Below, one piece after another: positions 1 through 64,000 of a stretch of DNA of 64,000 nt. The stretch is from Anaerohalosphaeraceae bacterium (GTDB lineage Bacteria > Planctomycetota > Phycisphaerae > Sedimentisphaerales > Anaerohalosphaeraceae): NCBI GenBank assembly GCA_037479115.1, contig JBBFLK010000011.1, positions 1 to 64,000 on the forward strand. Direction: 5' to 3'. The notes beneath the pieces are model-generated. The model saw only the letters and a program-made list of their open reading frames with translations. It was not told the origin of the DNA and ran no database searches. Position 1 is the first letter of the stretch. Every line of letters starts with the position of its first letter. A program made the translations under genes and the position numbers.

Positions 1-1
1 T

Positions 2-52
2 TTTGCCCGGATGAATCCGCGGATTCAAATCGGCATGTGGTTCTGGTGGTGA
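2..52 (+). CDS. C-terminal tail of an upstream gene (partial)
   Basis: An open frame runs from the window edge to a TGA at 50-52 and would encode a 16-residue tail ending in Gly-Met-Trp-Phe-Trp-Trp. It stops 65 bases before the next gene on the same strand, which is a normal gap for co-transcribed genes. So little is visible that neither the reality of the frame nor any function can be judged. It could be chance. Confidence 0.3.
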   Translation, partial: FARMNPRIQIGMWFWW

Positions 53-117
53 GAAGAATCTGTGCCCGACGGTTGTGAAGCAAGGCAAGGAACCTTTCAG
101 CGAAGGACGGCAGTTTG

Positions 118-2118
118 ATGAAGAGGAAGGAAATGTTTGAAAGCGGCAGGGCCGCCGCAGCGGGAATGCTCTTGTGGGTGGGGGCTGTTTGTACGGCTCA
201 GCCCCAGGTCAATCTGACGGTTTACACAGACCGGCCGACGCATTCCATCAGCCCGATGATGTATGGACTGTTTTTTGAAGACATCAATTTCGGGGCGGAC
301 GGCGGTTTGTATGAAGAGAAGGTCAAGAACCGCTCGTTCGAGTTTCCCGATGGGATGATGGGCTGGTCGGTACTCCGGCTGGAGGAAGCCCGTGGAGATG
401 CTGCCGTCATTTTGAAGCAGCCTTACAAAGAATCGGATGCCCGTGCTCTGCGAATAACGGTGGACGAGCCCGGAAAAGGGTTCGGCGTATCCAACGAGGG
501 CTTCCGCGGCATTGGTCTTCATCAGGGCCGGGAGTATTATTTTACTGTCTTTGCCCGGGTCCCGAGCGGCGCCTCAATGCCGCTTCGAATTGAGGCCGTA
601 TCTCCGTCAGGGGTGAAGGTGCTCGAAGGGACCCTCGAAGTCAAAGGAGCGGACTGGGCGTTTTATCCGATTACCATGAAGGCGGCCGTTACGGAGCCGA
701 AGGCCAGACTGAATGTCCTGGCGATGGCGAAGGGGACAGTCGATTTGGATATGGTGTCGCTGTTTCCCGTCGATACAGCTCGTCAGGCTGACCGTCCGAT
801 TCCCGGACTGCGAAAGGATTTGGTTCAGCTGCTGGCGGAGGTTCGGCCGGCTTTTCTGCGGTTTCCGGGCGGATGCATCGTGGAGGGGGCCACGCTGGCG
901 CTTCGCTATCAGTGGAAAAACACCATCGGGGACCTTCGTGACCGCCAGACGCTGATTAATCGGTGGAATACAGAGTTTCGCCATCGTCTGACACCGGATT
1001 ACTATCAGTCATTCGGGCTGGGGTTTTTTGAGTATTTTCTGCTGTCTGAACAGCTCGGTGCGGAACCGCTTCCGATTCTCAATTGCGGGATGGCCTGTCA
1101 ATTTAATACAGGGGAGACCTGCGCGGTGGATAAACTGGGGCCGTATGTTCAGGATGCGCTGGATTTGATTGAGTTTGCCAACGGTCCGGCGGACAGCCGG
1201 TGGGGGCGGGTGCGGGCTCAAATGGGCCATCCGGAACCGTTCGGTCTCAAATACCTCGGAATCGGCAACGAGCAGTGGGGGCCGCAGTATGTTGAGAGGT
1301 ACAAGGTTTTTGAAAAGGCCATTCGAGAGAAATATCCGGATATTAAGCTGATTGCCGCCTGCGGCTCGGAGCCGGAGATTTTCCCCAACGGCCCGGCGGA
1401 GGTTGCGTATCTGTGGTCGCAGTGGCGCATTTTGAAGCCCGATATTGTCGATGAGCATTTTTATCGGCGTTATCCGCGGTTTTTTGATTTAGTCAGCCAT
1501 TATGATTCCTACGATCGGCAGGGGCCGAAGATTTTTGTGGGCGAGTATGCCGCGATGTCGCACGGGGTTGCCAGTCCGGAGAACCGCAACAATCTGATTT
1601 GTGCCCTGGCGGAGGCGGCGTTTCTGACGGGGCTGGAACGCAACGGCGATGTGGTTGTGATGACGGCGTATGCGCCGCTGACGGCCCATGTGGACGGCTG
1701 GCAGTGGAAGCCGAATCTGATTTGGTTTGATAATCTGACGAGCTTTGGGACGCCCAGTTATTATGTGCAGAAGCTGTTCAGCCATTACAAGGGAACGGGC
1801 TGGCTGAAAAGCGAGGTGAAATCGGAAGGACCGCAGCGGCTGTATGTATCCGTTACGGAGGATGCGGACGGGCGGGTCTATCTCAAAGCGGTCAATCCGT
1901 CCGATCAGCCGATTTCGGCGGATATTCAGCTGCAGGGAGACAAGGTCTTTTCGCCGAAGGCCGAAGCGGTTGTGCTCAGCGGTCGGCCGGAAGAGGAGAA
2001 TACGATGGAACGTCCGCAGCAGGTTGTTCCGAAAAAACGTGAATTTGACGGCGTCGGCGGCCGATTTGTCTATGAGTTTGCCCCCTATTCCCTGACGGTG
2101 CTGACGCTGAAACCATAG
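118..2118 (+). CDS. Secreted GH51 alpha-L-arabinofuranosidase
   Basis: This 666-residue protein should remove arabinofuranosyl units from arabinan or arabinoxylan outside the cytoplasm. An N-terminal hydrophobic segment (about residues 12-28) suggests a signal peptide. The GH51 landmarks are all visible: YGLFFEDINFGADGGLYEE near residue 48, FLRFPGGC near 242, the GNEQW motif carrying the likely acid/base Glu385, and FVGEYA with the likely nucleophile Glu476. A C-terminal beta-sandwich typical of the family follows. I chose the ATG at 118 because AAGGA lies 10 bases upstream; a TTG directly before it and an ATG at 133 are alternatives. A second, larger GH51 enzyme lies at 5395-8991 with two LamG-protein genes between, so the four genes look like one carbohydrate-use locus. 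The substrate is inferred from the family. Confidence 0.93.
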   Translation: MKRKEMFESGRAAAAGMLLWVGAVCTAQPQVNLTVYTDRPTHSISPMMYGLFFEDINFGADGGLYEEKVKNRSFEFPDGMMGWSVLRLEEARGDAAVILKQPYKESDARALRITVDEPGKGFGVSNEGFRGIGLHQGREYYFTVFARVPSGASMPLRIEAVSPSGVKVLEGTLEVKGADWAFYPITMKAAVTEPKARLNVLAMAKGTVDLDMVSLFPVDTARQADRPIPGLRKDLVQLLAEVRPAFLRFPGGCIVEGATLALRYQWKNTIGDLRDRQTLINRWNTEFRHRLTPDYYQSFGLGFFEYFLLSEQLGAEPLPILNCGMACQFNTGETCAVDKLGPYVQDALDLIEFANGPADSRWGRVRAQMGHPEPFGLKYLGIGNEQWGPQYVERYKVFEKAIREKYPDIKLIAACGSEPEIFPNGPAEVAYLWSQWRILKPDIVDEHFYRRYPRFFDLVSHYDSYDRQGPKIFVGEYAAMSHGVASPENRNNLICALAEAAFLTGLERNGDVVVMTAYAPLTAHVDGWQWKPNLIWFDNLTSFGTPSYYVQKLFSHYKGTGWLKSEVKSEGPQRLYVSVTEDADGRVYLKAVNPSDQPISADIQLQGDKVFSPKAEAVVLSGRPEEENTMERPQQVVPKKREFDGVGGRFVYEFAPYSLTVLTLKP

Positions 2119-2203
2119 TGTGTGTGAAAAGCGTGTGAAGTGTGGAGTGTGTGGTTGGGTTTTTTCAAGCGGTTTGACTCACTTTTTTGGAGGTTGTGGA
2201 ACG

Positions 2204-3049
2204 ATGAAGACAAAAATGGCGTTTGTATTGCTGATGTCGCTGAGTGCAGCAAGTTTGGGGGCTACGATTGCCTACTGGGATTTTGAGGACGGCATCGTCG
2301 GTCAGGCGTTTACACCTTCCGGACAACCCAATGGTTCAGGCGGGTCGAGGGATTTGGTAGCCGGCTATATGATGCGGGGCTGGGACGATTACTGGGGCCC
2401 GTCTTGGACGGACCATACACCGACCGGTACAGGGATTGCCATGCGGAATGCCGATTTCCATCAGGACGGTTATTCCTACGATGCCGGGCTTGTGGCGTGG
2501 GCTCCGTCCCAGTGGACGATAGAGTGTGCGGTTAAGCTGATTGGCGGGATTGCCGATAACCGATGGCAGACGTTTATCGGTCGTGACGGCAGCGCCGATC
2601 CGGGTGTGGATCCGGAATCGATACTGTATCTGCAGAAGACCTGGGACAACTATTTCCGGATTAACTTCCGCACGGCGGACGGTGCTCGCTACATTGCGAC
2701 CTCAAATTTTACGATGCAGGCGGACAAATGGTACCGGATTGCGGCAACCAGTGACGGAGTAACGCTTCGGCTGTGGGTGAATGATACGCCCAACAGCAGT
2801 GCCGGATGGGTCCTGGCTGCTGAGACGGCGATGGGCAGCGGGAATAATGCTCTGGCCCTGATCAACGCAAACTGGACGTTCGGACGCGGCTGGTACAACA
2901 CCTGGTTTGTGGACCACATCAATGGGTATATGGATGACATTCGGTTTTCGGATGTTGCGCTCAGTCCGAGTGAGTTTCTGGTTCCGGAGCCGGCCACGAT
3001 GATGCTGCTGGGACTGGGGGCTCTGATGCTGGGACGCAGGCGGTCCTGA
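2204..3049 (+). CDS. LamG-fold secreted protein with PEP-CTERM tail
   Basis: The 281-residue product has a signal peptide (residues 1-19), then a single concanavalin/LamG-like domain starting IAYWDFEDG and ending in a typical DDIRFSDVALSPSEF strand. It finishes with VPEPATMMLLGLGALMLGRRRS, a PEP-CTERM tag of Pro-Glu-Pro, a membrane helix and basic residues. Exosortase systems recognise such tags; no exosortase is in this window. GGAGG at 2189-2193 lies 10 bases before the ATG, so I did not use the longer reading that starts at 2120. It probably binds or presents carbohydrate at the cell surface. A GT-rich leader (2117-2160) precedes it, a feature shared with two other PEP-CTERM genes here. 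Confidence 0.85.
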   Translation: MKTKMAFVLLMSLSAASLGATIAYWDFEDGIVGQAFTPSGQPNGSGGSRDLVAGYMMRGWDDYWGPSWTDHTPTGTGIAMRNADFHQDGYSYDAGLVAWAPSQWTIECAVKLIGGIADNRWQTFIGRDGSADPGVDPESILYLQKTWDNYFRINFRTADGARYIATSNFTMQADKWYRIAATSDGVTLRLWVNDTPNSSAGWVLAAETAMGSGNNALALINANWTFGRGWYNTWFVDHINGYMDDIRFSDVALSPSEFLVPEPATMMLLGLGALMLGRRRS

Positions 3050-3175
3050 AAATATGTGATTGTCTTAAGTTGAGAAACTGTTCTTTGAGCAAAAGGGGTA
3101 CGTGAAGAAAAGGGCTTTGGAGGGTGTGTCTTCAAGGCCGCAAACCCAAAAGGTTTTTTGTGGAGGTATTGTGTT

Positions 3176-5257
3176 ATGAAACGATTGACGATTTTGGTTT
3201 TGGCGGGTCTGCTGGTCTGGCCGGCCTCGGCGGCGCTGCGGCACCGCTACAGTTTTACGTCCGACGCCAGCGACTCTGTGGGCGGGGCGAATGGAACCCT
3301 GGTGAACAATCCGGTGATTTCACTCGGGCAAATCCAGTTTTTCGGCGGTACGGATGCAGCGGGTGCCTTTGTGAATCTGCCGGCATCGACGATTGCAGTT
3401 AATACGTATCCGGCGCTGACGCTCGAACTGTGGGCGACCCAGACCATCAACAACCCGTTTACGATGACAGCGTCTTTTGGAGATACCTGGCCCAATGGAT
3501 ACGGGCGGGATTATCTGATGTTTGCGACTGGTGCGCACGGCAGCAATCTGGGGTCTCGCGTGGCCATTGCCAATACGCCCAGCAGTTCAGACCCCTGGAA
3601 TTATGAAACCGGCATAGACGGTCCGGAGTACACAGACGGAAAGGAGTATCACTATGTGATGACCGTTTCGGGTACAACGATTTCGTACTACATCAACGGG
3701 GTTTTGATTGGAACGGCGACCGGCGATGATGTTCTGGCGAATATCAGCACGGCGAAGGCCTACTTGGGCAAAGGGGTTTATACAGTGGACCAGACCTGGA
3801 CGGGTGCGGTCAATGAATATCGAATTTACAACCATGCCTTCGCGCCGACCCAGGTAATCCTGAGCGGTCAGCTGGGGCCGGATCTTTATCAGGACTGTGT
3901 CATTTTAAGTATGTCTCCGGCCAACGATACGATTGATGTGCCCTACAATCCTTCAGCGACGTTAAGCTGGACAGTGGACCCGGCAATCAGTGTCCAGCAT
4001 TTTGAGGTGTTTGTTTCCTCTGATGCAAACCTGATTGACCCGAATTCTGCATTCCAGGGCAATGTGGGCACACCGACGGCCACAACGACCAATCAGTCTG
4101 TGTCTATTGCCAATTTGCTCAACCAAACCAAGTATGCCTGGCGTGTGGATACGATTCAGGCCGGTACAGGCACTCGTTTTGTCGGACCGATGTATTTCTT
4201 TACAACGGCTCCGGAAGGGCCTGTCTTCACCGTTCACCCGTCGAATGCAGCCGTCTTCCCGGGTCAGACAACGGTGATGACCGCTACCTGTCTGAGCACC
4301 GTTCCGGTATCGGTCAAGTGGTTCCGCAATAACAATGAAGTCACGATGGCGGACCCGGATGTGACGATTACACTGACCAATGACGGCGATTATTGGACCT
4401 CTACTCTGAGCATTGCCAACACGGAGCTGGCGGATGAAGGCGTCTATTTTGCGCGTGCAACCAGCACAGGCGGCAGCAAGGATTCCAATACAGCGCGTCT
4501 GGTGACCAAGCGGATGCTGGTCTACTATCCGTTCAACGGAGATTCCAATGACTATTCCGGCAACGGCAATAACGGAACGGCAACCGGGGATACTTTCAGT
4601 TATGGAACAGGCAAAGTCGGCCAGGCCATCTTCCTGTCCGGCGGAACGGCCTATGTGGATATGCCGGATGTGTTTGACAACTTCACCGGCGGACTGACCT
4701 TCTCGCTGTGGGCGAATCCGGCGGCGGCCTCCAACTGGGCTCGGTTTATTTCGCTCAACAACGGTCCCAATGCCGACAATATCTTCTTCAGCCGGGTCGG
4801 GACGGGCACGACGCTGCGGTTCCATGTGTATCGCGGTGCTACCGGAACAGGCGGTATTCTGGATGCCCCCGGTGTGCTGGAACTGAACAAATGGCAGATG
4901 TTTACGGTGACGATGACCGAAACGGGTGCGGCGGTGATTTACAAGGACGGCATTCCGGTGGCCAGCGGAACGGTTCAGACGCCGAATCTGATTGCCCGCA
5001 CCAACAGCTGGATTGGGCGCAGTGCCTGGACGGGTGACCAGTACTACAACGGCGGTCTGGATGAATTCCGCATTTACAACTATGCCCTGACGGCAGACCA
5101 GGTGGCCGACCTGTACGTGGCCGATGCCGGTCCGTACTGCCGGTGGAAACCGACATATGATGTCGACAATGACTGCCAAGTAACACTGTCTGATTTTGCT
5201 CTGATTGCTTCGCAGTGGCTCAACTGCGGGATTTATCCGGCCAGTGCCTGCCAGTAA
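3176..5257 (+). CDS. Multidomain LamG / Fn3-like / Ig / LamG protein with dockerin-like tail
   Basis: This 693-residue secreted protein has a signal peptide (1-21), a LamG-like domain (about 22-235), a fibronectin-III-like stretch (about 240-345, ending YAWRVDTIQAG), an Ig-like domain (about 350-445, with DEGVYFARA), a second LamG (about 450-650), and a C-terminal single dockerin-like repeat. That repeat carries the calcium loop DVDNDCQVTLSD, then SQWLNC and a second Cys one residue before the end. There is no PEP-CTERM. GGAGG at 3162-3166 supports the ATG at 3176. The first LamG domain is a close paralogue of the one opening the protein at 5395; both begin ALRHRYSFTSDASDS. The protein is likely extracellular and carbohydrate-binding; no catalytic motif is visible. 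Confidence 0.85.
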   Translation: MKRLTILVLAGLLVWPASAALRHRYSFTSDASDSVGGANGTLVNNPVISLGQIQFFGGTDAAGAFVNLPASTIAVNTYPALTLELWATQTINNPFTMTASFGDTWPNGYGRDYLMFATGAHGSNLGSRVAIANTPSSSDPWNYETGIDGPEYTDGKEYHYVMTVSGTTISYYINGVLIGTATGDDVLANISTAKAYLGKGVYTVDQTWTGAVNEYRIYNHAFAPTQVILSGQLGPDLYQDCVILSMSPANDTIDVPYNPSATLSWTVDPAISVQHFEVFVSSDANLIDPNSAFQGNVGTPTATTTNQSVSIANLLNQTKYAWRVDTIQAGTGTRFVGPMYFFTTAPEGPVFTVHPSNAAVFPGQTTVMTATCLSTVPVSVKWFRNNNEVTMADPDVTITLTNDGDYWTSTLSIANTELADEGVYFARATSTGGSKDSNTARLVTKRMLVYYPFNGDSNDYSGNGNNGTATGDTFSYGTGKVGQAIFLSGGTAYVDMPDVFDNFTGGLTFSLWANPAAASNWARFISLNNGPNADNIFFSRVGTGTTLRFHVYRGATGTGGILDAPGVLELNKWQMFTVTMTETGAAVIYKDGIPVASGTVQTPNLIARTNSWIGRSAWTGDQYYNGGLDEFRIYNYALTADQVADLYVADAGPYCRWKPTYDVDNDCQVTLSDFALIASQWLNCGIYPASACQ

Positions 5258-5302
5258 GCGGCAGGATTGTGCCGACTTGGTTTTAGAGAGTTGAGGTTTT
5301 TA

Positions 5303-5337
5303 CCGCTCCGGCACGGCTCAAGTCCGTGCCGGAGCGG
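5303..5337 (+). terminator. Perfect 14-bp hairpin between LamG and GH51 genes
   Basis: Bases 5303-5316 pair perfectly with 5324-5337 around a 7-base loop. The following bases (ATTTGTGT) are only moderately T-rich. It may be a weak or Rho-assisted terminator, or an mRNA-stabilising hairpin that sets different levels of the two flanking genes. Confidence 0.6.
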
Positions 5338-5394
5338 ATTTGTGTATCCTGCGGGGGGAATGAAAACGGATTGTTTCTTGCGATTGGGGGTACT

Positions 5395-8300
5395 ATGAAA
5401 ATACAAACGTGGGTGGGTTTCCTTCTGGTCTTTGGGATTTTATGGGGCTCGGCCTCGGGTGCGCTTCGGCATCGATACAGTTTTACATCGGATGCCTCGG
5501 ACAGTATCGGTTCCGCTCACGGGGTTCTGATGAACGGGGCGTATGTATCCGGCGGACAGGTGATTTGTGACGGCAGCGATGATTATGTGGAGCTGCCTGC
5601 CGCGACGATTGCCGTCAATACCTATTCAGCGATTACCCTCGAGCTGTGGTCCACCCAGCCGCCGCTCAATCAGGGCTATTCGATGACGGCGGCCTTCGGC
5701 GGCCGTTATACAAACGGGTTTGGTCGGGATTATCTGATGCTGTGCACGACCCGGGGCGATGAGGTCTCACGGGCGGCCATCGCCAACACCGAAAGCAGCT
5801 CGGCTCCGTGGTCTTATGAGGTCGGCGTCAACGGCCCGGAACTCAATGACGGCCGGGAGCATTACTATGCCCTGACCATCGACGGAACCACACTGGCGTA
5901 TTATATCGACGGCGTTCTGCAGGGCACGGCGGAGTTAGGGACAACCACCCTCAGCCGGCTGCGCACGACCTATGCCTATCTGGCCCGCAGTCTGTACAAT
6001 GCCGACCCGTATGTGCAGTGCTCCATCAACGAGTTTCGGATTTGGGATTCGGCCTTGAGCGCCGCCGAAATTGCCCAGCATGCCTCCTGGGGGCCGAATG
6101 CCCTCCGTGAGCCGCTGGTTCAGTTTACCGAAAGCGACGGACGGACGGTCCTGTTTACCAGTCAGCCGTCTCGGACCGACAGTTATACGATTCAGCTTCT
6201 GGCTGCACCGTCTTCCAATGTGGTCCTCACGGTTCAGCCGCCGGCTTCTCTGACCGTCGGCAGCGGCGGCGGACAGCCGATTGCGCTCACCTTTACTCCT
6301 TCCAACTGGAATCAGCCGCAGACGGTGACGGTGGGGATTGCGAATGTCGGACAGTTGGGAACGACTGAACAAATCCTTCATACGGTTTCCAGCAGCGACC
6401 CCGCCTATAACGGCGGTCTCTATGAGATTGAGGTTGCTATTTATGAGGATGTCTGCGGGGTCTGGGGATATGTGGAGGCCGACTACAATCTGGATTGCGT
6501 TGTGGATTTGGAGGACCTGGCGATTTTGAGCCGCGTCTGGCTGGCAACGGAGCCGCCGCTGGATTTGGAGCTGCTGGCGGGGGACTGGCTGCGGGATACG
6601 CTGATGTATCAGGAAGACCTGTACGAGCGGTCGATTCAGATTTCGCCGCAGCCCTTTGCCGTCAATCCTTCCGTTGTCGTCAATACGATTGATGAGAAGG
6701 TCTATGGACATTTCCTCGAACATATCTATCATTCCGCCAACGGCGGGCTGTGGGGCGAGCTGGTCTGGAACCGCAGTTTTGAACTGGATGTCTCCAGCGG
6801 CGGCGGGCGGTGGTCCATTGAGGGCGATGAACTGGTGCAGTCGTCGCTGGCGACCGATGTCCATATGGAGTTCGGCGACCCGTCCTGGGGCGATTATGAA
6901 TTGACGCTCGAGGCGAAGAAGGACGGCGGAAATGAGGCCTTTCTCATTCTTTTCCGGGCGTCCAATGCCGACAACTTTTACTGGTGCAATATCGGCGGCT
7001 GGAACAACACGCAGCACGCCATTGAAAAAGAAGTCAACGGCGGACGAAGTGTTGTGACCTCCTTTGTGCCCGGCAGCATCACGGCGGGAGTCTGGTATTC
7101 CATTCGAATCCGATGTGAAGGCAATCGTTTCCGGGTGTGGCTGAATGACACGCAGCTGTTTGACTATACGGACAGCAGCAGCCCGCACCTGACCGGAATG
7201 GTCGGATTGGGAACGTGGGCGACGCAAGCCCGCTATCGAAATATTCAGGTTGTTTCGATTCCGAATTCGACGGTGCTGTTCAGCGGTCTTCCGACCCTGC
7301 CGTCCGGACAATTTGCGGCGAAAAACTGGGCATTCTTCGGAAATGGCACGGCCTCCATTGTGTCGGATGCCCTGAACGATGATGCGGCGGTTCGGATTGA
7401 GGCATCGGCGGCCGGGGCCGGACTTCAGCAGGACAATTTCAAGTTTGTCCCGCAGCTGTACAGCGGTTCTCTGTGGCTGAAGGGGACCCTGCCGGCCGGG
7501 GTTCGGGTGCAGCTGATGAACGGCTCGACTGTGCTCGGGCAGGCGGATTTGCCGGCCCCGACGGGCCAATGGGCGGAGTATCCGTTCCAGATTGCTTCGA
7601 CGGGTTCGACAAACAGCGGTTCGCTGCGGATTGTGCTGCTGGGGCCGGGGACGGTTACCCTTGACCAGGTGAGCATGATGGGGGCGGATGCGCTGGCGAC
7701 GGGCGGCTATCGTCCGGACCTGCTGGCGGCCGTGGAGGCGCTGCGTCCGCCGATTATCCGCTGGCCGGGCGGATGTTTTGCTTCGCTGTATTTGTGGAAA
7801 GACGGCATCGGCCCGCAGCATCAGCGGCGGAAATACACGGCGTATATGTGGGAAGACCAGGATACGAACTCCTTCGGAACGGATGAGTTTCTGCGGATGT
7901 GCGAGCGCATCGGAGCCGAGCCGCTGATCTGCATCAATACCGGGGTTCTGAACAGTGCCTGCGGGGCTCCGGCCCAGTGGAAATTAAGTCCCGATACGCC
8001 GGAGACGTATCTGCAGTATGCTCTCGATTGGATGGAATACTGCAACGGGGATGCTCAGACAACGTATTGGGGGGCTGTGCGGGCGGCCAACGGCCATCCG
8101 GAGCCGTACAACGTGGTCTATTGGGAAATCGACAACGAAACGTGGGCGGCGGGCTCTGCGGCCTATATTGCCCGGGTTCAGCTCTTTGCACCGGCCATGC
8201 GGGCCAAAGCGGCCCAGCTGGGTGTGCCGATTTATCTGATTGCCGTCGGCAGCGGCGGCTATGACCAGAGCTGGAATCAGGCGATTCTGGACAGCTGCGC

Positions 8301-8991
8301 GCCGCTGATTGATTTTATCAGCGTGCATCATTACGAAGATCCGAGCAACTTTAAATCCGGACCGGTGAATTATGAGAATTATCTGCTCAATCTGGCCAAT
8401 CGGATCGCCAACTCCGCCAATCCGGACATCAAGATTTACAACTCGGAGTGGAATGCCCAGAGCACGGACTGGCGGACAGGCCTGTATGCCGGCGGGATTC
8501 TGAATGTGTATGAGCGGCAGGGGGCCAACTTCAGAATCGGCGGGCCTGCTTTGTTCCTGCGGCATGTATCGGCCGGTGACTGGGACAATGCTTTTATCAA
8601 CTTTGACCATACCGGCTGGTTTCCGGCTCCCAATTATGTCGTAATGAAGCTGTGGCGCGAGCATTATGCACCGTATCGTGTTCAGACCACCGGACAGGAC
8701 AGCAATCTGAATGTGGTGAGTGTCCTGTCGGAAGACGGCCAAACACTGATCATTCGCATCGTCAATCCGGACCCGACGGCCAAATCGCTGGCCTTCCAGA
8801 TTGACGGCTCGTTTGTGCCTCAAACGGCGGTGATGCGTTATGTGGCGCCCGGCAGTCTGCTGGCCCGCAACACGCTGGCGCAGCCGAATGCGGTGCACGT
8901 CCAAGCCAAGGTTGTCGGTGTAAGCGGTCAGACCCTTCGCCTGCGGATGCCGGCCTATTCCGCCGGTGTGATTGCCGTCAGCAGGCAGTAA
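5395..8991 (+). CDS. LamG-dockerin-GH51 arabinofuranosidase fusion
   Basis: This 1198-residue secreted enzyme has a signal peptide (1-22), a LamG domain (about 23-235) and a beta-rich linker (about 236-335). A dockerin-like segment sits in the middle of the chain (around 360-405, DYNLDCVVDLEDLAILS followed by a weaker second copy). The GH51 part begins near 430 with YGHFLEHIYHSANGGLWGE. A carbohydrate-binding-like beta domain (about 465-625) is inserted before the catalytic core, which has IIRWPGGCF, WEIDNETW with the likely acid/base Glu915, and IYNSEWN with the likely nucleophile Glu1018. I chose the ATG at 5395 because a G-rich ribosome site (GGGGG) and a good signal peptide follow it. The first LamG matches that of the neighbouring gene at 3176. 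An internal rather than terminal dockerin is unusual. Confidence 0.92.
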   Translation: MKIQTWVGFLLVFGILWGSASGALRHRYSFTSDASDSIGSAHGVLMNGAYVSGGQVICDGSDDYVELPAATIAVNTYSAITLELWSTQPPLNQGYSMTAAFGGRYTNGFGRDYLMLCTTRGDEVSRAAIANTESSSAPWSYEVGVNGPELNDGREHYYALTIDGTTLAYYIDGVLQGTAELGTTTLSRLRTTYAYLARSLYNADPYVQCSINEFRIWDSALSAAEIAQHASWGPNALREPLVQFTESDGRTVLFTSQPSRTDSYTIQLLAAPSSNVVLTVQPPASLTVGSGGGQPIALTFTPSNWNQPQTVTVGIANVGQLGTTEQILHTVSSSDPAYNGGLYEIEVAIYEDVCGVWGYVEADYNLDCVVDLEDLAILSRVWLATEPPLDLELLAGDWLRDTLMYQEDLYERSIQISPQPFAVNPSVVVNTIDEKVYGHFLEHIYHSANGGLWGELVWNRSFELDVSSGGGRWSIEGDELVQSSLATDVHMEFGDPSWGDYELTLEAKKDGGNEAFLILFRASNADNFYWCNIGGWNNTQHAIEKEVNGGRSVVTSFVPGSITAGVWYSIRIRCEGNRFRVWLNDTQLFDYTDSSSPHLTGMVGLGTWATQARYRNIQVVSIPNSTVLFSGLPTLPSGQFAAKNWAFFGNGTASIVSDALNDDAAVRIEASAAGAGLQQDNFKFVPQLYSGSLWLKGTLPAGVRVQLMNGSTVLGQADLPAPTGQWAEYPFQIASTGSTNSGSLRIVLLGPGTVTLDQVSMMGADALATGGYRPDLLAAVEALRPPIIRWPGGCFASLYLWKDGIGPQHQRRKYTAYMWEDQDTNSFGTDEFLRMCERIGAEPLICINTGVLNSACGAPAQWKLSPDTPETYLQYALDWMEYCNGDAQTTYWGAVRAANGHPEPYNVVYWEIDNETWAAGSAAYIARVQLFAPAMRAKAAQLGVPIYLIAVGSGGYDQSWNQAILDSCAPLIDFISVHHYEDPSNFKSGPVNYENYLLNLANRIANSANPDIKIYNSEWNAQSTDWRTGLYAGGILNVYERQGANFRIGGPALFLRHVSAGDWDNAFINFDHTGWFPAPNYVVMKLWREHYAPYRVQTTGQDSNLNVVSVLSEDGQTLIIRIVNPDPTAKSLAFQIDGSFVPQTAVMRYVAPGSLLARNTLAQPNAVHVQAKVVGVSGQTLRLRMPAYSAGVIAVSRQ

Positions 8992-9020
8992 GCCAAACCA
9001 ATTTCAGTTTGAGAACAAGA

Positions 9021-9056
9021 GGGGCTTCCTGTGCAAGAGCAGGAAGCCCCTTTTTT
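9021..9056 (+). terminator. Rho-independent terminator after the GH51 locus
   Basis: An 11-bp perfect stem (9021-9031 with 9040-9050) around an 8-base loop is followed directly by six T. It closes the carbohydrate locus 30 bases after the GH51 stop codon. Confidence 0.93.
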
Positions 9057-9137
9057 ATATTAATCCTATCTGTCGATAAAATAGATAGTTGCGTAAATTT
9101 CAAAAAAATTCTGCGAACAAAGAAAATCGTTCTTAAA

Positions 9138-9163
9138 TATATGAATATAAATATATTAATATA
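9138..9163. promoter_or_regulatory. 12-2-12 inverted repeat, candidate ArsR-family operator
   Basis: TATATGAATATA (9138-9149) and TATATTAATATA (9152-9163) form a 12-2-12 inverted repeat matching at 11 of 12 positions, 32 bases upstream of the ArsR-type gene. The 12-2-12 layout is the classic operator form of the ArsR/SmtB family. The surrounding sequence is very A/T-rich, so part of the symmetry could be chance. Confidence 0.6.
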
Positions 9164-9195
9164 TAGATATGTTTCTGGTTTTGAGGGGAAAGTTT

Positions 9196-9477
9196 ATGGA
9201 TGCGAAAATCGCTCAAAAAGCGGCGGCGGTTCTGAAGGCGGCGGCTCATCCGATTCGCCTTCAGATTATCGAGGCGCTGGCCCACGAGGAGCTTTGCGTG
9301 AACAAGATTATGGAGCGAATCGGCTGTCCGCAGGCCGTGGTCAGCCAGCAGCTGGCCATCCTGCGGGATAAGGATATTCTCGAATGCCGCAGAGAAGGGA
9401 CCAATGTTTTTTACCGCATAAAAAATAAAAACGTGATTCATCTTCTCCATTGTGTTTATAATCATTGTGAGCCCTAA
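9196..9477 (+). CDS. ArsR/SmtB-family transcriptional regulator
   Basis: A 93-residue winged-helix protein. Residues 15-28 (AAAHPIRLQIIEAL) and the recognition helix QAVVSQQLAILRDKDIL are typical of the family. The metal motif ELCVCDL of classical ArsR appears here as ELCVNKI: Cys34 is kept but the second Cys is Asn36. Other cysteines are at 44, 64, 86 and 91, so an arsenite site of the classic kind is unlikely. A thiol, persulfide or redox sensor using Cys34 with a C-terminal Cys (86 or 91) is an inference from the neighbouring CoA-disulfide reductase/rhodanese. GGGG about 8 bases upstream supports the ATG at 9196 rather than the upstream start at 9169. It probably represses itself and the operon downstream through 9138-9163. 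Confidence 0.88.
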   Translation: MDAKIAQKAAAVLKAAAHPIRLQIIEALAHEELCVNKIMERIGCPQAVVSQQLAILRDKDILECRREGTNVFYRIKNKNVIHLLHCVYNHCEP

Positions 9478-9498
9478 TTCCATCATGGAGGCAAACAA

Positions 9499-11196
9499 AT
9501 GAGTCGCAAGGTTGTGATTGTCGGAGGAGTAGCGGGCGGGGCTACGGCGGCGGCACGGCTTCGCCGTCTCGATGAACAAGCCGAAATCATCCTTCTCGAA
9601 CGTGGACCGTATATTTCCTTTGCCAACTGCGGGCTGCCGTATTATTTGGGGCGAACGATTGCCAATCGCCAGGATTTGCTTCTGCAGACGCCGGAAAGTT
9701 TCTCCAAGCGGTATCGTGTTGATGTCCGGGTTCAGCAGGAGGCCGTTCGAATCGAACGGGAAAACAGGCAACTCGAGATTCTGGACCGCCGCACAGGCCG
9801 GTCCTACAAAGAATCCTATGATTATTTAATCCTTTCTCCCGGGGCCGAACCGTTCCGACCGCCGATTCCCGGAATCAATTCGAAACGGATTTTTACCCTG
9901 CGCACAGTTCCGGATGTGGATGCGATTGATTCGTTTATTCAGTCAAACCGTCCGAAGCGTGCTGTGATTGTCGGCGGAGGATATATCGGACTGGAAATGG
10001 CGGAAAATCTTCGTCAGCGCGGACTGCTGACGGCTGTTGTGGAACTGGCCCCCTCGGTTTTGCCCGCCGCCATGGACCCGGAGATGGCGTTCTATCTGCA
10101 GGAACACTTGCAGCAGCAGAATGTGGCCTTGTGGCTCAATGACGGCGTTGCGGCTTTTGAGGAAACGGCCGATGCTCTTCGCGTGCGTCTGAAATCCGGG
10201 ATGCTTTTGCAGTGCGACTTTGCCATTTTATCAGTCGGCGTCAAGCCGGAAGTAAAACTGGCCAAAGAGGCCGGTTTGAAACTGGGGGTTTTGGGGGGAA
10301 TTGAGGTGTCAGACACCCTGCAAACGAGTGACCCGTCAATTTATGCGATTGGTGATGCAATCGAGGTAAGACATCCGGTTCTTGGCGGAGCGGCTTTGAT
10401 ACCGCTGGCCGGCCCGGCCAACAAGCAGGGACGGATGGCGGCCGACAACATCTGCGGTCTGAATCGCAGGTACGCCGGCTCCATCGGAACCGGTATTTTG
10501 AAGGTCTTTGACCTGACGGCGGCGATGACGGGGGCCGCCGAAGCGGCTCTGAAAAAGGCAGGGATAGACTATGAGAAAATCTACCTGCATCCGGCTCATC
10601 ATGCGGGCTATTATCCTGGAGCCGCTCCTCTGCATATCAAGGTTTTGTTCAGCAGGCCGGACGGGCGGATTTTGGGCGCCCAGATTGTCGGCCGCGAGGG
10701 CGTGGATAAGCGGATCGACCTGCTGGCGGTCGCAGTGCAAAAGCGGATGACCGTTTATGACCTGATGGACTTTGAATTGGCGTATGCGCCGCCGTACGGC
10801 AGCGGCAAAGACCCCATCAATATGGTCGGGTTTGTCGGGGCCAATGTGCTGGACGGCACAATGCCGCTGGCGCATTTTGAAGACCTGAAAGAGGGGGATT
10901 TGGTTCTCGATGTCCGCACGGACGGAGAGTGGAAGCGAGGTCATGTCCCGGGCGCTGTCCATATTCCGCTGGATGAATTGCGGCAGCGTCTGAGCGAGCT
11001 GCCCAAAGACCGCACGATTTATCCCTATTGCGGCGTCGGAGTGCGCAGTTATGCCGCCACGCGGATTCTCCTGCAGAATGGTTTTGATGTGCGCAATCTG
11101 AGCGGCGGATACCAGACCTGGTGTTCGATTGCCCGCCGGCATCCGGCGGATTCCCAAACAGCCAAGCAGTTAAAAGAAGAGTTTTGTGTTGTCTGA
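9499..11196 (+). CDS. CoA-disulfide reductase / NADH oxidase-like flavoprotein fused to rhodanese
   Basis: A 565-residue cytoplasmic flavoenzyme. The N-terminal FAD fold (VVIVGGVAGGATAAARLRR), the catalytic Cys44 in FANCGLPYY, an NAD-binding GGGYIGLEMAENL near residue 155 and the family dimerisation domain place it in the CoA-disulfide reductase group. A C-terminal rhodanese domain (about 460-555) has its active Cys511 in YCGVGVRSY. Such fusions are known to reduce CoA-persulfide, polysulfide or CoA-disulfide with NAD(P)H. GGAGG 8 bases before the ATG fixes the start. It follows the ArsR-type gene by 21 bases, so the two are probably co-transcribed. The exact sulfur substrate cannot be read from sequence. 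Confidence 0.9.
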   Translation: MSRKVVIVGGVAGGATAAARLRRLDEQAEIILLERGPYISFANCGLPYYLGRTIANRQDLLLQTPESFSKRYRVDVRVQQEAVRIERENRQLEILDRRTGRSYKESYDYLILSPGAEPFRPPIPGINSKRIFTLRTVPDVDAIDSFIQSNRPKRAVIVGGGYIGLEMAENLRQRGLLTAVVELAPSVLPAAMDPEMAFYLQEHLQQQNVALWLNDGVAAFEETADALRVRLKSGMLLQCDFAILSVGVKPEVKLAKEAGLKLGVLGGIEVSDTLQTSDPSIYAIGDAIEVRHPVLGGAALIPLAGPANKQGRMAADNICGLNRRYAGSIGTGILKVFDLTAAMTGAAEAALKKAGIDYEKIYLHPAHHAGYYPGAAPLHIKVLFSRPDGRILGAQIVGREGVDKRIDLLAVAVQKRMTVYDLMDFELAYAPPYGSGKDPINMVGFVGANVLDGTMPLAHFEDLKEGDLVLDVRTDGEWKRGHVPGAVHIPLDELRQRLSELPKDRTIYPYCGVGVRSYAATRILLQNGFDVRNLSGGYQTWCSIARRHPADSQTAKQLKEEFCVV

Positions 11197-11220
11197 TTGG
11201 AGAAGCGGAAAGGAGCAGCG

Positions 11221-14073
11221 ATGGAACTGAAGGACAAAATCATTGCTTTTTCGGCGGACCATCCGAAATGGATTACCTGGACGATGGTTCTGTTTACGCT
11301 TGCCTGTGCTGTGATGATTCCGATGATTCGGGTGGATACAGACCCGGAGAATATGCTTTCTTCGGATGAACCGGTTCGGGTTTTTCACAATCAGACCAAA
11401 CAGCGGTTTGACTTAAGCGACATTGTGGTACTGGGGGTCATCAATGAAACACATCCGGCCGGGGTGTTTAATGCGGCCACGCTGAACCGTGTGTATGAAC
11501 TGACGGAATTTGCCCGGACGCTGCGGTGGGAGGACCCGAAAAATCCCGGCAAACAGGTCGGTGTGGTGGAAGTGGACATCATTGCTCCTTCGCTGATAGA
11601 CCACATCGAAGGGGGCGGCGGGATGGTGCGGTTTGAATGGCTGATGCCGCAGCCGCCGAAGACGGACCAGGAAGCGCTGGAAATCCGCGAGAAGGTGATG
11701 TCCAATCAGCTCCTTCGCGGCACAATGGTCTCCGAGGACGGCAAGGCGCTGATGCTGCTTTTGCCGCTGACGGACAAACACCTCAGTTATCGCGTCTATT
11801 CGGCCCTGAATAAGAAGATTGCGCAGCTGCGCGGAACCGAATCGTATCATATTACCGGTCTGCCGGTGGCGGAGGATACGTTCGGGGTGGAGATGTTCAT
11901 TCAGATGGCGGTCTCTGCACCGCTGGCGATGGTGACGATTTTTCTTCTGATGCTGCTGTTCTTCCGCAAACTGGTGCTGATTCTGTCGCCGATGATAATC
12001 GCGATGGTGTCGGTGATTACGACGATGGGGCTTCTCATCGGGTTCGGGTATCCGGTTCATATTATGAGCTCGATGATTCCCATCTTTCTGATGCCGATAG
12101 CGGTGGTCGATTCCGTGCATATTTTGTCGGAGTTTTTTGACCGCTATACCCAAGAAAAAGGCCGCCGACAGACCATTTTGGAAGTGATGCATGTTCTGTT
12201 TGTACCGATGCTGTACACCTCGCTGACCTCGGCGGCGGGATTTCTGTCGCTGGCTTTGACGCCGATTCCGCCGGTGCAGGTATTCGGCGTGTTTGTGTCG
12301 GTCGGGATTATGATTGCCTGGGTCTTTACCGTGACGTTTGTACCGGCTTATGTGATGCTGCTTCCGGAGCGAACCCTGGCGAATTTCGGTCTGGCGGTGC
12401 ATCAGGAAGAGGCCCAGACGTGGCTGACGCGGCTTTTGGCCCGGACCGGACGAATGACTGTGCGGCAGGCCAAGCCGATTCTGGCGGTGCTGGTGCTGCT
12501 GTCAGCAGGGGCCGTGTACGGCATTACACAGATTGTCATCAACGACAATCCGGTCAAATGGTTCTCCAAACGTCATCCGATACGGCAGGCCGATATCGCC
12601 CTGAATGAACATTTCGGCGGCACGTATATGGCTTATCTGGTGCTTCGAAGTCCGGATGAACATCCGGCCCAGGCGGACTTTGTTCAGGAAGTCCAGGAGC
12701 GGCTCCGGCAGCTTGCGGAGCACCGCAAAGATGAAGAGCCGTCCATTGAAAAAGCCGCGGTGTCGGCTGGGAACAAACTGCAGGAACTGGCGGCCAACGG
12801 TTCAACGGCAACAGCCCTGATGGAAGAGATGATTCGCTTTGCTCAGACCCGAATGGAGCAGGCCTCGGACCAGGATTTTTACGGCTGGCAGGAACTGGAG
12901 GCCTTTTTCGGGGTGGAGCGGGAGCGGCTTCGGCCGTTCAAACGGCCGGAGGTTCTGGTCTGGATGAAAGGGCTCCAAACCCATCTGGAGAAGGCCGGCC
13001 TGGTCGGCAAGAGCAATTCGATTGCGGATATTGTGATGAAGGTCAATCAGGAACTGGTGGACGGCCGACCGGAAAGTTTCCGGGTTCCGGAGAAAGTCGA
13101 ACAGGTCGCCGAATGTCTGATTCAGTACCAGAACAGCCATCGTCCGCAGGATTTGTGGCACATGGTCACGCAGGAGATGACCGAAGCGGTTATCTGGATG
13201 CAGCTGACCAGCGGCGACAACCGGGATATGGAGCGGGTGGTACGGGCGGTGGAGGAATACTGGAAGAACAGTCCGCCGCCGATTGCGCTGGAGCATCAGT
13301 GGGCGGGGCTGACGTATATCAATATCATCTGGCAGAACAAGATGGTCTGGGGAATGCTCCAGTCGTTCCTCGGGAGCTTTCTGGTGGTCTTTATTATGAT
13401 GGCGATTCTGTTCCGTTCCGTGCTGTGGGGTCTGATTTGTATGATTCCGCTGACCATCACGATAGTGATGATATACGGTCTGATCGGCTGGCTGGGCAAG
13501 GATTATGATATGCCTGTGGCGGTGCTCAGCGCCCTGACGCTCGGGATGGCGGTGGATTTTGCCATTCATTTTCTCGAACGGGCGCGGGAGCATTACCGAA
13601 AGGTTGGGTCGTGGGAGAAAGTGTCCGAAGAAATGTTCGGCGAACCGGCCCGGGCCATTACCCGCAATGTGCTGGTGATTGCCATCGGCTTTCTGCCGCT
13701 GCTGGCGGCTCCGCTGGTGCCGTATAAGACCGTGGGCATCTTTCTGTGTGCGATTATGGCTCTCTCGGGTGTGGTGACGCTGCTGGTGCTGCCGGCTTTG
13801 CTGAAAATCGGCGAAAAAGTCCTGTTCCGCCCGGTTGCTCAGCCGGTCGGTCCGGCCTGCAACTGCGGATTCTGTCTGATTCTTTCGATTTCAACGGTGG
13901 TCTTGATCGCTCTGAATGTGCACCAATACTGGCAGGTCGGGGTCGGAAAACTCACCTGGATCAGTCTGGGCCTGATTCCGCTGCTGGCTCTGACCTGCGG
14001 GCTTCTGTCCCGCCGGCAGGCCTGCCGGATGAGTGAACCGAAAAATGCTGTTTCTTCTGAAGAAGGGAGGTAA
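11221..14073 (+). CDS. RND-superfamily (MMPL/SSD type) exporter
   Basis: A 950-residue inner-membrane protein built from two repeats. Each has one N-terminal helix, a large periplasmic domain and a five-helix bundle (helices near residues 20-40, 220-420, 425-445, 720-870). The TM4-type segments contain SSMIPIFLMPIAVVDSVHI and ALTLGMAVDFAIHFLERA, matching the DxxxH/E sterol-sensing-like RND exporters (COG1033) rather than AcrB. The second periplasmic loop is rich in charged helices. AGGAG six bases before the ATG at 11221 supports this start over the TTG at 11197. It probably exports a hydrophobic envelope component with the LolA-like and outer-membrane proteins encoded just downstream. The substrate is unknown. 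Confidence 0.87.
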   Translation: MELKDKIIAFSADHPKWITWTMVLFTLACAVMIPMIRVDTDPENMLSSDEPVRVFHNQTKQRFDLSDIVVLGVINETHPAGVFNAATLNRVYELTEFARTLRWEDPKNPGKQVGVVEVDIIAPSLIDHIEGGGGMVRFEWLMPQPPKTDQEALEIREKVMSNQLLRGTMVSEDGKALMLLLPLTDKHLSYRVYSALNKKIAQLRGTESYHITGLPVAEDTFGVEMFIQMAVSAPLAMVTIFLLMLLFFRKLVLILSPMIIAMVSVITTMGLLIGFGYPVHIMSSMIPIFLMPIAVVDSVHILSEFFDRYTQEKGRRQTILEVMHVLFVPMLYTSLTSAAGFLSLALTPIPPVQVFGVFVSVGIMIAWVFTVTFVPAYVMLLPERTLANFGLAVHQEEAQTWLTRLLARTGRMTVRQAKPILAVLVLLSAGAVYGITQIVINDNPVKWFSKRHPIRQADIALNEHFGGTYMAYLVLRSPDEHPAQADFVQEVQERLRQLAEHRKDEEPSIEKAAVSAGNKLQELAANGSTATALMEEMIRFAQTRMEQASDQDFYGWQELEAFFGVERERLRPFKRPEVLVWMKGLQTHLEKAGLVGKSNSIADIVMKVNQELVDGRPESFRVPEKVEQVAECLIQYQNSHRPQDLWHMVTQEMTEAVIWMQLTSGDNRDMERVVRAVEEYWKNSPPPIALEHQWAGLTYINIIWQNKMVWGMLQSFLGSFLVVFIMMAILFRSVLWGLICMIPLTITIVMIYGLIGWLGKDYDMPVAVLSALTLGMAVDFAIHFLERAREHYRKVGSWEKVSEEMFGEPARAITRNVLVIAIGFLPLLAAPLVPYKTVGIFLCAIMALSGVVTLLVLPALLKIGEKVLFRPVAQPVGPACNCGFCLILSISTVVLIALNVHQYWQVGVGKLTWISLGLIPLLALTCGLLSRRQACRMSEPKNAVSSEEGR

Positions 14074-14076
14074 AAT

Positions 14077-14265
14077 ATGACGGTGGAACGAATGCTGCGC
14101 GGGATTGCAGGGTTTTTTGTCCTGCTGAGTGTCGGGCTGGCGGTTGTGCACAGCCTGTACTGGCTCTGGTTTACGGCCTTTGTGGGAGCCAATCTCCTGC
14201 AGTCGGCCATTACCAATTGGTGTCCGATGATGACCTTCCTGCGAAAACTTGGAATTCGAGGATAG
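14077..14265 (+). CDS. YgaP-like (DUF2892) two-helix membrane peptide
   Basis: A 62-residue protein with two hydrophobic helices (about 10-30 and 30-48), beginning MTVERMLRGIAGFFVLLSV. This matches the transmembrane domain that is attached to, or sits beside, rhodanese domains in YgaP-type proteins. GGGAGG lies 8 bases upstream, inside the end of the RND gene, and the two genes are 3 bases apart. Its presence near a rhodanese fusion suggests a membrane partner for sulfur transfer. That role is inferred from family context only. Confidence 0.8.
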   Translation: MTVERMLRGIAGFFVLLSVGLAVVHSLYWLWFTAFVGANLLQSAITNWCPMMTFLRKLGIRG

Positions 14266-14278
14266 AAAGGAGAATGCG

Positions 14279-15112
14279 ATGAAAGCACTCGTATGTTGGC
14301 TGACGGTTCTGCTGACGGCCGGTTTGGCGGTTTTGCCGGCGGCGGCTCAGGAAGCAGAGGCGGTCCCTTCCGTCGATGAGATTGTTCAGCGGGCTAACCA
14401 TATGGCCTATTATCAGGGGCTGGACGGCAAGAGCACCGTATCGATGAAGATTACCGACAAAAACGGCAATGTCCGCACCCGGGAGTTTATCATCCTGCGC
14501 AAAAACGGCGACGGCGGCAATCAGAAATATTTCGTGTATTTCCTGCAGCCGCCGGATGTGCGGAGGATGGTCTTTATGGTGCACAAGTTTGCCGCTCTCA
14601 ACAAAGATGATGACCGCTGGCTTTACCTGCCCTCGCTGGACCTGGTTAACCGCATCGCCGCCTCGGATAAGCGAACCAGCTTCGTCGGCTCTGATTTTCT
14701 CTACGAAGACGTTTCCGGACGCAGTCTGGAGGAAGATGTCCACGAGCTGGCTCAGGTGACCGAGGAGCGGTTTCTTATTAAGAATACGCCGAAAAATCCG
14801 GCCTCTGTCGAGTTTTCCTACTTCACGGTGGAAATCGACCGCAAGACCTATATGCCGATGAAGATGGAATATTTCGACAAAAGCGGTACTCTGTACCGGG
14901 TCATCGAGGCCAAAAAGGTTGAGCCGATTTCCGCCAAAGAAGGTGACCGGCAGGTGGAGTATCTGACGGTGACTGAATCGGTCGTCAAAGACCTCAAAAC
15001 CGGCAGCACGACGGAAATGAAGTTCAGCAATGTTCAGTATAATCTGGGCCTGAATGACGATTTGTTTACGGAACGCTATCTGCGGCGTCCGCCGCGGGAG
15101 GCGATGCGATGA
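14279..15112 (+). CDS. LolA-like outer-membrane lipoprotein-sorting protein
   Basis: A 277-residue periplasmic protein with a signal peptide (1-23, cut near AAAQEAE), followed by a LolA/LppX-like beta fold. The segment DDDRWLYLPSLDLVNRIAASD and YFTVEIDRKTYMPMKMEYFDKSG are typical of the family usually annotated as outer membrane lipoprotein-sorting protein and paired with RND exporters of the MMPL type. GAAAGGAG six bases upstream supports the ATG at 14279. The gene overlaps the next by ATGA, so the two are translationally coupled. It probably accepts or carries a hydrophobic substrate between the RND pump and the outer membrane. Confidence 0.85.
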   Translation: MKALVCWLTVLLTAGLAVLPAAAQEAEAVPSVDEIVQRANHMAYYQGLDGKSTVSMKITDKNGNVRTREFIILRKNGDGGNQKYFVYFLQPPDVRRMVFMVHKFAALNKDDDRWLYLPSLDLVNRIAASDKRTSFVGSDFLYEDVSGRSLEEDVHELAQVTEERFLIKNTPKNPASVEFSYFTVEIDRKTYMPMKMEYFDKSGTLYRVIEAKKVEPISAKEGDRQVEYLTVTESVVKDLKTGSTTEMKFSNVQYNLGLNDDLFTERYLRRPPREAMR

Positions 15113-16377
15113 AAACAATTTCGGGAGGATGTGCAGCGGCAGTCTTGCTCTGGACAATTGCGGCGGCAAACGGCGAAGAAGTACAGAAACAGTCGTTTTG
15201 GAGTCAATGGGCTCCGCCGGAGGTGCACGGCTTCTGGGAGGCCCGCGGCGGCTATCGCCTGCAGAATGACCGCTATCAGAAGGATATGTCCGTGATGGAA
15301 ACCCGCTTCCAGCTGGATTTGTTTACTTATAGCGACTGGGCGGAGTTTAAATACAAAGGCGATGTCTTTGGGGACTGGGTTCAGGAAAAGGGCCGCTACC
15401 AGACACGTGAGACGTGGATGTTTTTCCGTCCGAGCGACTGGATGGATGTCAAAGTGGGCCGCCAGGTCCTCACCTGGGGCACAGGGGATATGCTGTTTAT
15501 CAACGACCTGTTTCCTAAAGACTGGGAGTCCTTCTTTATCGGGCGCGATGTGGAATACCTGAAAGCCCCTTCCGATGCGGTCAAAGTGAGCTTCTTCCAT
15601 GATTGGGCGAATCTGGATATCGTTTATACACCCCAGTTTGACAGTGATCGGTTCATCCGAGGCGAGGGAATCTCATACTGGAATTCGACTCTTGGAAGAA
15701 CGGCCGGGGAGGATGTGCACATTCATACTGACAAGCCCGACCGCTGGTTCCGGGATGATGAAGTTGCCCTGCGGTTGTACAAAAACATCAATAATTACGA
15801 GTTTGCCTTGTACGGCTATCACGGGTTCTGGAAAAGTCCTGCCGGGCAGAATGCGGCCGGTCTGGCCACGTTTCCGGATTTGAATGTGTACGGTGCCAGC
15901 GTCCGCGGCCAGGTCGGCAAAGGCATCGGGAATGCGGAAATCGGCTATTATCAGTCGCGTGATGATGAAAACGGCGATGACCCGATGACGGCCAACTCTG
16001 AGATGCGGTATCTGCTCGGCTATACGCAGGAAATCGGCACGGATTTCACGGCCGGACTGCAGTATTATGTGGAGCAAATGCTCGATTATGACGCCTACAA
16101 ACAGTCGCCGGGGATGACGCGGGATGAGTTTCGCCATGTTCTGACGCTGCGGCTGACGAAACTGCTGATGAACCAGAACCTGACGCTTTCTTTCTTTGGG
16201 TATTATTCGCCCTCCGACAAGGATGCCTATCTGCGGCCGAATGTGCACTACAAAGCCAGCGACCGCTGGTCAATGGAAATGGGGTCCAATATCTTTTTCG
16301 GCGACTATCGAAACACCTTTTTCGGGCAGTTTCGAGACAACACAAATCTTTATGCAGCAATTCGTTATAGTTTTTAG
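15109..16377 (+). CDS. Outer-membrane beta-barrel protein of the exporter operon (DUF1302-like)
   Basis: A 422-residue protein with a signal peptide (1-22). Alternating hydrophobic and polar strands rich in Trp, Tyr and Phe run to a final aromatic residue (LYAAIRYSF), the mark of an outer-membrane barrel. Segments such as VKVGRQVLTWGTGDMLFINDLFPKDW resemble the DUF1302/alginate-export-like barrels often found with MMPL-type RND and LolA-like genes. Its start codon overlaps the stop of the preceding gene (ATGA at 15109-15112). It is likely the outer-membrane partner of the exporter; a precise family match needs a profile search. A short hairpin (16389-16402) follows the stop and may end the operon weakly. 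Confidence 0.8.
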   Translation: MKTISGGCAAAVLLWTIAAANGEEVQKQSFWSQWAPPEVHGFWEARGGYRLQNDRYQKDMSVMETRFQLDLFTYSDWAEFKYKGDVFGDWVQEKGRYQTRETWMFFRPSDWMDVKVGRQVLTWGTGDMLFINDLFPKDWESFFIGRDVEYLKAPSDAVKVSFFHDWANLDIVYTPQFDSDRFIRGEGISYWNSTLGRTAGEDVHIHTDKPDRWFRDDEVALRLYKNINNYEFALYGYHGFWKSPAGQNAAGLATFPDLNVYGASVRGQVGKGIGNAEIGYYQSRDDENGDDPMTANSEMRYLLGYTQEIGTDFTAGLQYYVEQMLDYDAYKQSPGMTRDEFRHVLTLRLTKLLMNQNLTLSFFGYYSPSDKDAYLRPNVHYKASDRWSMEMGSNIFFGDYRNTFFGQFRDNTNLYAAIRYSF

Positions 16378-16448
16378 AGGTGTGAAGTACCCCTGTCGGG
16401 GTTTCAATGGGCTGAGCGGTGAACCTTTCTTTTTTTTCAAAGAAATGT

Positions 16449-16490
16449 TATAATAGAGAAAGAAAAGAAGAGGTTGTTTGTGGAGGTGAT
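16449..16490 (+). promoter_or_regulatory. -10 box and strong ribosome site for hflX
   Basis: A consensus TATAAT lies at 16449-16454 with no clear -35 box. GGAGGTGAT at 16482-16490 is nearly the full anti-16S complement, which explains how the downstream TTG at 16501 can serve as start. Confidence 0.7.
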
Positions 16491-16500
16491 TTAGCGGGAA

Positions 16501-17823
16501 TTGGAAAAAATCAGAGAGCATATCAAGGTCCAGCAGGAACGCGCCATTCTTGTCGGGGCCTATCCAAAGGATAAAAACGGTCAAAAGAAAAATGATAATT
16601 TGGCGGAATTGACGGCCTTGGCGGAGAGTGCCGGGGCGATCGTCGTAGGCCGTCTGCAGCAGCGGCTCAGCCGCATCAATCCCTCAACCTATATCGGAAA
16701 AGGCAAAGCCGAATACCTTTCCCAAAAGGTCCAGGAAACCCAGGCCAATCTGGTTATCTTTGACAACGACCTGACACCCGGGCAGATTCGGGAGCTCGAA
16801 AAAATCGTCAAAGTGCGGGTTCTGGACCGCAGTGAACTGATTCTGGATATCTTCGCCACACGGGCACAGACCAAACAGGCGAAGCTTCAGGTGGAACTGG
16901 CCCAGCTCGAATACACCTATCCCCGTCTGACGCGGATGTGGAGCCATCTGGATAACGTGGCCGGCGCGGGGGGCGGTACGGCGGCCGGTGCGGTCGGCGG
17001 CATCGGCACACGCGGTACCGGCGAAAAGCAGCTCGAAATCGACCGCCGACTCGTCAGCAAACGCATTACAGAGCTCAGGCGGGAACTGGCCGAGATTGAC
17101 CGGCGGATTCTGCGGGAAATCGCCGGCCGAAAAGACTTTTTCAAGATTTGCCTGGTGGGCTATACCAATGCGGGCAAGAGCACCCTTCTGAATGCTTTGA
17201 CGGGGGCTGATGTGCTCGTGGAGGACCGACTTTTCGCGACGCTGGATACCCGCACCCGCAAGTGGCGGATTGACGGCGGTCTGGAGGTGCTTTTGAGCGA
17301 TACCGTCGGGTTTGTCAGCAAACTGCCGCATCATTTGGTTGCATCCTTTAAGGCCACACTCGAAGAGGCCGTCCACGCCGACCTGCTGCTTCACGTGGCG
17401 GATGCCTCCAGCCCCGAGGCCTTTGAACAGATTCGCAGTGTCCAGACTGTTTTGGAGGAAATCGGCTGCGGCGGCAAACCGGTTCTGCTGCTGCTGAACA
17501 AGTGCGACCGAATCGCCGACGGAGGGCTGTTTGATTCTCTTCAGTCGGTTTATCCGGATGCCCTGTGCATTTCGGCCCGCTCCGGCCTGAATCTGGATTT
17601 GCTGGCGCAGCGGGTTCTGGATTATGTCAAAGGACAGAATATCTATATCCGCCTGCGCTGCGGGGCGTCCGAAGGCAAAATCATTGCTTTTCTGCGGACG
17701 CATGCGGCGGGGCTGAAAGAATCCTACGACGAGCAGGGGGTGCTTCTGGAAGGGTGGCTGGGCCGTAATCAGCTGCCTCATCTGCGTCATTTGGGAGCCC
17801 AACCCGAAGAAATCTGCCTCTGA
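16501..17823 (+). CDS. hflX: GTPase HflX
   Basis: A 440-residue ribosome-associated GTPase that splits or rescues stalled ribosomes. The HflX N-terminal domain (ERAILVGAYPKD, then STYIGKGKAEYL near residue 60 and FDNDLTPGQIRELEK) is followed by the Gly-rich loop (about 157-178) and the G domain: G1 GYTNAGKST near 220-228, G3 DTVGFVSKLPHHLVASF, G4 NKCD. Length and order are normal. The start is a TTG: an in-frame stop lies just upstream, there is no earlier ATG, and the GGAGGTGAT site is well placed. gpsA follows after 62 bases. Confidence 0.95.
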   Translation: MEKIREHIKVQQERAILVGAYPKDKNGQKKNDNLAELTALAESAGAIVVGRLQQRLSRINPSTYIGKGKAEYLSQKVQETQANLVIFDNDLTPGQIRELEKIVKVRVLDRSELILDIFATRAQTKQAKLQVELAQLEYTYPRLTRMWSHLDNVAGAGGGTAAGAVGGIGTRGTGEKQLEIDRRLVSKRITELRRELAEIDRRILREIAGRKDFFKICLVGYTNAGKSTLLNALTGADVLVEDRLFATLDTRTRKWRIDGGLEVLLSDTVGFVSKLPHHLVASFKATLEEAVHADLLLHVADASSPEAFEQIRSVQTVLEEIGCGGKPVLLLLNKCDRIADGGLFDSLQSVYPDALCISARSGLNLDLLAQRVLDYVKGQNIYIRLRCGASEGKIIAFLRTHAAGLKESYDEQGVLLEGWLGRNQLPHLRHLGAQPEEICL

Positions 17824-17885
17824 GCGGTCCGTTAAACCAGGGAACATTTCTTGCCAAACACCGTTTTGTATGCTTTACTGTCGGT

Positions 17886-18881
17886 ATGTTTCGACAGGTA
17901 ACAATAATCGGCGATGGTGCGATGGGGACCGTCTGCGGGATGCTGCTGTGCCGCAACGGGGTCCGGACAACGCTGTGGGGGTATGATGCCGCCCAGCTGG
18001 CTCAATTTGAGAAAGCGCGGGAAAACACCCGCTTTCTGCCCGGTTATCGGCTGCCGGAGGATTTGCGGCTGGAGCCGGATGACGCCAAGGCGATGGTTGG
18101 AGCCCAGCTGCTGGTGTCGGCGATTCCCTGTCAGTATGTTCGCTCCGTTTGGAGCCGCCTGAAACCGTTTGTACCGCCGAAGGTCCCGATTGTCAGCGTG
18201 ACCAAAGGGCTGGAAAACGGGACGCTGCTTCGCCCGTCGGAGATTTTGGCCGATGTTCTTGGAGCTGACCGAACCTTTGCCGCCCTGTCAGGACCGACGA
18301 TTGCGGAGGAATTGATGCGGGGGCTTCCGGCCACCGCGACGGCGGCCTGTGAAGACTTGCCTTTGGCCGAGGCGATTCAAAAGACGTTCTCGACTCCCTT
18401 TTTCCGGGTTTATACCAACAGTGATTTGAAGGGGGTTGAGCTGGCCGGAGCGATGAAAAATGTGATTGCGATTGCCGCCGGCGGAATTGACGGCATCGGG
18501 GCGGGAGACAATGCCAAGGCCGCCCTGATTACACGGGGGCTGGCGGAAATCAAGCGGCTGGGCGTGGCCATGGGGGCGCAGGAGAGCACCTTTGCGGGCT
18601 TGAGCGGCCTGGGCGATTTGGTGACTACCTGCATATCCCCCAAAGGGCGCAACCGCACCTTCGGGGAGCGAATCGGACGGGGGATGACCGCGGCGGAGGC
18701 CCTGGCCCAGACGGCGGGTGTTGTCGAAGGGGTGACGACCTGCCGTTCGGTGGTGGACCTGGCGGCCAAGTGGGGGGTTGAGATGCCGATTTCCGAGGCA
18801 GTCCTGGCTGTTGTGTCCGGCCGGATGACGGCTAAGGAGGCCATTTCATCTTTGATGGGCCGTTCTCTGAAGGCGGAGTGA
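17886..18881 (+). CDS. gpsA: NAD(P)-dependent glycerol-3-phosphate dehydrogenase
   Basis: A 331-residue cytoplasmic enzyme that reduces dihydroxyacetone phosphate to sn-glycerol 3-phosphate for phospholipid synthesis. The N-terminal nucleotide fold reads IIGDGAMGT, a GxGxxG variant of the usual GAGSWGT. The catalytic Lys is in GAMKNVIAIAAGG, and GDNAKAALITRGLAE and LSGLGDLVTTC are diagnostic. Only a weak ribosome site precedes the ATG, and a TATGCT about 12 bases upstream could be a -10 box, so the transcript may have a very short leader. The gene could also be read from the hflX transcript. Confidence 0.95.
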   Translation: MFRQVTIIGDGAMGTVCGMLLCRNGVRTTLWGYDAAQLAQFEKARENTRFLPGYRLPEDLRLEPDDAKAMVGAQLLVSAIPCQYVRSVWSRLKPFVPPKVPIVSVTKGLENGTLLRPSEILADVLGADRTFAALSGPTIAEELMRGLPATATAACEDLPLAEAIQKTFSTPFFRVYTNSDLKGVELAGAMKNVIAIAAGGIDGIGAGDNAKAALITRGLAEIKRLGVAMGAQESTFAGLSGLGDLVTTCISPKGRNRTFGERIGRGMTAAEALAQTAGVVEGVTTCRSVVDLAAKWGVEMPISEAVLAVVSGRMTAKEAISSLMGRSLKAE

Positions 18882-19304
18882 GTGCTGCAAAAACAATATT
18901 CTATGTCTGGTACATCCCTTTTTGTCCTCTCTCTTTATAGGACCTGAACAAGCCGACGCTCTTTCCTTTCGAAAACTCCTCTTGGGTTTTGGCTTTGAAA
19001 AAAGAAAAGAGGGTTTTCGGGAAAAAAATATCTCCCTTCTGCAAAGAAAAACTGCGTGATTTTATCGGACGAACTCCCGTGCAGAGTGTCGGTTCTGCTT
19101 TGGCGAGACTGAAAAGCGGAAGATTATGTACACTTTAAATGCGCCGGCGTTGCTGTCAGCGATAACCCTTTCAGACCGTGCTAATGTTGAAGGGGATTCC
19201 TGACGACGAAAGAGCAGACAAATTGTCTTTCGATGGTGTTATCCGGACGGCTTGGGTGGTGAAGCGGATAGAGTGTCAAGAGGCCATGTGCCAGGGAACG
19301 GAAT
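18882..19304. other. 423-base gap before the pilus operon, no gene seen
   Basis: No reading frame of gene-like character is present. It is likely the promoter and long leader of the pilus operon. Near 18967-19015, CCTCTT and AAGAGG could pair around a long loop after gpsA, and near 19208-19232 GAAAGA pairs with TCTTTC around GACAA/TTGTC. No known riboswitch consensus was recognised. Confidence 0.5.
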
Positions 19305-20279
19305 ATGTTCGGTAAGAAGTACGGTCCAATCGGAGTGGATTTAGGCAGCGGCCATCTGCGGGCAGTCCAGCTCGGGCAGAACGGACAGGGTCTGTTTCTT
19401 CAGGCCGGAGGGATTAAAACGAAACCCGAGGAAATCAAGTTCGGCACACCGGACTGGCAGCGGTGGGCGCTGGAGGCCCTGCGGGAAATCATTCGCGAAA
19501 ATTCCTTCAAGGGAGTCAAGGTGATGACGGCCCTGCCTTCTGATGATTTGTTTATTGATCAGGTTCGCGTTCCGCGGTCTTCGTCTGCGGCGGCGATTGA
19601 ACAGGCGGCTTTTGCCAAAGTTCAGGGCAAGCTCCCGTTTAAGCCGGAAGAGGGGCTGCTGAAATATATTCCGGCCGAACATCCGGAAGCCCGGGGTTCG
19701 GAAGTAGAGGTGGTGGTGATGGGGGCGGGCCGGCTGGCGCTGGAAGTGCATCTGGCGATTTATGAGAAGGCGGGCCTGGAGGTGGCGGGGATAATTCCGT
19801 GGCCGCTGGCAATGGTAACCAGCTATGCCCGGTTTTTCTGCCGCCGCCGGAATGAACAGGACCGTGTTTCCATGCTGATGTCAGTCGGCACGCATCACTG
19901 CAATGTGGTGATTTGCCGGGGCACGGCACTTCTGTTTGCGCGGGTGGTCCCTATCGGATTCAGCGAACTGAGCGGGGAAGGGGATTTGATGCACCGGCTG
20001 ATTGCCGAGCTGGATGCCTGTGCCCGCTATTATCAAACGATGCCGTCGGCCGCCCCGATCGAGCGGCTGGTGTTTCTGGCCGGCAGCGGGGTCAGCCGGG
20101 CGATGTGCGACGGGGTGGCGCAGCTGGCCCAGCGAATGCAGATTGCCGCACAGGTCGGCGATGTCCTTTCGGCGATTCGGCTGGACCCGGTGGAGCAGAA
20201 AATGATGATCGACCGGCGCAATTCCAAGGTGGACTGGTCTCTGGCCTTCGGGCTGAGCCTGCAGGGTGTGAAAGGATAG
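19305..20279 (+). CDS. pilM: PilM-like actin-fold pilus assembly protein
   Basis: A 324-residue cytoplasmic protein. It opens with the PilM/FtsA-type ATPase motif IGVDLGSGHLRAVQL and has the PilM landmarks VMTALPSDDLFIDQVRVP and FAKVQGKLPFKPEE, with the second phosphate loop region near LMSVGTHHCNVVICRG. PilM binds the N-terminus of PilN and links the inner-membrane platform to the motor ATPase. It is first in an operon of nine genes with the classic M-N-O-P order. The ATG is preceded by a modest GGGAACGGA ribosome site. It is slightly shorter than usual PilM proteins. Confidence 0.88.
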   Translation: MFGKKYGPIGVDLGSGHLRAVQLGQNGQGLFLQAGGIKTKPEEIKFGTPDWQRWALEALREIIRENSFKGVKVMTALPSDDLFIDQVRVPRSSSAAAIEQAAFAKVQGKLPFKPEEGLLKYIPAEHPEARGSEVEVVVMGAGRLALEVHLAIYEKAGLEVAGIIPWPLAMVTSYARFFCRRRNEQDRVSMLMSVGTHHCNVVICRGTALLFARVVPIGFSELSGEGDLMHRLIAELDACARYYQTMPSAAPIERLVFLAGSGVSRAMCDGVAQLAQRMQIAAQVGDVLSAIRLDPVEQKMMIDRRNSKVDWSLAFGLSLQGVKG

Positions 20280-20313
20280 AGAATTCAACCGTTTTGAATG
20301 ACGGAGAATCAAA

Positions 20314-21048
20314 ATGGCAACGATCAATTTTGTTCCGGATGATTACATTCAGCAGCGGCAGTCCAGCCGTGCGAATTCGCTGTATCTGATTCTGCTGGTG
20401 GCGGTTCTGTGCGGAATCGGAGCCACGTTTTCCGTGCTGAAAATGCGGCAGCGTTCGGTTCAGGCCGAGCTGAATGAACTGAGCCGCCAGCTCAGTCAGG
20501 CCAAAGAGCAAATCGCCAAACTGGAGGAGTTAAAGAGCAAAAACAAGACGCGGCTGAATGTGATGATGATGACGGCTTCGCTGATTGAGCCGGTGCCGCG
20601 AAGCATTCTGCTGGCCTGTCTGACCAATAACCTGCCGGGCGGGGTGTCTCTGACGGCTCTGGATATGAAAGAACGGGAACGCCCCAAAACACCGACGCCG
20701 GCATCTGCGGCGCCCAAAGCCGGCACGGCGCAGAAGCCGACGGCTTCCGTCAAACCGGGTCCGGCGACCGCCAATGCCGCGTCTTCCGTGCCTGCCGCTC
20801 CTCCGGAACCGGAGGTGACGCTGACCATTGAAGGGCTGGCGCCCAGCGATATTGAAGTGGCCAACTATATTGCCAATCTCAGTGAGGCGGTCCTCTTTGA
20901 TCAGGTTCAGCTGGTTCAGAGCCAGGAGCGGGATGTGGAGGGAATCAAGTTTCGGGAGTTTCGTCTGACGGCGCGGATTCGTCCGGACCTGAAGCTGACC
21001 CGAAAGGATATTGAGGAAATCCGCAAAAAGCGCGACCAAACCATCTGA
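20314..21048 (+). CDS. pilN: PilN-like inner-membrane pilus protein
   Basis: A 244-residue bitopic membrane protein. The N-terminus MATINFVPDDYIQQRQ corresponds to the PilM-binding peptide of PilN (usually with INLLP). A membrane helix (about 25-45), a coiled coil (about 50-78) and a periplasmic fold follow, interrupted by an Ala/Pro/Thr-rich linker (about 128-163). GGAGAATC about 5 bases before the ATG serves as ribosome site. Partners are PilM and PilO from the flanking genes. The Pro/Ala-rich insertion is longer than in textbook PilN. Confidence 0.82.
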   Translation: MATINFVPDDYIQQRQSSRANSLYLILLVAVLCGIGATFSVLKMRQRSVQAELNELSRQLSQAKEQIAKLEELKSKNKTRLNVMMMTASLIEPVPRSILLACLTNNLPGGVSLTALDMKERERPKTPTPASAAPKAGTAQKPTASVKPGPATANAASSVPAAPPEPEVTLTIEGLAPSDIEVANYIANLSEAVLFDQVQLVQSQERDVEGIKFREFRLTARIRPDLKLTRKDIEEIRKKRDQTI

Positions 21049-21064
21049 CGGAAAGGAAAGTCCG

Positions 21065-21601
21065 ATGAACAGCGGAATTCGGCATATTGTCTTTTTTATG
21101 ATGATTGTTGCGATGGTGTACGTTTCGTACGCCTATATGATTCGCCCGGCGAATGAGCATCTGACGCAGCAGCGGATGCAGATGGAGGCCGGGCGGGCGA
21201 AACTGGAGGAGCTCCGGAGGGCCACGGCGGCCTCGGAGGACCTCTCCGTTCAGCTGGAGCAGATGGAGAAGATTATCCGGGAGTTCGAGAGCAAGCTGCC
21301 GCCCAGCAGCGAGATTCATACCGTGCTTGAAAATGTGACCCTGATCGCCCAGCGGCACGGACTGGTGCCCAAGATGATTCGCACCCTCAAGACCACGACC
21401 AACAGCGGCTATATCGAACAGCCGATGGAGATGGAGCTGCACGGCGATTTCAATTCATATTATGCGTTTCTGCTGGAACTGGAGCGGCTGGACCGCATTA
21501 CGAAAATCCGTCAGCTCGAGCTGAAAAAGAAATCGAAATATGAGGGCCAGACGGAAGCCAAGTTTATTATGAGCATCTTTTTCCAGAATTCGAAAGCGTA
21601 A
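21065..21601 (+). CDS. pilO: PilO-like inner-membrane pilus protein
   Basis: A 178-residue protein with one membrane helix (about 5-25), a coiled coil (about 28-75, ending ESKLPPSSEIHTVLENV) and a PilO-type ferredoxin-like domain (ELHGDFNSYYAFLLELERLDRITKIRQLEL). PilO pairs with PilN in the periplasm and aligns the pilus machine. GAAAGGAAAG a few bases before the ATG at 21065 supports this start; a longer reading from 21011 overlaps pilN and is not needed. Confidence 0.85.
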   Translation: MNSGIRHIVFFMMIVAMVYVSYAYMIRPANEHLTQQRMQMEAGRAKLEELRRATAASEDLSVQLEQMEKIIREFESKLPPSSEIHTVLENVTLIAQRHGLVPKMIRTLKTTTNSGYIEQPMEMELHGDFNSYYAFLLELERLDRITKIRQLELKKKSKYEGQTEAKFIMSIFFQNSKA

Positions 21602-21653
21602 CGGGCCGTTTTGGGCACCGCTCTGCGGCCCCCAATGTATGAGGAGTTGTGCT

Positions 21654-22295
21654 ATGCTGTCCTTTTTGCGAGATGGAAGTCAGACGCCGGCCGCCGCCCG
21701 GATGGAAAACGAAGGGGCTTCGGCTTCGCCGACACCTGCGTCATCGGATTTTCTGCGTCCGGCTGTTCGAAACCAGACGGTCAGGCAGGGAACCATCGTC
21801 CTGACGATTTTGTTTTTGACCGGCGGGGCGGCGGTCTGGTGGATGGTCAAAAAGTCCGGCCTGTCGGAGGCGCAGGGGTCTACGGCGGCGGAAACCTCTC
21901 AAATCGACCAGGTCCTGGTACAGCTGAGCTCGTTTCAGAAAGATATGAATTCCCAGATGAATTCCGTTGCCGGACGTTTTTCACAGGTTTCAGAGCTCGG
22001 CCAGATTACGGTATCGGACCTGAAGAAAAATCCCTTCCGTCAGGAGCCGGCCTCCGGAGGGCCTGATTTGTCCTTCAGCCAGGCCCTGATGCGGAAGGAA
22101 GAGATGCGGCGCAAAGCCGCCGGGCTGAAACTGTGGAGCATCACCGCTCGTGCGGACCGGCCCTGCTGCATGATCGGCGACAAGGTGCTGTATGTCGGCG
22201 ATGCAGTCAGCGGCTTTGTGGTCAAAGCGATTCATCCAGACCGGGTCATTCTGGGCTGGGAAGACCTCACGGTGGAGCTGAAAATCGAAGAATGA
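21654..22295 (+). CDS. PilP/GspC-like pilus or secretion protein
   Basis: A 213-residue protein with a cytoplasmic N-terminal segment, a single membrane helix (about 40-62), a Ser/Gln-rich periplasmic linker and a small C-terminal beta domain (KLWSITARADRPCCMIGDKVLYVGDAVSGF) like the homology domain of PilP and GspC. Position in the operon, directly after PilO and before the ATPase, supports a PilP-type role joining the inner platform to a secretin. No secretin gene is in the window. GAGGAG seven bases upstream selects the ATG at 21654. Its stop overlaps the next start (ATGA). Confidence 0.7.
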   Translation: MLSFLRDGSQTPAAARMENEGASASPTPASSDFLRPAVRNQTVRQGTIVLTILFLTGGAAVWWMVKKSGLSEAQGSTAAETSQIDQVLVQLSSFQKDMNSQMNSVAGRFSQVSELGQITVSDLKKNPFRQEPASGGPDLSFSQALMRKEEMRRKAAGLKLWSITARADRPCCMIGDKVLYVGDAVSGFVVKAIHPDRVILGWEDLTVELKIEE

Positions 22296-24226
22296 AGCGT
22301 TTGTTCGGCAAACTGAAGCCGGTTTCCGAACCGGTGGCGCTGGCGGACCTTGAGCCGCAGGACGGCCAGATTGAGCTGGCTCCCGGTCTGCGGAATCTGT
22401 ATTGTCCGGAGCCGAAGGCCTCCCTGCATGTCCGCGATTTGGCGGATGTGCTGGCGGAGATGGGGGTTCTGACGGCTGAGCAGCTCCAGGAACTGCGCGC
22501 CGAGAAGGTTCGCGGGGAGGAGCTGGAAAAGCACCTGAAAAAGAAGGGCATCTGTCCCGATGCGATTCTGGAGGCCAAGGCCCGTCTGTACGGCTATGAC
22601 TTTGTCCGCCTGGACCCTGAAAAAGTGGACCGGGAGGCCTTCAAAAAACTCGACAAGGACTACATTCGCAGCAATCATCTGATGCCGGTGGCTGTGGAAA
22701 ACGGCGTACTGGTGCTGGCCGCCAGCGACCCGTCGAATGTGTTCGGGTTTGACGACGTCAAGCGCCAGACGGGGATGAACCTTCGGGTGGTGGTCTGCAC
22801 GCCGCAGAATATCGAAGCTGTCTGCGATGCACTGGATGAAAGCAAGTTCGATTACAACGTCGATGAAATCATCAGCGATTTGGGCGAAATCGAACTGGTC
22901 CAGGAGACCGAAGAGAGCGTTGAAGACCTTGAGAAAAGCGCCGGCGAATCGCCTGTTATTAAGTTTGTCAATTATATTCTCAGCAACGCCCTGCGGGAGG
23001 GGGCCAGCGATATCCACATTGAACCGAAGGAAAAATACACCAAAATCCGCTATCGAATCGACGGCGTTTTGTTCGAAATTCAGCAGGCGCCGGCCAAGAT
23101 GCATCCGGCCATTGTCTCGCGTCTGAAAATTATGGCCAATCTGGACATCTCCGAGCGGCGCATCCCGCAGGATGGAAAAATCGCCGTGATTATGGGCGGA
23201 CGCGGGGTGGATTTGCGGGTGTCTGTGCTGCCGACCTGTCACGGGGAGAAGGTTGTTGTCCGGCTGCTGGACAGCAAAAGCATTATGCTCGGGCTGGATA
23301 AATCGGGAATGGAGCCCCGGGTGCTGAAGGCCTTTCAGGAGCAGATTGAGCTGCCGCACGGCATTCTGCTGGTGACGGGCCCGACGGGCAGCGGCAAAAG
23401 CACCACGCTCTATTCAGCCCTGGCTCAGATGGACAGCGAGCGGCTGAACGTTTCGACGGTGGAGGACCCGGTCGAATATCAGCTGGAGTACTGCAACCAG
23501 GTTCAGGTGAACGAAAAAGCCGGAATGACCTTTGCGGCGGCCCTGCGCAGCCTGCTTCGTCAGGACCCGGATATTATCATGATCGGCGAGATTCGCGACC
23601 AGGAGACCGCCCGGATTGCCGTCCAGGCGGCTCTGACGGGGCATTTGGTGCTGTCCACGCTGCACACCAACGATGCCCCCAGCAGCGTCTCCCGACTGGT
23701 GAATATCGGTGTAGAGCCGTACCTGATTGCCGCCTCCCTGAATGCCATTCTGGCCCAGCGTCTTGTGCGGCGCATTTGTGAGAATTGCAAGGAATCCATC
23801 CCTGTTCCGGATTCGGTGCGCCGGTACTTTGAGCGGGCCCGGATTGAGATTAGCGAAATGATGCGGGGTAAAGGGTGCGACAAGTGCCGTCAGAGCGGCT
23901 ATTCCGGCCGGGCGGGCATCTTTGAGCTGCTGGTGGTGGATGAGAAGTTCCGCCAGCTGATTCACGAGGACCCCTCCGTCCACAGCATGCGCAAGGCCTT
24001 CGCCAAAAGCGGCTGGCCGACGCTGTTTGAAGACGGCCTGCAGAAAGTCAAAAAAGGAATCACGACCATTGAAGAAGTCCTTCGGGTGACCGAAGAGGTT
24101 CGCCTGGAGGAAGAGGAGCCGCCGGTTAAGACAGCCGTCAGGGCTGCTTCGGAAACGCCGGCTGTTTCAGAGGAAACGGCTTCGACGGAAAAGAAACGAA
24201 CGGAACGAGCGAGGAAGAAAGCATGA
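22292..24226 (+). CDS. Type IV pilus / type II secretion assembly ATPase (PilB/GspE)
   Basis: A 644-residue cytoplasmic motor. An MshE-type N-terminal domain (about 45-190) leads into the secretion-ATPase core with Walker A GPTGSGKST (363-371), the Asp box VEDPVEYQLE, Walker B-like RQDPDIIMIGEIRD and the His box STLHTNDAPSS. A tetracysteine zinc motif, C496-x2-C499 then CDKC about 30 residues later, is standard for PilB/GspE. A charged C-terminal extension of about 60 residues rich in Glu and Lys is extra. The ATG overlaps the upstream stop, so translation is coupled; a longer upstream reading from 22133 is a shadow of the previous gene. Confidence 0.92.
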   Translation: MKRLFGKLKPVSEPVALADLEPQDGQIELAPGLRNLYCPEPKASLHVRDLADVLAEMGVLTAEQLQELRAEKVRGEELEKHLKKKGICPDAILEAKARLYGYDFVRLDPEKVDREAFKKLDKDYIRSNHLMPVAVENGVLVLAASDPSNVFGFDDVKRQTGMNLRVVVCTPQNIEAVCDALDESKFDYNVDEIISDLGEIELVQETEESVEDLEKSAGESPVIKFVNYILSNALREGASDIHIEPKEKYTKIRYRIDGVLFEIQQAPAKMHPAIVSRLKIMANLDISERRIPQDGKIAVIMGGRGVDLRVSVLPTCHGEKVVVRLLDSKSIMLGLDKSGMEPRVLKAFQEQIELPHGILLVTGPTGSGKSTTLYSALAQMDSERLNVSTVEDPVEYQLEYCNQVQVNEKAGMTFAAALRSLLRQDPDIIMIGEIRDQETARIAVQAALTGHLVLSTLHTNDAPSSVSRLVNIGVEPYLIAASLNAILAQRLVRRICENCKESIPVPDSVRRYFERARIEISEMMRGKGCDKCRQSGYSGRAGIFELLVVDEKFRQLIHEDPSVHSMRKAFAKSGWPTLFEDGLQKVKKGITTIEEVLRVTEEVRLEEEEPPVKTAVRAASETPAVSEETASTEKKRTERARKKA

Positions 24227-25329
24227 TTTCAGTCAAGGATATTCTGGCGATTGCCATTCAGTCCGGTGCGTCGGACGTGCATATCAATACCAATCTGCCT
24301 CCGGTGATGCGCATCAACACGGAGCTGATTCTGATGGACATGCCGGAGGTGACGGCGGAGGATGCGGCGGCGATGGTGCTGGAGATGGTCGGGCCGGAAA
24401 AGTTCAAGAAGTTTGAAGAAAAGCGCGACCTGGATTTCTCGACGATGATTGACGACGGCAGCCGATTCCGCGTCAACGCCCATTACCAGAAGGAAAGCAT
24501 CGCGATTTCCTTCCGTGCGATTTCCAACAAGGTGCCGAACATTGACGACCTGCACCTGCCGGAAATCGTCAAGGAGCTGACGGACCTGCCCCGCGGGCTG
24601 GTGATTGTCACCGGTCATACCGGGTCGGGCAAAAGCACCACCCTGGCCTCGATGATCGGGGTTATCAACAAAAAATACAAAAAACGCATTATTACGCTGG
24701 AGGACCCTATCGAGTATCTGCTCGAAAATCAGTCGTGCATGATTGAACAGCGGGAAATCGGGTCGGACTGTCCGACCTTCGCCTCGGGTCTGCGGCATGC
24801 CCTGCGGCAGGACCCCGACATCATTCTGGTCGGTGAAATGCGCGACCTGGAAACGACCAGTGCGACCATTACCGCCGCCGAAACAGGGCATTTGGTGCTG
24901 TCCACCCTGCACACGGTAAATGCGTCCCAGACGGTCGAGCGTATCATCGATATTTATCCGGCCAGCCAGCAGAACCAGATTCGGGCGATGCTGGCCAATA
25001 CCCTGCAGGCGGTCATTTCCCAGACGCTGTTCCGCCGCGTCGACCAGCCGGGCATGGTGCCCTGTACGGAGATTCTGCTGTGCACCTCGGCGGTGCGCAA
25101 CTGCATTCGGGAAAACCGGATTTATGAGATTCCCAACATTATCGAAACCTCCCGGCGTCTGGGGATGCAGACGATGGACTTCAGCATTCAGCAGATGTAT
25201 GAGGCCGGCTATATTGACCGCGAAGAGGCAATCAACCGCTCGAGCAATCCGGCCAAAATGGAAAAACTGCTTGCTCCGGCTCCCATTCGGAAAACGGCTG
25301 CTTCTCCGAAAGCCAAAGCAACTGTCTGA
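24223..25329 (+). CDS. pilT: Pilus retraction ATPase PilT
   Basis: A 368-residue hexameric ATPase. N-terminal SGASDVHI and FRVNAHYQ, Walker A GHTGSGKST (131-139), the Asp box TLEDPIEYL, RQDPDIILVGEMRD and STLHTVNASQT with ERIIDIYPASQQNQIRAMLANTLQAVISQ are the PilT signature. No zinc motif is present, which separates it from the adjacent PilB/GspE. The start overlaps the preceding stop (ATGA at 24223-24226). A retraction ATPase argues for a dynamic type IV pilus rather than a pure type II secretion system. Confidence 0.93.
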   Translation: MISVKDILAIAIQSGASDVHINTNLPPVMRINTELILMDMPEVTAEDAAAMVLEMVGPEKFKKFEEKRDLDFSTMIDDGSRFRVNAHYQKESIAISFRAISNKVPNIDDLHLPEIVKELTDLPRGLVIVTGHTGSGKSTTLASMIGVINKKYKKRIITLEDPIEYLLENQSCMIEQREIGSDCPTFASGLRHALRQDPDIILVGEMRDLETTSATITAAETGHLVLSTLHTVNASQTVERIIDIYPASQQNQIRAMLANTLQAVISQTLFRRVDQPGMVPCTEILLCTSAVRNCIRENRIYEIPNIIETSRRLGMQTMDFSIQQMYEAGYIDREEAINRSSNPAKMEKLLAPAPIRKTAASPKAKATV

Positions 25330-25343
25330 CGGAGGAAGAAACG

Positions 25344-26504
25344 ATGAATATTCTTGAAAAACTCGGCACCCAAACATCCCGTTCCCAGCGTCTGGAAGAA
25401 GCGGCGGCTGTTTCGCATGCAGCCCCGAAACCCAAACCGCAGGGCTTTCGGGTGGAATTCGGCCCCAGCCGCAAAGATATTCTGAACTTTACCAATCAGC
25501 TGGCGGTCATGCTGCGGGCGGGCATCAGTCTGCAGGACGCCCTCGAATCAATCGGGATGCAGATTCAAAAGCAGAAATTCCGCCGGATTGTTCTGGACCT
25601 CAGGCAGCAGATTGAAGCCGGCAAAAGCTTCTCGCAGGCCCTGGCCGGTCATCCGGAGGTCTTCAATAACCTCTATGTGAATATGGTGGCGGCCGCGGAA
25701 ATCTCCGGTTCGATGAGTTCGATGCTCCAGCGGCTGGCCGAATACCTTGACCAGGAGGCGGAGACGAGAAGCCAGGTCATCAGTGCGATGATTTACCCGA
25801 TTATCATCGGCGTGATGGCCGTCACCTGCGTGACGTTTCTGCTGACGTTTGTTCTGCCGCGGTTTCTGGTTGTCTTTGAGGGCAAGGAGCATCTGCTGCC
25901 TGCGCCGACCAAACTGATTATGGCCATGAGCACCGGCATCCGGGCGTACTGGTTTATTGTGTTTCCGGCAATCGGGATGCTGTTTGTCGGATTCTGGTAC
26001 TTCACCCGGAAAACCCCATTCGGCAAGCGCTGGTGGGACCGGACGAAGCTGCGGATTCCTCTGCTGAAAACCCTGTGCCGAAGTTTATATATCACCCGCA
26101 GCATGCATACGATGGGGGTGCTGACGAATGCGGGTGTGCCCATCCTCGACACCATTTCGATTACCGCACAAATCACCGGCAACACCCTGTATGAGGGGAT
26201 GTGGAAGGGGGTGTTTGAGGAAGTCCGGCAGGGCAAGAAGATTGCCTCCAGTCTGGCCCAGTTTACGCTGATGCCCTCCAATGTGGTTCAGATGATTCAG
26301 TCCGGCGAGGAATCGGGCACCCTCGGGGATGTGCTCAATGACATCTCGCAGTTTTATGCCCGCGAGCTGCGGACGGTTATTAAAACGGTAACCAGCATGA
26401 TTGAGCCGCTGATGATTGTGGTGATGGGCTTGCTGGTGGGCTTTATTGCGATGAGCATTATTCTGCCCATCTTCAAGATGTCCAGCGTTGTCACCAGCGG
26501 CTGA
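25344..26504 (+). CDS. pilC: Inner-membrane platform protein PilC/GspF
   Basis: A 386-residue polytopic protein with the two-fold GspF repeat: FTNQLAVMLRAGISLQDALE near residue 50 and ITRSMHTMGVLTNAGVPILDTI near 250. Each repeat is followed by membrane helices (about 145-170, 195-215, 350-375). The VVQMIQSGEESGTLGDVL motif is characteristic. It forms the rotating platform that the ATPases act on. GGAGGAAG lies 6 bases before the ATG. The final helix GLLVGFIAMSIILPIFKM is typical. Confidence 0.92.
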   Translation: MNILEKLGTQTSRSQRLEEAAAVSHAAPKPKPQGFRVEFGPSRKDILNFTNQLAVMLRAGISLQDALESIGMQIQKQKFRRIVLDLRQQIEAGKSFSQALAGHPEVFNNLYVNMVAAAEISGSMSSMLQRLAEYLDQEAETRSQVISAMIYPIIIGVMAVTCVTFLLTFVLPRFLVVFEGKEHLLPAPTKLIMAMSTGIRAYWFIVFPAIGMLFVGFWYFTRKTPFGKRWWDRTKLRIPLLKTLCRSLYITRSMHTMGVLTNAGVPILDTISITAQITGNTLYEGMWKGVFEEVRQGKKIASSLAQFTLMPSNVVQMIQSGEESGTLGDVLNDISQFYARELRTVIKTVTSMIEPLMIVVMGLLVGFIAMSIILPIFKMSSVVTSG

Positions 26505-26519
26505 TAAGGAGACCTGTTT

Positions 26520-26951
26520 ATGAGACCCGGAAGTTATCGAAGGAGACGGGGATTTACACTTCTGGAGGCGCTGTTTGCCGCCGTGCTGATCGGCCTGGCG
26601 ATTGCCGCTCTCTTGGGCACCAGCAGTGCCTTTACGATGAAGAATGCGGCCGGGGCGGATTTGTCCACGGCGGAGTTTCTCATCGAAGAGATTCGGGAAA
26701 TGACGGCGTCCGAATCCTTTGATATGCTGCCGGCCTATCACAATCAGTCTTACAATCCGCCCGTGGACCTGCAGAAAACGCCGCTGGAGGATTTCTCGGC
26801 GTTTACGCAGCAGATACAGGTTCGGTATGTGAACGCCTCGAACCTGACCCAGACGGTCACAGGACCGACGGATTTTGTTCGGGTGACCGTTACGGTTCTC
26901 AAAAACGGACGGCCGATCAGCTCGGCCAGCTGGATTCGGGCCCGTCTGTAA
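26520..26951 (+). CDS. Pseudopilin with type IV prepilin leader (GspI/PilV-like)
   Basis: A 143-residue protein with a short basic leader, the prepilin peptidase site RRRG-FTLLEALFAA (Glu at +5) and the N-methylated hydrophobic helix, then a small globular part. Length and position suggest a minor pilin of the GspI/PilV kind. AAGGAG 8 bases upstream supports the start. The gene follows PilC by 15 bases. Confidence 0.8.
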   Translation: MRPGSYRRRRGFTLLEALFAAVLIGLAIAALLGTSSAFTMKNAAGADLSTAEFLIEEIREMTASESFDMLPAYHNQSYNPPVDLQKTPLEDFSAFTQQIQVRYVNASNLTQTVTGPTDFVRVTVTVLKNGRPISSASWIRARL

Positions 26952-26969
26952 CATTTCAGGAGAAATCTT

Positions 26970-27479
26970 ATGAAAAAAGGTTTTCCTGTTCGAAGCGCTT
27001 TTACGCTGATGGAGGTGCTGATATCGATGACCATCCTGGCCGTTCTGATGGCGGCCGTAGCGGTGGCATTCGACGCCTCGATGAAAAATTACAAGGACAA
27101 TCAAGCCCTGGCCAAGCAAATCAACGGAGCCCGTGCCGCCCTTTTGCGGATTACCAATGATATTCGAACGGCCCGCGAGGTCGTAGCGGATTCAGACACT
27201 GCCGAGTGCAGCATTGACCAAAACGGAGACGGCCTGGCGGATATTACCTATCGGTTTGATGGAAACCAGAAGGCCTTGTATATGGATATTTATTCCTCCG
27301 GCTCGACCAGTTCTTATGTGCTCTGCCGGAATGTTTCGGAACTGGCGTTTGTTCGGGGCATGGTTCCCGGCCAGCCCTCGCTGGTCCGCAACGTTCGCAT
27401 CACGATGACGGTAACGGATGAGTCGGGCCAAACGTCTAAAAAACTGGCGGCTGCCGCTGTTGTCCGCAGAAATCTGTAA
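26970..27479 (+). CDS. Pseudopilin with atypical Ala cleavage site (GspJ/PilW-like)
   Basis: A 169-residue minor pilin. The leader MKKGFPVRSA is followed by FTLMEVLISMTILAVLMAAV, so the residue before the cut is Ala instead of the usual Gly, while Glu at +5 is kept. The globular part contains DQNGDGLADITYRF, a calcium-loop-like stretch, and ends with a strand-rich segment. GGAG lies 8 bases upstream. It is the last gene of the pilus operon; tRNA-Val follows after about 200 bases. Confidence 0.78.
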   Translation: MKKGFPVRSAFTLMEVLISMTILAVLMAAVAVAFDASMKNYKDNQALAKQINGARAALLRITNDIRTAREVVADSDTAECSIDQNGDGLADITYRFDGNQKALYMDIYSSGSTSSYVLCRNVSELAFVRGMVPGQPSLVRNVRITMTVTDESGQTSKKLAAAAVVRRNL

Positions 27480-27644
27480 GCGGATTTTAAGACATTGTAA
27501 GGGGGGCACAGCAGACGCGCAGGGGGCCTCCGCCGAAAGGAAGGGTTTTTCTCCAGACGGCGGTTTCGGGGTCAATGTGCTTTAAGTCTCTGGAAACAAA
27601 CCCTTTGCGTCATTTCGGATTTCACTGCCTCTGAAAAAACGTTC

Positions 27645-27673
27645 TTGACAACCCGCCCGGATTATAGTTTACT
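27645..27673 (+). promoter_or_regulatory. Promoter of tRNA-Val
   Basis: TTGACA at 27645-27650 is a perfect -35 box. With a 17-base spacer the -10 box would be TTTACT (27668-27673), about 13 bases before the tRNA; TATAGT at 27663-27668 is closer to consensus but only 12 bases away. Confidence 0.65.
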
Positions 27674-27686
27674 GGCGCTGGAAAAC

Positions 27687-27760
27687 GGGCGATTAGCTCA
27701 GCTGGTTAGAGCGTACGGATCACACCCGTAAGGTCACAGGTTCGAATCCTGTATCGCCCA
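27687..27760 (+). tRNA. tRNA-Val (anticodon CAC)
   Basis: Seven-base acceptor stem 27687-27693 with 27753-27759, discriminator A, D stem GCTC/GAGC, anticodon stem TACGG/CCGTA around ATCACAC giving anticodon CAC at 27721-27723, and T arm ACAGG-TTCGAAT-CCTGT. All stems are fully paired. CCA is not encoded. Confidence 0.96.
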
Positions 27761-27870
27761 GTTCCCCCCGAAGGCGGCGATTGTATCCGAAATGATTTCC
27801 CGGCCTTTTTTCCTGCTCAAAGCTTTTGGAGAACAAGGGAGGGGAATGACTTGTCGAAAATTGCAAAGAA

Positions 27871-27899
27871 AAAAGGCCTCTTGGTTCAAGAGGCCTTTT
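27871..27899 (-). terminator. Terminator of the PEP-CTERM gene on the minus strand
   Basis: A 13-bp perfect stem (27871-27883 with 27887-27899) around a 3-base loop. Read on the minus strand it is followed by a T-rich run and lies about 25 bases after the stop at 27925. Confidence 0.88.
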
Positions 27900-27924
27900 G
27901 TGTTTGGCGCAGGGCTGTCCGGTA

Positions 27925-28569
27925 TTATTTTTTCCTTCGGAGCAGCAGACCGCCCAGACCGAGCAGGGCCAGCGTGGCCGGCTCCGGAACGGTGGAAATC
28001 ACGACGGCCTTGGAGGCAATCGCGCCGGCCGGGTCGCTGACCGGGCCCAGAACGGCAAAGCCGACCTGGGTAACCGGCAGAGCAATCGGATTGACCGTCA
28101 GGGTCAGTGTATTGAGACCCGGGGTCAGGTCCGCAGACACCATGTTAATCGTTGCCCATCCGCTGGCCGGATCCAGGACTTTAATAAACGCCTTCGTGCT
28201 GTATCCTTCAGCCGCCAGGTTGTTGCTCAGCACCAGGTAATTGAAGGTGACCGTCTGACCGGCCAGCCCGCCGTACCATTCCTGATAGAAGTTGCCTTCC
28301 ATCATTTTGTTGGGGGCGCCGTTAACAACCCAATACGGGTCTGCCGGATTCCAGCAGTTGGTGTTGGACTGAAGAAGCAGGGTATTCCCGACAAAACCGG
28401 CCCGAAGGTCCGATGTGCCCCACGGGCTTCCCCACTGATAATTCATGCTCATATCAAAGACATTCATGTACCCATACCAGGTTGCGCCGGGGTCAACCCC
28501 GTTCACTACGACATCGGCCTGAGCGGCTCCCATCAGACAAAGGACAGCTAAAACGAATACCTTTTTCAT
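27925..28569 (-). CDS. Secreted PEP-CTERM protein of unknown function
   Basis: A 214-residue protein with a signal peptide (1-18, MKKVFVLAVLCLMGAAQA), a beta-rich body and the tag VPEPATLALLGLGGLLLRRKK. The body resembles PEP-CTERM proteins with a discoidin- or CBM-like fold (FNYLVLSNNLAAEGYSTKAF; GWATINMVSADLTPGLNTLTL), but no named domain is certain. GGAGG eight bases upstream favours the ATG at 28569 over one six bases earlier. It has its own promoter (28743-28771), a leader of about 165 bases with a GT-rich tract, and a strong terminator, so it is monocistronic. Confidence 0.8.
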   Translation of the reverse strand: MKKVFVLAVLCLMGAAQADVVVNGVDPGATWYGYMNVFDMSMNYQWGSPWGTSDLRAGFVGNTLLLQSNTNCWNPADPYWVVNGAPNKMMEGNFYQEWYGGLAGQTVTFNYLVLSNNLAAEGYSTKAFIKVLDPASGWATINMVSADLTPGLNTLTLTVNPIALPVTQVGFAVLGPVSDPAGAIASKAVVISTVPEPATLALLGLGGLLLRRKK

Positions 28570-28742
28570 CCTCATTTCCTCCGTACAAAATTTTTTCTTG
28601 TTTTCGAACCGCCGATTTGAACCTAAAGCAAAACGACTCGCTCCTCACACACACTTCACCGCCTTTTCGTTCGAGGATGTTTGTGCACAGCTGCTGTCTT
28701 AACAGTTTACTGAGGGCAATAGCAATCGGTTTCTAATTGCAC

Positions 28743-28771
28743 AGTTTACGATTTTTGAAAAGGGATGTCAA
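28743..28771 (-). promoter_or_regulatory. Promoter of the minus-strand PEP-CTERM gene
   Basis: On the minus strand, a perfect TTGACA (28771-28766) is 17 bases from TAAACT (28748-28743). Transcription would start near 28736. Confidence 0.75.
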
Positions 28772-28962
28772 GCCCTTTTTCGGAAGAAAAAAAATAAAAA
28801 ACTTTTTTGGCGGGTTCTATCCGGGAAGTTGTGCGTTGCTGCAACGGGTGGGGCCTGCGTCCGATTTTTGTTTGGAAGTTCTTGTGTCGCAACGGGTTGC
28901 AGGCGTTTCTGTTGGAGCGTCAGGCAGCATAAGGTCCGGGAAAAGCGGAGCTGTTATATTTG

Positions 28963-28980
28963 ATAGCAAGCGTTTGCTAT
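28963..28980. promoter_or_regulatory. LacI-type palindromic operator
   Basis: ATAGCAAGCGTTTGCTAT is an 18-base palindrome with a central CG and one mismatched pair, the general form of LacI-family operators. It sits 34 bases upstream of the -35 box of the gene at 29125. No regulator gene of this family is nearby. Confidence 0.55.
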
Positions 28981-29013
28981 TCAATAATTTTTGATAATTT
29001 TCGATTTTTCTGC

Positions 29014-29042
29014 TTGCAAACGACCGAAAGAAAAAGTATAGT
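29014..29042 (+). promoter_or_regulatory. Promoter of the dockerin-tailed gene at 29125
   Basis: TTGCAA (29014-29019), a 17-base spacer and TATAGT (29037-29042) form a good sigma-70-type promoter. The start would be near 29049, giving a leader of about 75 bases. Confidence 0.75.
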
Positions 29043-29124
29043 ACAAGGGTCTTAACAGTGCTCTGAGCGGTCGGCAAACGGCATCGGTTCGATTCAAAAA
29101 ATCATCAATACAGGAGGTTTGTGT

Positions 29125-30534
29125 ATGACCCGAACAGCATTCTTTATCGGAAGATTTCCCAGGGGACAGGCGGTGCGGCTGACGGCGATTCTGCTTCTTT
29201 TTCTTTTGTCGGCGGTGCCGGCTCGGGCCTTGTTTCTGGTGAACAACGGCGGCTTTGATATCAATGCCGCCGACTGGAACGCGGCCGGCGGCGGAGGTCC
29301 CTGGGCACCGGCCCACGTGGCCACCGGCGGAAACCCGGGCGGCTATGTGACGCTTCAAACCAACAACAATACCTGGTCTGTCTGGTATCAGGTCATCAAT
29401 GAAAACCTGAACGTCTGGGGAATTCCTGTTGGAACGACCATTATCTTTGGTGCGGACATGATTGACCTGGGGCCGGACGGCAACAACACGGTGGGCGGTC
29501 TGAAAATTGAGGCATGGAATACGGCCATGATAAATGATTATGCAGTCCAGTTTCCTGTTACCACGTCCTGGCAGCGGTATTCGGCCCAATATACCATCCC
29601 CGCCAATACCGTAAGTCTGAAGATGGTTCTGACCAATGTAAACTACAACGGACAGGGGGTTGCCCGGTTCGGTTTTGACAATGTCTTCTTTGCCATCCTG
29701 GGCGGCACGCCGGCACTCAAGCCCGTTCCCTATGTGGGCAGAGGCGTCAATCCGGCCAACCCGATTCTCAGCTGGACCTATCCGGACCCCAATCGGCCGG
29801 GCGATACGCTGACGGCGGATGTGTATGTGCTGGAAAGCGATGTGCTGCTTGCCACAGAGCCCAATCTGGGGCCGGTCCTGGTGGACCCCGGTGTTGTGAA
29901 AGTGGCCGATGATATTACGGAATCGAGCATCAATCTGCTCACCGCCGGATATACGGTTCGGCCGGACAAATATTATTACTGGGCGGTTCATGTTAACGAC
30001 CCCACAGCGGGCACCATCAAGGGCTTTACCTGGTATTTCCAGACCTTCGATGCCCCGCCGGCCAGCGTCAACGCCGGGCCGGACCAGTATGTCTGGCTGA
30101 CGATGGACGACGGCACTCCCAACGACGGCAAGGTCACGTTTACCCTCTCCGGTTCATATGTGGATGACGGCAAGAGCCCGGTGACGGTGACCTGGGCCCT
30201 CGATCCGGTTCTGACCCAGACAGACCCGGCTACGCAGGTTGTTATCCACAACCCGAACAGTCTGACGACTCCGGTGACGATTGACAATACCGGCTGGTTC
30301 TTCTTTGTGCTGACGGTTCAGGACCAGATCGGCTCGGCCTCGGATGTGGTGAACGTAGGAGTGTACGGCAGTGCGTGCGAAGCAGCCAACGAGGACCCGT
30401 CGGACATTCCCGCCCGCTATCCGAACGGACACGGGGATATCAACGGCGACTGCAAAATTGACCTGCAGGATTTGGTTATCCTTGCCCGCACGTGGCTGAG
30501 CTGTATGAGTGCCAAACTCGGCTGCACACCCTGA
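29125..30534 (+). CDS. Secreted carbohydrate-binding-like protein with dockerin-like tail
   Basis: A 469-residue protein. The signal region (about 1-37) has a long basic start followed by LTAILLLFLLSAVPARA. An N-terminal jelly-roll resembling carbohydrate-binding modules (LFLVNNGGFDINAADWN, residues about 38-200) is followed by an Fn3-like domain (about 205-310, NPILSWTYPDPNRPGDTL and KYYYWAVHVND) and a PKD-like domain (NAGPDQYVWL onward). The chain ends with the tail DINGDCKIDLQDLVILA, WLSC and a Cys three residues from the end. AGGAGG seven bases before the ATG sets the start. The Fn3/PKD/tail order is shared with the proteins at 48177 and 50423. No catalytic residues were recognised. Confidence 0.82.
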   Translation: MTRTAFFIGRFPRGQAVRLTAILLLFLLSAVPARALFLVNNGGFDINAADWNAAGGGGPWAPAHVATGGNPGGYVTLQTNNNTWSVWYQVINENLNVWGIPVGTTIIFGADMIDLGPDGNNTVGGLKIEAWNTAMINDYAVQFPVTTSWQRYSAQYTIPANTVSLKMVLTNVNYNGQGVARFGFDNVFFAILGGTPALKPVPYVGRGVNPANPILSWTYPDPNRPGDTLTADVYVLESDVLLATEPNLGPVLVDPGVVKVADDITESSINLLTAGYTVRPDKYYYWAVHVNDPTAGTIKGFTWYFQTFDAPPASVNAGPDQYVWLTMDDGTPNDGKVTFTLSGSYVDDGKSPVTVTWALDPVLTQTDPATQVVIHNPNSLTTPVTIDNTGWFFFVLTVQDQIGSASDVVNVGVYGSACEAANEDPSDIPARYPNGHGDINGDCKIDLQDLVILARTWLSCMSAKLGCTP

Positions 30535-30546
30535 TGGAATGAAAGC

Positions 30547-31446
30547 ATGAATCTGCCGCCGACAAGCATTGAGATTTATCGAAAGAAAGGGCCGGGAGAC
30601 ACGCCGGCCTTTTCTTTTTTTGGAAAACGGAAGAATGCGAAAAAGACCGGACCTGCCGCCTTTACGCTGATGGAACTGCTGGTTGTGATCGCTATTATCT
30701 CCCTTCTGCTGGCCGTCATCGTTCCCGCCCTGCGGAAGGCGAAGGAGTCCGCCCGGGCCGTCGTCTGCCGAACCCATCTGAAAACGCTGGCTCTGGCCAA
30801 TGAATTGTATGCTGCGCGGTGGGACAGCTGGTATGTGCCGGTGATTGATACCACAATGACCGCCCGCGGTGAGCCGACGTGGAACTCCAATGTCCTCTTT
30901 CGTGAACTGGTCGGCCTTCAAACCGCCTATGTCGGCAGCAGCTATGTTCTGCCGCCGGAGTATTTGTGTCCTTCGGATACCCAATCCAGCCCGACCTACT
31001 GGAATCAGGCGGGCGTGACGTATGCCAACTTTGTCAGCTACGGCTATAATTTGACCGACTGGGGGCCCGACTCGCGCAGCCCTGTTTCCTGGAGCGGCAA
31101 CATTCCGGTGAGCACCTGGTCCTGCCGCTTCCGGGTCGGAGTGCTCCGCACACCCGCTCAGGCGATTATGTTTGCCGACGGCGGCGACATCTGGATTCGC
31201 AAAGCCGGCGCGGACTACAAAACCTACTGGAATCTATTCGGGCAGGACATCGTCAAATACCGTGCCCGAAATATGTGGCATCCGGTTTACTATCGTCACA
31301 AAGAAGGTGCGAATGTGTCCTTTTTTGACGGCCATGTCGAATTTCTCAAGAAGGAGTCCCTGTTTTTCTATCAGAACAATTCGAGTACCCCCGATGACGG
31401 ACGAAACAGCCAGATTTGGTTCTGCATCCCACAAAACCGCCCTTGA
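30547..31446 (+). CDS. Pilin-like protein with H-X9-DG C-terminal motif
   Basis: A 299-residue protein. A long basic leader (about 38 residues) ends in a prepilin site GPAA-FTLMELLVVIAIISLLLAVI. The C-terminal HKEGANVSFFDGHVEFL fits the H-X9-DG domain found with type IV leader peptides almost only in Planctomycetota and relatives, where such proteins occur in large families. As in the pseudopilin at 26970, Ala stands where Gly is usual before the cut. It follows the dockerin-tailed gene by 12 bases with only a weak ribosome site, so it may be coupled to it. It may use the pilus/secretion machine at 19305-27479. Confidence 0.85.
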   Translation: MNLPPTSIEIYRKKGPGDTPAFSFFGKRKNAKKTGPAAFTLMELLVVIAIISLLLAVIVPALRKAKESARAVVCRTHLKTLALANELYAARWDSWYVPVIDTTMTARGEPTWNSNVLFRELVGLQTAYVGSSYVLPPEYLCPSDTQSSPTYWNQAGVTYANFVSYGYNLTDWGPDSRSPVSWSGNIPVSTWSCRFRVGVLRTPAQAIMFADGGDIWIRKAGADYKTYWNLFGQDIVKYRARNMWHPVYYRHKEGANVSFFDGHVEFLKKESLFFYQNNSSTPDDGRNSQIWFCIPQNRP

Positions 31447-31529
31447 ATCGGCGGAGGAAGACAGGAAGACAGGAATACAGGTGGTCAGGGGAAAAGCCTG
31501 TTCAAATCATCCCTCAAGAAAGGAAAAAG

Positions 31530-31552
31530 GAGGGCAGGACCTGCCTGCCCTC
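31530..31552 (-). terminator. Terminator of the alkaline phosphatase gene
   Basis: A 9-bp stem (31530-31538 with 31544-31552) with a 5-base loop. On the minus strand it is followed by TTTTTCCTTTC, about 40 bases after the stop at 31591. Confidence 0.8.
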
Positions 31553-31590
31553 GTAGAAATACCCCTGCAGCGGTTGAAAAGTGGTTTGGG

Positions 31591-33108
31591 TTATTGTTTT
31601 CTTCGGGCAAACATCAGCACACTGCCCAATCCGAGCATCACCACTGTAGCCGGTTCCGGGATGACCGAGGACGCCACCACAAACACATCGGTGTTGTCTA
31701 TGTAGCGTCCGTCAAATCCCATGGCAGCCCAGTCGGGGTAATAGACGGCAAAATTGCTGTCGATTCCGTCCACCAGGGCGGCAAAACGGTCAGCACCATA
31801 GCCGCGTGCAAACAACGGCACCAGTTCGTTTGTATGATTGCCGCTCCACCAGCGAACACCGTTCGGGTTGCTGCTGGTGTAGGTTCCTGCCAGGACATTC
31901 TCCCGCGAAATCCGCTCGTGAGGAATGACATTGGAACTTTCGCCGCTCGGCATCGAATTGCCGTGGTCTGTGGTAACAATCAGGAGGTTGTTTTCCCAGC
32001 CGCCATTGTTTTCAATCCAGTTAATCACGGCTTTGACGGCATTGTTAAAGTCGAGCTGCTCTTCAACGAGACGGCTGGTCTGATTCGAATGCGCCGCCCA
32101 GTCGACCGCCCCGCCTTCAATCTGCAAAAAGATTCCGCTGCCGTTATCCAGATGCTGGAGTACATTCAAAGCCGCCAGCGTCATTGTTACCAGCGAAGGA
32201 ACAGAGACATTAAAGGGGTCGCTGAATACCGTGTCGGTATGGCTGTAGCCGCTGCGGCCCTGCTGGAGCGTCGTAGCCGCCTGGGCGGTTCCGACCACTC
32301 GTGTCTTGCCGTCGAGAATGGACAGATTGCCGCTGGCGAGCGCTTCGAATTCGGCTTTTGTCTGGATGGACTTCCAGCCGCCGGGATGAGTGCCGGCATT
32401 CAGCTGATTCCAAACGGTTTGTCCCCCGACGTAGCTGTAGTCCTGTCCGCTGGTTCTCAGGGTTCCATTGTTGGTATAGTTCGGATTGCCGGCGCCCATA
32501 ATGACGTCCATCACGCTGCCGTTGAGCATATCATTGGCAATGGCCGCATAATTGTTGCGGCTGATGTCATGGGCATCGCTGAATGCGGCGGGCGTGGCAT
32601 GGGACCATTGTACTGATGAAATCGTGCCGACAACCTTGCCGTTCGCCTTGGCCAGTTCCGGAAGCGTGGGCATAATGGGTGCATTTAAGTTGCTCCAGTT
32701 GATGGCATTGTTATAGGTCTTCTGACCGGTGCTCAATGCCGTCCCGGCGGCCGCAGAGTCGACGGCATTTTTGTGAAGATAACCGGAGGGCGTATTATAG
32801 CTGGCCAACCCCCACGCCTGGGAAGGGTCATAGCCAACCATAGGACTCATGTTGCCGGTTGGCGTCGTAGAGGTGTTCAGCGGATAAGTCGTCATTAAGT
32901 ACTTGACCCATTCTGACCCGAAGTATGGGCTTGCACAGGCTGTGCCGTATTCATATAGATCGGCTGCATCCCAGGCGCCGAATGAGGCTCCATCCGAGAT
33001 CATCACAATAACATTTTTCGACGCAGACGCCGGGGCAGACATCATCGACAGGATGAACGCTGCCATCGTCACGAGCAAAGACAATCTGTTTCTCATCTTT
33101 CCTTTCAT
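31591..33108 (-). CDS. PEP-CTERM alkaline phosphatase (PhoA family)
   Basis: A 505-residue secreted metal-dependent phosphomonoesterase. A signal peptide (about 1-29, ending APASA) is followed by the metal Asp in VIVMISDGASFG, the catalytic Ser in VDSAAAGTALSTGQ, VQWSHATPAAFSDAH, the metal site VTTDHGNSMPSG and WWSGNHTNELVPLFARG. The chain ends with VIPEPATVVMLGLGSVLMFARRKQ, so the enzyme is probably sorted by an exosortase to the outer membrane or surface. It would release phosphate from organic esters. An ATG 12 bases inside, behind AAAGGAAAG, is an alternative start. It has its own terminator and an A/T-rich upstream gap. Confidence 0.92.
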   Translation of the reverse strand: MKGKMRNRLSLLVTMAAFILSMMSAPASASKNVIVMISDGASFGAWDAADLYEYGTACASPYFGSEWVKYLMTTYPLNTSTTPTGNMSPMVGYDPSQAWGLASYNTPSGYLHKNAVDSAAAGTALSTGQKTYNNAINWSNLNAPIMPTLPELAKANGKVVGTISSVQWSHATPAAFSDAHDISRNNYAAIANDMLNGSVMDVIMGAGNPNYTNNGTLRTSGQDYSYVGGQTVWNQLNAGTHPGGWKSIQTKAEFEALASGNLSILDGKTRVVGTAQAATTLQQGRSGYSHTDTVFSDPFNVSVPSLVTMTLAALNVLQHLDNGSGIFLQIEGGAVDWAAHSNQTSRLVEEQLDFNNAVKAVINWIENNGGWENNLLIVTTDHGNSMPSGESSNVIPHERISRENVLAGTYTSSNPNGVRWWSGNHTNELVPLFARGYGADRFAALVDGIDSNFAVYYPDWAAMGFDGRYIDNTDVFVVASSVIPEPATVVMLGLGSVLMFARRKQ

Positions 33109-33714
33109 AATGCTTTGTCCCTTTCTTTTTTTGAAAACACTTCCTGTTCAAACGCTCTTCCTTCAGCGCGCACTTTCTCCCGCCTTTGTGAAAACACTCC
33201 ATAGCCCGAGTGCTTTTCAGCGCGCACTGTCTCCTGCAGGGGTACCCGAAAACATCGGCTGAAAAAAAGCGGCTGAAGTCTTACAGCAGCAACGTCGGAG
33301 ATATGTATACAAAAAATTTTTTAAACAGAATGAGCGACAGATTGAATCATTGTTAGACAGTTTTTTGTGTTGAATTAACGAAGGGGACAAACGAATGTTG
33401 TATATAATAGCAGGAATAACAACCAGCATCTCTGTTGAATAGGATTGAGAATGCGACAAAGAAGCGATGATCCAAAACCGGCAAATCAATACACCGGATG
33501 AGATTCAACGAAATGCAGGCACAGGCGTTCTTATGGCATCAAAAGGAATAGTTTGAAAAGACGGCGGAATCAGACGGATTGTTCGATAGAACAAAAGTCT
33601 GTCAGAAAAGGTCCGCAGGCAGAATTCCAATTGCAGGATTCTGCTCTGTCTGTGTTGACGGAGGAAAGAAAGGGGGGAGTTTTTGGTTAGGAATGTGCGG
33701 GCTGTTGGTGTTGT
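33109..33714. other. 606-base A/T-rich gap with imperfect direct repeats
   Basis: The part next to the phosphatase gene has imperfect direct repeats (33131-33260). Further on, an A/T-rich stretch (33300-33420) includes TATAAT at 33403-33408 on the plus strand with no gene behind it. GCAGAATTCC pairs with GGATTCTGC at about 33619-33643, leaving one base unpaired. No convincing reading frame was found; a small RNA cannot be excluded. Confidence 0.5.
33162..33234. repeat. Imperfect direct repeat, 54-base period
   Basis: TTCAGCGCGCACTTTCTCC (33162-33180) recurs as TTCAGCGCGCACTGTCTCC (33216-33234). Each copy is preceded by a GAAAACACT (33133 and 33189 regions), giving a unit of about 54 bases, with a decayed third start near 33248. 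Confidence 0.75.
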
Positions 33715-34194
33715 TTATCCGAAGAGAGCGGGAAAGAGGCGGATGACAAGGAGGGCAAGTGCGGCGGCGTAGAGGCCTGCGGCCAGGTCATCGGCCAGGA
33801 TGCCCCAGCCGGCTGGGAGGGTTTCGAGTTTGCGAATCGGCCAGGGTTTGGCGATGTCAAAGAGACGAAAGAGAACAAAGCCAAGCACAGCCGTATTGCA
33901 GATATGTGCAGGGCCCATCAGGGCAATCGCCAGCAGGGTGAGGGCCTGTCCTGCCGTTTCATCGGCGACCACTTCGCGCGGGTCGCTTTGACCGGTGCGG
34001 CGGATGACCGCCGGCGCAAACTGCACACAAAACCAGCTGAACAGGATGGTTACAGCCGCCATGGCATAAACATTTGCGGCGGGCCAGAGAAATCCGAACG
34101 CCTGATAGAGAATCACCGGCGGCAGAGAGCCGAACGTGCCCGGAGCGGCGGGCAGCTTGCCAAGACCAAACGTTGTCGCAAACCATTCTTTCAT
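33715..34194 (-). CDS. pgpA: Phosphatidylglycerophosphatase A
   Basis: A 159-residue inner-membrane enzyme that dephosphorylates phosphatidylglycerol phosphate to phosphatidylglycerol. The family motifs are visible: GLGKLPAAPGTFGSLPPV at the start, VVADETAGQALTLLA in the middle and FRLFDIAKPWPIRKLE. Three or four hydrophobic helices are present. Length is standard. It is the last gene of the minus operon that starts at 37855; the gap to the dGTPase-like gene is 31 bases and no good ribosome site precedes the ATG. Confidence 0.93.
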   Translation of the reverse strand: MKEWFATTFGLGKLPAAPGTFGSLPPVILYQAFGFLWPAANVYAMAAVTILFSWFCVQFAPAVIRRTGQSDPREVVADETAGQALTLLAIALMGPAHICNTAVLGFVLFRLFDIAKPWPIRKLETLPAGWGILADDLAAGLYAAALALLVIRLFPALFG

Positions 34195-34225
34195 ATTTTT
34201 TCTACGCTGATTTTCGCCGGACGGC

Positions 34226-35320
34226 TCAGACTTTTTCCAGCAGGGACAGGGCGTAACGGTCGGTCATCCCGGCGATGTAATCGCAGACCGTCCGCTGAAG
34301 GCCCTCCGTTTCAATGAGACTGCGAAAATAGCGGGGCATCTGTTCAGGGTGCCGACACAGCCGGTCGAACAAATCATTCAGCCATTGTTCAATCTGACGG
34401 TCCACCGCCTTCAGATTCGGATGGGAATACAGCCGGCACATCAGAAAGTTTTCCAATTCCTCCAGCTGGGTCTGCGTGGGTTCGCTGAGTCGAATCAGCG
34501 GCTGTCCGTATTGATAGACCTCTTCGAGGGTGCTGATGCGGGCTTCCTGAATGGCTCGGCGGCTGGTTTCTATCACGTCCCCGACGAGCCGGTCGAGAAT
34601 CGCCTTGGCGGTGCGGGTTCGCCGAATGACAAAATCGTCGATGGTTTCGGCCCGGATTTGCTCTTGCGCCTCTCGGAACAGGGCGCAGGTGCGGGCCTGG
34701 TCCTCTTCAATCAGCCGGGCGCGGATGCCGTCCTCCAGGTCGTGGCAGTTGTAGGCAATGCGGTCGGCCAGATTGGCAATCTGCCCCTCCAGGCAGCAGA
34801 CCGGTTCGGCGAACTCGGCGGAGCAGCCGCCGTCGTACGGCCCCTGATGGCCGGCAAGGGACTGGCGGGTTTCGTACATCAGATTCAGTCCCCGAAAGTC
34901 CGGGTAGGGGGTTTCAAGAAAATCGACAATCCGCAGGGCCTGGCGGTTGTGCTCAAAACCCCCGAAGGAGGCCATTCGTTCATTTAAGACCCGCTCGCCG
35001 GTGTGGCCGAAGGGGCTGTGGCCGATATCGTGGGCCAGACAGACGGCTTCGGTCAGTTCTTCATTGAGCCCGAGGGCCCGGGCGATCGTGCGTCCAATTT
35101 GGGCGACCTCGATGCTGTGGGTCATCCGCGTGCGGTAATGGTCGTTGACGCCGGGCATGAAGACCTGCGTTTTGCCCTCGAGCCGGCGGAAGGCCGCGCT
35201 GTGAATGATGCGGTCGCGGTCTCGCTCGAAGGGACCGCGGTAGGGGTGCGGCGGCTGCGGAACCCGGCGTCCGCGGCTGTTTTGCGGCGTGACGGCATAC
35301 GGTGCAGGCGGCGTTCTCAT
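34226..35320 (-). CDS. dgt: Deoxyguanosinetriphosphate triphosphohydrolase-like protein
   Basis: A 364-residue cytoplasmic HD-domain hydrolase that should cut dNTPs to the deoxynucleoside and triphosphate. The metal site is complete: RMTHSIEVAQIGR, LAHDIGHSPFGHTGERVLN and the later Asp in IANLADRIAYNCHDLED. FRRLEGKTQVF is typical of the type-2 dGTPase-like subfamily. It starts directly after the stop of the HIT gene (no spacing), so the two are coupled. The role is dNTP pool control; substrate range is inferred from the family. Confidence 0.93.
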   Translation of the reverse strand: MRTPPAPYAVTPQNSRGRRVPQPPHPYRGPFERDRDRIIHSAAFRRLEGKTQVFMPGVNDHYRTRMTHSIEVAQIGRTIARALGLNEELTEAVCLAHDIGHSPFGHTGERVLNERMASFGGFEHNRQALRIVDFLETPYPDFRGLNLMYETRQSLAGHQGPYDGGCSAEFAEPVCCLEGQIANLADRIAYNCHDLEDGIRARLIEEDQARTCALFREAQEQIRAETIDDFVIRRTRTAKAILDRLVGDVIETSRRAIQEARISTLEEVYQYGQPLIRLSEPTQTQLEELENFLMCRLYSHPNLKAVDRQIEQWLNDLFDRLCRHPEQMPRYFRSLIETEGLQRTVCDYIAGMTDRYALSLLEKV

Positions 35321-35836
35321 TTACAGATTCGGCAGATGATGGTCCCGCGACAGGCGGGTCAGTTCCTCGTACAGTTCGGACATGCTCTGGCTGATGACCT
35401 TCGTGGAGCTGCAGACGGACATAAAGTTGGTATCCCCATCCCAGCGGGGGACGATGTGGATATGCATATGTTCCGGCAGCCCCGCTCCCGCACAGCGTCC
35501 GAAGTTCATTCCGACGTTGAAGCCGTGCGGATGAAGCGCCAGCGAGAGCACCTTCTGGCTTTCGCGAATCAGTTTCATCATCTCGAGCAGTTCGTCGCTG
35601 TCCGCTTCCTCCAGTGTTGCGATGTGCCGCAGGGGAGCAATCAGGAGATGGCCGTTGTTGTAGGGAAAGCGGTTGAAGACGACGGCGCAGCGTTCCGTTC
35701 GCCAGAGCACCAGGTTGTCCCGGTCCTGCTGCGGCGTGCGAATGTAATCGCACAGAAAGCAGGGGCTTTTTTCGGGCAGGCCCTGAATGTAAGGCATTCG
35801 CCACGGAGCCCACAGATTCTTGCTGTCCGTCGTCAT
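35321..35836 (-). CDS. HIT-family nucleotide hydrolase/transferase
   Basis: A 171-residue protein with the histidine triad HMHIHIVPRW near residue 120. An N-terminal zinc-like CFLCD (about 26-30) and NLWAPWRMPYI mark the subfamily close to Ap4A phosphorylase/FHIT-like bacterial HIT proteins. RFPYNNGHLLIAPLRH is the usual substrate strand. It probably acts on dinucleoside polyphosphates or nucleoside phosphoramidates. Its start overlaps the stop of the upstream lipoprotein gene by ATGA (35833-35836). Confidence 0.92.
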   Translation of the reverse strand: MTTDSKNLWAPWRMPYIQGLPEKSPCFLCDYIRTPQQDRDNLVLWRTERCAVVFNRFPYNNGHLLIAPLRHIATLEEADSDELLEMMKLIRESQKVLSLALHPHGFNVGMNFGRCAGAGLPEHMHIHIVPRWDGDTNFMSVCSSTKVISQSMSELYEELTRLSRDHHLPNL

Positions 35837-36876
35837 TTTTGTTCCGTCTGTGCCGGGTTCTGCGGGTTGTCGGAAAGCCGTTCAATGCGGATATGCTGGC
35901 GAACCGTCAGTTTCGGCAGACTGTCCCCGAGCGGAAGGATGAAATCTGCAGCCGTAATGAGTGTGTAGTCATCCTGGGCGAATTCGAGTTGTCCGTCGGT
36001 AAGGTTGAAAACCAGCCGCCCGGTGCCCTCCAGCGATTCGTGGCGGAAACTGCGAAGAACCGAAAACAGGGAGCCGCGAATCTGATAGCTGCCTTCATAC
36101 GGCAGCGGAAAATTCAGCAGCGGCTTTTCACGAAGCTGATAGCGTGTGCTCACGGACGCCAGCTTGACCTGCTGCTGTTCTTCAAGGGTCTCAACGGTGT
36201 AGGTGATGATGCGGCTGGGAAGGTTCTGAATCGGGACCGGCCAGGGCAGGAATTGTTCGCTCTGCCAGCTGGAGCCGGGGACAACGCCCCGCAGGGGTTT
36301 GGGATTGGAGGCTGTCAGGTCCCAGAGCGTGTACTGGAAGAACAGCCAGTCCAGAATCATATCGGGGTCTTTAATGCGCTGGGCCGTGTCCCCCTTTTCG
36401 ACAAAACTTTTCCGGCCGATTTCCCGAAGCAGCTCCCGAAAGGAGTCGGTCAGTTCAATCTGGCCGGTCGGACTGACCTGCAGGGTATAGGAACGTCCCC
36501 GAAGATGCTGCATCGCATCGGCGGGGGCGGCTTTTCCTGAAAAGGTTGTCCGGTTGGCCTCTACGGATTCACAGGTAAACTCCACCGTGGAAAGACCGTA
36601 GGGATTTGCCTCGATCGGCCGGATGCGGAAGACCATTTCGATGGATTCATTGGCCAGTTTGGAATCTTCCTTTTTGCCGGACGAGCCGCTGGTCAGCTCA
36701 ATCTGGACTTCCCGGGAGGAAACAAACCGATACCGCAGAGGCGGGTCTGCGCGGAACTCAAGAGCCATATATTCCCCGCGCGGGAGGGTTCTGCAGCCGC
36801 CGAGGAAAGCAGCCGCCGGCATCCAAAGGAGCAGGACGGTCCGGCTTACTGATTGGCTCAACGCGGAACGTTTCAT
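35833..36876 (-). CDS. Putative lipoprotein, paralogue of the next upstream gene
   Basis: A 347-residue protein with a signal peptide and lipobox FLGGC at about residue 28, so it is probably lipid-anchored. The mature part is a long beta-rich domain resembling the DUF6263 type (LRGRSYTLQVSPTGQIELTDSF). The protein from 36890-37855 shows the corresponding LVGQSYIVRLTPDGKAEALD, so the two look like diverged duplicates. No enzymatic motif is visible. It lies 13 bases after that paralogue and overlaps the HIT gene, placing both in one operon with dgt and pgpA. Confidence 0.75.
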   Translation of the reverse strand: MKRSALSQSVSRTVLLLWMPAAAFLGGCRTLPRGEYMALEFRADPPLRYRFVSSREVQIELTSGSSGKKEDSKLANESIEMVFRIRPIEANPYGLSTVEFTCESVEANRTTFSGKAAPADAMQHLRGRSYTLQVSPTGQIELTDSFRELLREIGRKSFVEKGDTAQRIKDPDMILDWLFFQYTLWDLTASNPKPLRGVVPGSSWQSEQFLPWPVPIQNLPSRIITYTVETLEEQQQVKLASVSTRYQLREKPLLNFPLPYEGSYQIRGSLFSVLRSFRHESLEGTGRLVFNLTDGQLEFAQDDYTLITAADFILPLGDSLPKLTVRQHIRIERLSDNPQNPAQTEQK

Positions 36877-36889
36877 CGGAAAAACCGTT

Positions 36890-37855
36890 TTACGGAACCA
36901 GTTTGCGTTCGATGCTCTGGATAAACCGAATCACCAGAGTATCGGGTCCCTGGTCCGGTTTGGCCTTGGGGTTTACTTCCTGAGCGGTGTAGGTGCTGAT
37001 CAGGGTTTCGCCGTATTCGAGGACCTTTCCGCTGTCCAGATTCATCGTCATTTTTCCGGTGTACTGGTTTTCGTTGTCGAGCATTTTGGCGAAGATGCCC
37101 ATGCTGCCCTGGCCGGCATCGGGGCTGGCAGCACTTTCAGAGGCGTTCATTTCAACCGTCATGGTCTTTCCGCTGTCGGTCTGCTGCAGACCGGTGACGG
37201 TATAAACTTTGCGGAAGTTTTTGCTGGACAGAAGCCCCGGCGGTGAAGGGACAATGCGTTCCCAGGTCGCACCGACTTTCAGCGGTGTACCGAGGTCGGG
37301 GAGAGCAAGGATTTCATGCCGTTTGGCGATTTCTTCTTTGGTAAAAAGTCGGGACGCCAGGCGTCCTTCCTGTCCGGGAATGTCGGCGGTTTTGATGGTG
37401 CTGGTATCGAGGGCTTCGGCCTTGCCGTCCGGGGTCAGCCGAACGATATAAGACTGGCCGACCAGTTTGGCCAGCGGATTGGCCTGGTCTTCGGACCGGC
37501 GGCTGTCAAAATCAATCTGAACATTGTTTTGCTGGATGACCCGACAGGCGATGTCCCGGATGGTGATAACGGCTTCCGCCGCTCCGTTCTCATCTACTTT
37601 ATTGATTCGCTGCTCTACGGTCATCCGTACGGAGGTGGTGGTTTCCTCCTGGCGGAGTTTCTCGAGAGCGGGCTGCTCAAACTTGAAGTCTTTTGTCGTG
37701 GTCATTGTGATTTCATAAATGTCCGCCGTTTGCGGCTGGAACTGCTGGGCGGCCTGAAAGGACATTCGCTTGGAAGGGCCTTTGCAGCCGGGCATAAGAG
37801 AAGCAGTGAGAACAAAAGAAAGAACAACCAGACTCAAGATTACCGAACGACGCAT
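36890..37855 (-). CDS. Putative lipoprotein (DUF6263-like)
   Basis: A 321-residue protein with lipobox LMPGC (Cys about 24) and a beta-rich domain with repeated T-x-V-x-M strands, such as TTTSVRMTVEQRINKVDENG and MTVEMNASES. It resembles its downstream neighbour in size, lipobox and the central Q-S-Y-x-V-x-L-x-P-x-G motif. The function is unknown; it is probably an envelope protein. It is the first gene of the five-gene minus operon and has a good promoter at 37916-37944. Confidence 0.75.
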   Translation of the reverse strand: MRRSVILSLVVLSFVLTASLMPGCKGPSKRMSFQAAQQFQPQTADIYEITMTTTKDFKFEQPALEKLRQEETTTSVRMTVEQRINKVDENGAAEAVITIRDIACRVIQQNNVQIDFDSRRSEDQANPLAKLVGQSYIVRLTPDGKAEALDTSTIKTADIPGQEGRLASRLFTKEEIAKRHEILALPDLGTPLKVGATWERIVPSPPGLLSSKNFRKVYTVTGLQQTDSGKTMTVEMNASESAASPDAGQGSMGIFAKMLDNENQYTGKMTMNLDSGKVLEYGETLISTYTAQEVNPKAKPDQGPDTLVIRFIQSIERKLVP

Positions 37856-37915
37856 GGGACTGTCCCTTCAAATTGATAGATATCCTTATCTTTTTTATTT
37901 TCCTGCCGGATAGGA

Positions 37916-37944
37916 ATTATAGAAGGTCGGGGGACGGTTGACAA
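37916..37944 (-). promoter_or_regulatory. Promoter of the lipoprotein-HIT-dgt-pgpA operon
   Basis: Minus strand TTGTCA (37944-37939), a 17-base spacer and consensus TATAAT (37921-37916). The transcript would start near 37909, about 55 bases before the start codon. Confidence 0.82.
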
Positions 37945-38050
37945 CTGAAAATTCTCGGAGAAAGGCAAAATCAGGATTTTGGGTGTCCGCATTGGGGGCT
38001 CCGCGAGGCCGGGTTTGTAAATTTCTGTTCAGGTTGACGGGGTTTTTCGC

Positions 38051-38056
38051 TATAAT
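38051..38056 (+). promoter_or_regulatory. -10 box upstream of ilvD
   Basis: A consensus TATAAT lies 45 bases before the ilvD start. TTGACG at 38034-38039 is too close (11 bases) to be its -35 box. No leader-peptide attenuator or T-box was seen. Confidence 0.55.
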
Positions 38057-38101
38057 GCGGTTTTTAAGAACGAATCAAAGACCGTGATTTGGGAGAAGCC
38101 T

Positions 38102-39772
38102 ATGAACAGCGACCGGATTAAGCAGGGGTTTCAGCGGGCGCCGCACCGGGGCCTCTTGCGGGCCTGCGGACTGAAGGAAGAAGACATCAACAAGCCGTTT
38201 ATCGCCGTGGCAAACAGCTATTGCGATGTTGTGCCCGGGCATGTTCACCTTCGCGAGGTAGCCAAAGTTGTCAAAAAGGCCATTCGGCAGGCCGGCGGCG
38301 TTCCTTTTGAGTTTAATACGATTGCTATCTGCGACGGCATCGCGATGGGGCATACGGGGATGAAATATTCTCTGGCCTCCCGGGAGATTATTGCGGATTC
38401 TGTGGAGGCAATGCTTCAGGCCCATTGTTTTGATGGGATGGTTTGTATTCCGAACTGTGATAAGGTCGTTCCCGGGATGCTGATGGCGGCGGTTCGGGTA
38501 AACATCCCGACACTGTTTGTGTCGGGCGGGCCGATGCTGGCAGGCAAGACCAAAGACGGAAAGACGGCGGATTTAATCAGCATCTTTGAAGGGGTTGCCC
38601 AGTTTAACGCCGGCAAAATCAGCGATGAGCAGCTGCATGATCTCGAATGCTCGGGCTGTCCGACTCCGGGAAGCTGTTCGGGGATGTTCACAGCCAACAG
38701 TATGAATTGTCTGTGTGAGGCGATTGGAATGGCCCTGCCGGGCAACGGTACGATTCCGGCGGTGGACCGGCGGCGGCAGAAACTGTACCGTACGGCCGGA
38801 CAGAGGATTGTCGAACTGGTGCGGGAGAATCTGAGGCCGCGCGACATTGTTACTGAAAAGTCTATCGACAATGCCTTCATCTGTGATATGGCCATGGGCG
38901 GCTCTACCAATACGGTGCTGCATACGCTGGCCCTGGCCCATGAGGCGGGCATCTCCTATGATTTGGACCGAATCAACCGCATCAGTGAACGGTGCCCGAA
39001 TATCTGCAAGGTCTCTCCTTCCAGCCACTGGCATATCGAAGATGTGGATGCGGCCGGCGGAATCAGCGCCATTCTGAAGGAAATCAGTAAGATTGAAGGG
39101 CTGCTGCATCCGGAGTGTATGACGGTCTCCGGCGTTACGCTCGGGGAGCGGATTCGAAAGGCCAAAATTCGCAATCCGGAGTGCATCCGTCCGCTCGAAA
39201 ATGCCTATTCAAAGACAGGGGGCCTGGCGATTCTCCGCGGGAATCTGGCTCCCAACGGCTGTGTGGTTAAGACGGCGGGTGTGTCGGAGAAGATGCTGCG
39301 CCACAGCGGGCCGGCGGTGATTTTTGAAAGCCAGGAAGAGGCCTGCGAAGGCATCCTGGGCGGCAAGGTCAAACCCGGCGATGTGGTAGTCATTCGGTAC
39401 GAAGGGCCCAAGGGCGGACCGGGGATGCAGGAGATGCTCAGTCCCACCAGTTATATTATGGGGGCGGGGCTGGGGGATTCCGTGGCGCTGATTACGGACG
39501 GGCGGTTTTCCGGCGGCACGCGCGGCGCCTGCATCGGCCATATCAGCCCCGAAGCGGCGGTCGGCGGCCCGATTGCGATGCTTCGAGACGGGGATATTGT
39601 GGAGATAGATATTCCGGCCCGAAGGCTGGATGTCCGATTGAGTGCCGAGGAAATGAACCAGCGAATCAGCCAGTGGAGGCCCGGCGTTCCACGGATTCGC
39701 CACGGTTGTTTGGGCCGATATGCTGCAATGGCCACAAGCGCCGATACCGGAGCTGTTCTGAAATGGGATTGA
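38102..39772 (+). CDS. ilvD: Dihydroxy-acid dehydratase
   Basis: A 556-residue Fe-S enzyme that dehydrates 2,3-dihydroxy acids to 2-keto acids, the third common step of valine and isoleucine synthesis. Cluster and metal ligands are in the expected places: [15 protein letters not shown] near 80, [15 protein letters not shown] near 118 and the [15 protein letters not shown] loop near 190. [19 protein letters not shown] is near 480. GGGAGAA six bases before the ATG at 38102 selects this start over an upstream in-frame codon. No other ilv genes are adjacent. The stop overlaps the next ATG as TGATG. Confidence 0.97.
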
Positions 39773-40224
39773 TGGACATTCGGACCGACAAGTGGTACGC
39801 GGGGGGATTGCGGTTTGAATGTACCGGCTGCGGGGGCTGCTGTGCGGGACCGCAGGAAGGGTATATCTGGCTGACGCGGAGGGAACTTGAGCGGGCGGCG
39901 GAATATTTAGGCATATCTCCGCAGGTCTTTCGGGAGAAATATGTCCGTCGAGTGGGTTTTCGTCTCAGCCTCATCGAGCATCCGCGAACCAAAGACTGCA
40001 TTTTTCTGACGGATTTCGGCGGCGGCCGGCGCGGCTGCGCGATCTATCCGGTGCGGCCGCTTCAGTGCCGAACCTGGCCGTTTTGGAATGAAAACCTTCG
40101 CACGCCCCAGGCGTGGGAAGCGACGGGACAGAAATGCCCCGGAATCAATCAGGGTACTTTTTGGAGTGTGGAACAGATTGAATCCCTGCGAACCGCAAAA
40201 CCCGATGCCGACGGATGTACTTGA
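39772..40224 (+). CDS. YkgJ-family cysteine-cluster protein
   Basis: A 150-residue protein with the YkgJ/DUF metal-cluster pattern: ECTGCGGCCAG at the start, later CIFL, GCAIYPVRPLQCRTWPFW and a final KCPGI. These cysteines are thought to bind zinc or iron. I place the start at the ATG within TGATG at the end of ilvD, which suggests translational coupling; an ATG nine bases earlier is possible. Its function is not established. A second member of the family follows, overlapping by 20 bases. Confidence 0.82.
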   Translation: MDIRTDKWYAGGLRFECTGCGGCCAGPQEGYIWLTRRELERAAEYLGISPQVFREKYVRRVGFRLSLIEHPRTKDCIFLTDFGGGRRGCAIYPVRPLQCRTWPFWNENLRTPQAWEATGQKCPGINQGTFWSVEQIESLRTAKPDADGCT

Positions 40225-40633
40225 GGAAGTGCTTGTCCGTGTTCGGCAGGTGTATGATTGGCTGGCGGAAGCGATTCAGGTTTTGAATCCCGCCTGTCGG
40301 GCCTGCGGGACCTGCTGCGATTTTGAGAATTACGGACATCGTTTGTACATCACGACGCCGGAGGTGCTCTATTTTCTCCATCACCTGTCTCTGGATTTTC
40401 GTATGATGACAGATGGGGTTTGTCCGTATCGGGAAAATGGACGATGCAGTGTTTATATGTACCGGTTTGCCGCCTGCCGGATTTTTACATGCACATCGGA
40501 CACGCGGCGGCAGCATCAGCTCAGCGAAGAAGCCATCCGTCGGTTTAAGGAAATCTGTGTTCAGTACAATCTGCCGTATCGATACATCGATTTAAAGTAT
40601 GCACTCAGCCGGCCCGACCTGTGGCTTGCGTAA
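40205..40633 (+). CDS. Second YkgJ-family cysteine-cluster protein
   Basis: A 142-residue protein with CRACGTCCDF near residue 30 and CPYRENGRCSVYMYRFAACRIFTC near 80, the same ordered cysteine ligands as its neighbour but otherwise diverged. An N-terminal helix (TDVLEEVLVRVRQVYDWLAE) replaces that of the first copy. The ATG at 40205 lies inside the end of the first gene and has no clear ribosome site, so it is probably translated by coupling. The pair could act as a heteromeric metal-binding complex; this is speculation from gene order. Confidence 0.8.
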   Translation: MPTDVLEEVLVRVRQVYDWLAEAIQVLNPACRACGTCCDFENYGHRLYITTPEVLYFLHHLSLDFRMMTDGVCPYRENGRCSVYMYRFAACRIFTCTSDTRRQHQLSEEAIRRFKEICVQYNLPYRYIDLKYALSRPDLWLA

Positions 40634-40802
40634 TTTTTCAGCTCCTGATTCAGATTTTTTCTTATCGACCCTTCAGGGAAAATCCGTCTTTACAAAGAAA
40701 ATTTTTTTGACGATGAAAGAAACAAGAACTTTTTGTTCGGATGCAGGGTAGAAAAACCAGACAGGGATTTGACTCACAGGTTGTTTTTTTGTGAGAACGG
40801 TT

Positions 40803-41258
40803 ATGGTGCATTTTCATACCGTTGAAGATGTTTTACGGTTTGCCCTGGCCCTTCAGGAATCCTCAAGGAAATTCTATCTGCACTTATCGGATGCTGTGGC
40901 GGAACCCGCTGTTCAGTCAATTTTTACAGCGTTGGCCGGGGCGGAGGAGCGACGAAGAAAGGCTGTTGAACTGGAACTGTTTAAGATTGGGGCGACGGTG
41001 TCTGAACCGCCTTCGGTTTCACCGCTGGATGAATGGCCGGAACTGCTGTTTCTGACAGTGCCGATGTCTGTGAAAGATGCGTTTGAACTGGCCATAAGAA
41101 GACAGCGGACCATCTTTCGAAAATTTTCTGAGATGATGTACCGGGCGGAAAATTCGGAAACGGCCGATGTGCTGTTCGGACTGGCCGAACAGGAAATGCG
41201 CTATCTGCTGCAGCTGGAGAAAGATTACAAATCTCTTTTTCCGGAACCGGAAATATAA
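40803..41258 (+). CDS. Ferritin-like / rubrerythrin-like helical protein
   Basis: A 151-residue four-helix protein. VLRFALALQESSRKFYLHLSD and the later FGLAEQEMRYLLQLEKDYKSLF match the first and fourth helices of the rubrerythrin/ferritin-like superfamily. The metal-binding E-x2-H pairs are only partly kept (AEERRRKAVE in place of E-x-x-H), so iron binding is doubtful. There is no rubredoxin domain. I chose the ATG at 40803; a GTG at 40791 is possible. It stands alone, with a 170-base gap before it. Confidence 0.68.
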   Translation: MVHFHTVEDVLRFALALQESSRKFYLHLSDAVAEPAVQSIFTALAGAEERRRKAVELELFKIGATVSEPPSVSPLDEWPELLFLTVPMSVKDAFELAIRRQRTIFRKFSEMMYRAENSETADVLFGLAEQEMRYLLQLEKDYKSLFPEPEI

Positions 41259-41285
41259 GAAAGATTTTGTTCTCGGCAAACCGGG

Positions 41286-41807
41286 CTATTCCGGGACGTC
41301 GTTTTGCTTGGCGGGTTTTCGAACGGTTAATTTCTGCCGGAGCCGCTGATAGACGGAGGGGGGAATCAGCCCGGAGACATCCCCGCCCAGCAGGGCCAGC
41401 TGGCGGACCATCGTGGAGTTGACGTAGCCGTATTCTTCGCTGGTCATGATAAAGACGGTTTCGATGCCGGCGATTTTTCGGTTGGTCATGGCCAGCTGAA
41501 ACTCATATTCAACATCCGTGAGGTTTCGCAGCCCCCGCAGCATGACTTGGGCCCCTTTGCGGGCGGCAAACTCCACCGTGAGCGTGTCATAGCTTTCCAC
41601 GGTCACACCCGGCAGGTCCGAGACCAGATTGCGAATCATGTCCACTCGTTCCGCTTTGGTGAACAGCTCTTCCTTTCCGGGATTTTGTCCGACCGCCACA
41701 ATCAGCCGGTCAAACAGTTTGTATCCCCGGCGAATCACATCCAGATGCCCATTCGTGATGGGGTCGAATGACCCCGGAAAAATGGCCGTAATGGACTGCG
41801 GTTTCAT
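41286..41807 (-). CDS. coaD: Phosphopantetheine adenylyltransferase
   Basis: A 173-residue enzyme that joins ATP and 4'-phosphopantetheine to make dephospho-CoA. The nucleotidyl-transferase motif GSFDPITNGHLDVIRR, LRGLRNLTDVEYEFQLAMTNRK and GYVNSTMVRQLALLGGDVSGLIP are diagnostic. AAGGAA eight bases before the ATG at 41807 selects this start over an upstream reading. It follows a degenerate HD-domain gene by 46 bases in the same direction. No terminator was recognised before the convergent gene at 41258. Confidence 0.96.
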   Translation of the reverse strand: MKPQSITAIFPGSFDPITNGHLDVIRRGYKLFDRLIVAVGQNPGKEELFTKAERVDMIRNLVSDLPGVTVESYDTLTVEFAARKGAQVMLRGLRNLTDVEYEFQLAMTNRKIAGIETVFIMTSEEYGYVNSTMVRQLALLGGDVSGLIPPSVYQRLRQKLTVRKPAKQNDVPE

Positions 41808-41853
41808 CGAAGGTTCCTTTTCGGTTCGGAGGTTTTGTCGTTTTTGAAAAATA

Positions 41854-42558
41854 TTAGGAGATTGCCTTGAAGGATTCAAGTTCTATGTTCCGGAAGTCCT
41901 GCCCGAGGTATTCGTTTCGCAGCTGGCGAATGTATTGCTCCATGGCGGCAAAACGGGACTGGGCGATTTGTCGGACCGTCTGGAAGTGAAATCCTTCTTT
42001 CAGGCGGGCATCCCAGTAACGGTATTCGACTCGTCGGTCCCAGCCGTCCAGCAAAGCGGCTGCTCCTTTGCCCTGCAGAAAGTATCGGCGGAATTCGTGC
42101 AGAAGCCCAAAGGCTCCTATTTCGTCAAGGAGACGGGCGTCGGAAAGGATTTGAGCCTCAACAAGCGGGGAAGCGCGGCTTTCGGATTCTATAACTACCC
42201 GACATATTAACTCTGTTTTGTCCCCTAACAATGAGGCCGTTTGTTTTTCCTTGACGAACTGGACAGAATACTCCCTCAACTGTCTGCCTCGCAGCTCCGA
42301 AACGGCTTCACAAAGGGAGCGTTCTTTGATGCGGCTGTAGAGTCGGTATCCGCAATCGGACAGGTAGGCGGCGGCCAGGAGGGAAAACGTATCAACGGAT
42401 TCGCCCTTTTTTGTTAATTCAGGTAATTTGGAAATGAGTTCAGCGTTCCGTGCGATGTGTAAGGTTTTTTCCCACAGCCATCGTTCGGTACACCCTGACG
42501 GCAGCTGAAAGGTTAACACCTCCTCTGCGAGTCGGCGAATCCTTTCTAACTCTTCCAT
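41854..42558 (-). CDS. Degenerate HD-domain protein (YedJ-like)
   Basis: A 234-residue cytoplasmic protein. WLWEKTLHIARNAELISKL, FSLLAAAYLSDCGYRLYS and VEAQILSDARLLDEIGAFGLL follow the order H, HD, D of the YedJ-type HD phosphohydrolases. The central His-Asp pair, however, reads Ser-Asp (YLSDCGY), so a metal ligand is missing. The C-terminal helix with FAAMEQYIRQLRNEY is also family-like. It may be an inactive or altered hydrolase. It is probably co-transcribed with coaD from the promoter at 42587-42616. Confidence 0.62.
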   Translation of the reverse strand: MEELERIRRLAEEVLTFQLPSGCTERWLWEKTLHIARNAELISKLPELTKKGESVDTFSLLAAAYLSDCGYRLYSRIKERSLCEAVSELRGRQLREYSVQFVKEKQTASLLGDKTELICRVVIESESRASPLVEAQILSDARLLDEIGAFGLLHEFRRYFLQGKGAAALLDGWDRRVEYRYWDARLKEGFHFQTVRQIAQSRFAAMEQYIRQLRNEYLGQDFRNIELESFKAIS

Positions 42559-42875
42559 GCATCCATCCTCCTGTGTGCGCACTGCTATAGTAAGAAAATA
42601 GGCAAGATTGCGTCAAGCAATTTCTCGTGCCGGAGGGCAAATTTATGCTGATTTATCCCGTATAAACCTTACAAACGCTTCTCGGCGGATTCGCTACAGA
42701 GCGTACGACTGGTCTGGCCGCTATTTTAGGAATCGAGAGTGCATTTTATTATTTATATTTTGTGAGACGAGGTGAAAAAGTTTCAGGATTTTTGTTTGAA
42801 GCGCCGAAATAAATGGTACAATGGGCGGGACGAGTTATGAGATGGAAATCTTGGAATGAGCGCACAGGGATGGGC
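42559..42875. other. Divergent gap between HD-like and amidase-like genes
   Basis: Holds the minus-strand promoter at 42587-42616. On the plus strand TTGAAG (42796-42801) and TACAAT (42817-42822), 15 bases apart, are a possible promoter for the next gene. No gene or structured RNA was recognised. Confidence 0.5.
42587..42616 (-). promoter_or_regulatory. Promoter of the HD-like/coaD operon
   Basis: Minus strand TTGACG (42616-42611), an 18-base spacer and TACTAT (42592-42587), about 30 bases before the start codon. Confidence 0.7.
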
Positions 42876-43400
42876 ATGAATCGTCGGAATCGCACGTTCT
42901 TCGTATGGGTCTCACTGGTTGCGTCAATGACTATCGCCGGATTGCTGTTGATGGCCCTCGACCAGAAGACACCTATGACCGGGGCCTACAGTCTGGCCAG
43001 TTATTTACGATTGGATCCCATTGAAAAGGCGGCCTTTCGTCCGATAACAGCGCGGCCTGCGGAATGGAATCGAATCGAGGTCTATTACAGCCGGACCAAT
43101 TCGGGGAATGCGGGCGATGTGGCGATGATTTCCTCCCTTCGGGGCACAGCCCGGGCTGATTTTCATTTTCTGGTTGGGAACGGCCGAGGGGCCGGCGACG
43201 GTCAGATTGAGTGCACCGAAAGCTGGATTCAGCAGAAGAGCAATAACGGGATTATTCGGATTTGCGTCGTGGCCGATTTGTACGACAGCCCGGTCACGGC
43301 CTATCAGCTGCGTCGAACTGCGGCGTTGGTAGAGGCATTGAGCCGCCGCTTCAATATCAAGACGCAATATATCCACTACCCTGCAAACTGGCAGTTTTGA
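42876..43400 (+). CDS. Membrane-anchored, degenerate amidase-2/PGRP-like protein
   Basis: A 174-residue protein with an N-terminal hydrophobic helix (about 8-28), then a fold following the N-acetylmuramoyl-L-alanine amidase type 2 pattern: WNRIEVYYSRTNSGNAG, FHFLVGNGRGAGDGQIE, IIRICVVADLYDSPVTAYQL and ALVEALSRRFNI. In active enzymes the first strand ends His-His and a Gly-Ala-His follows the central Trp. Here the first is Tyr-Tyr, the Gly-Ala-His is missing and the C-terminal ligands are absent, so zinc binding is unlikely. It may bind peptidoglycan or a partner without cutting. The start is uncertain; ATGs at 42813 and 42870 are in frame. A strong terminator follows. Confidence 0.65.
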   Translation: MNRRNRTFFVWVSLVASMTIAGLLLMALDQKTPMTGAYSLASYLRLDPIEKAAFRPITARPAEWNRIEVYYSRTNSGNAGDVAMISSLRGTARADFHFLVGNGRGAGDGQIECTESWIQQKSNNGIIRICVVADLYDSPVTAYQLRRTAALVEALSRRFNIKTQYIHYPANWQF

Positions 43401-43423
43401 ACTGTCCGATTTTGGATTGTCCC

Positions 43424-43453
43424 AAACCGCGGGTTTTTAACCGCGGTTTTTTT
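43424..43453 (+). terminator. Rho-independent terminator
   Basis: Stem 43424-43432 with 43441-43449 (AAACCGCGG/CCGCGGTTT), 8-base loop and a T run to 43453, just after the amidase-like gene. Confidence 0.9.
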
Positions 43454-43483
43454 GTTTCTGCGCGAAGGGGCCGGAGGAATCAA

Positions 43484-43511
43484 TTGCATCCGGAATCGCT
43501 TTTGCTATAAT
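43484..43511 (+). promoter_or_regulatory. Extended -10 promoter of the GH10-like gene
   Basis: TTGCAT (43484-43489), a 16-base spacer and TGC-TATAAT (43503-43511). The transcript would begin about 10 bases before the TTG start at 43529, so the leader is very short. Confidence 0.75.
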
Positions 43512-43528
43512 CCATCAGGTTCTCTTTT

Positions 43529-45046
43529 TTGAAGATTTTGAAACCATTTAGTTCAAACGGGAGCGGACTGTTGAAATTTCTGGTGTTTCAGGATGGTAAG
43601 CCGGCGGAGGATTTTTCTCCGGCGGCTGCTTATATGTTCGGGGCGGACCAGATTCCTCTTTATCAGGTGCAAATGGACTATAAGGACGGGGTTCTGGAGT
43701 GTACCAAGAAAAGTCCGGATTCAGCGGGTTTGGCGCTGCTTTGGCCGGTAGAGGGGGCCGGGCGGCTCCTTTTGTCTACGACGCGGCTTCCGGACAGGCC
43801 GGAGCCCTACAATCTGAACGTGGAGCTGGCAAGGGCCCGCCTGATGCAGATTACCCTGAAGCGAGAGGATTGGGCCCTCTTTGAAGAAGATACCCGATTC
43901 GCCGATTTGGCCCACGAAGCGCAGGACCTGTTCATCCAGTCGCTTTTGCATATTTCGGACCCGGCGCAGGCATCGGTGCTGGCGGACCGCTCTCTGGAAA
44001 AGGGGCTTCAGTTCTCCGAGCAGCTGGCGGCTCGACATGCGGACCAGCTTTTGGCTTTGCGCTGCCGACATCGGGGGCTCGGACGTCATTCTCTCGGGGT
44101 TGGAATTGATTTGGAACGAATAGAGGACCCGACTTATCGAAAATGGCTGCTTGAGATTTTCGGGTTTGTGACGATTCCGATGGAATGGGGGCGGATTGAG
44201 ACAAAACCCGGACATTATGATTTTGAGGCGATTGACCGGTGTATGGAATTGCTGGCGGGACGCCGCCTGGCCCTCTGTGCCGGTCCCTTGCTTCGCTTTC
44301 ACCCCGCCAGTCTGCCTGCCTGGCTGGCTTCGGAGGCCAGAGAATTTGAAAAAATCCGGGAAGCGGCGTATGAGTTTGTGGTCCGCACGGTAGCCCGGTA
44401 TGCCAAATACGTTCATGCCTGGCGGGTGATTTCCGGCATGCACGCGTGGAATTGTTTCGGGTTTACCTTTGAACAGGTGATTGAAATGACGCGGACGGCG
44501 TGTCTGGCGGCCAAGTCGGCGGATACCAAGTCGCGGAAAATCATCGAGATTGTGTTTCCCTGGGGTGAGTATTACGCCACGGACCGCACAACCATCCCGC
44601 CCCTTGTTTATGCGGATATGATTATCCAGAGCGGGATTAACTTTGATGCCGTCGGTCTGCAGCTGCAGTTCGGGGCCAACCAGCCGGGAATGCATGTCCG
44701 GGATATGATGCAGATTTCCTCGCGTCTGGATTTCTTTGCGCAGGTGGCCAAGCCGGTTCATATTACGAGTGTGGCCGTTCCGGATCGGATTTCGATGCCG
44801 CAGGGGGACCCGCAGCTGTGCGGCTATTGGCACAAACCGTGGACGGAGGAGATTCAGGCCCAGTGGATTGAAAGTTTTTATAAAGCGGCGCTGAGCCGTT
44901 CTTTTATCAATACCGTTACATACGGGGCGTTGGCTGACGGAACGCAGAATTCTATGGCCGGTCAGGGGCTTCTGGATGAGCATCTGAATCCCAAAAAAGC
45001 CCTTCTGAGCATTGTAAAATTTCAGAAATTGATTGAAAAGCGATAA
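43529..45046 (+). CDS. GH10-like protein lacking the catalytic glutamates
   Basis: A 505-residue protein without a signal peptide. Residues about 190-480 follow the GH10 xylanase barrel: WGRIETKPGHYDFEAIDRCM, LCAGPLLRFHPASLPAWL and VVRTVARYAKYVHAWRVISG. The acid/base site, usually V-V-N-E-A after the Trp, reads VISGMHAW. The nucleophile strand, usually I-T-E-L-D, reads HITSVAVPD. Both catalytic Glu therefore appear lost. The N-terminal about 185 residues are unlike known binding modules. The start is a TTG; no ATG fits, and the promoter lies only about 20 bases upstream. It could be a sugar-binding sensor or an enzyme with a moved active site. It leads a row of four plus-strand genes to 46816. 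Confidence 0.7.
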   Translation: MKILKPFSSNGSGLLKFLVFQDGKPAEDFSPAAAYMFGADQIPLYQVQMDYKDGVLECTKKSPDSAGLALLWPVEGAGRLLLSTTRLPDRPEPYNLNVELARARLMQITLKREDWALFEEDTRFADLAHEAQDLFIQSLLHISDPAQASVLADRSLEKGLQFSEQLAARHADQLLALRCRHRGLGRHSLGVGIDLERIEDPTYRKWLLEIFGFVTIPMEWGRIETKPGHYDFEAIDRCMELLAGRRLALCAGPLLRFHPASLPAWLASEAREFEKIREAAYEFVVRTVARYAKYVHAWRVISGMHAWNCFGFTFEQVIEMTRTACLAAKSADTKSRKIIEIVFPWGEYYATDRTTIPPLVYADMIIQSGINFDAVGLQLQFGANQPGMHVRDMMQISSRLDFFAQVAKPVHITSVAVPDRISMPQGDPQLCGYWHKPWTEEIQAQWIESFYKAALSRSFINTVTYGALADGTQNSMAGQGLLDEHLNPKKALLSIVKFQKLIEKR

Positions 45047-45064
45047 ACAGGTTTGCGTGCGGGT

Positions 45065-45484
45065 ATGGCGGCAAAGGATATAAACTCTTTCAGCGGCGGT
45101 ATCGTTCTGGAAGAGGGACTTCGAGGGGCTCAGCTGCTTGTGGGGCTGTCTATCGTTTTTGGGCTGTTTTGTGGATGGATGTATTTTCAGCTGCAGAAGG
45201 GAAAGACGGGAGCGCCGCTGGCGGATGCGGTCAATCCGAATACGGCATCGATAGGCAGTCTGATGCGGCTGGAGGGGATTGGGCCGGTGCGGGCCCTGCA
45301 GACCGTTCGTTATCGGCAGCGGACGGAGGGACCGGCTTTTGAAAGGCCGGAAGATTTGGAAAACGTAGCGGGAATCGGCCCGAAGACTGTATCCAAGATT
45401 GCCCCGTTTCTTGCATTTGAGCAGGAACTGCAGCAGAGAACCGAGGAAACGAGCGAAGGTCAGAATGTCGGATTGGGAGATTAA
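45065..45484 (+). CDS. Membrane-anchored helix-hairpin-helix protein (ComEA-like)
   Basis: A 139-residue protein with one membrane helix (about 24-44) and a C-terminal pair of helix-hairpin-helix motifs: VNPNTASIGSLMRLEGIGPVRA and FERPEDLENVAGIGPKTVSKI. This matches the ComEA/UPF topology of a DNA-binding competence-type protein. The usual ComEA N-terminal extension is short and charged. I used the ATG at 45065; a TTG at 45053 is possible. It starts 18 bases after the GH10-like gene and overlaps the next gene by 20 bases. The role in DNA uptake is inferred; a pilus operon is encoded elsewhere in this window. Confidence 0.78.
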   Translation: MAAKDINSFSGGIVLEEGLRGAQLLVGLSIVFGLFCGWMYFQLQKGKTGAPLADAVNPNTASIGSLMRLEGIGPVRALQTVRYRQRTEGPAFERPEDLENVAGIGPKTVSKIAPFLAFEQELQQRTEETSEGQNVGLGD

Positions 45485-45959
45485 AAAACCGCTGGGACGC
45501 TGCTGGGTGACAGGCCGGGAGTTTGCACCGGAAGAGGAATATTATGCTGCGCTGGTGGAAACGCCGGATGGGTTTGAGCGGCGCGATTTCTGCCGGGAAT
45601 ACTGGGAGACAAATCGACCCGAAGTGTACTGTTTCTGGAAGACCCGCATGCCCAACCCCCAGAAAAAAAAGCAGCAGATGTTCATTGAGCCGGAGATGCT
45701 GCTGGCCTTTTTTGACCGTCTGGCATCGGAAACGGAACCGGAAAAGCTCAATTTCCGTTTTGTTCTGATGCTGATTCTGATGCGCAAGAAACGGCTGAAA
45801 TATGAGGCCAGCCGAGTGGAAGGGGGGCGCGAAGTCTGGACGGTCCGGGTAGTCGGGCAGGAGCGGCTGGAAGAGGTGGTCAATCCCAACCTGACGGATG
45901 AGCAGATTCAGCAGCTGTCTGAGCAGATGGGGCAGATTCTTCAGACGGAACTGGATTAG
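45465..45959 (+). CDS. Conserved-type hypothetical protein with Cys motifs
   Basis: A 164-residue cytoplasmic-looking protein. It starts MSDWEIKKPLGRCWVTGREF and has a second Cys in RRDFCREYWE, a spacing that might form a small metal site. A helical middle (EPEMLLAFFDRLASE) and a basic/hydrophobic helix follow, then an acidic C-terminal helix (LTDEQIQQLSEQMGQIL). I do not recognise a family. AAGG about 7 bases before the ATG at 45465 supports the start, inside the end of the preceding gene. Its neighbours suggest co-transcription with the helix-hairpin-helix and lipoprotein genes. Confidence 0.7.
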   Translation: MSDWEIKKPLGRCWVTGREFAPEEEYYAALVETPDGFERRDFCREYWETNRPEVYCFWKTRMPNPQKKKQQMFIEPEMLLAFFDRLASETEPEKLNFRFVLMLILMRKKRLKYEASRVEGGREVWTVRVVGQERLEEVVNPNLTDEQIQQLSEQMGQILQTELD

Positions 45960-45967
45960 GGCAAAGC

Positions 45968-46816
45968 GTGTTTCGAAACGGATGGATTATTCTGGTCGTC
46001 TGGGCGGCCTTTCAGGCCGGCTGTGCCTCCCCTTCATCGCTGCCGCCGGTGCAAGTTCGGCCCTGTCGGGGCAAAGGGACGATTGAGGAGGCCGTCAAAG
46101 CCCTGGCACTCAAACGGGCCAATCTGCACCCGCTGAAGGCATCGGCCCGCTGTGTTCTCGAATGGACGGATTCGGAAGGGAGGGTCCGCAAAGAGACGTT
46201 TGATGCACAGTTTCGGTATGTTCCGCCGGATTGCCTGTTTGTCCGGGGGGACAAGTTCGGCGAGATTCGCTTCGGCACCAATTCGGAGGCCTTCTGGATG
46301 ATGGTCAAGCCGGAGATTGACACTTATTGGTGGGGAACCCGGCAGGCGGCCGAACAGTGTAGGGAGATGCTCCAGTTCAACCCGTGGAATGTGATTGAAG
46401 CCCTCGGGGTGGTCCAGGTTGATACAAACTGGACCCTCGATTGGCACAATGGATTTGATGTGCTGACCCTGACGGATTCGGAGGGGGTGCTGATTCGAAA
46501 AATCTGGATAAGGGCCTGCGATTATCAGGTGATTTCGATTGAATCCGCCGACTCGCAGGGGCGGCAAAATGTCCAGATTCATATGGACAATTATGTCCCG
46601 ACAGAACAGGGCTTTTCGGTGCCGAGTGTAATAGAGGCCCGGCATTTTTCCGGGGGGCGAGCGGATGCATCGCTGCGGCTGGAGCTGCGGGGGGTGGGGC
46701 TTTTCGAAGTGGACCCTGCCCGGGCTCAACGCCTTTTTTCCCGTCCATCTGAAGAGAATTATCGGACGGTCTATCGTCTGAGCAGTGCCTGTGAATTTGT
46801 GCAGGTCGGACGCTGA
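45968..46816 (+). CDS. Putative lipoprotein, LolA-like fold
   Basis: A 282-residue protein with a signal peptide and lipobox FQAGC (Cys19). The mature domain (ASARCVLEWTDSEGRVRKETFDAQFRY in two strands, then FWMMVKPEIDTYWWG and VLTLTDSEGVLIRKIWI) resembles LolA/LppX-like lipid-binding folds; an exact family is not certain. The start is a GTG with AGGG six bases upstream. It is the last gene of the row that begins at 43529. It probably faces the periplasm and may handle lipid or lipoprotein. Confidence 0.7.
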   Translation: MFRNGWIILVVWAAFQAGCASPSSLPPVQVRPCRGKGTIEEAVKALALKRANLHPLKASARCVLEWTDSEGRVRKETFDAQFRYVPPDCLFVRGDKFGEIRFGTNSEAFWMMVKPEIDTYWWGTRQAAEQCREMLQFNPWNVIEALGVVQVDTNWTLDWHNGFDVLTLTDSEGVLIRKIWIRACDYQVISIESADSQGRQNVQIHMDNYVPTEQGFSVPSVIEARHFSGGRADASLRLELRGVGLFEVDPARAQRLFSRPSEENYRTVYRLSSACEFVQVGR

Positions 46817-46846
46817 TTTTTTTGCAACTTCCTTAGAAAAAAAGGT

Positions 46847-46890
46847 CTTGCGCGAATTTATCTTTATTTATGCGCAAGATTGTCTTGTCC
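46847..46890 (+). promoter_or_regulatory. TTGCGC-N18-GCGCAA control element, copy 1
   Basis: CTTGCGC (46847-46853) and GCGCAAG (46872-46878) form an inverted repeat with an 18-base spacer, continuing into CAAGA-TTG-TCTTG. TTGTCC (46885-46890) could be a -35 box with GATAAT 18 bases on (46909-46914). The same element lies at 48013-48055. Confidence 0.7.
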
Positions 46891-47022
46891 ATTTCTCCCC
46901 TTTTTTCGGATAATTCACAATGTGCTGGAGTGTGTGTGATGTGTGTGTTGGGTGAGGGAAATCCTCGAAACATTTCAAGTTTTTTAAATTCCAAAAACCA
47001 TTTTGGAAAGGAGTGAGGAAAG

Positions 47023-47886
47023 ATGAAGAAATCATTTCTTTTTCTGCTGGTGCTGCTTTTAGGTACTCTCGGCCAGGCCACTGTCATTCTCCACGATACC
47101 TTTGCGGACGGCAGCCGTCTGGAAACGAATCTGCCGTATGAGTCGGCGCTGTATGCCTCGTCCCCTGCCGATGTGACGGTCAGCGTGGGGTCGGTTCGTC
47201 AGGCGATGAGCACTGCGAGCCGACGGCTGCATACGTATTTTGCTGATCAGGGCAGTCCGCTGGGGCTGAATGTCGGCGACAAACTGGTGGCCACCATCGA
47301 GTTTGCACCTTGCGGTGCTCTGTACAGCTCCACGAGCCGCAATTTCCGTTTCGGGCTGTTTTATGACCCGACCAGCCCCCAGCATCGGGCTGACAATATC
47401 GGGGATTCCGGCGTCAGCAATTCCTGGCAGGATGCGACGGGCTATGCGGTCCAGTTTTCGCTGAGCTCGGGAACAGCCAGCACGATTCAGGTGGGTAAGC
47501 GGACAGACTTTACAGTCACCAGTCTTTTGGGGACAAGCGGGGCCTATCAGTGGGGAACGGGCACAGGGGGAGCGAGCAACCTCGTTTTGGACCGGGTTTA
47601 TACGATGACGTTTGTTCTGGATTACCAGGCCGCCGACCTGATGCAGGTTGATTTTACGTTTATGGATGATTACGGCTTCTCCACTTCGGCCTCTCTGACG
47701 GATAACGGTCTGGGCGGCAAGCCGATTTACACGAATTTTGATTTCCTTCTGTTCCGGTTCTCTGCGGCTTCCGGAACAGCCGACATCATTGATATCCGAA
47801 GCATCAAGATTGAGTATATCCCGGAACCGGCAACGCTGGCTCTGCTGGGAATCGGCGGGCTGCTGGCGTTCCGCAGGAAACGCTAA
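47023..47886 (+). CDS. Secreted PEP-CTERM protein, jelly-roll-like domain
   Basis: A 287-residue protein with a signal peptide (1-19), one beta-rich domain beginning VILHDTFADGSRLETNLPYESA, and the tag YIPEPATLALLGIGGLLAFRRKR. The same domain opens the larger protein at 48177 (VLLYDTFADGSRTETNLPTESA, later FRLGLFYDPT and IVDYNSIKIE). The domain may bind carbohydrate, judged only from its setting and beta pattern. AAAGGAG and GAGGAAAG precede the ATG. It is preceded by the inverted-repeat element and a GT-rich leader, and followed by a terminator, so it is monocistronic. Confidence 0.82.
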   Translation: MKKSFLFLLVLLLGTLGQATVILHDTFADGSRLETNLPYESALYASSPADVTVSVGSVRQAMSTASRRLHTYFADQGSPLGLNVGDKLVATIEFAPCGALYSSTSRNFRFGLFYDPTSPQHRADNIGDSGVSNSWQDATGYAVQFSLSSGTASTIQVGKRTDFTVTSLLGTSGAYQWGTGTGGASNLVLDRVYTMTFVLDYQAADLMQVDFTFMDDYGFSTSASLTDNGLGGKPIYTNFDFLLFRFSAASGTADIIDIRSIKIEYIPEPATLALLGIGGLLAFRRKR

Positions 47887-47919
47887 GTATCCTCCGGAAA
47901 CGAACCGTCTTCACATAGA

Positions 47920-47955
47920 AAACCGGCCCCATCGCCCAGCGGCAGGGGCCGGTTT
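47920..47955 (+). terminator. Terminator after the PEP-CTERM gene
   Basis: An 11-bp stem (47920-47930 with 47945-47955) with a 14-base loop, ending in TTTCTTAG. Confidence 0.8.
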
Positions 47956-48012
47956 CTTAGATAGGAGAAAAAAGGCGTTTCCAGTATTGATAAGCGGGTT
48001 TTGAGCATTCTG

Positions 48013-48055
48013 TTGCGCAAAATCATTCTTGTTTTGGCGCAAGATTGACTTGTCT
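48013..48055 (+). promoter_or_regulatory. TTGCGC-N18-GCGCAA control element, copy 2
   Basis: TTGCGC (48013-48018) and GCGCAA (48037-48042) again lie exactly 18 bases apart, followed by GATTGACTTGTCT, matching copy 1 except at two positions. It lies about 120 bases before the start of the modular protein gene at 48177. Confidence 0.7.
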
Positions 48056-48176
48056 AAACAGTCTGATTTGCCGAAGATAAATCCAAGTCGTTTTCTATAC
48101 AAGGCGTCTCTGCAGGACGAGGACTGCGGAGAAAATCAACCAATCAGGGATTCATAAAAAGATGAGGAGAAGCACA

Positions 48177-50315
48177 ATGGCAAGGACACTTCAGTTTACC
48201 TTTCTGACGGCGGTTTTGGTCCTGGGTGCGGTCTGCTCGGCGGAGGTTCTGCTTTATGATACCTTTGCCGACGGAAGCCGTACAGAAACCAACCTGCCGA
48301 CAGAGTCAGCCGTATGGTTTTCGCATCCGACTAATCTGACGGTCAGCAGCGGCTCTTTGGCCGTCAATCAGCAGGCGATCGGCAACACCAGTTCCAAGAT
48401 GTGGACGTATTTTGCTCCGAACGGTTCCCCCGTGTCGCTGGGGGTTGGGGACAAGCTTGTCGCCGAAATAACATTTACCCCGCGCGGGGCAATGTACAGC
48501 ACCAGTTCCAAAAACTTCCGACTGGGACTTTTTTATGACCCGACAGATGAGCAGCTTCTGCAGGATACCAACTCGGATACCGGCGGCGGACGCTGGGTGG
48601 ACTCTCGGGGTTATGCCGTGATGTTTACGCTCAGTCCGGATTCGACGGCCGGGACAATTCAGGTCGGCAAACGGACCAATGTCACCGGAACGGACGGTCT
48701 CCTGAGTTCTGCAGGCACCTATACCTGGAATACCGGTTCCGGTCAGGCGGCCAATTTGAGTCTGAATACGCAATATACAATGAAACTGCTGCTTGAGCGT
48801 ACGGCAGAAGCGGAAATGAAGGTGACCTTTACATTTCTGCAGGGCAGTACGGAGATAGCTTCGAGTACCTTAACGGATAATGGTTTGGGCAGTCTTCCGA
48901 TTTATACGTTGTTTGACCAGCTGTTCATTCGTCTGTCCACCTATACGGGGACGGCGGATATTGTGGATTACAACAGCATCAAGATTGAAAAGATTCCGGC
49001 GGCTTACGGCGGCCCTTTGGTCGGTGTGGAGCGGGTCTTTACCGCGGTGGAAAGCTGCCGGACGGACGGCGGCCAGCCCGATACCAACGTGGCGGACAGC
49101 AGCAAACTGAGTGTGCGGCGTTCGTCTCCCGGTGCCAAATCCTGGATTAAATTCAATATGGGTCAGATTGACAAAAGCAAGCTGCGGGCGGCCTCGCTGA
49201 CGGTGGCCCTTCAGGAGCCGGAAGCCGGGTCCAATACCTGTGATGTGTCGGCAGTGAATGATGACTGTCTGGATAATATCGGATGGACCCGCACAACGCT
49301 GACCTGGAATAACGCCCCGGGAAATCTGACGACGGATTTGGCTCTTTTGGACCCGACAAAGACTACTCTGGTGGGGACTCTTTCCATTGTTGACGGCCTG
49401 ATTGGACAAAAATACAGCATTGGGGTCTTGCCTGTAGTTCAGGCCGATACAGACGGGATTGTTCAGTTTGTGCTTCACAACAGCAATGTGCTGATGAACT
49501 TCTGCACGCACAATCATGCAACCGCTGCTTATCGGCCGGTGCTGACGGTGCTGGAAAAACCGGCCGGGGCAGACTGGCCGATTCCGTATCAGGGCCAGAC
49601 GGTTCAGACCAATCTGGCCTTTCTGCAGTGGACCAATCCGGACCCGAACCGGCCGGGCGGGGTTATTACCTGCGATGTCTATCTGGGCACGGAGCCCAAT
49701 CGGATTCAAATGGATAAAGTTACCCTGGGGGCCGGTGTGAATACCGTGGCGGTTACGTCCGCGAATTTCCCGCGGTTTGTGCCGCTGCAGGAGCGGCAGA
49801 CGTATTACTGGATTGTGGATGTGCATGATTCAAGCCGCGAAGGGGTGCTGGAGGGTCTGGTTTGGTCGTTCTATGTAAACAACAACGAGCCGCCGATTGT
49901 GAATGCCGGGCCGGACCAGATTACCTGGGGGCTGCCGAAGGTCATTTCCCTGTCCGGAACCGCCTCGGATGACGGACGTCCCAACCCGCCCGGGCAATTG
50001 ACCGTTCAGTGGACGCAGGACAGCGGGCCGGCGGTCACCATCAGCCCCGACAATCAGCTGAATGCATCCGTCTCGATTTCGCAAGCCGGCGTGTATGTGT
50101 TCCGACTGACGGCCAATGACAGCGAGAAGCAGACTTCTGATACGGTGAAAGTGGTGGTTGGCGAAACCAGCTGCCAGGCCTCCCATCTGTCCACAGGACA
50201 GCCGTATATGGCCGGTGATTTCAATCAGGACTGCATCGTGAACCTGGAGGATTTTGCGGAGTTTCTCAGCAAGAACTGGCGGGTCTGCACAAACCTGCTG
50301 ACCGGGTGTTATTAA
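48177..50315 (+). CDS. Modular secreted DNRLRE/Fn3/PKD protein with dockerin-like tail
   Basis: A 712-residue protein: signal peptide (1-24), a DTFADGSR domain shared with the protein at 47023 (about 25-275), a DNRLRE-type beta domain (about 285-460, SKLSVRRSSPGAKSWIKF and LTWNNAPGNLTTDL), an Fn3-like segment (WTNPDPNRPGGVITCDVYLG), a PKD-like domain (NAGPDQITWG) and the tail DFNQDCIVNLEDFAEFLS, WRVC and a Cys one residue before the end. GAGGAG 7-8 bases before the ATG at 48177 supports that start over one 15 bases earlier. It is likely an adhesin or polysaccharide-binding scaffold. Confidence 0.85.
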   Translation: MARTLQFTFLTAVLVLGAVCSAEVLLYDTFADGSRTETNLPTESAVWFSHPTNLTVSSGSLAVNQQAIGNTSSKMWTYFAPNGSPVSLGVGDKLVAEITFTPRGAMYSTSSKNFRLGLFYDPTDEQLLQDTNSDTGGGRWVDSRGYAVMFTLSPDSTAGTIQVGKRTNVTGTDGLLSSAGTYTWNTGSGQAANLSLNTQYTMKLLLERTAEAEMKVTFTFLQGSTEIASSTLTDNGLGSLPIYTLFDQLFIRLSTYTGTADIVDYNSIKIEKIPAAYGGPLVGVERVFTAVESCRTDGGQPDTNVADSSKLSVRRSSPGAKSWIKFNMGQIDKSKLRAASLTVALQEPEAGSNTCDVSAVNDDCLDNIGWTRTTLTWNNAPGNLTTDLALLDPTKTTLVGTLSIVDGLIGQKYSIGVLPVVQADTDGIVQFVLHNSNVLMNFCTHNHATAAYRPVLTVLEKPAGADWPIPYQGQTVQTNLAFLQWTNPDPNRPGGVITCDVYLGTEPNRIQMDKVTLGAGVNTVAVTSANFPRFVPLQERQTYYWIVDVHDSSREGVLEGLVWSFYVNNNEPPIVNAGPDQITWGLPKVISLSGTASDDGRPNPPGQLTVQWTQDSGPAVTISPDNQLNASVSISQAGVYVFRLTANDSEKQTSDTVKVVVGETSCQASHLSTGQPYMAGDFNQDCIVNLEDFAEFLSKNWRVCTNLLTGCY

Positions 50316-50422
50316 GAGGCGATGAAATTATGAACCGAAGAAAAGTTTTCACGGGATACGGTTCGGGTGTGTGCCCCGTACCGGTTCTGCTTGAAATCCG
50401 GATTCATACGAGGAGATAAACC

Positions 50423-51820
50423 ATGAAAAAGACATATTTCTTTCTTCTGCTCTGTGTGTTCAGCGTTTCGGCTCTGGCGCTGGATGTGAAGGTCATGTCG
50501 AGTATGAGCTGTCGGACAGAGGGCGGCGGCTATGCGGACCAGAACCGGCATGACAGCTCAAAATTAAGCGTTCGCAATACGAGCAACGGCAACAAATCGT
50601 GGATTAAGTTCAGCGGGCTCGGTTCCTATGATTTGACCAAGGTGCGGGCGGCGTATTTGACGGTGGCTCTGCATGAAGGCAAGGCCGGGGCCAACAGCTG
50701 CAAGGTCTCTGCCGTAAATGACAGCTGCGTGGAGAATATTCTCTGGGTGGACCACACCAGTTTGGCCAATCCGGAGCAGGGAATCTATGCCCTGACGTGG
50801 AACAATGCCCCCGGCAATCTGACGACGGATTTGGGGGCTTTGGATTCCAGCAAGACTACGTATATCAGTACCATTACCTTTACGGACGGGGTAGCCGGTC
50901 AGGCGTTTACCGTTGACGTGACTGACGCTGTCAAGGCGGATACAGACGGCATCGTGCAGTTTGTTCTGCATGATTCGCCTTTGCTGATTAATTTTGCCAC
51001 GCATGACCATGCCACAGCGGCCTGGCGGCCTTATCTGACGCTGGTCTTCCCGCCGCTGGGGGCGGATTACCCTGTTCCGGCGGACGGATATGACAAGGTG
51101 CCGACAAATCTGGCTCAGCTTTCCTGGACGAATCCGGAGCCGAATGTGCCGGGCCAGCCGATTTATTGTGATGTCTATCTGGGCACGGAACCTAACCGGC
51201 TTCTGATGGATAAGGTGACGCTGGGCAACAATATTTCCAGTGTGGCCCTGACGGCGGCCAATTTCCCGCACTTTGTCCCGCTGACCAATTACACCCGGTA
51301 TTACTGGGTTGTGGACTGCTATGACCCGACCAAGGGAAAGATTGAAGGGGAGATGTGGTCATTCTATACAAACGACAATCAGCCGCCGTATAATGTCTCC
51401 GTCGGCTCTCCTCAGGCAACCTGGCTGGTGGCCGGGACGACGTCGGTGACGCTGATTGGGTCTGCTCAGGATGACGGGCTTCCGATTCCGCCCGGCCAGC
51501 TGAGTTATTTGTGGGAGCGGACGGCGGGGCCGACAACAGCCGTCATTGTCAGCCCGAACAGTTCCTCAACGCGGGTGGACTTTACGCAGGCCGGGGACTA
51601 CACATTCCGTCTGACGGCCAGCGACGGGGCGGAAAGTGCCTCGGCGACGGTTCGCGTGGTCGTCGGCAATACCTCCTGCGACGCCAGCCATGTCTTCTAC
51701 AATCAGCCGTACAATCCGGCCGATGTCAATCAGGACTGCATCGTGAACCTGACGGACCTGCAGACCCTGATTGTCAACAACTGGCTGGTGTGCGACAACA
51801 CGCTGGAGCCGTGCAATTAA
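50423..51820 (+). CDS. DNRLRE/Fn3/PKD protein with dockerin-like tail, short paralogue
   Basis: A 465-residue secreted protein: signal peptide (1-19), then the same DNRLRE-Fn3-PKD-tail order as the second part of the protein at 48177. SKLSVRNTSNGNKSWIKF, LTWNNAPGNLTTDLGALDSS and TNPEPNVPGQPIYCDVYLG line up closely. The end is DVNQDCIVNLTDLQTLI, WLVC and a Cys one residue before the end. The DTFADGSR domain is absent. GAGGAG 7 bases upstream sets the start. It follows its paralogue by 107 bases and closes with a strong terminator, so the two may share a transcript. Confidence 0.85.
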   Translation: MKKTYFFLLLCVFSVSALALDVKVMSSMSCRTEGGGYADQNRHDSSKLSVRNTSNGNKSWIKFSGLGSYDLTKVRAAYLTVALHEGKAGANSCKVSAVNDSCVENILWVDHTSLANPEQGIYALTWNNAPGNLTTDLGALDSSKTTYISTITFTDGVAGQAFTVDVTDAVKADTDGIVQFVLHDSPLLINFATHDHATAAWRPYLTLVFPPLGADYPVPADGYDKVPTNLAQLSWTNPEPNVPGQPIYCDVYLGTEPNRLLMDKVTLGNNISSVALTAANFPHFVPLTNYTRYYWVVDCYDPTKGKIEGEMWSFYTNDNQPPYNVSVGSPQATWLVAGTTSVTLIGSAQDDGLPIPPGQLSYLWERTAGPTTAVIVSPNSSSTRVDFTQAGDYTFRLTASDGAESASATVRVVVGNTSCDASHVFYNQPYNPADVNQDCIVNLTDLQTLIVNNWLVCDNTLEPCN

Positions 51821-51846
51821 CGGATTGTGTTCCGGAAGGATTCTGC

Positions 51847-51876
51847 AAAGGCCCGTCGATTCGGCGGGCCTTTTTT
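51847..51876 (+). terminator. Rho-independent terminator
   Basis: A 9-bp stem (51847-51855 with 51865-51873) with a 9-base loop and a T run through 51876, 27 bases after the dockerin-tailed gene. Confidence 0.92.
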
Positions 51877-51941
51877 ATTTGACGAAACAATCGTTTTCCT
51901 GTAAAGGGAGCAAAACAAAGACTCTATTCAGGAGAACGGCT

Positions 51942-52835
51942 ATCAAAAAACCATTGTTCCAGCGGCTGAAGGACGGCGTGTTTTTTCTGGACGGGGCGAT
52001 GGGCACCCAGCTGTTTGCCCGCGGCGTTCATCAGGGTCAGTGTGTCGAGCGGCTGAATGTCGAGCAGCCGCAGATTGTGGCGGAGGTTCACCGGTCGTAT
52101 CTGGAGGCGGGCTGTGATGCCGTGCTGACCAATACCTTCGGAGGCAATTCGCTTTCGCTGCGGCGGCACAGGGTCGATGCCCGGACGGAACAGCTGAATG
52201 AGGCGGGGGCCCGGCTGGCACGCCGGGAGGCCGGGCCGGACCGATATGTGCTCGGCGACATCGGCCCGTGCGGAGATTTTCTGGAGCCCATCGGAACGCT
52301 CAAGACGGAAGAGCTGAAGGCCGCTTTTGTCCGGCAGGTGCGGGGGCTTCTGGACGGCGGCGTGGACGGCTTTCTGATTGAAACGATGACGGCCCTGGAG
52401 GAGATTGAGGTTGCGATTGAGGCCGTTCGGTCGGTCTGTTCGGATTTGCCGATTTTGGTTTCGCTGGCGTTTGACCCGGCCAAAGAGAGTTTTCGGACGA
52501 TGATGGGGGTTTCGCCGCCGCAGGCCGTCGGTCGGCTGGCGGGGCAGGGGATTGCGGCAGTCGGCTTTAACTGCGGCACACTCGATATGGATTCCTATGT
52601 TCGACTGGCAAAGGAGTATGCCGCGGCATTGTCGGGCAAGGATATTCTTCTGCTGGCCGAACCGAATGCCGGTAAACCCCGTCTGGAAGGCCAGCGGGCG
52701 GTCTATGACCTTGCACCGGAGGAGTTTGCCCGCGGCCTGGAGCGGATTTATCAGGCCGGGGCGGTGATTTTAGGCGGCTGCTGCGGGACAACGCCGGAAC
52801 ATCTGGCCGCGGCCGTCAGGCACATCCGCCGCTGA
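51942..52835 (+). CDS. Homocysteine S-methyltransferase domain protein, apparent AUC start
   Basis: About 297 residues forming one MetH-type homocysteine-binding barrel. DGVFFLDGAMGTQLFARG, VLTNTFGGNSLSL and the zinc ligands GFNCG and GGCCGTTPEH are all kept. It should transfer a methyl group to homocysteine to give methionine; no folate or cobalamin domain is attached, so it may use a small methyl donor or a separate corrinoid partner. The family usually begins M-x-K-P-L-x-x-R-L-K-D-G. Here that position is an ATC at 51942, six bases after a perfect AGGAGA, with no ATG, GTG or TTG upstream in frame after the terminator. TTG at 51954 is the only near alternative. It overlaps the convergent waaA by 20 bases. 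Confidence 0.88.
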   Translation: MKKPLFQRLKDGVFFLDGAMGTQLFARGVHQGQCVERLNVEQPQIVAEVHRSYLEAGCDAVLTNTFGGNSLSLRRHRVDARTEQLNEAGARLARREAGPDRYVLGDIGPCGDFLEPIGTLKTEELKAAFVRQVRGLLDGGVDGFLIETMTALEEIEVAIEAVRSVCSDLPILVSLAFDPAKESFRTMMGVSPPQAVGRLAGQGIAAVGFNCGTLDMDSYVRLAKEYAAALSGKDILLLAEPNAGKPRLEGQRAVYDLAPEEFARGLERIYQAGAVILGGCCGTTPEHLAAAVRHIRR

Positions 52836-54114
52836 GCACTTCCCGAAGGGCCTGCAGCGTTTTCTGCGTGGCCCCTTTGCTGCGCAGGATGATGTTTTGT
52901 CCGTTTTCGGCAATTCGGCGTGCAAAATCTCTGTCCAGAAGGCACTTCCGAGTCATCTCAAAGAGCTGTTCTTTATCGGCGACTTCGATGGCGCCTTGTC
53001 CGGCCAGCAGTTCCTGTACAGTCTGCTTGAAATTGAAGGTATGCGGGCCGAAGAGTGTGCATTTGCCCAGTGCGGCTGATTCCATCATATCCGAGCCGCC
53101 CAGCGGCACCAGCGTACGTCCTACGAAGACCACAGAAGCGAGGGCATAGAAGTTGTTGAGGTCGCCCATGGTATCGCCGAGAATGATGTCCGGTTTTCCC
53201 TCCGCAGCGGCATTTTGTTCTTTGAGGCGGCTGTACCGCACCCACGGAAAGCCGGAGCGGCGAATCAGCTCGGCGACCTCTTCAAATCGTTCGGGTTTGC
53301 GCGGGATGACGGCCATTCGGAGGGATTCAAAAGAGGGTTCTTTTTTGAGCCGGCTGAAGATTTCGAGGGCGATTTGCTCTTCGCCCGGCCCGGTCCCCCC
53401 GACGACCCACAGCGGTTCCTTGCCCAGATGAAGCTGCTCGGCAAGTTTCTGCACGGCCGGCGCGTCGGGTTCTGTTCGTGCGGTGTCATATTTGAGGGAG
53501 CTGGTGATGCGGACGCGTTCGGGCGGGCAGCCCAATTCCATAAAGCGGCGGGCATATTCCTCCGTTTGGGCCAGCACCATGGCAAGCCGGCTGAAGGTGC
53601 GCCGGACAAAGGGACGAATTTTCAGATAGCGGGGGAAACTTTTGTCGCTGAGCCGTCCGTTGACCACAATCACCGGAATCTTCTGCTCAAATGCCAGCGC
53701 GGTTAAATTCGGCCAGACCTCCAGCTCCATCAGCAGGATGGCGCGGGGCCGGATTCGTTCGAAGGCCCGTTTCATAATCCAGGAAAAATCGAACGGAAAA
53801 TAGGAGACCGTCAGGGTTTTCTCGTACAGCGAGCGGGCCCGCTGAAGACCGGTGTCGGTGGTGGAGGTCAGGACGATTTCGTAGTCGGGCATTTGCCGAA
53901 GAAGTTCATCGATGAGGGTGCGGGCGGCATTGACCTCTCCTACACTGACGGCGTGTATCCAAAGGCAGGGACGCTCCGGAAGCCGCCGCCAAATCTTTCC
54001 GAGACGCTGGTCCCAGCCGGATCGGTAGCGCTTTTCCTTCAGCATCCGATAGACAATCTTCGGACTGTATCCGAGCAGTGCAAGAATGTAAGCCAAATCA
54101 ATCAGGTATCTCAT
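52816..54114 (-). CDS. waaA: 3-deoxy-D-manno-octulosonic acid transferase
   Basis: A 432-residue inner-membrane-associated glycosyltransferase that adds Kdo to lipid A precursors. An N-terminal membrane helix (RYLIDLAYILALLGYSP) is followed by WIHAVSVGEVNAARTLI with the catalytic Glu, TSTTDTGLQRA, ELEVWPNL, VVNGRLSDKSF and the C-terminal GRTLVPLGGSDMMESAALG nucleotide-binding site. All are typical of WaaA/KdtA, so the cell should make lipopolysaccharide. I used the ATG at 54114; a longer reading to 54294 would cross the tRNA and is unlikely. No good ribosome site is visible. Confidence 0.95.
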   Translation of the reverse strand: MRYLIDLAYILALLGYSPKIVYRMLKEKRYRSGWDQRLGKIWRRLPERPCLWIHAVSVGEVNAARTLIDELLRQMPDYEIVLTSTTDTGLQRARSLYEKTLTVSYFPFDFSWIMKRAFERIRPRAILLMELEVWPNLTALAFEQKIPVIVVNGRLSDKSFPRYLKIRPFVRRTFSRLAMVLAQTEEYARRFMELGCPPERVRITSSLKYDTARTEPDAPAVQKLAEQLHLGKEPLWVVGGTGPGEEQIALEIFSRLKKEPSFESLRMAVIPRKPERFEEVAELIRRSGFPWVRYSRLKEQNAAAEGKPDIILGDTMGDLNNFYALASVVFVGRTLVPLGGSDMMESAALGKCTLFGPHTFNFKQTVQELLAGQGAIEVADKEQLFEMTRKCLLDRDFARRIAENGQNIILRSKGATQKTLQALREVLSGGCA

Positions 54115-54211
54115 AGAATTCGCTGTTTTAGGAAAAGGGCATCTTACCCGAATCCGGGCGTCTGTCAATCCGGGGAAAAATTCGGAAAACGCCGGAATGG
54201 CTTTTTCCTTC

Positions 54212-54240
54212 TTGACTTGCGGCGGTTTTTGGCGTATTTG
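54212..54240 (+). promoter_or_regulatory. Promoter of tRNA-Arg
   Basis: TTGACT (54212-54217), a 17-base spacer and TATTTG (54235-54240), with transcription starting a few bases before the tRNA. Confidence 0.7.
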
Positions 54241-54251
54241 TAAGAAAGTAA

Positions 54252-54324
<73 letters not shown>

Positions 54325-54487
54325 TTTGGAAGTTCTTTTGATGAAGGGGGTTGTGGAATTCCTTGTATTTCTCGCCTGAACGGCTCCTGAAATAATCAAA
54401 AAAACACCTGTCGTCAATCTTTTCACAATATTTTTCTTTTATCCTGTCGGCGGCTTCGGAGGAAGAAATTGTGATGATGGAGGTCTT

Positions 54488-54910
54488 ATGAAAAGACAGA
54501 CCCTTCTGATGGTGTTTGAGGAGCTTTGGCCCATCCTGCTGAAGACATCTCCGGCTTCTTCGATTTGGCGTCAAATTCGGATTCCGGCGGGGTATTTTTC
54601 TGTTTTGGAGGGGGGGTATGAGGAGGAGGTTTTGGCGGAATGGGCCCAGAAGCACCATCGCACCTGGTGGGAGGTGACGTGGGCCTTTCCGGAGTATTCA
54701 TCCGAACCGATTCTTCAGCAGTGCCGTTATGTGGCGGATTCCTTCTCGGACGCCGTTCGCCTCAAGCCCCATCTGTTGATTTCGTACCATTCTCTGGAAA
54801 CGCTGACCGCTCCGGATATGGAATTGTTCGAAGAATTGGACATGGGACACAGTGAGCGTTCGGAGCGGGCCCGGGGTTTTTCTGCGGCTAAAATGGAAGC
54901 CAGGGCATAA
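54488..54910 (+). CDS. Hypothetical protein
   Basis: A 140-residue soluble, acidic protein with a helical start (MKRQTLLMVFEELWPILLK), a Trp-rich middle (EWAQKHHRTWWEVTWAFPEY) and a helical acidic end. I recognise no family. It is supported as real by GGAGG five bases before the ATG. Its last 23 bases overlap the convergent membrane protein gene. It lies 163 bases after tRNA-Arg, in a place where strain-specific genes are common. Confidence 0.6.
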   Translation: MKRQTLLMVFEELWPILLKTSPASSIWRQIRIPAGYFSVLEGGYEEEVLAEWAQKHHRTWWEVTWAFPEYSSEPILQQCRYVADSFSDAVRLKPHLLISYHSLETLTAPDMELFEELDMGHSERSERARGFSAAKMEARA

Positions 54911-55268
54911 TCCCTCTTAAATACAATTCCACCGCAAAATAGTTGTAAAAGGCCGCAAACAGGTAAAACAATGCGGCTGTGGTTAAAATTGGTGCAGCGT
55001 ATTTGTGCCAATACAGCACAACAATCAAAGCAGCTATCAGCTTATAAAAGGCTGCCAGAATCGGACCGATAAAAGGTCCGTATGCAAATGCGGCAATTCG
55101 AACAAGAGGATGAAACTCCTGTTCAGGTCCGGTGGAACTCATAAAATGAATTGTGCTGACGGTGTCGACAGCCAAAGCGAGGATAAACAGAGTGAGGTGT
55201 TTCTGATAAGCACACCAAAGGCGATGCCAGTCATCCAGTATTAGTGATTCCGTATAATTCTTCTTCAT
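54888..55268 (-). CDS. Small membrane protein, DUF5658-like
   Basis: A 126-residue protein with about three membrane helices (28-45, 62-90, 95-115). FILALAVDTVSTIHFMSSTGPEQEFHPLVR shows the Asp-x-x-x-Thr and Gly-x-E-x-x-P pattern of the DUF5658 group, whose function is unknown. The ATG directly follows GGGAG with only one base between, so the start could be slightly different. Its end overlaps the convergent gene at 54910. No promoter was recognised in the 128-base gap before it. Confidence 0.72.
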   Translation of the reverse strand: MKKNYTESLILDDWHRLWCAYQKHLTLFILALAVDTVSTIHFMSSTGPEQEFHPLVRIAAFAYGPFIGPILAAFYKLIAALIVVLYWHKYAAPILTTAALFYLFAAFYNYFAVELYLRGIMPWLPF

Positions 55269-55396
55269 ACTCCCGTCTGCCCCATTTTTCCGGACTCCCG
55301 CGTTGGCAGGAATGACAGGTTCAATCTTTGCTTTTATCGGCCAGAAACGAGGAGGACTGAACGAGAGTAAGAAAAGAATGTGTTAAGCGGATAAAA

Positions 55397-57367
55397 TTAC
55401 TCTTCAATAGTTATGGGGCATTCCGGAAGGGCCTGGAGGAATTGTTTCCCATACATTTTTTGAAGGATTCGGCTGTCTAATACGGCGACGATACCCTGAT
55501 CGGTTTTGCGGCGAATCAGGCGTCCGAATCCTTGTTTGAACTTCAGGACAGCCATGGGAACCTGATAGTCGTAAAATGGATTGCCGCCCTGGGCCCGGAT
55601 TTTCTCAATTCGACCCTGGATGAGGGGGTGTCCGGGAACGGCAAACGGCAGCCGGACGATAATCACATTGGACAACTGTTCACCCGGAACATCGACACCC
55701 TGCCAGAAACTGTCTGTCCCAAAGAGGACACAGCGGGGGAGGGTTTTGAACTGGGCCAGCAGGGCGGCCCGGTCTTGTCCTTCGCCCTGAACCAGGGCGG
55801 TCATTTTTTGTTCAGCCAGCCAGCCGGCCAGGCAGTCGGCCATCTGCCGGAGCATGGTATAGCTGGTAAAGAGAATAAAGGCACGGCCTTCGGTTTTCAG
55901 GAGGTATTTTTGGATGGCCCGGACGGCTTTTTCCTGAAAGGCCTCGCTGTTGGGGTCGGGCATGTTGGCTTCCAGATACAGACGTACCTGACGGCTGTAA
56001 TCGAACGGAGAGCCGACCTGAAGAGACTGAAATTTTTCCAGTCCGATTCGGCGGGTGAAGAAGCCAAAACCGTCTTCGGTTTGTCCGCTGCTGAGGGTGG
56101 CGCTGGTGAGCACAACGGAGTCAAACACGTCGAAGAGACACGCTTTGACATACGGTCCAACATCCAGAGGAGCGCTGCGAAGGACCACGTTTTTGCGGGG
56201 ACCGGTTTCTTCCTCCACCCAATACACAAATCCTTCCTGGGATTGGGACAGAAAGATTTTCAGCTCCTGTTCGGTCTCCTGGCAGCGGTCGATAATCCGC
56301 TGAAACTCCAGCCGCTGGTCTTCATTTTCTTCTTCTTTGACCAGCCGGTTCAGCTCAAGGCGAAGCTGACGCAGCGGTTCGGTGAGGTTGTCGCTGACGA
56401 ATTCGGGGGTGCATCGACCGCCGGTTTCTTCAGCGGTCTGCTCATACCAGGCCTGAACCTGCGCAAAGAACAGGTCTGCCTGACGGCGGCACTCATCGAC
56501 GAGCCTGCGGGCCTTTTGATGCGAGGAGCCGCTGTCCAGCAGGCCCTTATGGGAGCGAGGATGACAGAGCGTATCCAGCAGATATCGGACGGAAGAAGGA
56601 CTCAATTCGATTCCGAAATGTTCCTCTGCCATATGTTCGAGATTGTGGGCTTCGTCGAGAATGACATAACGATAGGGGGGCAGAATGCCGGCGCCGCTTT
56701 GTCGGAGAACCAAATCGCTGAACAGGAGGGCGTGGTTGGCGATGATGATGTCGGCGGTTTCCAGTTTTCGTCTGGCCCGCCAGTAAAAGCATTCCCGAAA
56801 AGAAGGACACTTGCGGCCCCGGCAGATGCCGTGTTCGCTCCGGACGGTCTGCCAGAGCGGCGTGGAGGGCTGGGCTTTCAAATCACTGAGAGAACCGTCC
56901 TGGGTGTTCTGCGCCCATTCGGTCAGGATGGATAATTCGCTGCCGCGGTCTTCAAAGAGGGTTTGCCGGCGGTTTTGGGCATAGCGGAGCCGCCGCAGGC
57001 ACAGGTAGTGGTTTCGGCCTTTGGCCAGACAGGCCGTAAAGGGCTGCGGGACGGCCTGCTGAAGGAAGGGGATGTCTTTTTCCATCAGCTGCTCCTGAAG
57101 GTGGATGGTGTACGTGCTGATGAGCACCCGTCCGTTTTTCCGAAAGGCCTGGTCAAGAGCAGCGGCCAGATAGGCAAAACTTTTGCCGACACCTGTACCG
57201 GCCTCCGCCACAAGGATGTATTTCTGGCGAAGTGCTTCGATGACTTTGGAGGCCATGGCAATCTGCTGGGGGCGATATTCATAATCGGTACTGCAGCGGG
57301 CCACCCAGCCGTTTGGTCCCAGCAGCTGATGCGCCTCCAAACCTTCCTGAGGAGCATGGGCAATCAT
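55397..57367 (-). CDS. dinG: DinG-family (XPD-like) ATP-dependent DNA helicase
   Basis: A 656-residue superfamily 2 helicase. The Q-motif RPQQIAMASKV, Walker A EAGTGVGKS (55-63), four Fe-S cluster cysteines (in HYLCLRR, then HGICRGRKC and RECFYWRAR), IIANHALLFSDL, the DEAH box ILDEAHNLEHM and the C-terminal GTDSFWQGVDVPGE and GFGRLIRR are in the usual order. It probably unwinds 5'-3' at R-loops, forks or damage. GGAGATGAG precedes the ATG. It is the last gene of the minus operon that begins with ispA; the gap to the TPR gene is 26 bases. Confidence 0.93.
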   Translation of the reverse strand: MIAHAPQEGLEAHQLLGPNGWVARCSTDYEYRPQQIAMASKVIEALRQKYILVAEAGTGVGKSFAYLAAALDQAFRKNGRVLISTYTIHLQEQLMEKDIPFLQQAVPQPFTACLAKGRNHYLCLRRLRYAQNRRQTLFEDRGSELSILTEWAQNTQDGSLSDLKAQPSTPLWQTVRSEHGICRGRKCPSFRECFYWRARRKLETADIIIANHALLFSDLVLRQSGAGILPPYRYVILDEAHNLEHMAEEHFGIELSPSSVRYLLDTLCHPRSHKGLLDSGSSHQKARRLVDECRRQADLFFAQVQAWYEQTAEETGGRCTPEFVSDNLTEPLRQLRLELNRLVKEEENEDQRLEFQRIIDRCQETEQELKIFLSQSQEGFVYWVEEETGPRKNVVLRSAPLDVGPYVKACLFDVFDSVVLTSATLSSGQTEDGFGFFTRRIGLEKFQSLQVGSPFDYSRQVRLYLEANMPDPNSEAFQEKAVRAIQKYLLKTEGRAFILFTSYTMLRQMADCLAGWLAEQKMTALVQGEGQDRAALLAQFKTLPRCVLFGTDSFWQGVDVPGEQLSNVIIVRLPFAVPGHPLIQGRIEKIRAQGGNPFYDYQVPMAVLKFKQGFGRLIRRKTDQGIVAVLDSRILQKMYGKQFLQALPECPITIEE

Positions 57368-57393
57368 CTCATCTCCACTCCACAGCTCGGCAA

Positions 57394-58803
57394 TTAAGGG
57401 GCCGGAGAAGATTGCAGCGCAGCCTGAACAGCCTCAACCAGCAGCGCGGCGGCCCGACTGTCGGGCATGGTGTCCTGAGCAAACTCTGCGGAAATGCGGG
57501 CCCGGGTCAGTTTGCCGTCCTGCAGGAGGATGTAGCCCATCAGCAGAGCCAGTTCCGGCGAATTGCTCCGCTGCTGCCAGGTGGACAGTTCCGTCAGGCG
57601 GTTTTCAAAGGCATCGCGGCTGTCCAGCAGCGAGGCCCAGTCAAAACGGCTCTGGAGGACCTTCGGTTCCATCTCAATCGCCTGACTGAGATAAAAGGCA
57701 CTGCTCATATATTCCCCCGCCGCAAACAGGGCGTGAGAGCGGGCCAGCACCAGCAGCGGGTTTTTCCAGTCCCAGACGGAGGCCAGTTCAAAGGCGTCGG
57801 CGGCTTTGTAATACTGGCCGTTTTTGAGGAATTCCTCACCCAAAAAAAGATAATCTTCCGCTTTTGCCGCCGCCAGGTGTTCGAAGTCCGGGTAGTCTTT
57901 CCGCACGGCCCTTCCGTCTTCCGGTTTGACGAAATCCTCCGGCCGCATCCGGAGGGAGGAACGGGCGGAAGAGGGCTGCGGTCTGGTTTTTTCTTCAGAA
58001 GCGGACGGCTCTTCGGCGGTTTGGAGGGATTCCTTTTCCGGCTGTTCCCGGTCAGTTTTTAGTCCTAATTGACGGCGGATTTGGGCATAAATGCTTTGGG
58101 AAGGAACGGCGGAAGCCTGGGAAAAATCATCGGATTGGTCTTTTCGTACGGTTTTGTCAATCAGAGCTGGTGCCGGTCTGGGTTCGGGCTGGGCTTTGAG
58201 GGGGTCCAAACCCGCTGGGGGTGTCTGAAGAGGGTCGAACAGGACGATTCTTTTGTCTTTTTCGGCAGTCCTTTGTGTCAGATGCTGCTGAAGGACGGCC
58301 TCGAGGGTCTGCGTGGAAGGAGCCAGAGGACGCTGCAGGGGAGGACGAATGACATCAGCAATATCGAAGGATTCGAGCCACTGCTTGGATGCTGTTGTGC
58401 GGACTTGCGGCGTTATAGCGGGTGCTCCCAGCCCGGAGCCGCCGGGCCGCTGGAAGGACGCTACGGTTTGTCTGGGGTCGAAAAAGGCCTCCGGCTGGGC
58501 GGAGCGTCTGATGAAGGAGCTGACGGCTCTTGACTGCGGGTCGAGGAGACGCCGGTCGATATAGTCGCTGGAACTGTAGGGAATAAACCCGCGGAAGTGG
58601 CGTCCGCCGCCGATATTGCCCGTCATGGTCAGATTGCCTACATACCCGTACAGATTGGGCTGGCTGGGAATGGCTGTTGTTCGGTTTGCACTGGGAACCT
58701 GGGTGGGAGAACCGATCGGCGAGCGAGCCCCCGGGGCCTCCGCCGCCCAAACCGGGGTGATTGCCGCCAGAAAGGTCACAGCTGTCAGGATTTTTGTTTT
58801 CAT
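57394..58803 (-). CDS. Exported TPR-containing protein
   Basis: A 469-residue protein with a signal peptide (1-20, cut after VWA). A long low-complexity region rich in Pro, Gln, Ser and Arg (about 25-300) is followed by three or four TPR-like helix pairs (about 310-465; EDYLFLGEEFLKNGQYYKAADAFELAS, ARSHALFAAGEYMSSAFYLSQAIEMEP). It is probably a periplasmic scaffold. The function is unknown. It sits between nadK (9 bases) and dinG (26 bases) in an operon of housekeeping genes. GAGG precedes the ATG. Confidence 0.8.
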   Translation of the reverse strand: MKTKILTAVTFLAAITPVWAAEAPGARSPIGSPTQVPSANRTTAIPSQPNLYGYVGNLTMTGNIGGGRHFRGFIPYSSSDYIDRRLLDPQSRAVSSFIRRSAQPEAFFDPRQTVASFQRPGGSGLGAPAITPQVRTTASKQWLESFDIADVIRPPLQRPLAPSTQTLEAVLQQHLTQRTAEKDKRIVLFDPLQTPPAGLDPLKAQPEPRPAPALIDKTVRKDQSDDFSQASAVPSQSIYAQIRRQLGLKTDREQPEKESLQTAEEPSASEEKTRPQPSSARSSLRMRPEDFVKPEDGRAVRKDYPDFEHLAAAKAEDYLFLGEEFLKNGQYYKAADAFELASVWDWKNPLLVLARSHALFAAGEYMSSAFYLSQAIEMEPKVLQSRFDWASLLDSRDAFENRLTELSTWQQRSNSPELALLMGYILLQDGKLTRARISAEFAQDTMPDSRAAALLVEAVQAALQSSPAP

Positions 58804-58812
58804 AAGTGGCCT

Positions 58813-59706
58813 CTATTCAGATGTACTTTTGCCGTCTTTTGCCGGTTCATTGGGGCCGACGGACGTATAGCGGGGTTTGCCGGCCCAGTGAAGTTTGAAC
58901 GCCAGTGTATCCCATTGGGTTCGCAGCGGATTGTTGACGACGAGGAACCGCCCGTCATGTTTTCGCACTTGAATCCGGTCCTCCAGCTCCAGCTGGCTTT
59001 GAAGCTGTCCGTCGAGGAGCAGGGAGGATTGCTGATTGACACGGAGCAGGGCGATTTCGATTCGGCGGTCCGCCGGGATGACAATCGGACGAAAACTGAG
59101 CGAGTGGGGACAAATGGGGGTCAGCACGATGGCCGACAGATTGGCGGCCAGAATCGGGCCGCCGGCGGACAGATTGTAGGCCGTAGAACCGGTCGGCGTG
59201 GAGACAATGACTCCGTCGCCGATGCATCCGGCCAGGGGCTGTCCTTCGATGGTGACCTGAAACTCAATCATTCGAAACGGGGCCCCGGCGGTGATTACGA
59301 CATCATTGACGGCGGTGGAGGAAAAAATCGGCTGTCCTCTGCGGTACAGGGAGCACTGCAGAACCATTCGTTCTTCAATGACGACCTGACCGGAGGCGAT
59401 GCGGTCAAACTGTTCGAGCAGCTCTTCGATGCTGAATTCGGCCAGAAAGCCGAGTTTTCCGACGTTGACGCCGATGACCGGAATTTTGGACTGGCACAGC
59501 TGCCGAGCGGCGGACAGAAGGGTTCCGTCGCCGCCGAAGACGACGGCATAATCGGCCTGTTTGAGCACATCGAGGGAGCAGGGACGTTCCATACAGTTGG
59601 CCAAAATTCGGGCACGGCCCTGTGCAAAGGCGACAAAACGTTCGAGGGCCTCTTTGGCCAGGGCCTTTCGTGCGTCGCCGAACAGAATCAGAGACAAGGG
59701 ATTCAT
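58813..59706 (-). CDS. nadK: NAD kinase
   Basis: A 297-residue cytoplasmic enzyme that phosphorylates NAD to NADP. The GGDGT motif (VFGGDGTLLSAAR near residue 54), VNVGKLGFLAEF, the conserved VNDVVI and GDGVIVSTPTGSTAYNLSAGGP are all present. The ATG at 59706 overlaps the dxs stop (ATGA), which indicates coupling and makes the longer upstream reading unnecessary. NADPH supply suits the isoprenoid genes upstream in the same operon. Confidence 0.95.
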   Translation of the reverse strand: MNPLSLILFGDARKALAKEALERFVAFAQGRARILANCMERPCSLDVLKQADYAVVFGGDGTLLSAARQLCQSKIPVIGVNVGKLGFLAEFSIEELLEQFDRIASGQVVIEERMVLQCSLYRRGQPIFSSTAVNDVVITAGAPFRMIEFQVTIEGQPLAGCIGDGVIVSTPTGSTAYNLSAGGPILAANLSAIVLTPICPHSLSFRPIVIPADRRIEIALLRVNQQSSLLLDGQLQSQLELEDRIQVRKHDGRFLVVNNPLRTQWDTLAFKLHWAGKPRYTSVGPNEPAKDGKSTSE

Positions 59707-61676
59707 TCTTTCAGACTCCGTAATGCCTCCTGTTTGCATCGGATGTCAGAGCCTTTGCTGTACACTTTTCGAATGGTTTTACTGATTTGGTCCGCCGTCA
59801 GCCCCATCCATTCCAGCTGGGTTCGCCGTTTGGCAATCGGGATATATCGGTCCGGTGCAGCCAGTAGAACGGCTTTGCCGATGGATTCCCATGTTCGGTT
59901 TTGGCTGTCGTTCGGAGCTTGTTGAGCGGCTTGAGCCAGCAGGGCCTCGCCGAATCCTCCCGCCCGGCTGTGGTCTTCGAGCACAATGACGGTTTTGCCC
60001 TGTGCAAAGAGTTCCACAAGAGCCGGGTCAATCGGTTTGGCAAAGCGTGCATTGATGACGGACACTTCGAGGCCTTCCCGGGCCAGTTCCTCAGCGGCTT
60101 CGAGGGCTTCGGCTGTCAGAGGGCCTAATGCGACAAGGACCAGCTCGGAATCGGCCCTGCGTATCCAGACGCTCTGGCCGGTCCGGAAGGGTTCAGCGCC
60201 GCTTTCCCAGGCGGGCAGGAGGTCTCTGGGGTAGCGAATGGCGACGGGCTGGTTCTGTTGGAGCGCATAAAAGAGAGCTTGACGCATTTCTTTTTCGTTG
60301 GCGGGAGAAACGAGAATCAGATTCGGCAGCATCCGCAGATAGCCGATATCCCACAGACCGTGATGGGTGGGCCCGTCATCGCCGACAGCCCCGGCCCGGT
60401 CGATGCAGAAAACCACCGGCAAATTCTGGAGGGAGACCTCCTGGAAAATCTGGTCGAAACTCCTCTGGAGGAATGTGGAATAGATGCACACGACCGGCTG
60501 AAAACCCTGTTTGGCCAGGCCGGCGGCGATATCCACCGCCGCGCTTTCGGCGATGCCGACGTCGTAGTAGCGGTCCGGAAACTGCCGGCGGAATTCGGAC
60601 AGGCCGGTGCCGTCGGACATGGCCGCCGTAATAGCGATAATCCGAGGATTGTTTCGGGCGGCTTCGAGGATGGCATCGCTGAACGCATCGGTGAACGTCC
60701 GTCCCTGCGGGCTGGGCGAAACAGATTCGCCGTTCAGAGCAAACGGCCCGGTGCTGTGGAAGCGTCTGGGGTTTTTGTCTGCCGGGGTAAAGCCCTTGCC
60801 TTTTTTGGTGAACACGTGAAGAATGGCCGGGCGGTCCAGTTCAGCGAGCCCCTTGAAAATCTGAATCAGCGAGCCGATATCGTGACCGTCCACCGGGCCG
60901 AAATAGTGGATGTTCAGGCTTTCAAACAACCGGCTTGGGGTGATGGCCATTCGGATGGTCTTTTTCAGATTCTGAAGGGCCTCTTCCATCGGTTTGCCGA
61001 TGACCGGCAGGTGGTTTAAGATCATCGCAGTCGTCTGGCGGATGTCTTCGTAGGTGTGGCTGAGCCGCACCCGTGAAAGCAGAGAAGCCAGCGAACCCTG
61101 CGTGGTGTCAATGGCCATGGAATTGTCATTCAGGACAATCAGCAGCTGCCGCTTGACCAGTCCGAGGTTGTTCAGAGCCTCGAAAGACAGGCCGTTGACG
61201 ATGCTGGCATCCCCGACAAAGGCCACGATTTTTTCATCGGTTTTATTGTGCTGGGCCCCGAGGGCCATCCCGAGTGCGGTGGCAATGGAGGTGCCGGCAT
61301 GGCCGACGCTGAACACATCCGCCGGACTTTCCTGAGGAGAGGGAAACCCGCTCAACCCGTTTTCCTGACGAAGCTGGAACAGACGGTCTTTGCGTCCGGT
61401 GAGGATTTTGTGGGCATAGCATTGGTGACCGACGTCCCAGAGCAGCCGGTCTTTGGAAAAGTCGAAGACATAGTGGAGAGCGATGGTCAGCTCCACGACG
61501 CCCAGATTGCTGGCCAGATGCCCCCCGCAGCGGCTGACGGCTTCGGTGATAAGCTGACGGATTTCGGCGGCCAGCTGTTCCAGTTCACCGACAGATAAGG
61601 TCCGCAGGTCTGCCGGCTGGCGGATACGCTCTAAGATGGATGCATTCTGTTTCGATGAACCTTCGTTGGAACTCAT
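59703..61676 (-). CDS. dxs: 1-deoxy-D-xylulose-5-phosphate synthase
   Basis: A 657-residue thiamine-diphosphate enzyme that condenses pyruvate and glyceraldehyde 3-phosphate, opening the MEP route to isoprenoids. WDVGHQCYAHKILTGR, the ThDP/Mg site GDASIVNGLSFEALNN with LNDNSMAID, YFGPVDGHD, and the transketolase half with FCIDRAGAVGDDGPTHHGLWDI are visible. The ThDP motif reads GDA rather than the usual GDG. AAAGGTAG precedes the ATG. It lies three bases after ispA and overlaps nadK by four. Confidence 0.96.
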   Translation of the reverse strand: MSSNEGSSKQNASILERIRQPADLRTLSVGELEQLAAEIRQLITEAVSRCGGHLASNLGVVELTIALHYVFDFSKDRLLWDVGHQCYAHKILTGRKDRLFQLRQENGLSGFPSPQESPADVFSVGHAGTSIATALGMALGAQHNKTDEKIVAFVGDASIVNGLSFEALNNLGLVKRQLLIVLNDNSMAIDTTQGSLASLLSRVRLSHTYEDIRQTTAMILNHLPVIGKPMEEALQNLKKTIRMAITPSRLFESLNIHYFGPVDGHDIGSLIQIFKGLAELDRPAILHVFTKKGKGFTPADKNPRRFHSTGPFALNGESVSPSPQGRTFTDAFSDAILEAARNNPRIIAITAAMSDGTGLSEFRRQFPDRYYDVGIAESAAVDIAAGLAKQGFQPVVCIYSTFLQRSFDQIFQEVSLQNLPVVFCIDRAGAVGDDGPTHHGLWDIGYLRMLPNLILVSPANEKEMRQALFYALQQNQPVAIRYPRDLLPAWESGAEPFRTGQSVWIRRADSELVLVALGPLTAEALEAAEELAREGLEVSVINARFAKPIDPALVELFAQGKTVIVLEDHSRAGGFGEALLAQAAQQAPNDSQNRTWESIGKAVLLAAPDRYIPIAKRRTQLEWMGLTADQISKTIRKVYSKGSDIRCKQEALRSLKE

Positions 61677-61679
61677 AGG

Positions 61680-62597
61680 CTACCTTTTTCGATTCAGGAG
61701 TTCGACGGCCAGCCGCCGCAGGATATCTGCTTCGGGGCCGAAACCGGATAAATCCTCCAGCGCCCGCTGCGTGATTTGTTCGGCAATCTGACGGGCCTTT
61801 TCGATTCCGACCAGGGATGGATACGTAAGTTTTTTCTGGCGGCTGTCCTTGCCGGCGGTTTTGCCCAGCTGTTCGCTGGTCGCCGACACATCCAGCAGGT
61901 CATCGGCAATCTGAAAGCCCAGCCCGATGTCCAGTCCGTATTGGGTCAGGGCTTTTTGGTGTTTTTTGGAAGCGCGGCCTGCAACAGCGCCTAATTCAGC
62001 GGAGGCAGCGAACATCCGTCCGGTTTTGCAGATGTGAATGGACTGGAGCTCCGAGAGGGTTCCCTCGACGCCCTGGCTTTGGAGGTCTTTGATTTGTCCG
62101 GCAATCATTCCGGCCGGGCCGGCCGCCTCCGCCAATATCCGCACCATCCGGACGGCGGTTTGGGGAGGAGTAATTTCTTCGGCAAGGACTTCAAATGCCA
62201 GCGTCAGCAGGGCGTCGCCGGCCAGAATCGCTGTGGCTTCGTCGAACTGCTTATGACAGCTGGGACGGCCGCGGCGAAAGTCATCATCATCCATCGCAGG
62301 CAGGTCGTCGTGAATCAGCGAATAGGTATGAACCATCTCCACCGCAGCGGCGGCGTTCAGGGCGTTTTCATTCACTTGTCCGGATACAACCCGGCAGCAC
62401 CACTGAACGAGGGCGGCACGGATGCGCTTGCCCGGACTGAGAACGGTATAAATCATCGCCTCTTTCAGACGAGGCGGAATCTCTTTTTGGCCGTCCAGAA
62501 GCCGACGCAGGGTTCGGTCGGTCGCCTCAGCACAGGCAGTCAATTCCTCCGAAAAAGGTATTTCGGAGACGGATTTTTCAAGATTCTGCACGTCCAT
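61680..62597 (-). CDS. ispA: Short-chain polyprenyl diphosphate synthase (IspA type)
   Basis: A 305-residue enzyme that extends allylic diphosphates with isopentenyl diphosphate to C15 or C20. The first aspartate-rich motif DDLPAMDDDDFRRGRPS has the two-residue insertion of bacterial farnesyl-type enzymes, and the second is GFQIADDLLDVSATSEQLGKTAGKD. GKRIRAALVQW marks the substrate-binding start. The product length cannot be fixed from sequence alone. It is the first gene of the operon; a -10 box lies at 62633-62638 on the minus strand. Confidence 0.93.
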   Translation of the reverse strand: MDVQNLEKSVSEIPFSEELTACAEATDRTLRRLLDGQKEIPPRLKEAMIYTVLSPGKRIRAALVQWCCRVVSGQVNENALNAAAAVEMVHTYSLIHDDLPAMDDDDFRRGRPSCHKQFDEATAILAGDALLTLAFEVLAEEITPPQTAVRMVRILAEAAGPAGMIAGQIKDLQSQGVEGTLSELQSIHICKTGRMFAASAELGAVAGRASKKHQKALTQYGLDIGLGFQIADDLLDVSATSEQLGKTAGKDSRQKKLTYPSLVGIEKARQIAEQITQRALEDLSGFGPEADILRRLAVELLNRKR

Positions 62598-62632
62598 TAT
62601 GTTCCAAACTGGATTCTTTCTGAAAAACAGAT

Positions 62633-62638
62633 ATTATA
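62633..62638 (-). promoter_or_regulatory. -10 box of the ispA-dxs-nadK operon
   Basis: TATAAT on the minus strand, 36 bases before the ispA start codon. No convincing -35 box is spaced correctly. Confidence 0.55.
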
Positions 62639-62694
62639 ACAAAACTCAATCAAAAATAGGATAGAAAAAACGAAACGGCTGTTTGGGAGCATCG

Positions 62695-63645
62695 GTGGAT
62701 TCCGGACAAAAAAAGATACTGATTTTGGGGGTGACGGCCTCCGGCAAAGGGGCTCTGGCTTTTGAGCTGGCCCGCACACTCGGCGGGGGGATTATCAGCA
62801 TCGATTCGATGAAGGTCTATCGCCGGATGGATATCGGGACGGCCAAACCGCCCCTGGAAAAAAGAAAACAGCTTCCGTACTACCTTGTGGATGTGGTCGA
62901 GCCGTGGGAATCGTTCAGCGTGGACCAGTTTCTGGACATGGCATATCAGGCAATTGACGAGATTGCCAAGGCCCAAAAGCCCATCATTGCGGTGGGGGGC
63001 ACGGCGATGTATATCAAGGCCCTGCTGTATGGGCTGTTTGAAGGGCCGGGGACGGATGCGGCTCTGCGGGAACAGATTCGGCAGGAGATTGAGCAAAAGG
63101 GGCTGGAGGCCCTTCATCGGGAGCTGGTTCGGGTGGACCCTGAGGCCGCCGGGCGGATTCATCCGAACGACCAGAAGCGCATCATCCGGGCGCTGGAGGT
63201 CTATCGGCTGACCGGCAGACCCATCAGTTCTTTTCAGCGGCAGTGGACCCGCCGGGAGCCGGAGGGCTGGACGGTTATCGGGCTTCGCCGGCCGAAGGAG
63301 CTCGAAAGCCGACGCATCAATCAGCGGGTCAAAAAAATGATGGACGAGGGCTTTCTGGAGGAGGTGCGGGGACTGCTGAATGAACCCCGTCCGATGAGTC
63401 CGCAGGCCCGGGCGGCCATCGGCTATGCGGAGATGATTGAGCATCTCGAAGGCAAACGGCCGCTGGAGGAGACGGTTGAGCAAATCAAAATCAATACGCG
63501 CCGGCTCGCCAAGGCCCAGCGGACCTGGTTTAAGACCTTCTGCGGAGTGCGCTGGATTGACATCGGGCCGGAGGATACTCTTCAGACGGTGCTCCAGCGG
63601 TGTCTTTCAATCCTGGATTCGGCTCAGCGGCTGTCAAACGAATAG
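62695..63645 (+). CDS. miaA: tRNA dimethylallyltransferase
   Basis: A 316-residue enzyme that adds a dimethylallyl group to A37 of tRNAs reading UNN codons. ILGVTASGKGALAFELA is the P-loop, with Gly where most have Thr or Ser after the Lys. IDSMKVYRRMDIGTAKP, AVGGTAMYIKALLYGLFEGP and ARAAIGYAEMIEHLEG follow the family. The start is a GTG with GGGAG five bases upstream; a TTG 12 bases earlier is possible. It is divergent from the isoprenoid operon that supplies its substrate, DMAPP. Its end overlaps the convergent gene by 22 bases. Confidence 0.95.
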   Translation: MDSGQKKILILGVTASGKGALAFELARTLGGGIISIDSMKVYRRMDIGTAKPPLEKRKQLPYYLVDVVEPWESFSVDQFLDMAYQAIDEIAKAQKPIIAVGGTAMYIKALLYGLFEGPGTDAALREQIRQEIEQKGLEALHRELVRVDPEAAGRIHPNDQKRIIRALEVYRLTGRPISSFQRQWTRREPEGWTVIGLRRPKELESRRINQRVKKMMDEGFLEEVRGLLNEPRPMSPQARAAIGYAEMIEHLEGKRPLEETVEQIKINTRRLAKAQRTWFKTFCGVRWIDIGPEDTLQTVLQRCLSILDSAQRLSNE

Positions 63646-64000
63646 TGGTCTTCAAAGACCGTTTTGAAGTCGAAGACGTTGTTGAAATCGTCGATGCTGT
63701 CGCTTTCCTGACAGGTCATCCAGTCGTTGGCAATCATCAGATAGACAATCTCGCCGAAGTCGCGGGTGGTTCGAACGCCCCACTGGTTGAGCACCATCTC
63801 CGCCAGCCGGCCCCATCGCTGACGCGCCAAATCCGCCAGCCCCCAGGCCAGCTCCTGACCGGTGATGTGGCGGGGGTGGGCCGGGTCTCCCTCGTCCTTT
63901 CGGATTTTGTCGATTGTCTCCGCCAGTCCTTCAAAAACAAACTTCAGGGCCTTCGGGTCGTATCGACCGTCCTGCCGTGCAATTTCTTCTATCGATTTTT
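63624..64000 (-). CDS. Minf_1886-family protein (partial, N-terminus beyond window)
   Basis: About 125 residues of the C-terminal part are visible; the start lies beyond position 64000. IARQDGRYDPKALKFVFEGL, the central ITGQELAWGLADLARQRWG and MVLNQWGVRTTRDFGEIVY match the Minf_1886-type conserved protein found mainly in Planctomycetota and Verrucomicrobiota, of unknown function. The end is acidic (DSIDDFNNVFDFKTVF). The gene converges on miaA with a 22-base overlap of coding ends. Confidence 0.85.
   Translation of the reverse strand, partial: KSIEEIARQDGRYDPKALKFVFEGLAETIDKIRKDEGDPAHPRHITGQELAWGLADLARQRWGRLAEMVLNQWGVRTTRDFGEIVYLMIANDWMTCQESDSIDDFNNVFDFKTVFEDHYSFDSR

Follow-up and report, generated by a model that had tools for sequence, protein, structure and literature searches.

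Each monomer of an AraC-type regulator reads two successive major grooves of the DNA, and AraC, RhaS and XylR act in the so-called class II geometry, in which a tandem site lies at the −35 box, sigma-70 is contacted and transcription is activated when the sugar is bound. Escherichia coli XylR activates from the xylAB/xylFGHR operators, where its tandem direct repeats adjoin the −35 box. In Bacteroides, AraC-type HTCS regulators recognize direct-repeat operators with a 21-bp period and control polysaccharide regulons, including those for pectin (PMC3878776). In Proteobacteria, the PrsR/sigma-54 element is found before PEP-CTERM genes, and its factor was found by phylogenetic profiling (PMC1569441). 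Haft et al. also indicated that for PEP-CTERM genes outside Proteobacteria more regulators and DNA motifs are still to be found (PMC1569441). Our literature searches found no description of such a combination of cis-element and factor in Phycisphaerae.

The window analysed here (64,000 nucleotides of an Anaerohalosphaeraceae bacterium contig) carries two copies of a well-conserved element made up of operator and promoter, which belongs to a small new regulon under a known type of regulator. It is very likely that the elements are the operators of complete promoters for a XylR-type activator encoded on another contig of the same genome (C25), with a regulon of about seven promoters that is probably induced by a sugar from pectin or another plant polysaccharide. 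Computation gave the motif, its position with respect to the −35 and −10 boxes, the gene set and the conservation, and it also showed that the sites are linked to the regulator and co-occur with it. The C25 regulator has the same full-length protein architecture as E. coli XylR (match to 4fe7), from which the present system differs in the gene set (surface lectin-like proteins, pseudopilins and pectate lyase), in the phylum and probably in the half-site sequence and the ligand. The Bacteroides HTCS are membrane-bound hybrid two-component proteins, whereas here the protein is one-component with a LacI-type sensor, and the motif differs and has a period of 22 bp. The likeness to the PrsR/sigma-54 element consists of a cis-element before a PEP-CTERM gene and of a factor named by phylogenetic profiling; in that system, however, a −24/−12 motif covers most PEP-CTERM genes, while here the promoter is sigma-70-like and only one PEP-CTERM gene is reached. 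The present element is one non-proteobacterial motif of the kind still to be found, though it governs a single PEP-CTERM gene in this genome, and a cis-element with its likely trans-acting factor could be named by computation in uncultured Phycisphaerae (Planctomycetota).

The starting point was an earlier note on this DNA, which had reported two matching layouts in intergenic regions; both copies proved to be exact, with TTGCGC-N18-GCGCAA-GATTGnCTTGTC at 46848 and 48013. Element A reads TTGCGC-GAATTTATCTTTATTTAT-GCGCAA at 46848-46877, followed by GATTGTCTTGTC, and element B reads TTGCGC-AAAATCATTCTTGTTTTG-GCGCAA at 48013-48042, followed by GATTGACTTGTC, both without mismatch. The exact pattern TTGCGC-N18-GCGCAA is present twice in the window against 0.01 occurrences expected from shuffled sequences, none of which contained two, while the form with two mismatches shows no excess over chance, so that only the exact form is informative. 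The operators and their half-sites are as follows.

46848-46889, plus strand: element A, tandem operator TTGCGCGAATTTATCTTTATTTATGCGCAAGATTGTCTTGTC (exact match; model score, 46.4 bits)
46850-46865, plus strand: half-site 1 of element A, GCGCGAATTTATCTTT (agrees with half-site 2, 22 bp further on, at 11 of 16 positions)
46872-46887, plus strand: half-site 2 of element A, GCGCAAGATTGTCTTG (3-4 bp overlap with the −35 box; column self-comparison)
48013-48054, plus strand: element B, tandem operator TTGCGCAAAATCATTCTTGTTTTGGCGCAAGATTGACTTGTC (exact match; model score, 45.1 bits)
48015-48030, plus strand: half-site 1 of element B, GCGCAAAATCATTCTT (agrees with half-site 2, 22 bp further on, at 9 of 16 positions)
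48037-48052, plus strand: half-site 2 of element B, GCGCAAGATTGACTTG (column self-comparison and per-site repeat count)

When up to one mismatch was allowed, TTGCGC-N18-GCGCAA was found in the whole genome at 11 places per strand, as opposed to none for the reversed-pattern control; some of these one-mismatch places are chance matches in coding sequence, and in the true ones the similarity extends well beyond the arms. A profile built from the sequence of seven sites of the 3.0 Mb genome returned the same seven sites with 45-52 bits when run against that genome, the next best match being at about 16 bits. The five other genomes of the genus contain 5-7 sites each, and from the 41 strong sites of the genus and its relatives the consensus TTGCGC[AG]AAATnnTCTTTTTTTnnGCGC[AG]AnATTGCCTTGT was derived. 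A half-match at C4:102036 was dropped, as the full model did not confirm it. A weak site shifted by one base (C18:15684-15713, L029:5985-6017; 16-20 bits) lies between divergent genes for a pectate lyase and a BD-FAE-type esterase; it was left out of the seven as uncertain.

The alignment of the 41 sites leads to a different description of the element from that of a simple inverted repeat with an arbitrary spacer, which had been proposed in the earlier note. The spacer of the copies found elsewhere is conserved (AAATnnTCTTTTTTT), as it is over the 41 sites, and it is under selection. On comparing the columns with themselves, a shift of 22 gives a direct-repeat similarity of 0.695, and no other shift exceeds 0.394; in the average site, 11.1 of 16 positions are equal at the 22-bp shift as opposed to 4.2 at other shifts. 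The element is a direct repeat of a half-site of approximately 16 bp with a 22-bp period, or about two helical turns. An operator TTGCGC-N18-GCGCAA for some other dimeric regulator would be consistent with the conservation of the outer arms, of which on average 5.3 of 6 positions are complementary, and with the almost invariant leading TT of the motif. However, the inverted symmetry is confined to the arms (of the 9 positions further in, 2.7 are complementary) and explains far fewer positions than the direct register, and TTGCGCAA is itself palindromic, which gives the arms their inverted look. As the phylogenetic profile match also points to a XylR-type protein, such an operator carries little probability, and the inverted repeat is the visible part of the tandem repeat. 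The leading TT and the T-tract are found in half-site 1 only, so that the two halves are not equivalent. No Rfam family matched the element up to E=0.1, and on this basis, together with its location upstream of the −10 box, a structured RNA element was rejected. The proposal of a site selected for protein binding, rather than a relic of duplication, is borne out because the same element precedes unrelated genes (for pectate lyase, a DUF6298 protein and pseudopilins).

The motif runs into a −35-like TTGTnn sequence, and the two promoters of the window can be described by the following features.

46885-46890, plus strand: −35-like TTGTCC of promoter A (model positions 38-43; fixed spacing to the −10 box)
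46909-46914, plus strand: −10-like GATAAT of promoter A, 18-bp spacer (sequence; the GAnAAT column block is conserved in the 41 sites)
48050-48055, plus strand: −35-like TTGTCT of promoter B (sequence; column profile)
48073-48078, plus strand: −10-like GAAGAT of promoter B, 17-bp spacer (sequence; CCGAAGATAAT at this place in orthologous promoters)
48076-48081, plus strand: alternative −10 of promoter B, GATAAA, 20-bp spacer (sequence)

The suggestion that TTGTC[CT] might be a −35 box is strengthened by the spacing of GAnAAT, which follows after 17 bp in 31 of the 41 sites and after 18 bp in another 6, with a background of about 1 at most other spacings, the proximal half-site overlapping this −35. 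All 41 high-scoring sites are followed by a same-strand start codon 22-215 bp downstream.

The strict position of the element relative to the −10-like box could also be that of a promoter class of an alternative sigma factor, with no operator involved. This is very improbable by taking into account that the half-site is repeated, that the extent of approximately 38 bp exceeds a sigma recognition box, that both the −35 and −10 boxes are sigma-70-like, and that the approximately seven sites per genome are linked to a DNA-binding regulator. The overlap with the −35 box bears on a further possibility, namely that the same XylR-type protein is a repressor that would occupy the −35 and block RNA polymerase until the sugar releases it, as its LacI-like sensor domain would also allow. 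Only the TTGT of the −35 is conserved, however, and 33 of the 41 sites have G, not T, as the first base of the −10, and such a poor promoter is expected for dependence on an activator; a tandem site that ends 3-4 bp into the −35 is, moreover, the established class II activation geometry of AraC-type activators. Repression is thus considered unlikely, and activation by the XylR-type protein is the preferred reading.

Downstream of the two promoters, three genes were annotated.

47023-47886, plus strand: target A, secreted PEP-CTERM protein with a ConA/L-type-lectin-like domain in a low-confidence model (PF07589/TIGR02595; AlphaFold)
48177-50315, plus strand: target B, secreted protein with a lectin-like domain as in A, followed by CBM96/DNRLRE, PKD and a dockerin-like C-terminus (domain matches; paralogy to A)
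50423-51820, plus strand: probable third gene of the cluster, secreted, CBM96-like/DNRLRE and PKD with a dockerin-like end, having no site of its own (adjoins B in related genomes)

The relatedness of the genes at 47023 and 48177, already noticed, was confirmed by their paralogy, with 53% identity over 279 aa. The start at 48177 assigned to the second gene is likely, an AGGAG being found seven bases before the ATG; the open reading frame list gives 48162. The AlphaFold model of target A is a jelly roll with a pLDDT of 63, i.e. of low confidence, for which the best matches in the PDB are legume lectins (E values down to 1e-8, TM about 0.5), so that the lectin-like fold may serve as a lead only; a sequence search of the PDB with target A yielded nothing useful. 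The gene at 43529-45046 of the window, which directly precedes the cluster and has no site before it, has a translation that resembles a GH10 xylanase by eye.

The seven sites of the genome precede the two window genes, a PL1 pectate lyase gene (C7), a gene for a DUF6298 protein (C2) and genes for three N-methylated pseudopilins (one on C1 and two on C25). The neighbours of the second C25 site include a GH28 polygalacturonase-type enzyme and a Pec_lyase (PF09492)/GDSL protein, GH78 is also among the targets and neighbours of the sites, and the C7 pectate lyase gene is divergent from those for an FGGY kinase and a xylose-isomerase-like protein. A link of the element to PEP-CTERM or dockerin tails as such, which had been put up for testing, is not supported: of about 46 PEP-CTERM tails encoded in the genome a single one follows a site, and of about 55 N_methyl matches three do; a general control of either PEP-CTERM or pseudopilin genes was rejected on these counts. 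The PEP-CTERM count makes it almost inconceivable that the element is one of the PrsR/sigma-54 type that controls PEP-CTERM genes at large, even if one target is a PEP-CTERM protein and such elements are known in Proteobacteria (PMC1569441), since the consensus also lacks the −24 GG/−12 GC motif and has sigma-70-like −35 and −10 boxes instead. The earlier account had recognized the element and the −35 box, which stand, but said nothing of the regulator, of further targets or of the distribution.

The candidate regulator is encoded in the same genome on a contig other than that of the window (G000:C25:7257-8528, minus strand). It contains Peripla_BP_3 (4e-30), HTH_18 (8e-20) and HTH_AraC (1.5e-9) domains and matches E. 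coli XylR (4fe7) over its full length (residues 21-420, E=1e-44), from which it was classed as a XylR-type protein of the AraC/XylS family, with a LacI-like sensor fused to an AraC DNA-binding domain. The site at C25:8613, which is among the strongest, is 84 bp from the divergent regulator gene. Orthologues with at least 50% identity are present in 6 of 6 genomes of the genus, each with a site just upstream. In 12 of the 14 genomes whose data include a site together with an orthologue, whether intact or split, a site lies 84-531 bp upstream of the regulator gene and points away from it. Named GTDB contigs with the regulator are from Phycisphaerae/Sedimentisphaerales metagenome-assembled genomes, among them independent ones with a site 155-580 bp upstream.

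Site and regulator orthologue occur together in 13 of 298 genomes of the class and are both absent from 282, with 2 genomes having a site alone and 1 a regulator alone; the Fisher p of this co-occurrence is 8e-20 in a calculation that ignores relatedness. Site and regulator are also patchy together within genera: in g12 both are found in G267 and G309 and neither in G016, in g13 both in G118 and neither in G017 and G223, and in g17 both in G034 and G219 and neither in G024. In G034 a single strong site is 20 kb from the regulator gene, and in G219 the regulator gene is at the start of a contig, with its upstream region only partly visible. G207 has one site without a regulator orthologue. G014, a genome of another genus, has sites without an orthologue: an 8.5-kb contig (G014:C39, L119) carries two, is collinear with the genus of the window at 76% nucleotide identity, and has a GC content of 0.49 as opposed to 0.55 for another contig of G014, from which it may be mis-binned or transferred. 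Conversely, G030 has the orthologue and no site other than a degenerate one at the edge of a contig, and the second recognition helix of its regulator is changed (VNTPNMRRAF versus HYTSNMRRAF). Phylogenetic profiling and gene neighbourhood thus make the XylR-type regulator the probable binder of the elements.

The strongest argument for an action of the C25 regulator on the window elements comes from two outgroup genomes. In G309 and G118 a single locus contains, in this order, the regulator, the element, homologues of genes A and B and of the third gene of the window, a pseudopilin gene and a Gfo/Idh gene, with identities of 48-53% for the homologue of gene A, 53% for that of gene B, 47-50% for the pseudopilin and 65-68% for the Gfo/Idh protein. 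In G309 the gene B homologue has its own element, and the homologue of the third gene (50423-51820) is 60% identical. The Gfo/Idh gene of this cluster is found beside the regulator on C25 in the genome of the window. In view of the single cluster of G309 and G118, the simplest reading is that one ancestral cluster was split into the window locus and the regulator locus, with elements kept in both.

By taking together the half-site and promoter geometry, a mechanism can be proposed, in which the binding of the regulator to the site, the activation and the ligand are what we infer. In a dimer, the two DNA-binding domains would sit head-to-tail, one on each half-site (GCGC[AG]AnATTGYCTT, 22 bp apart), with each monomer setting one helix-turn-helix on GCGC[AG]A and the other on YCTT about 10.5 bp, i.e. 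one helical turn, further. The downstream half-site, by reaching 3-4 bp into the weak −35 (TTGTnn-N17-GAnAAT), would bring the protein into contact with sigma-70 and lead to activation when the sugar is bound. The inducer would probably be a breakdown sugar of pectin or of an associated plant polysaccharide; xylose is a possible ligand in view of the FGGY-kinase/xylose-isomerase-like pair by the pectate lyase site and the likely xylanase gene in the window.

Shared control ties orphan surface proteins (the lectin-like PEP-CTERM protein, the dockerin-bearing one, the three pseudopilins and the DUF6298 protein) to pectin breakdown, which makes their function testable. As a speculative extension, whose correctness we rather doubt, one XylR-type switch might build a pectin-capture surface, with the PEP-CTERM and dockerin lectin-like proteins and the three pseudopilins forming a pilus-like or cell-surface assembly along with the secreted pectate lyase and DUF6298 enzymes; if so, it would represent a strategy of polysaccharide uptake of Phycisphaerae that has so far not been described.

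A second XylR-type regulator is encoded in the same genome (G000:C14:49704-50840, L122:3648-4862). It is 32% identical to the first and flanked by genes for a PEP-CTERM protein and a pseudopilin, which suggests a repeated module of regulator and surface proteins for different polysaccharides; no direct-repeat operator was recognized for this regulator at G000:C14. In a short open reading frame just upstream of it, a 21-nt unit (CTGTCATTCCCTTAAGCACCT) is repeated seven times in tandem (L122:3188-3334). In G002 a second copy of the regulator, 55% identical, is found near a diverged tandem site, GCGCGAAATTAACCTGTATTCTGCGCGAAATCAACTTGT, located between two genes (L112:7184-7223, G002:C115), one of which starts like a pectate lyase. 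The second recognition helix of this regulator copy differs, and G002:C115 is a possible case of co-evolution of regulator and operator.
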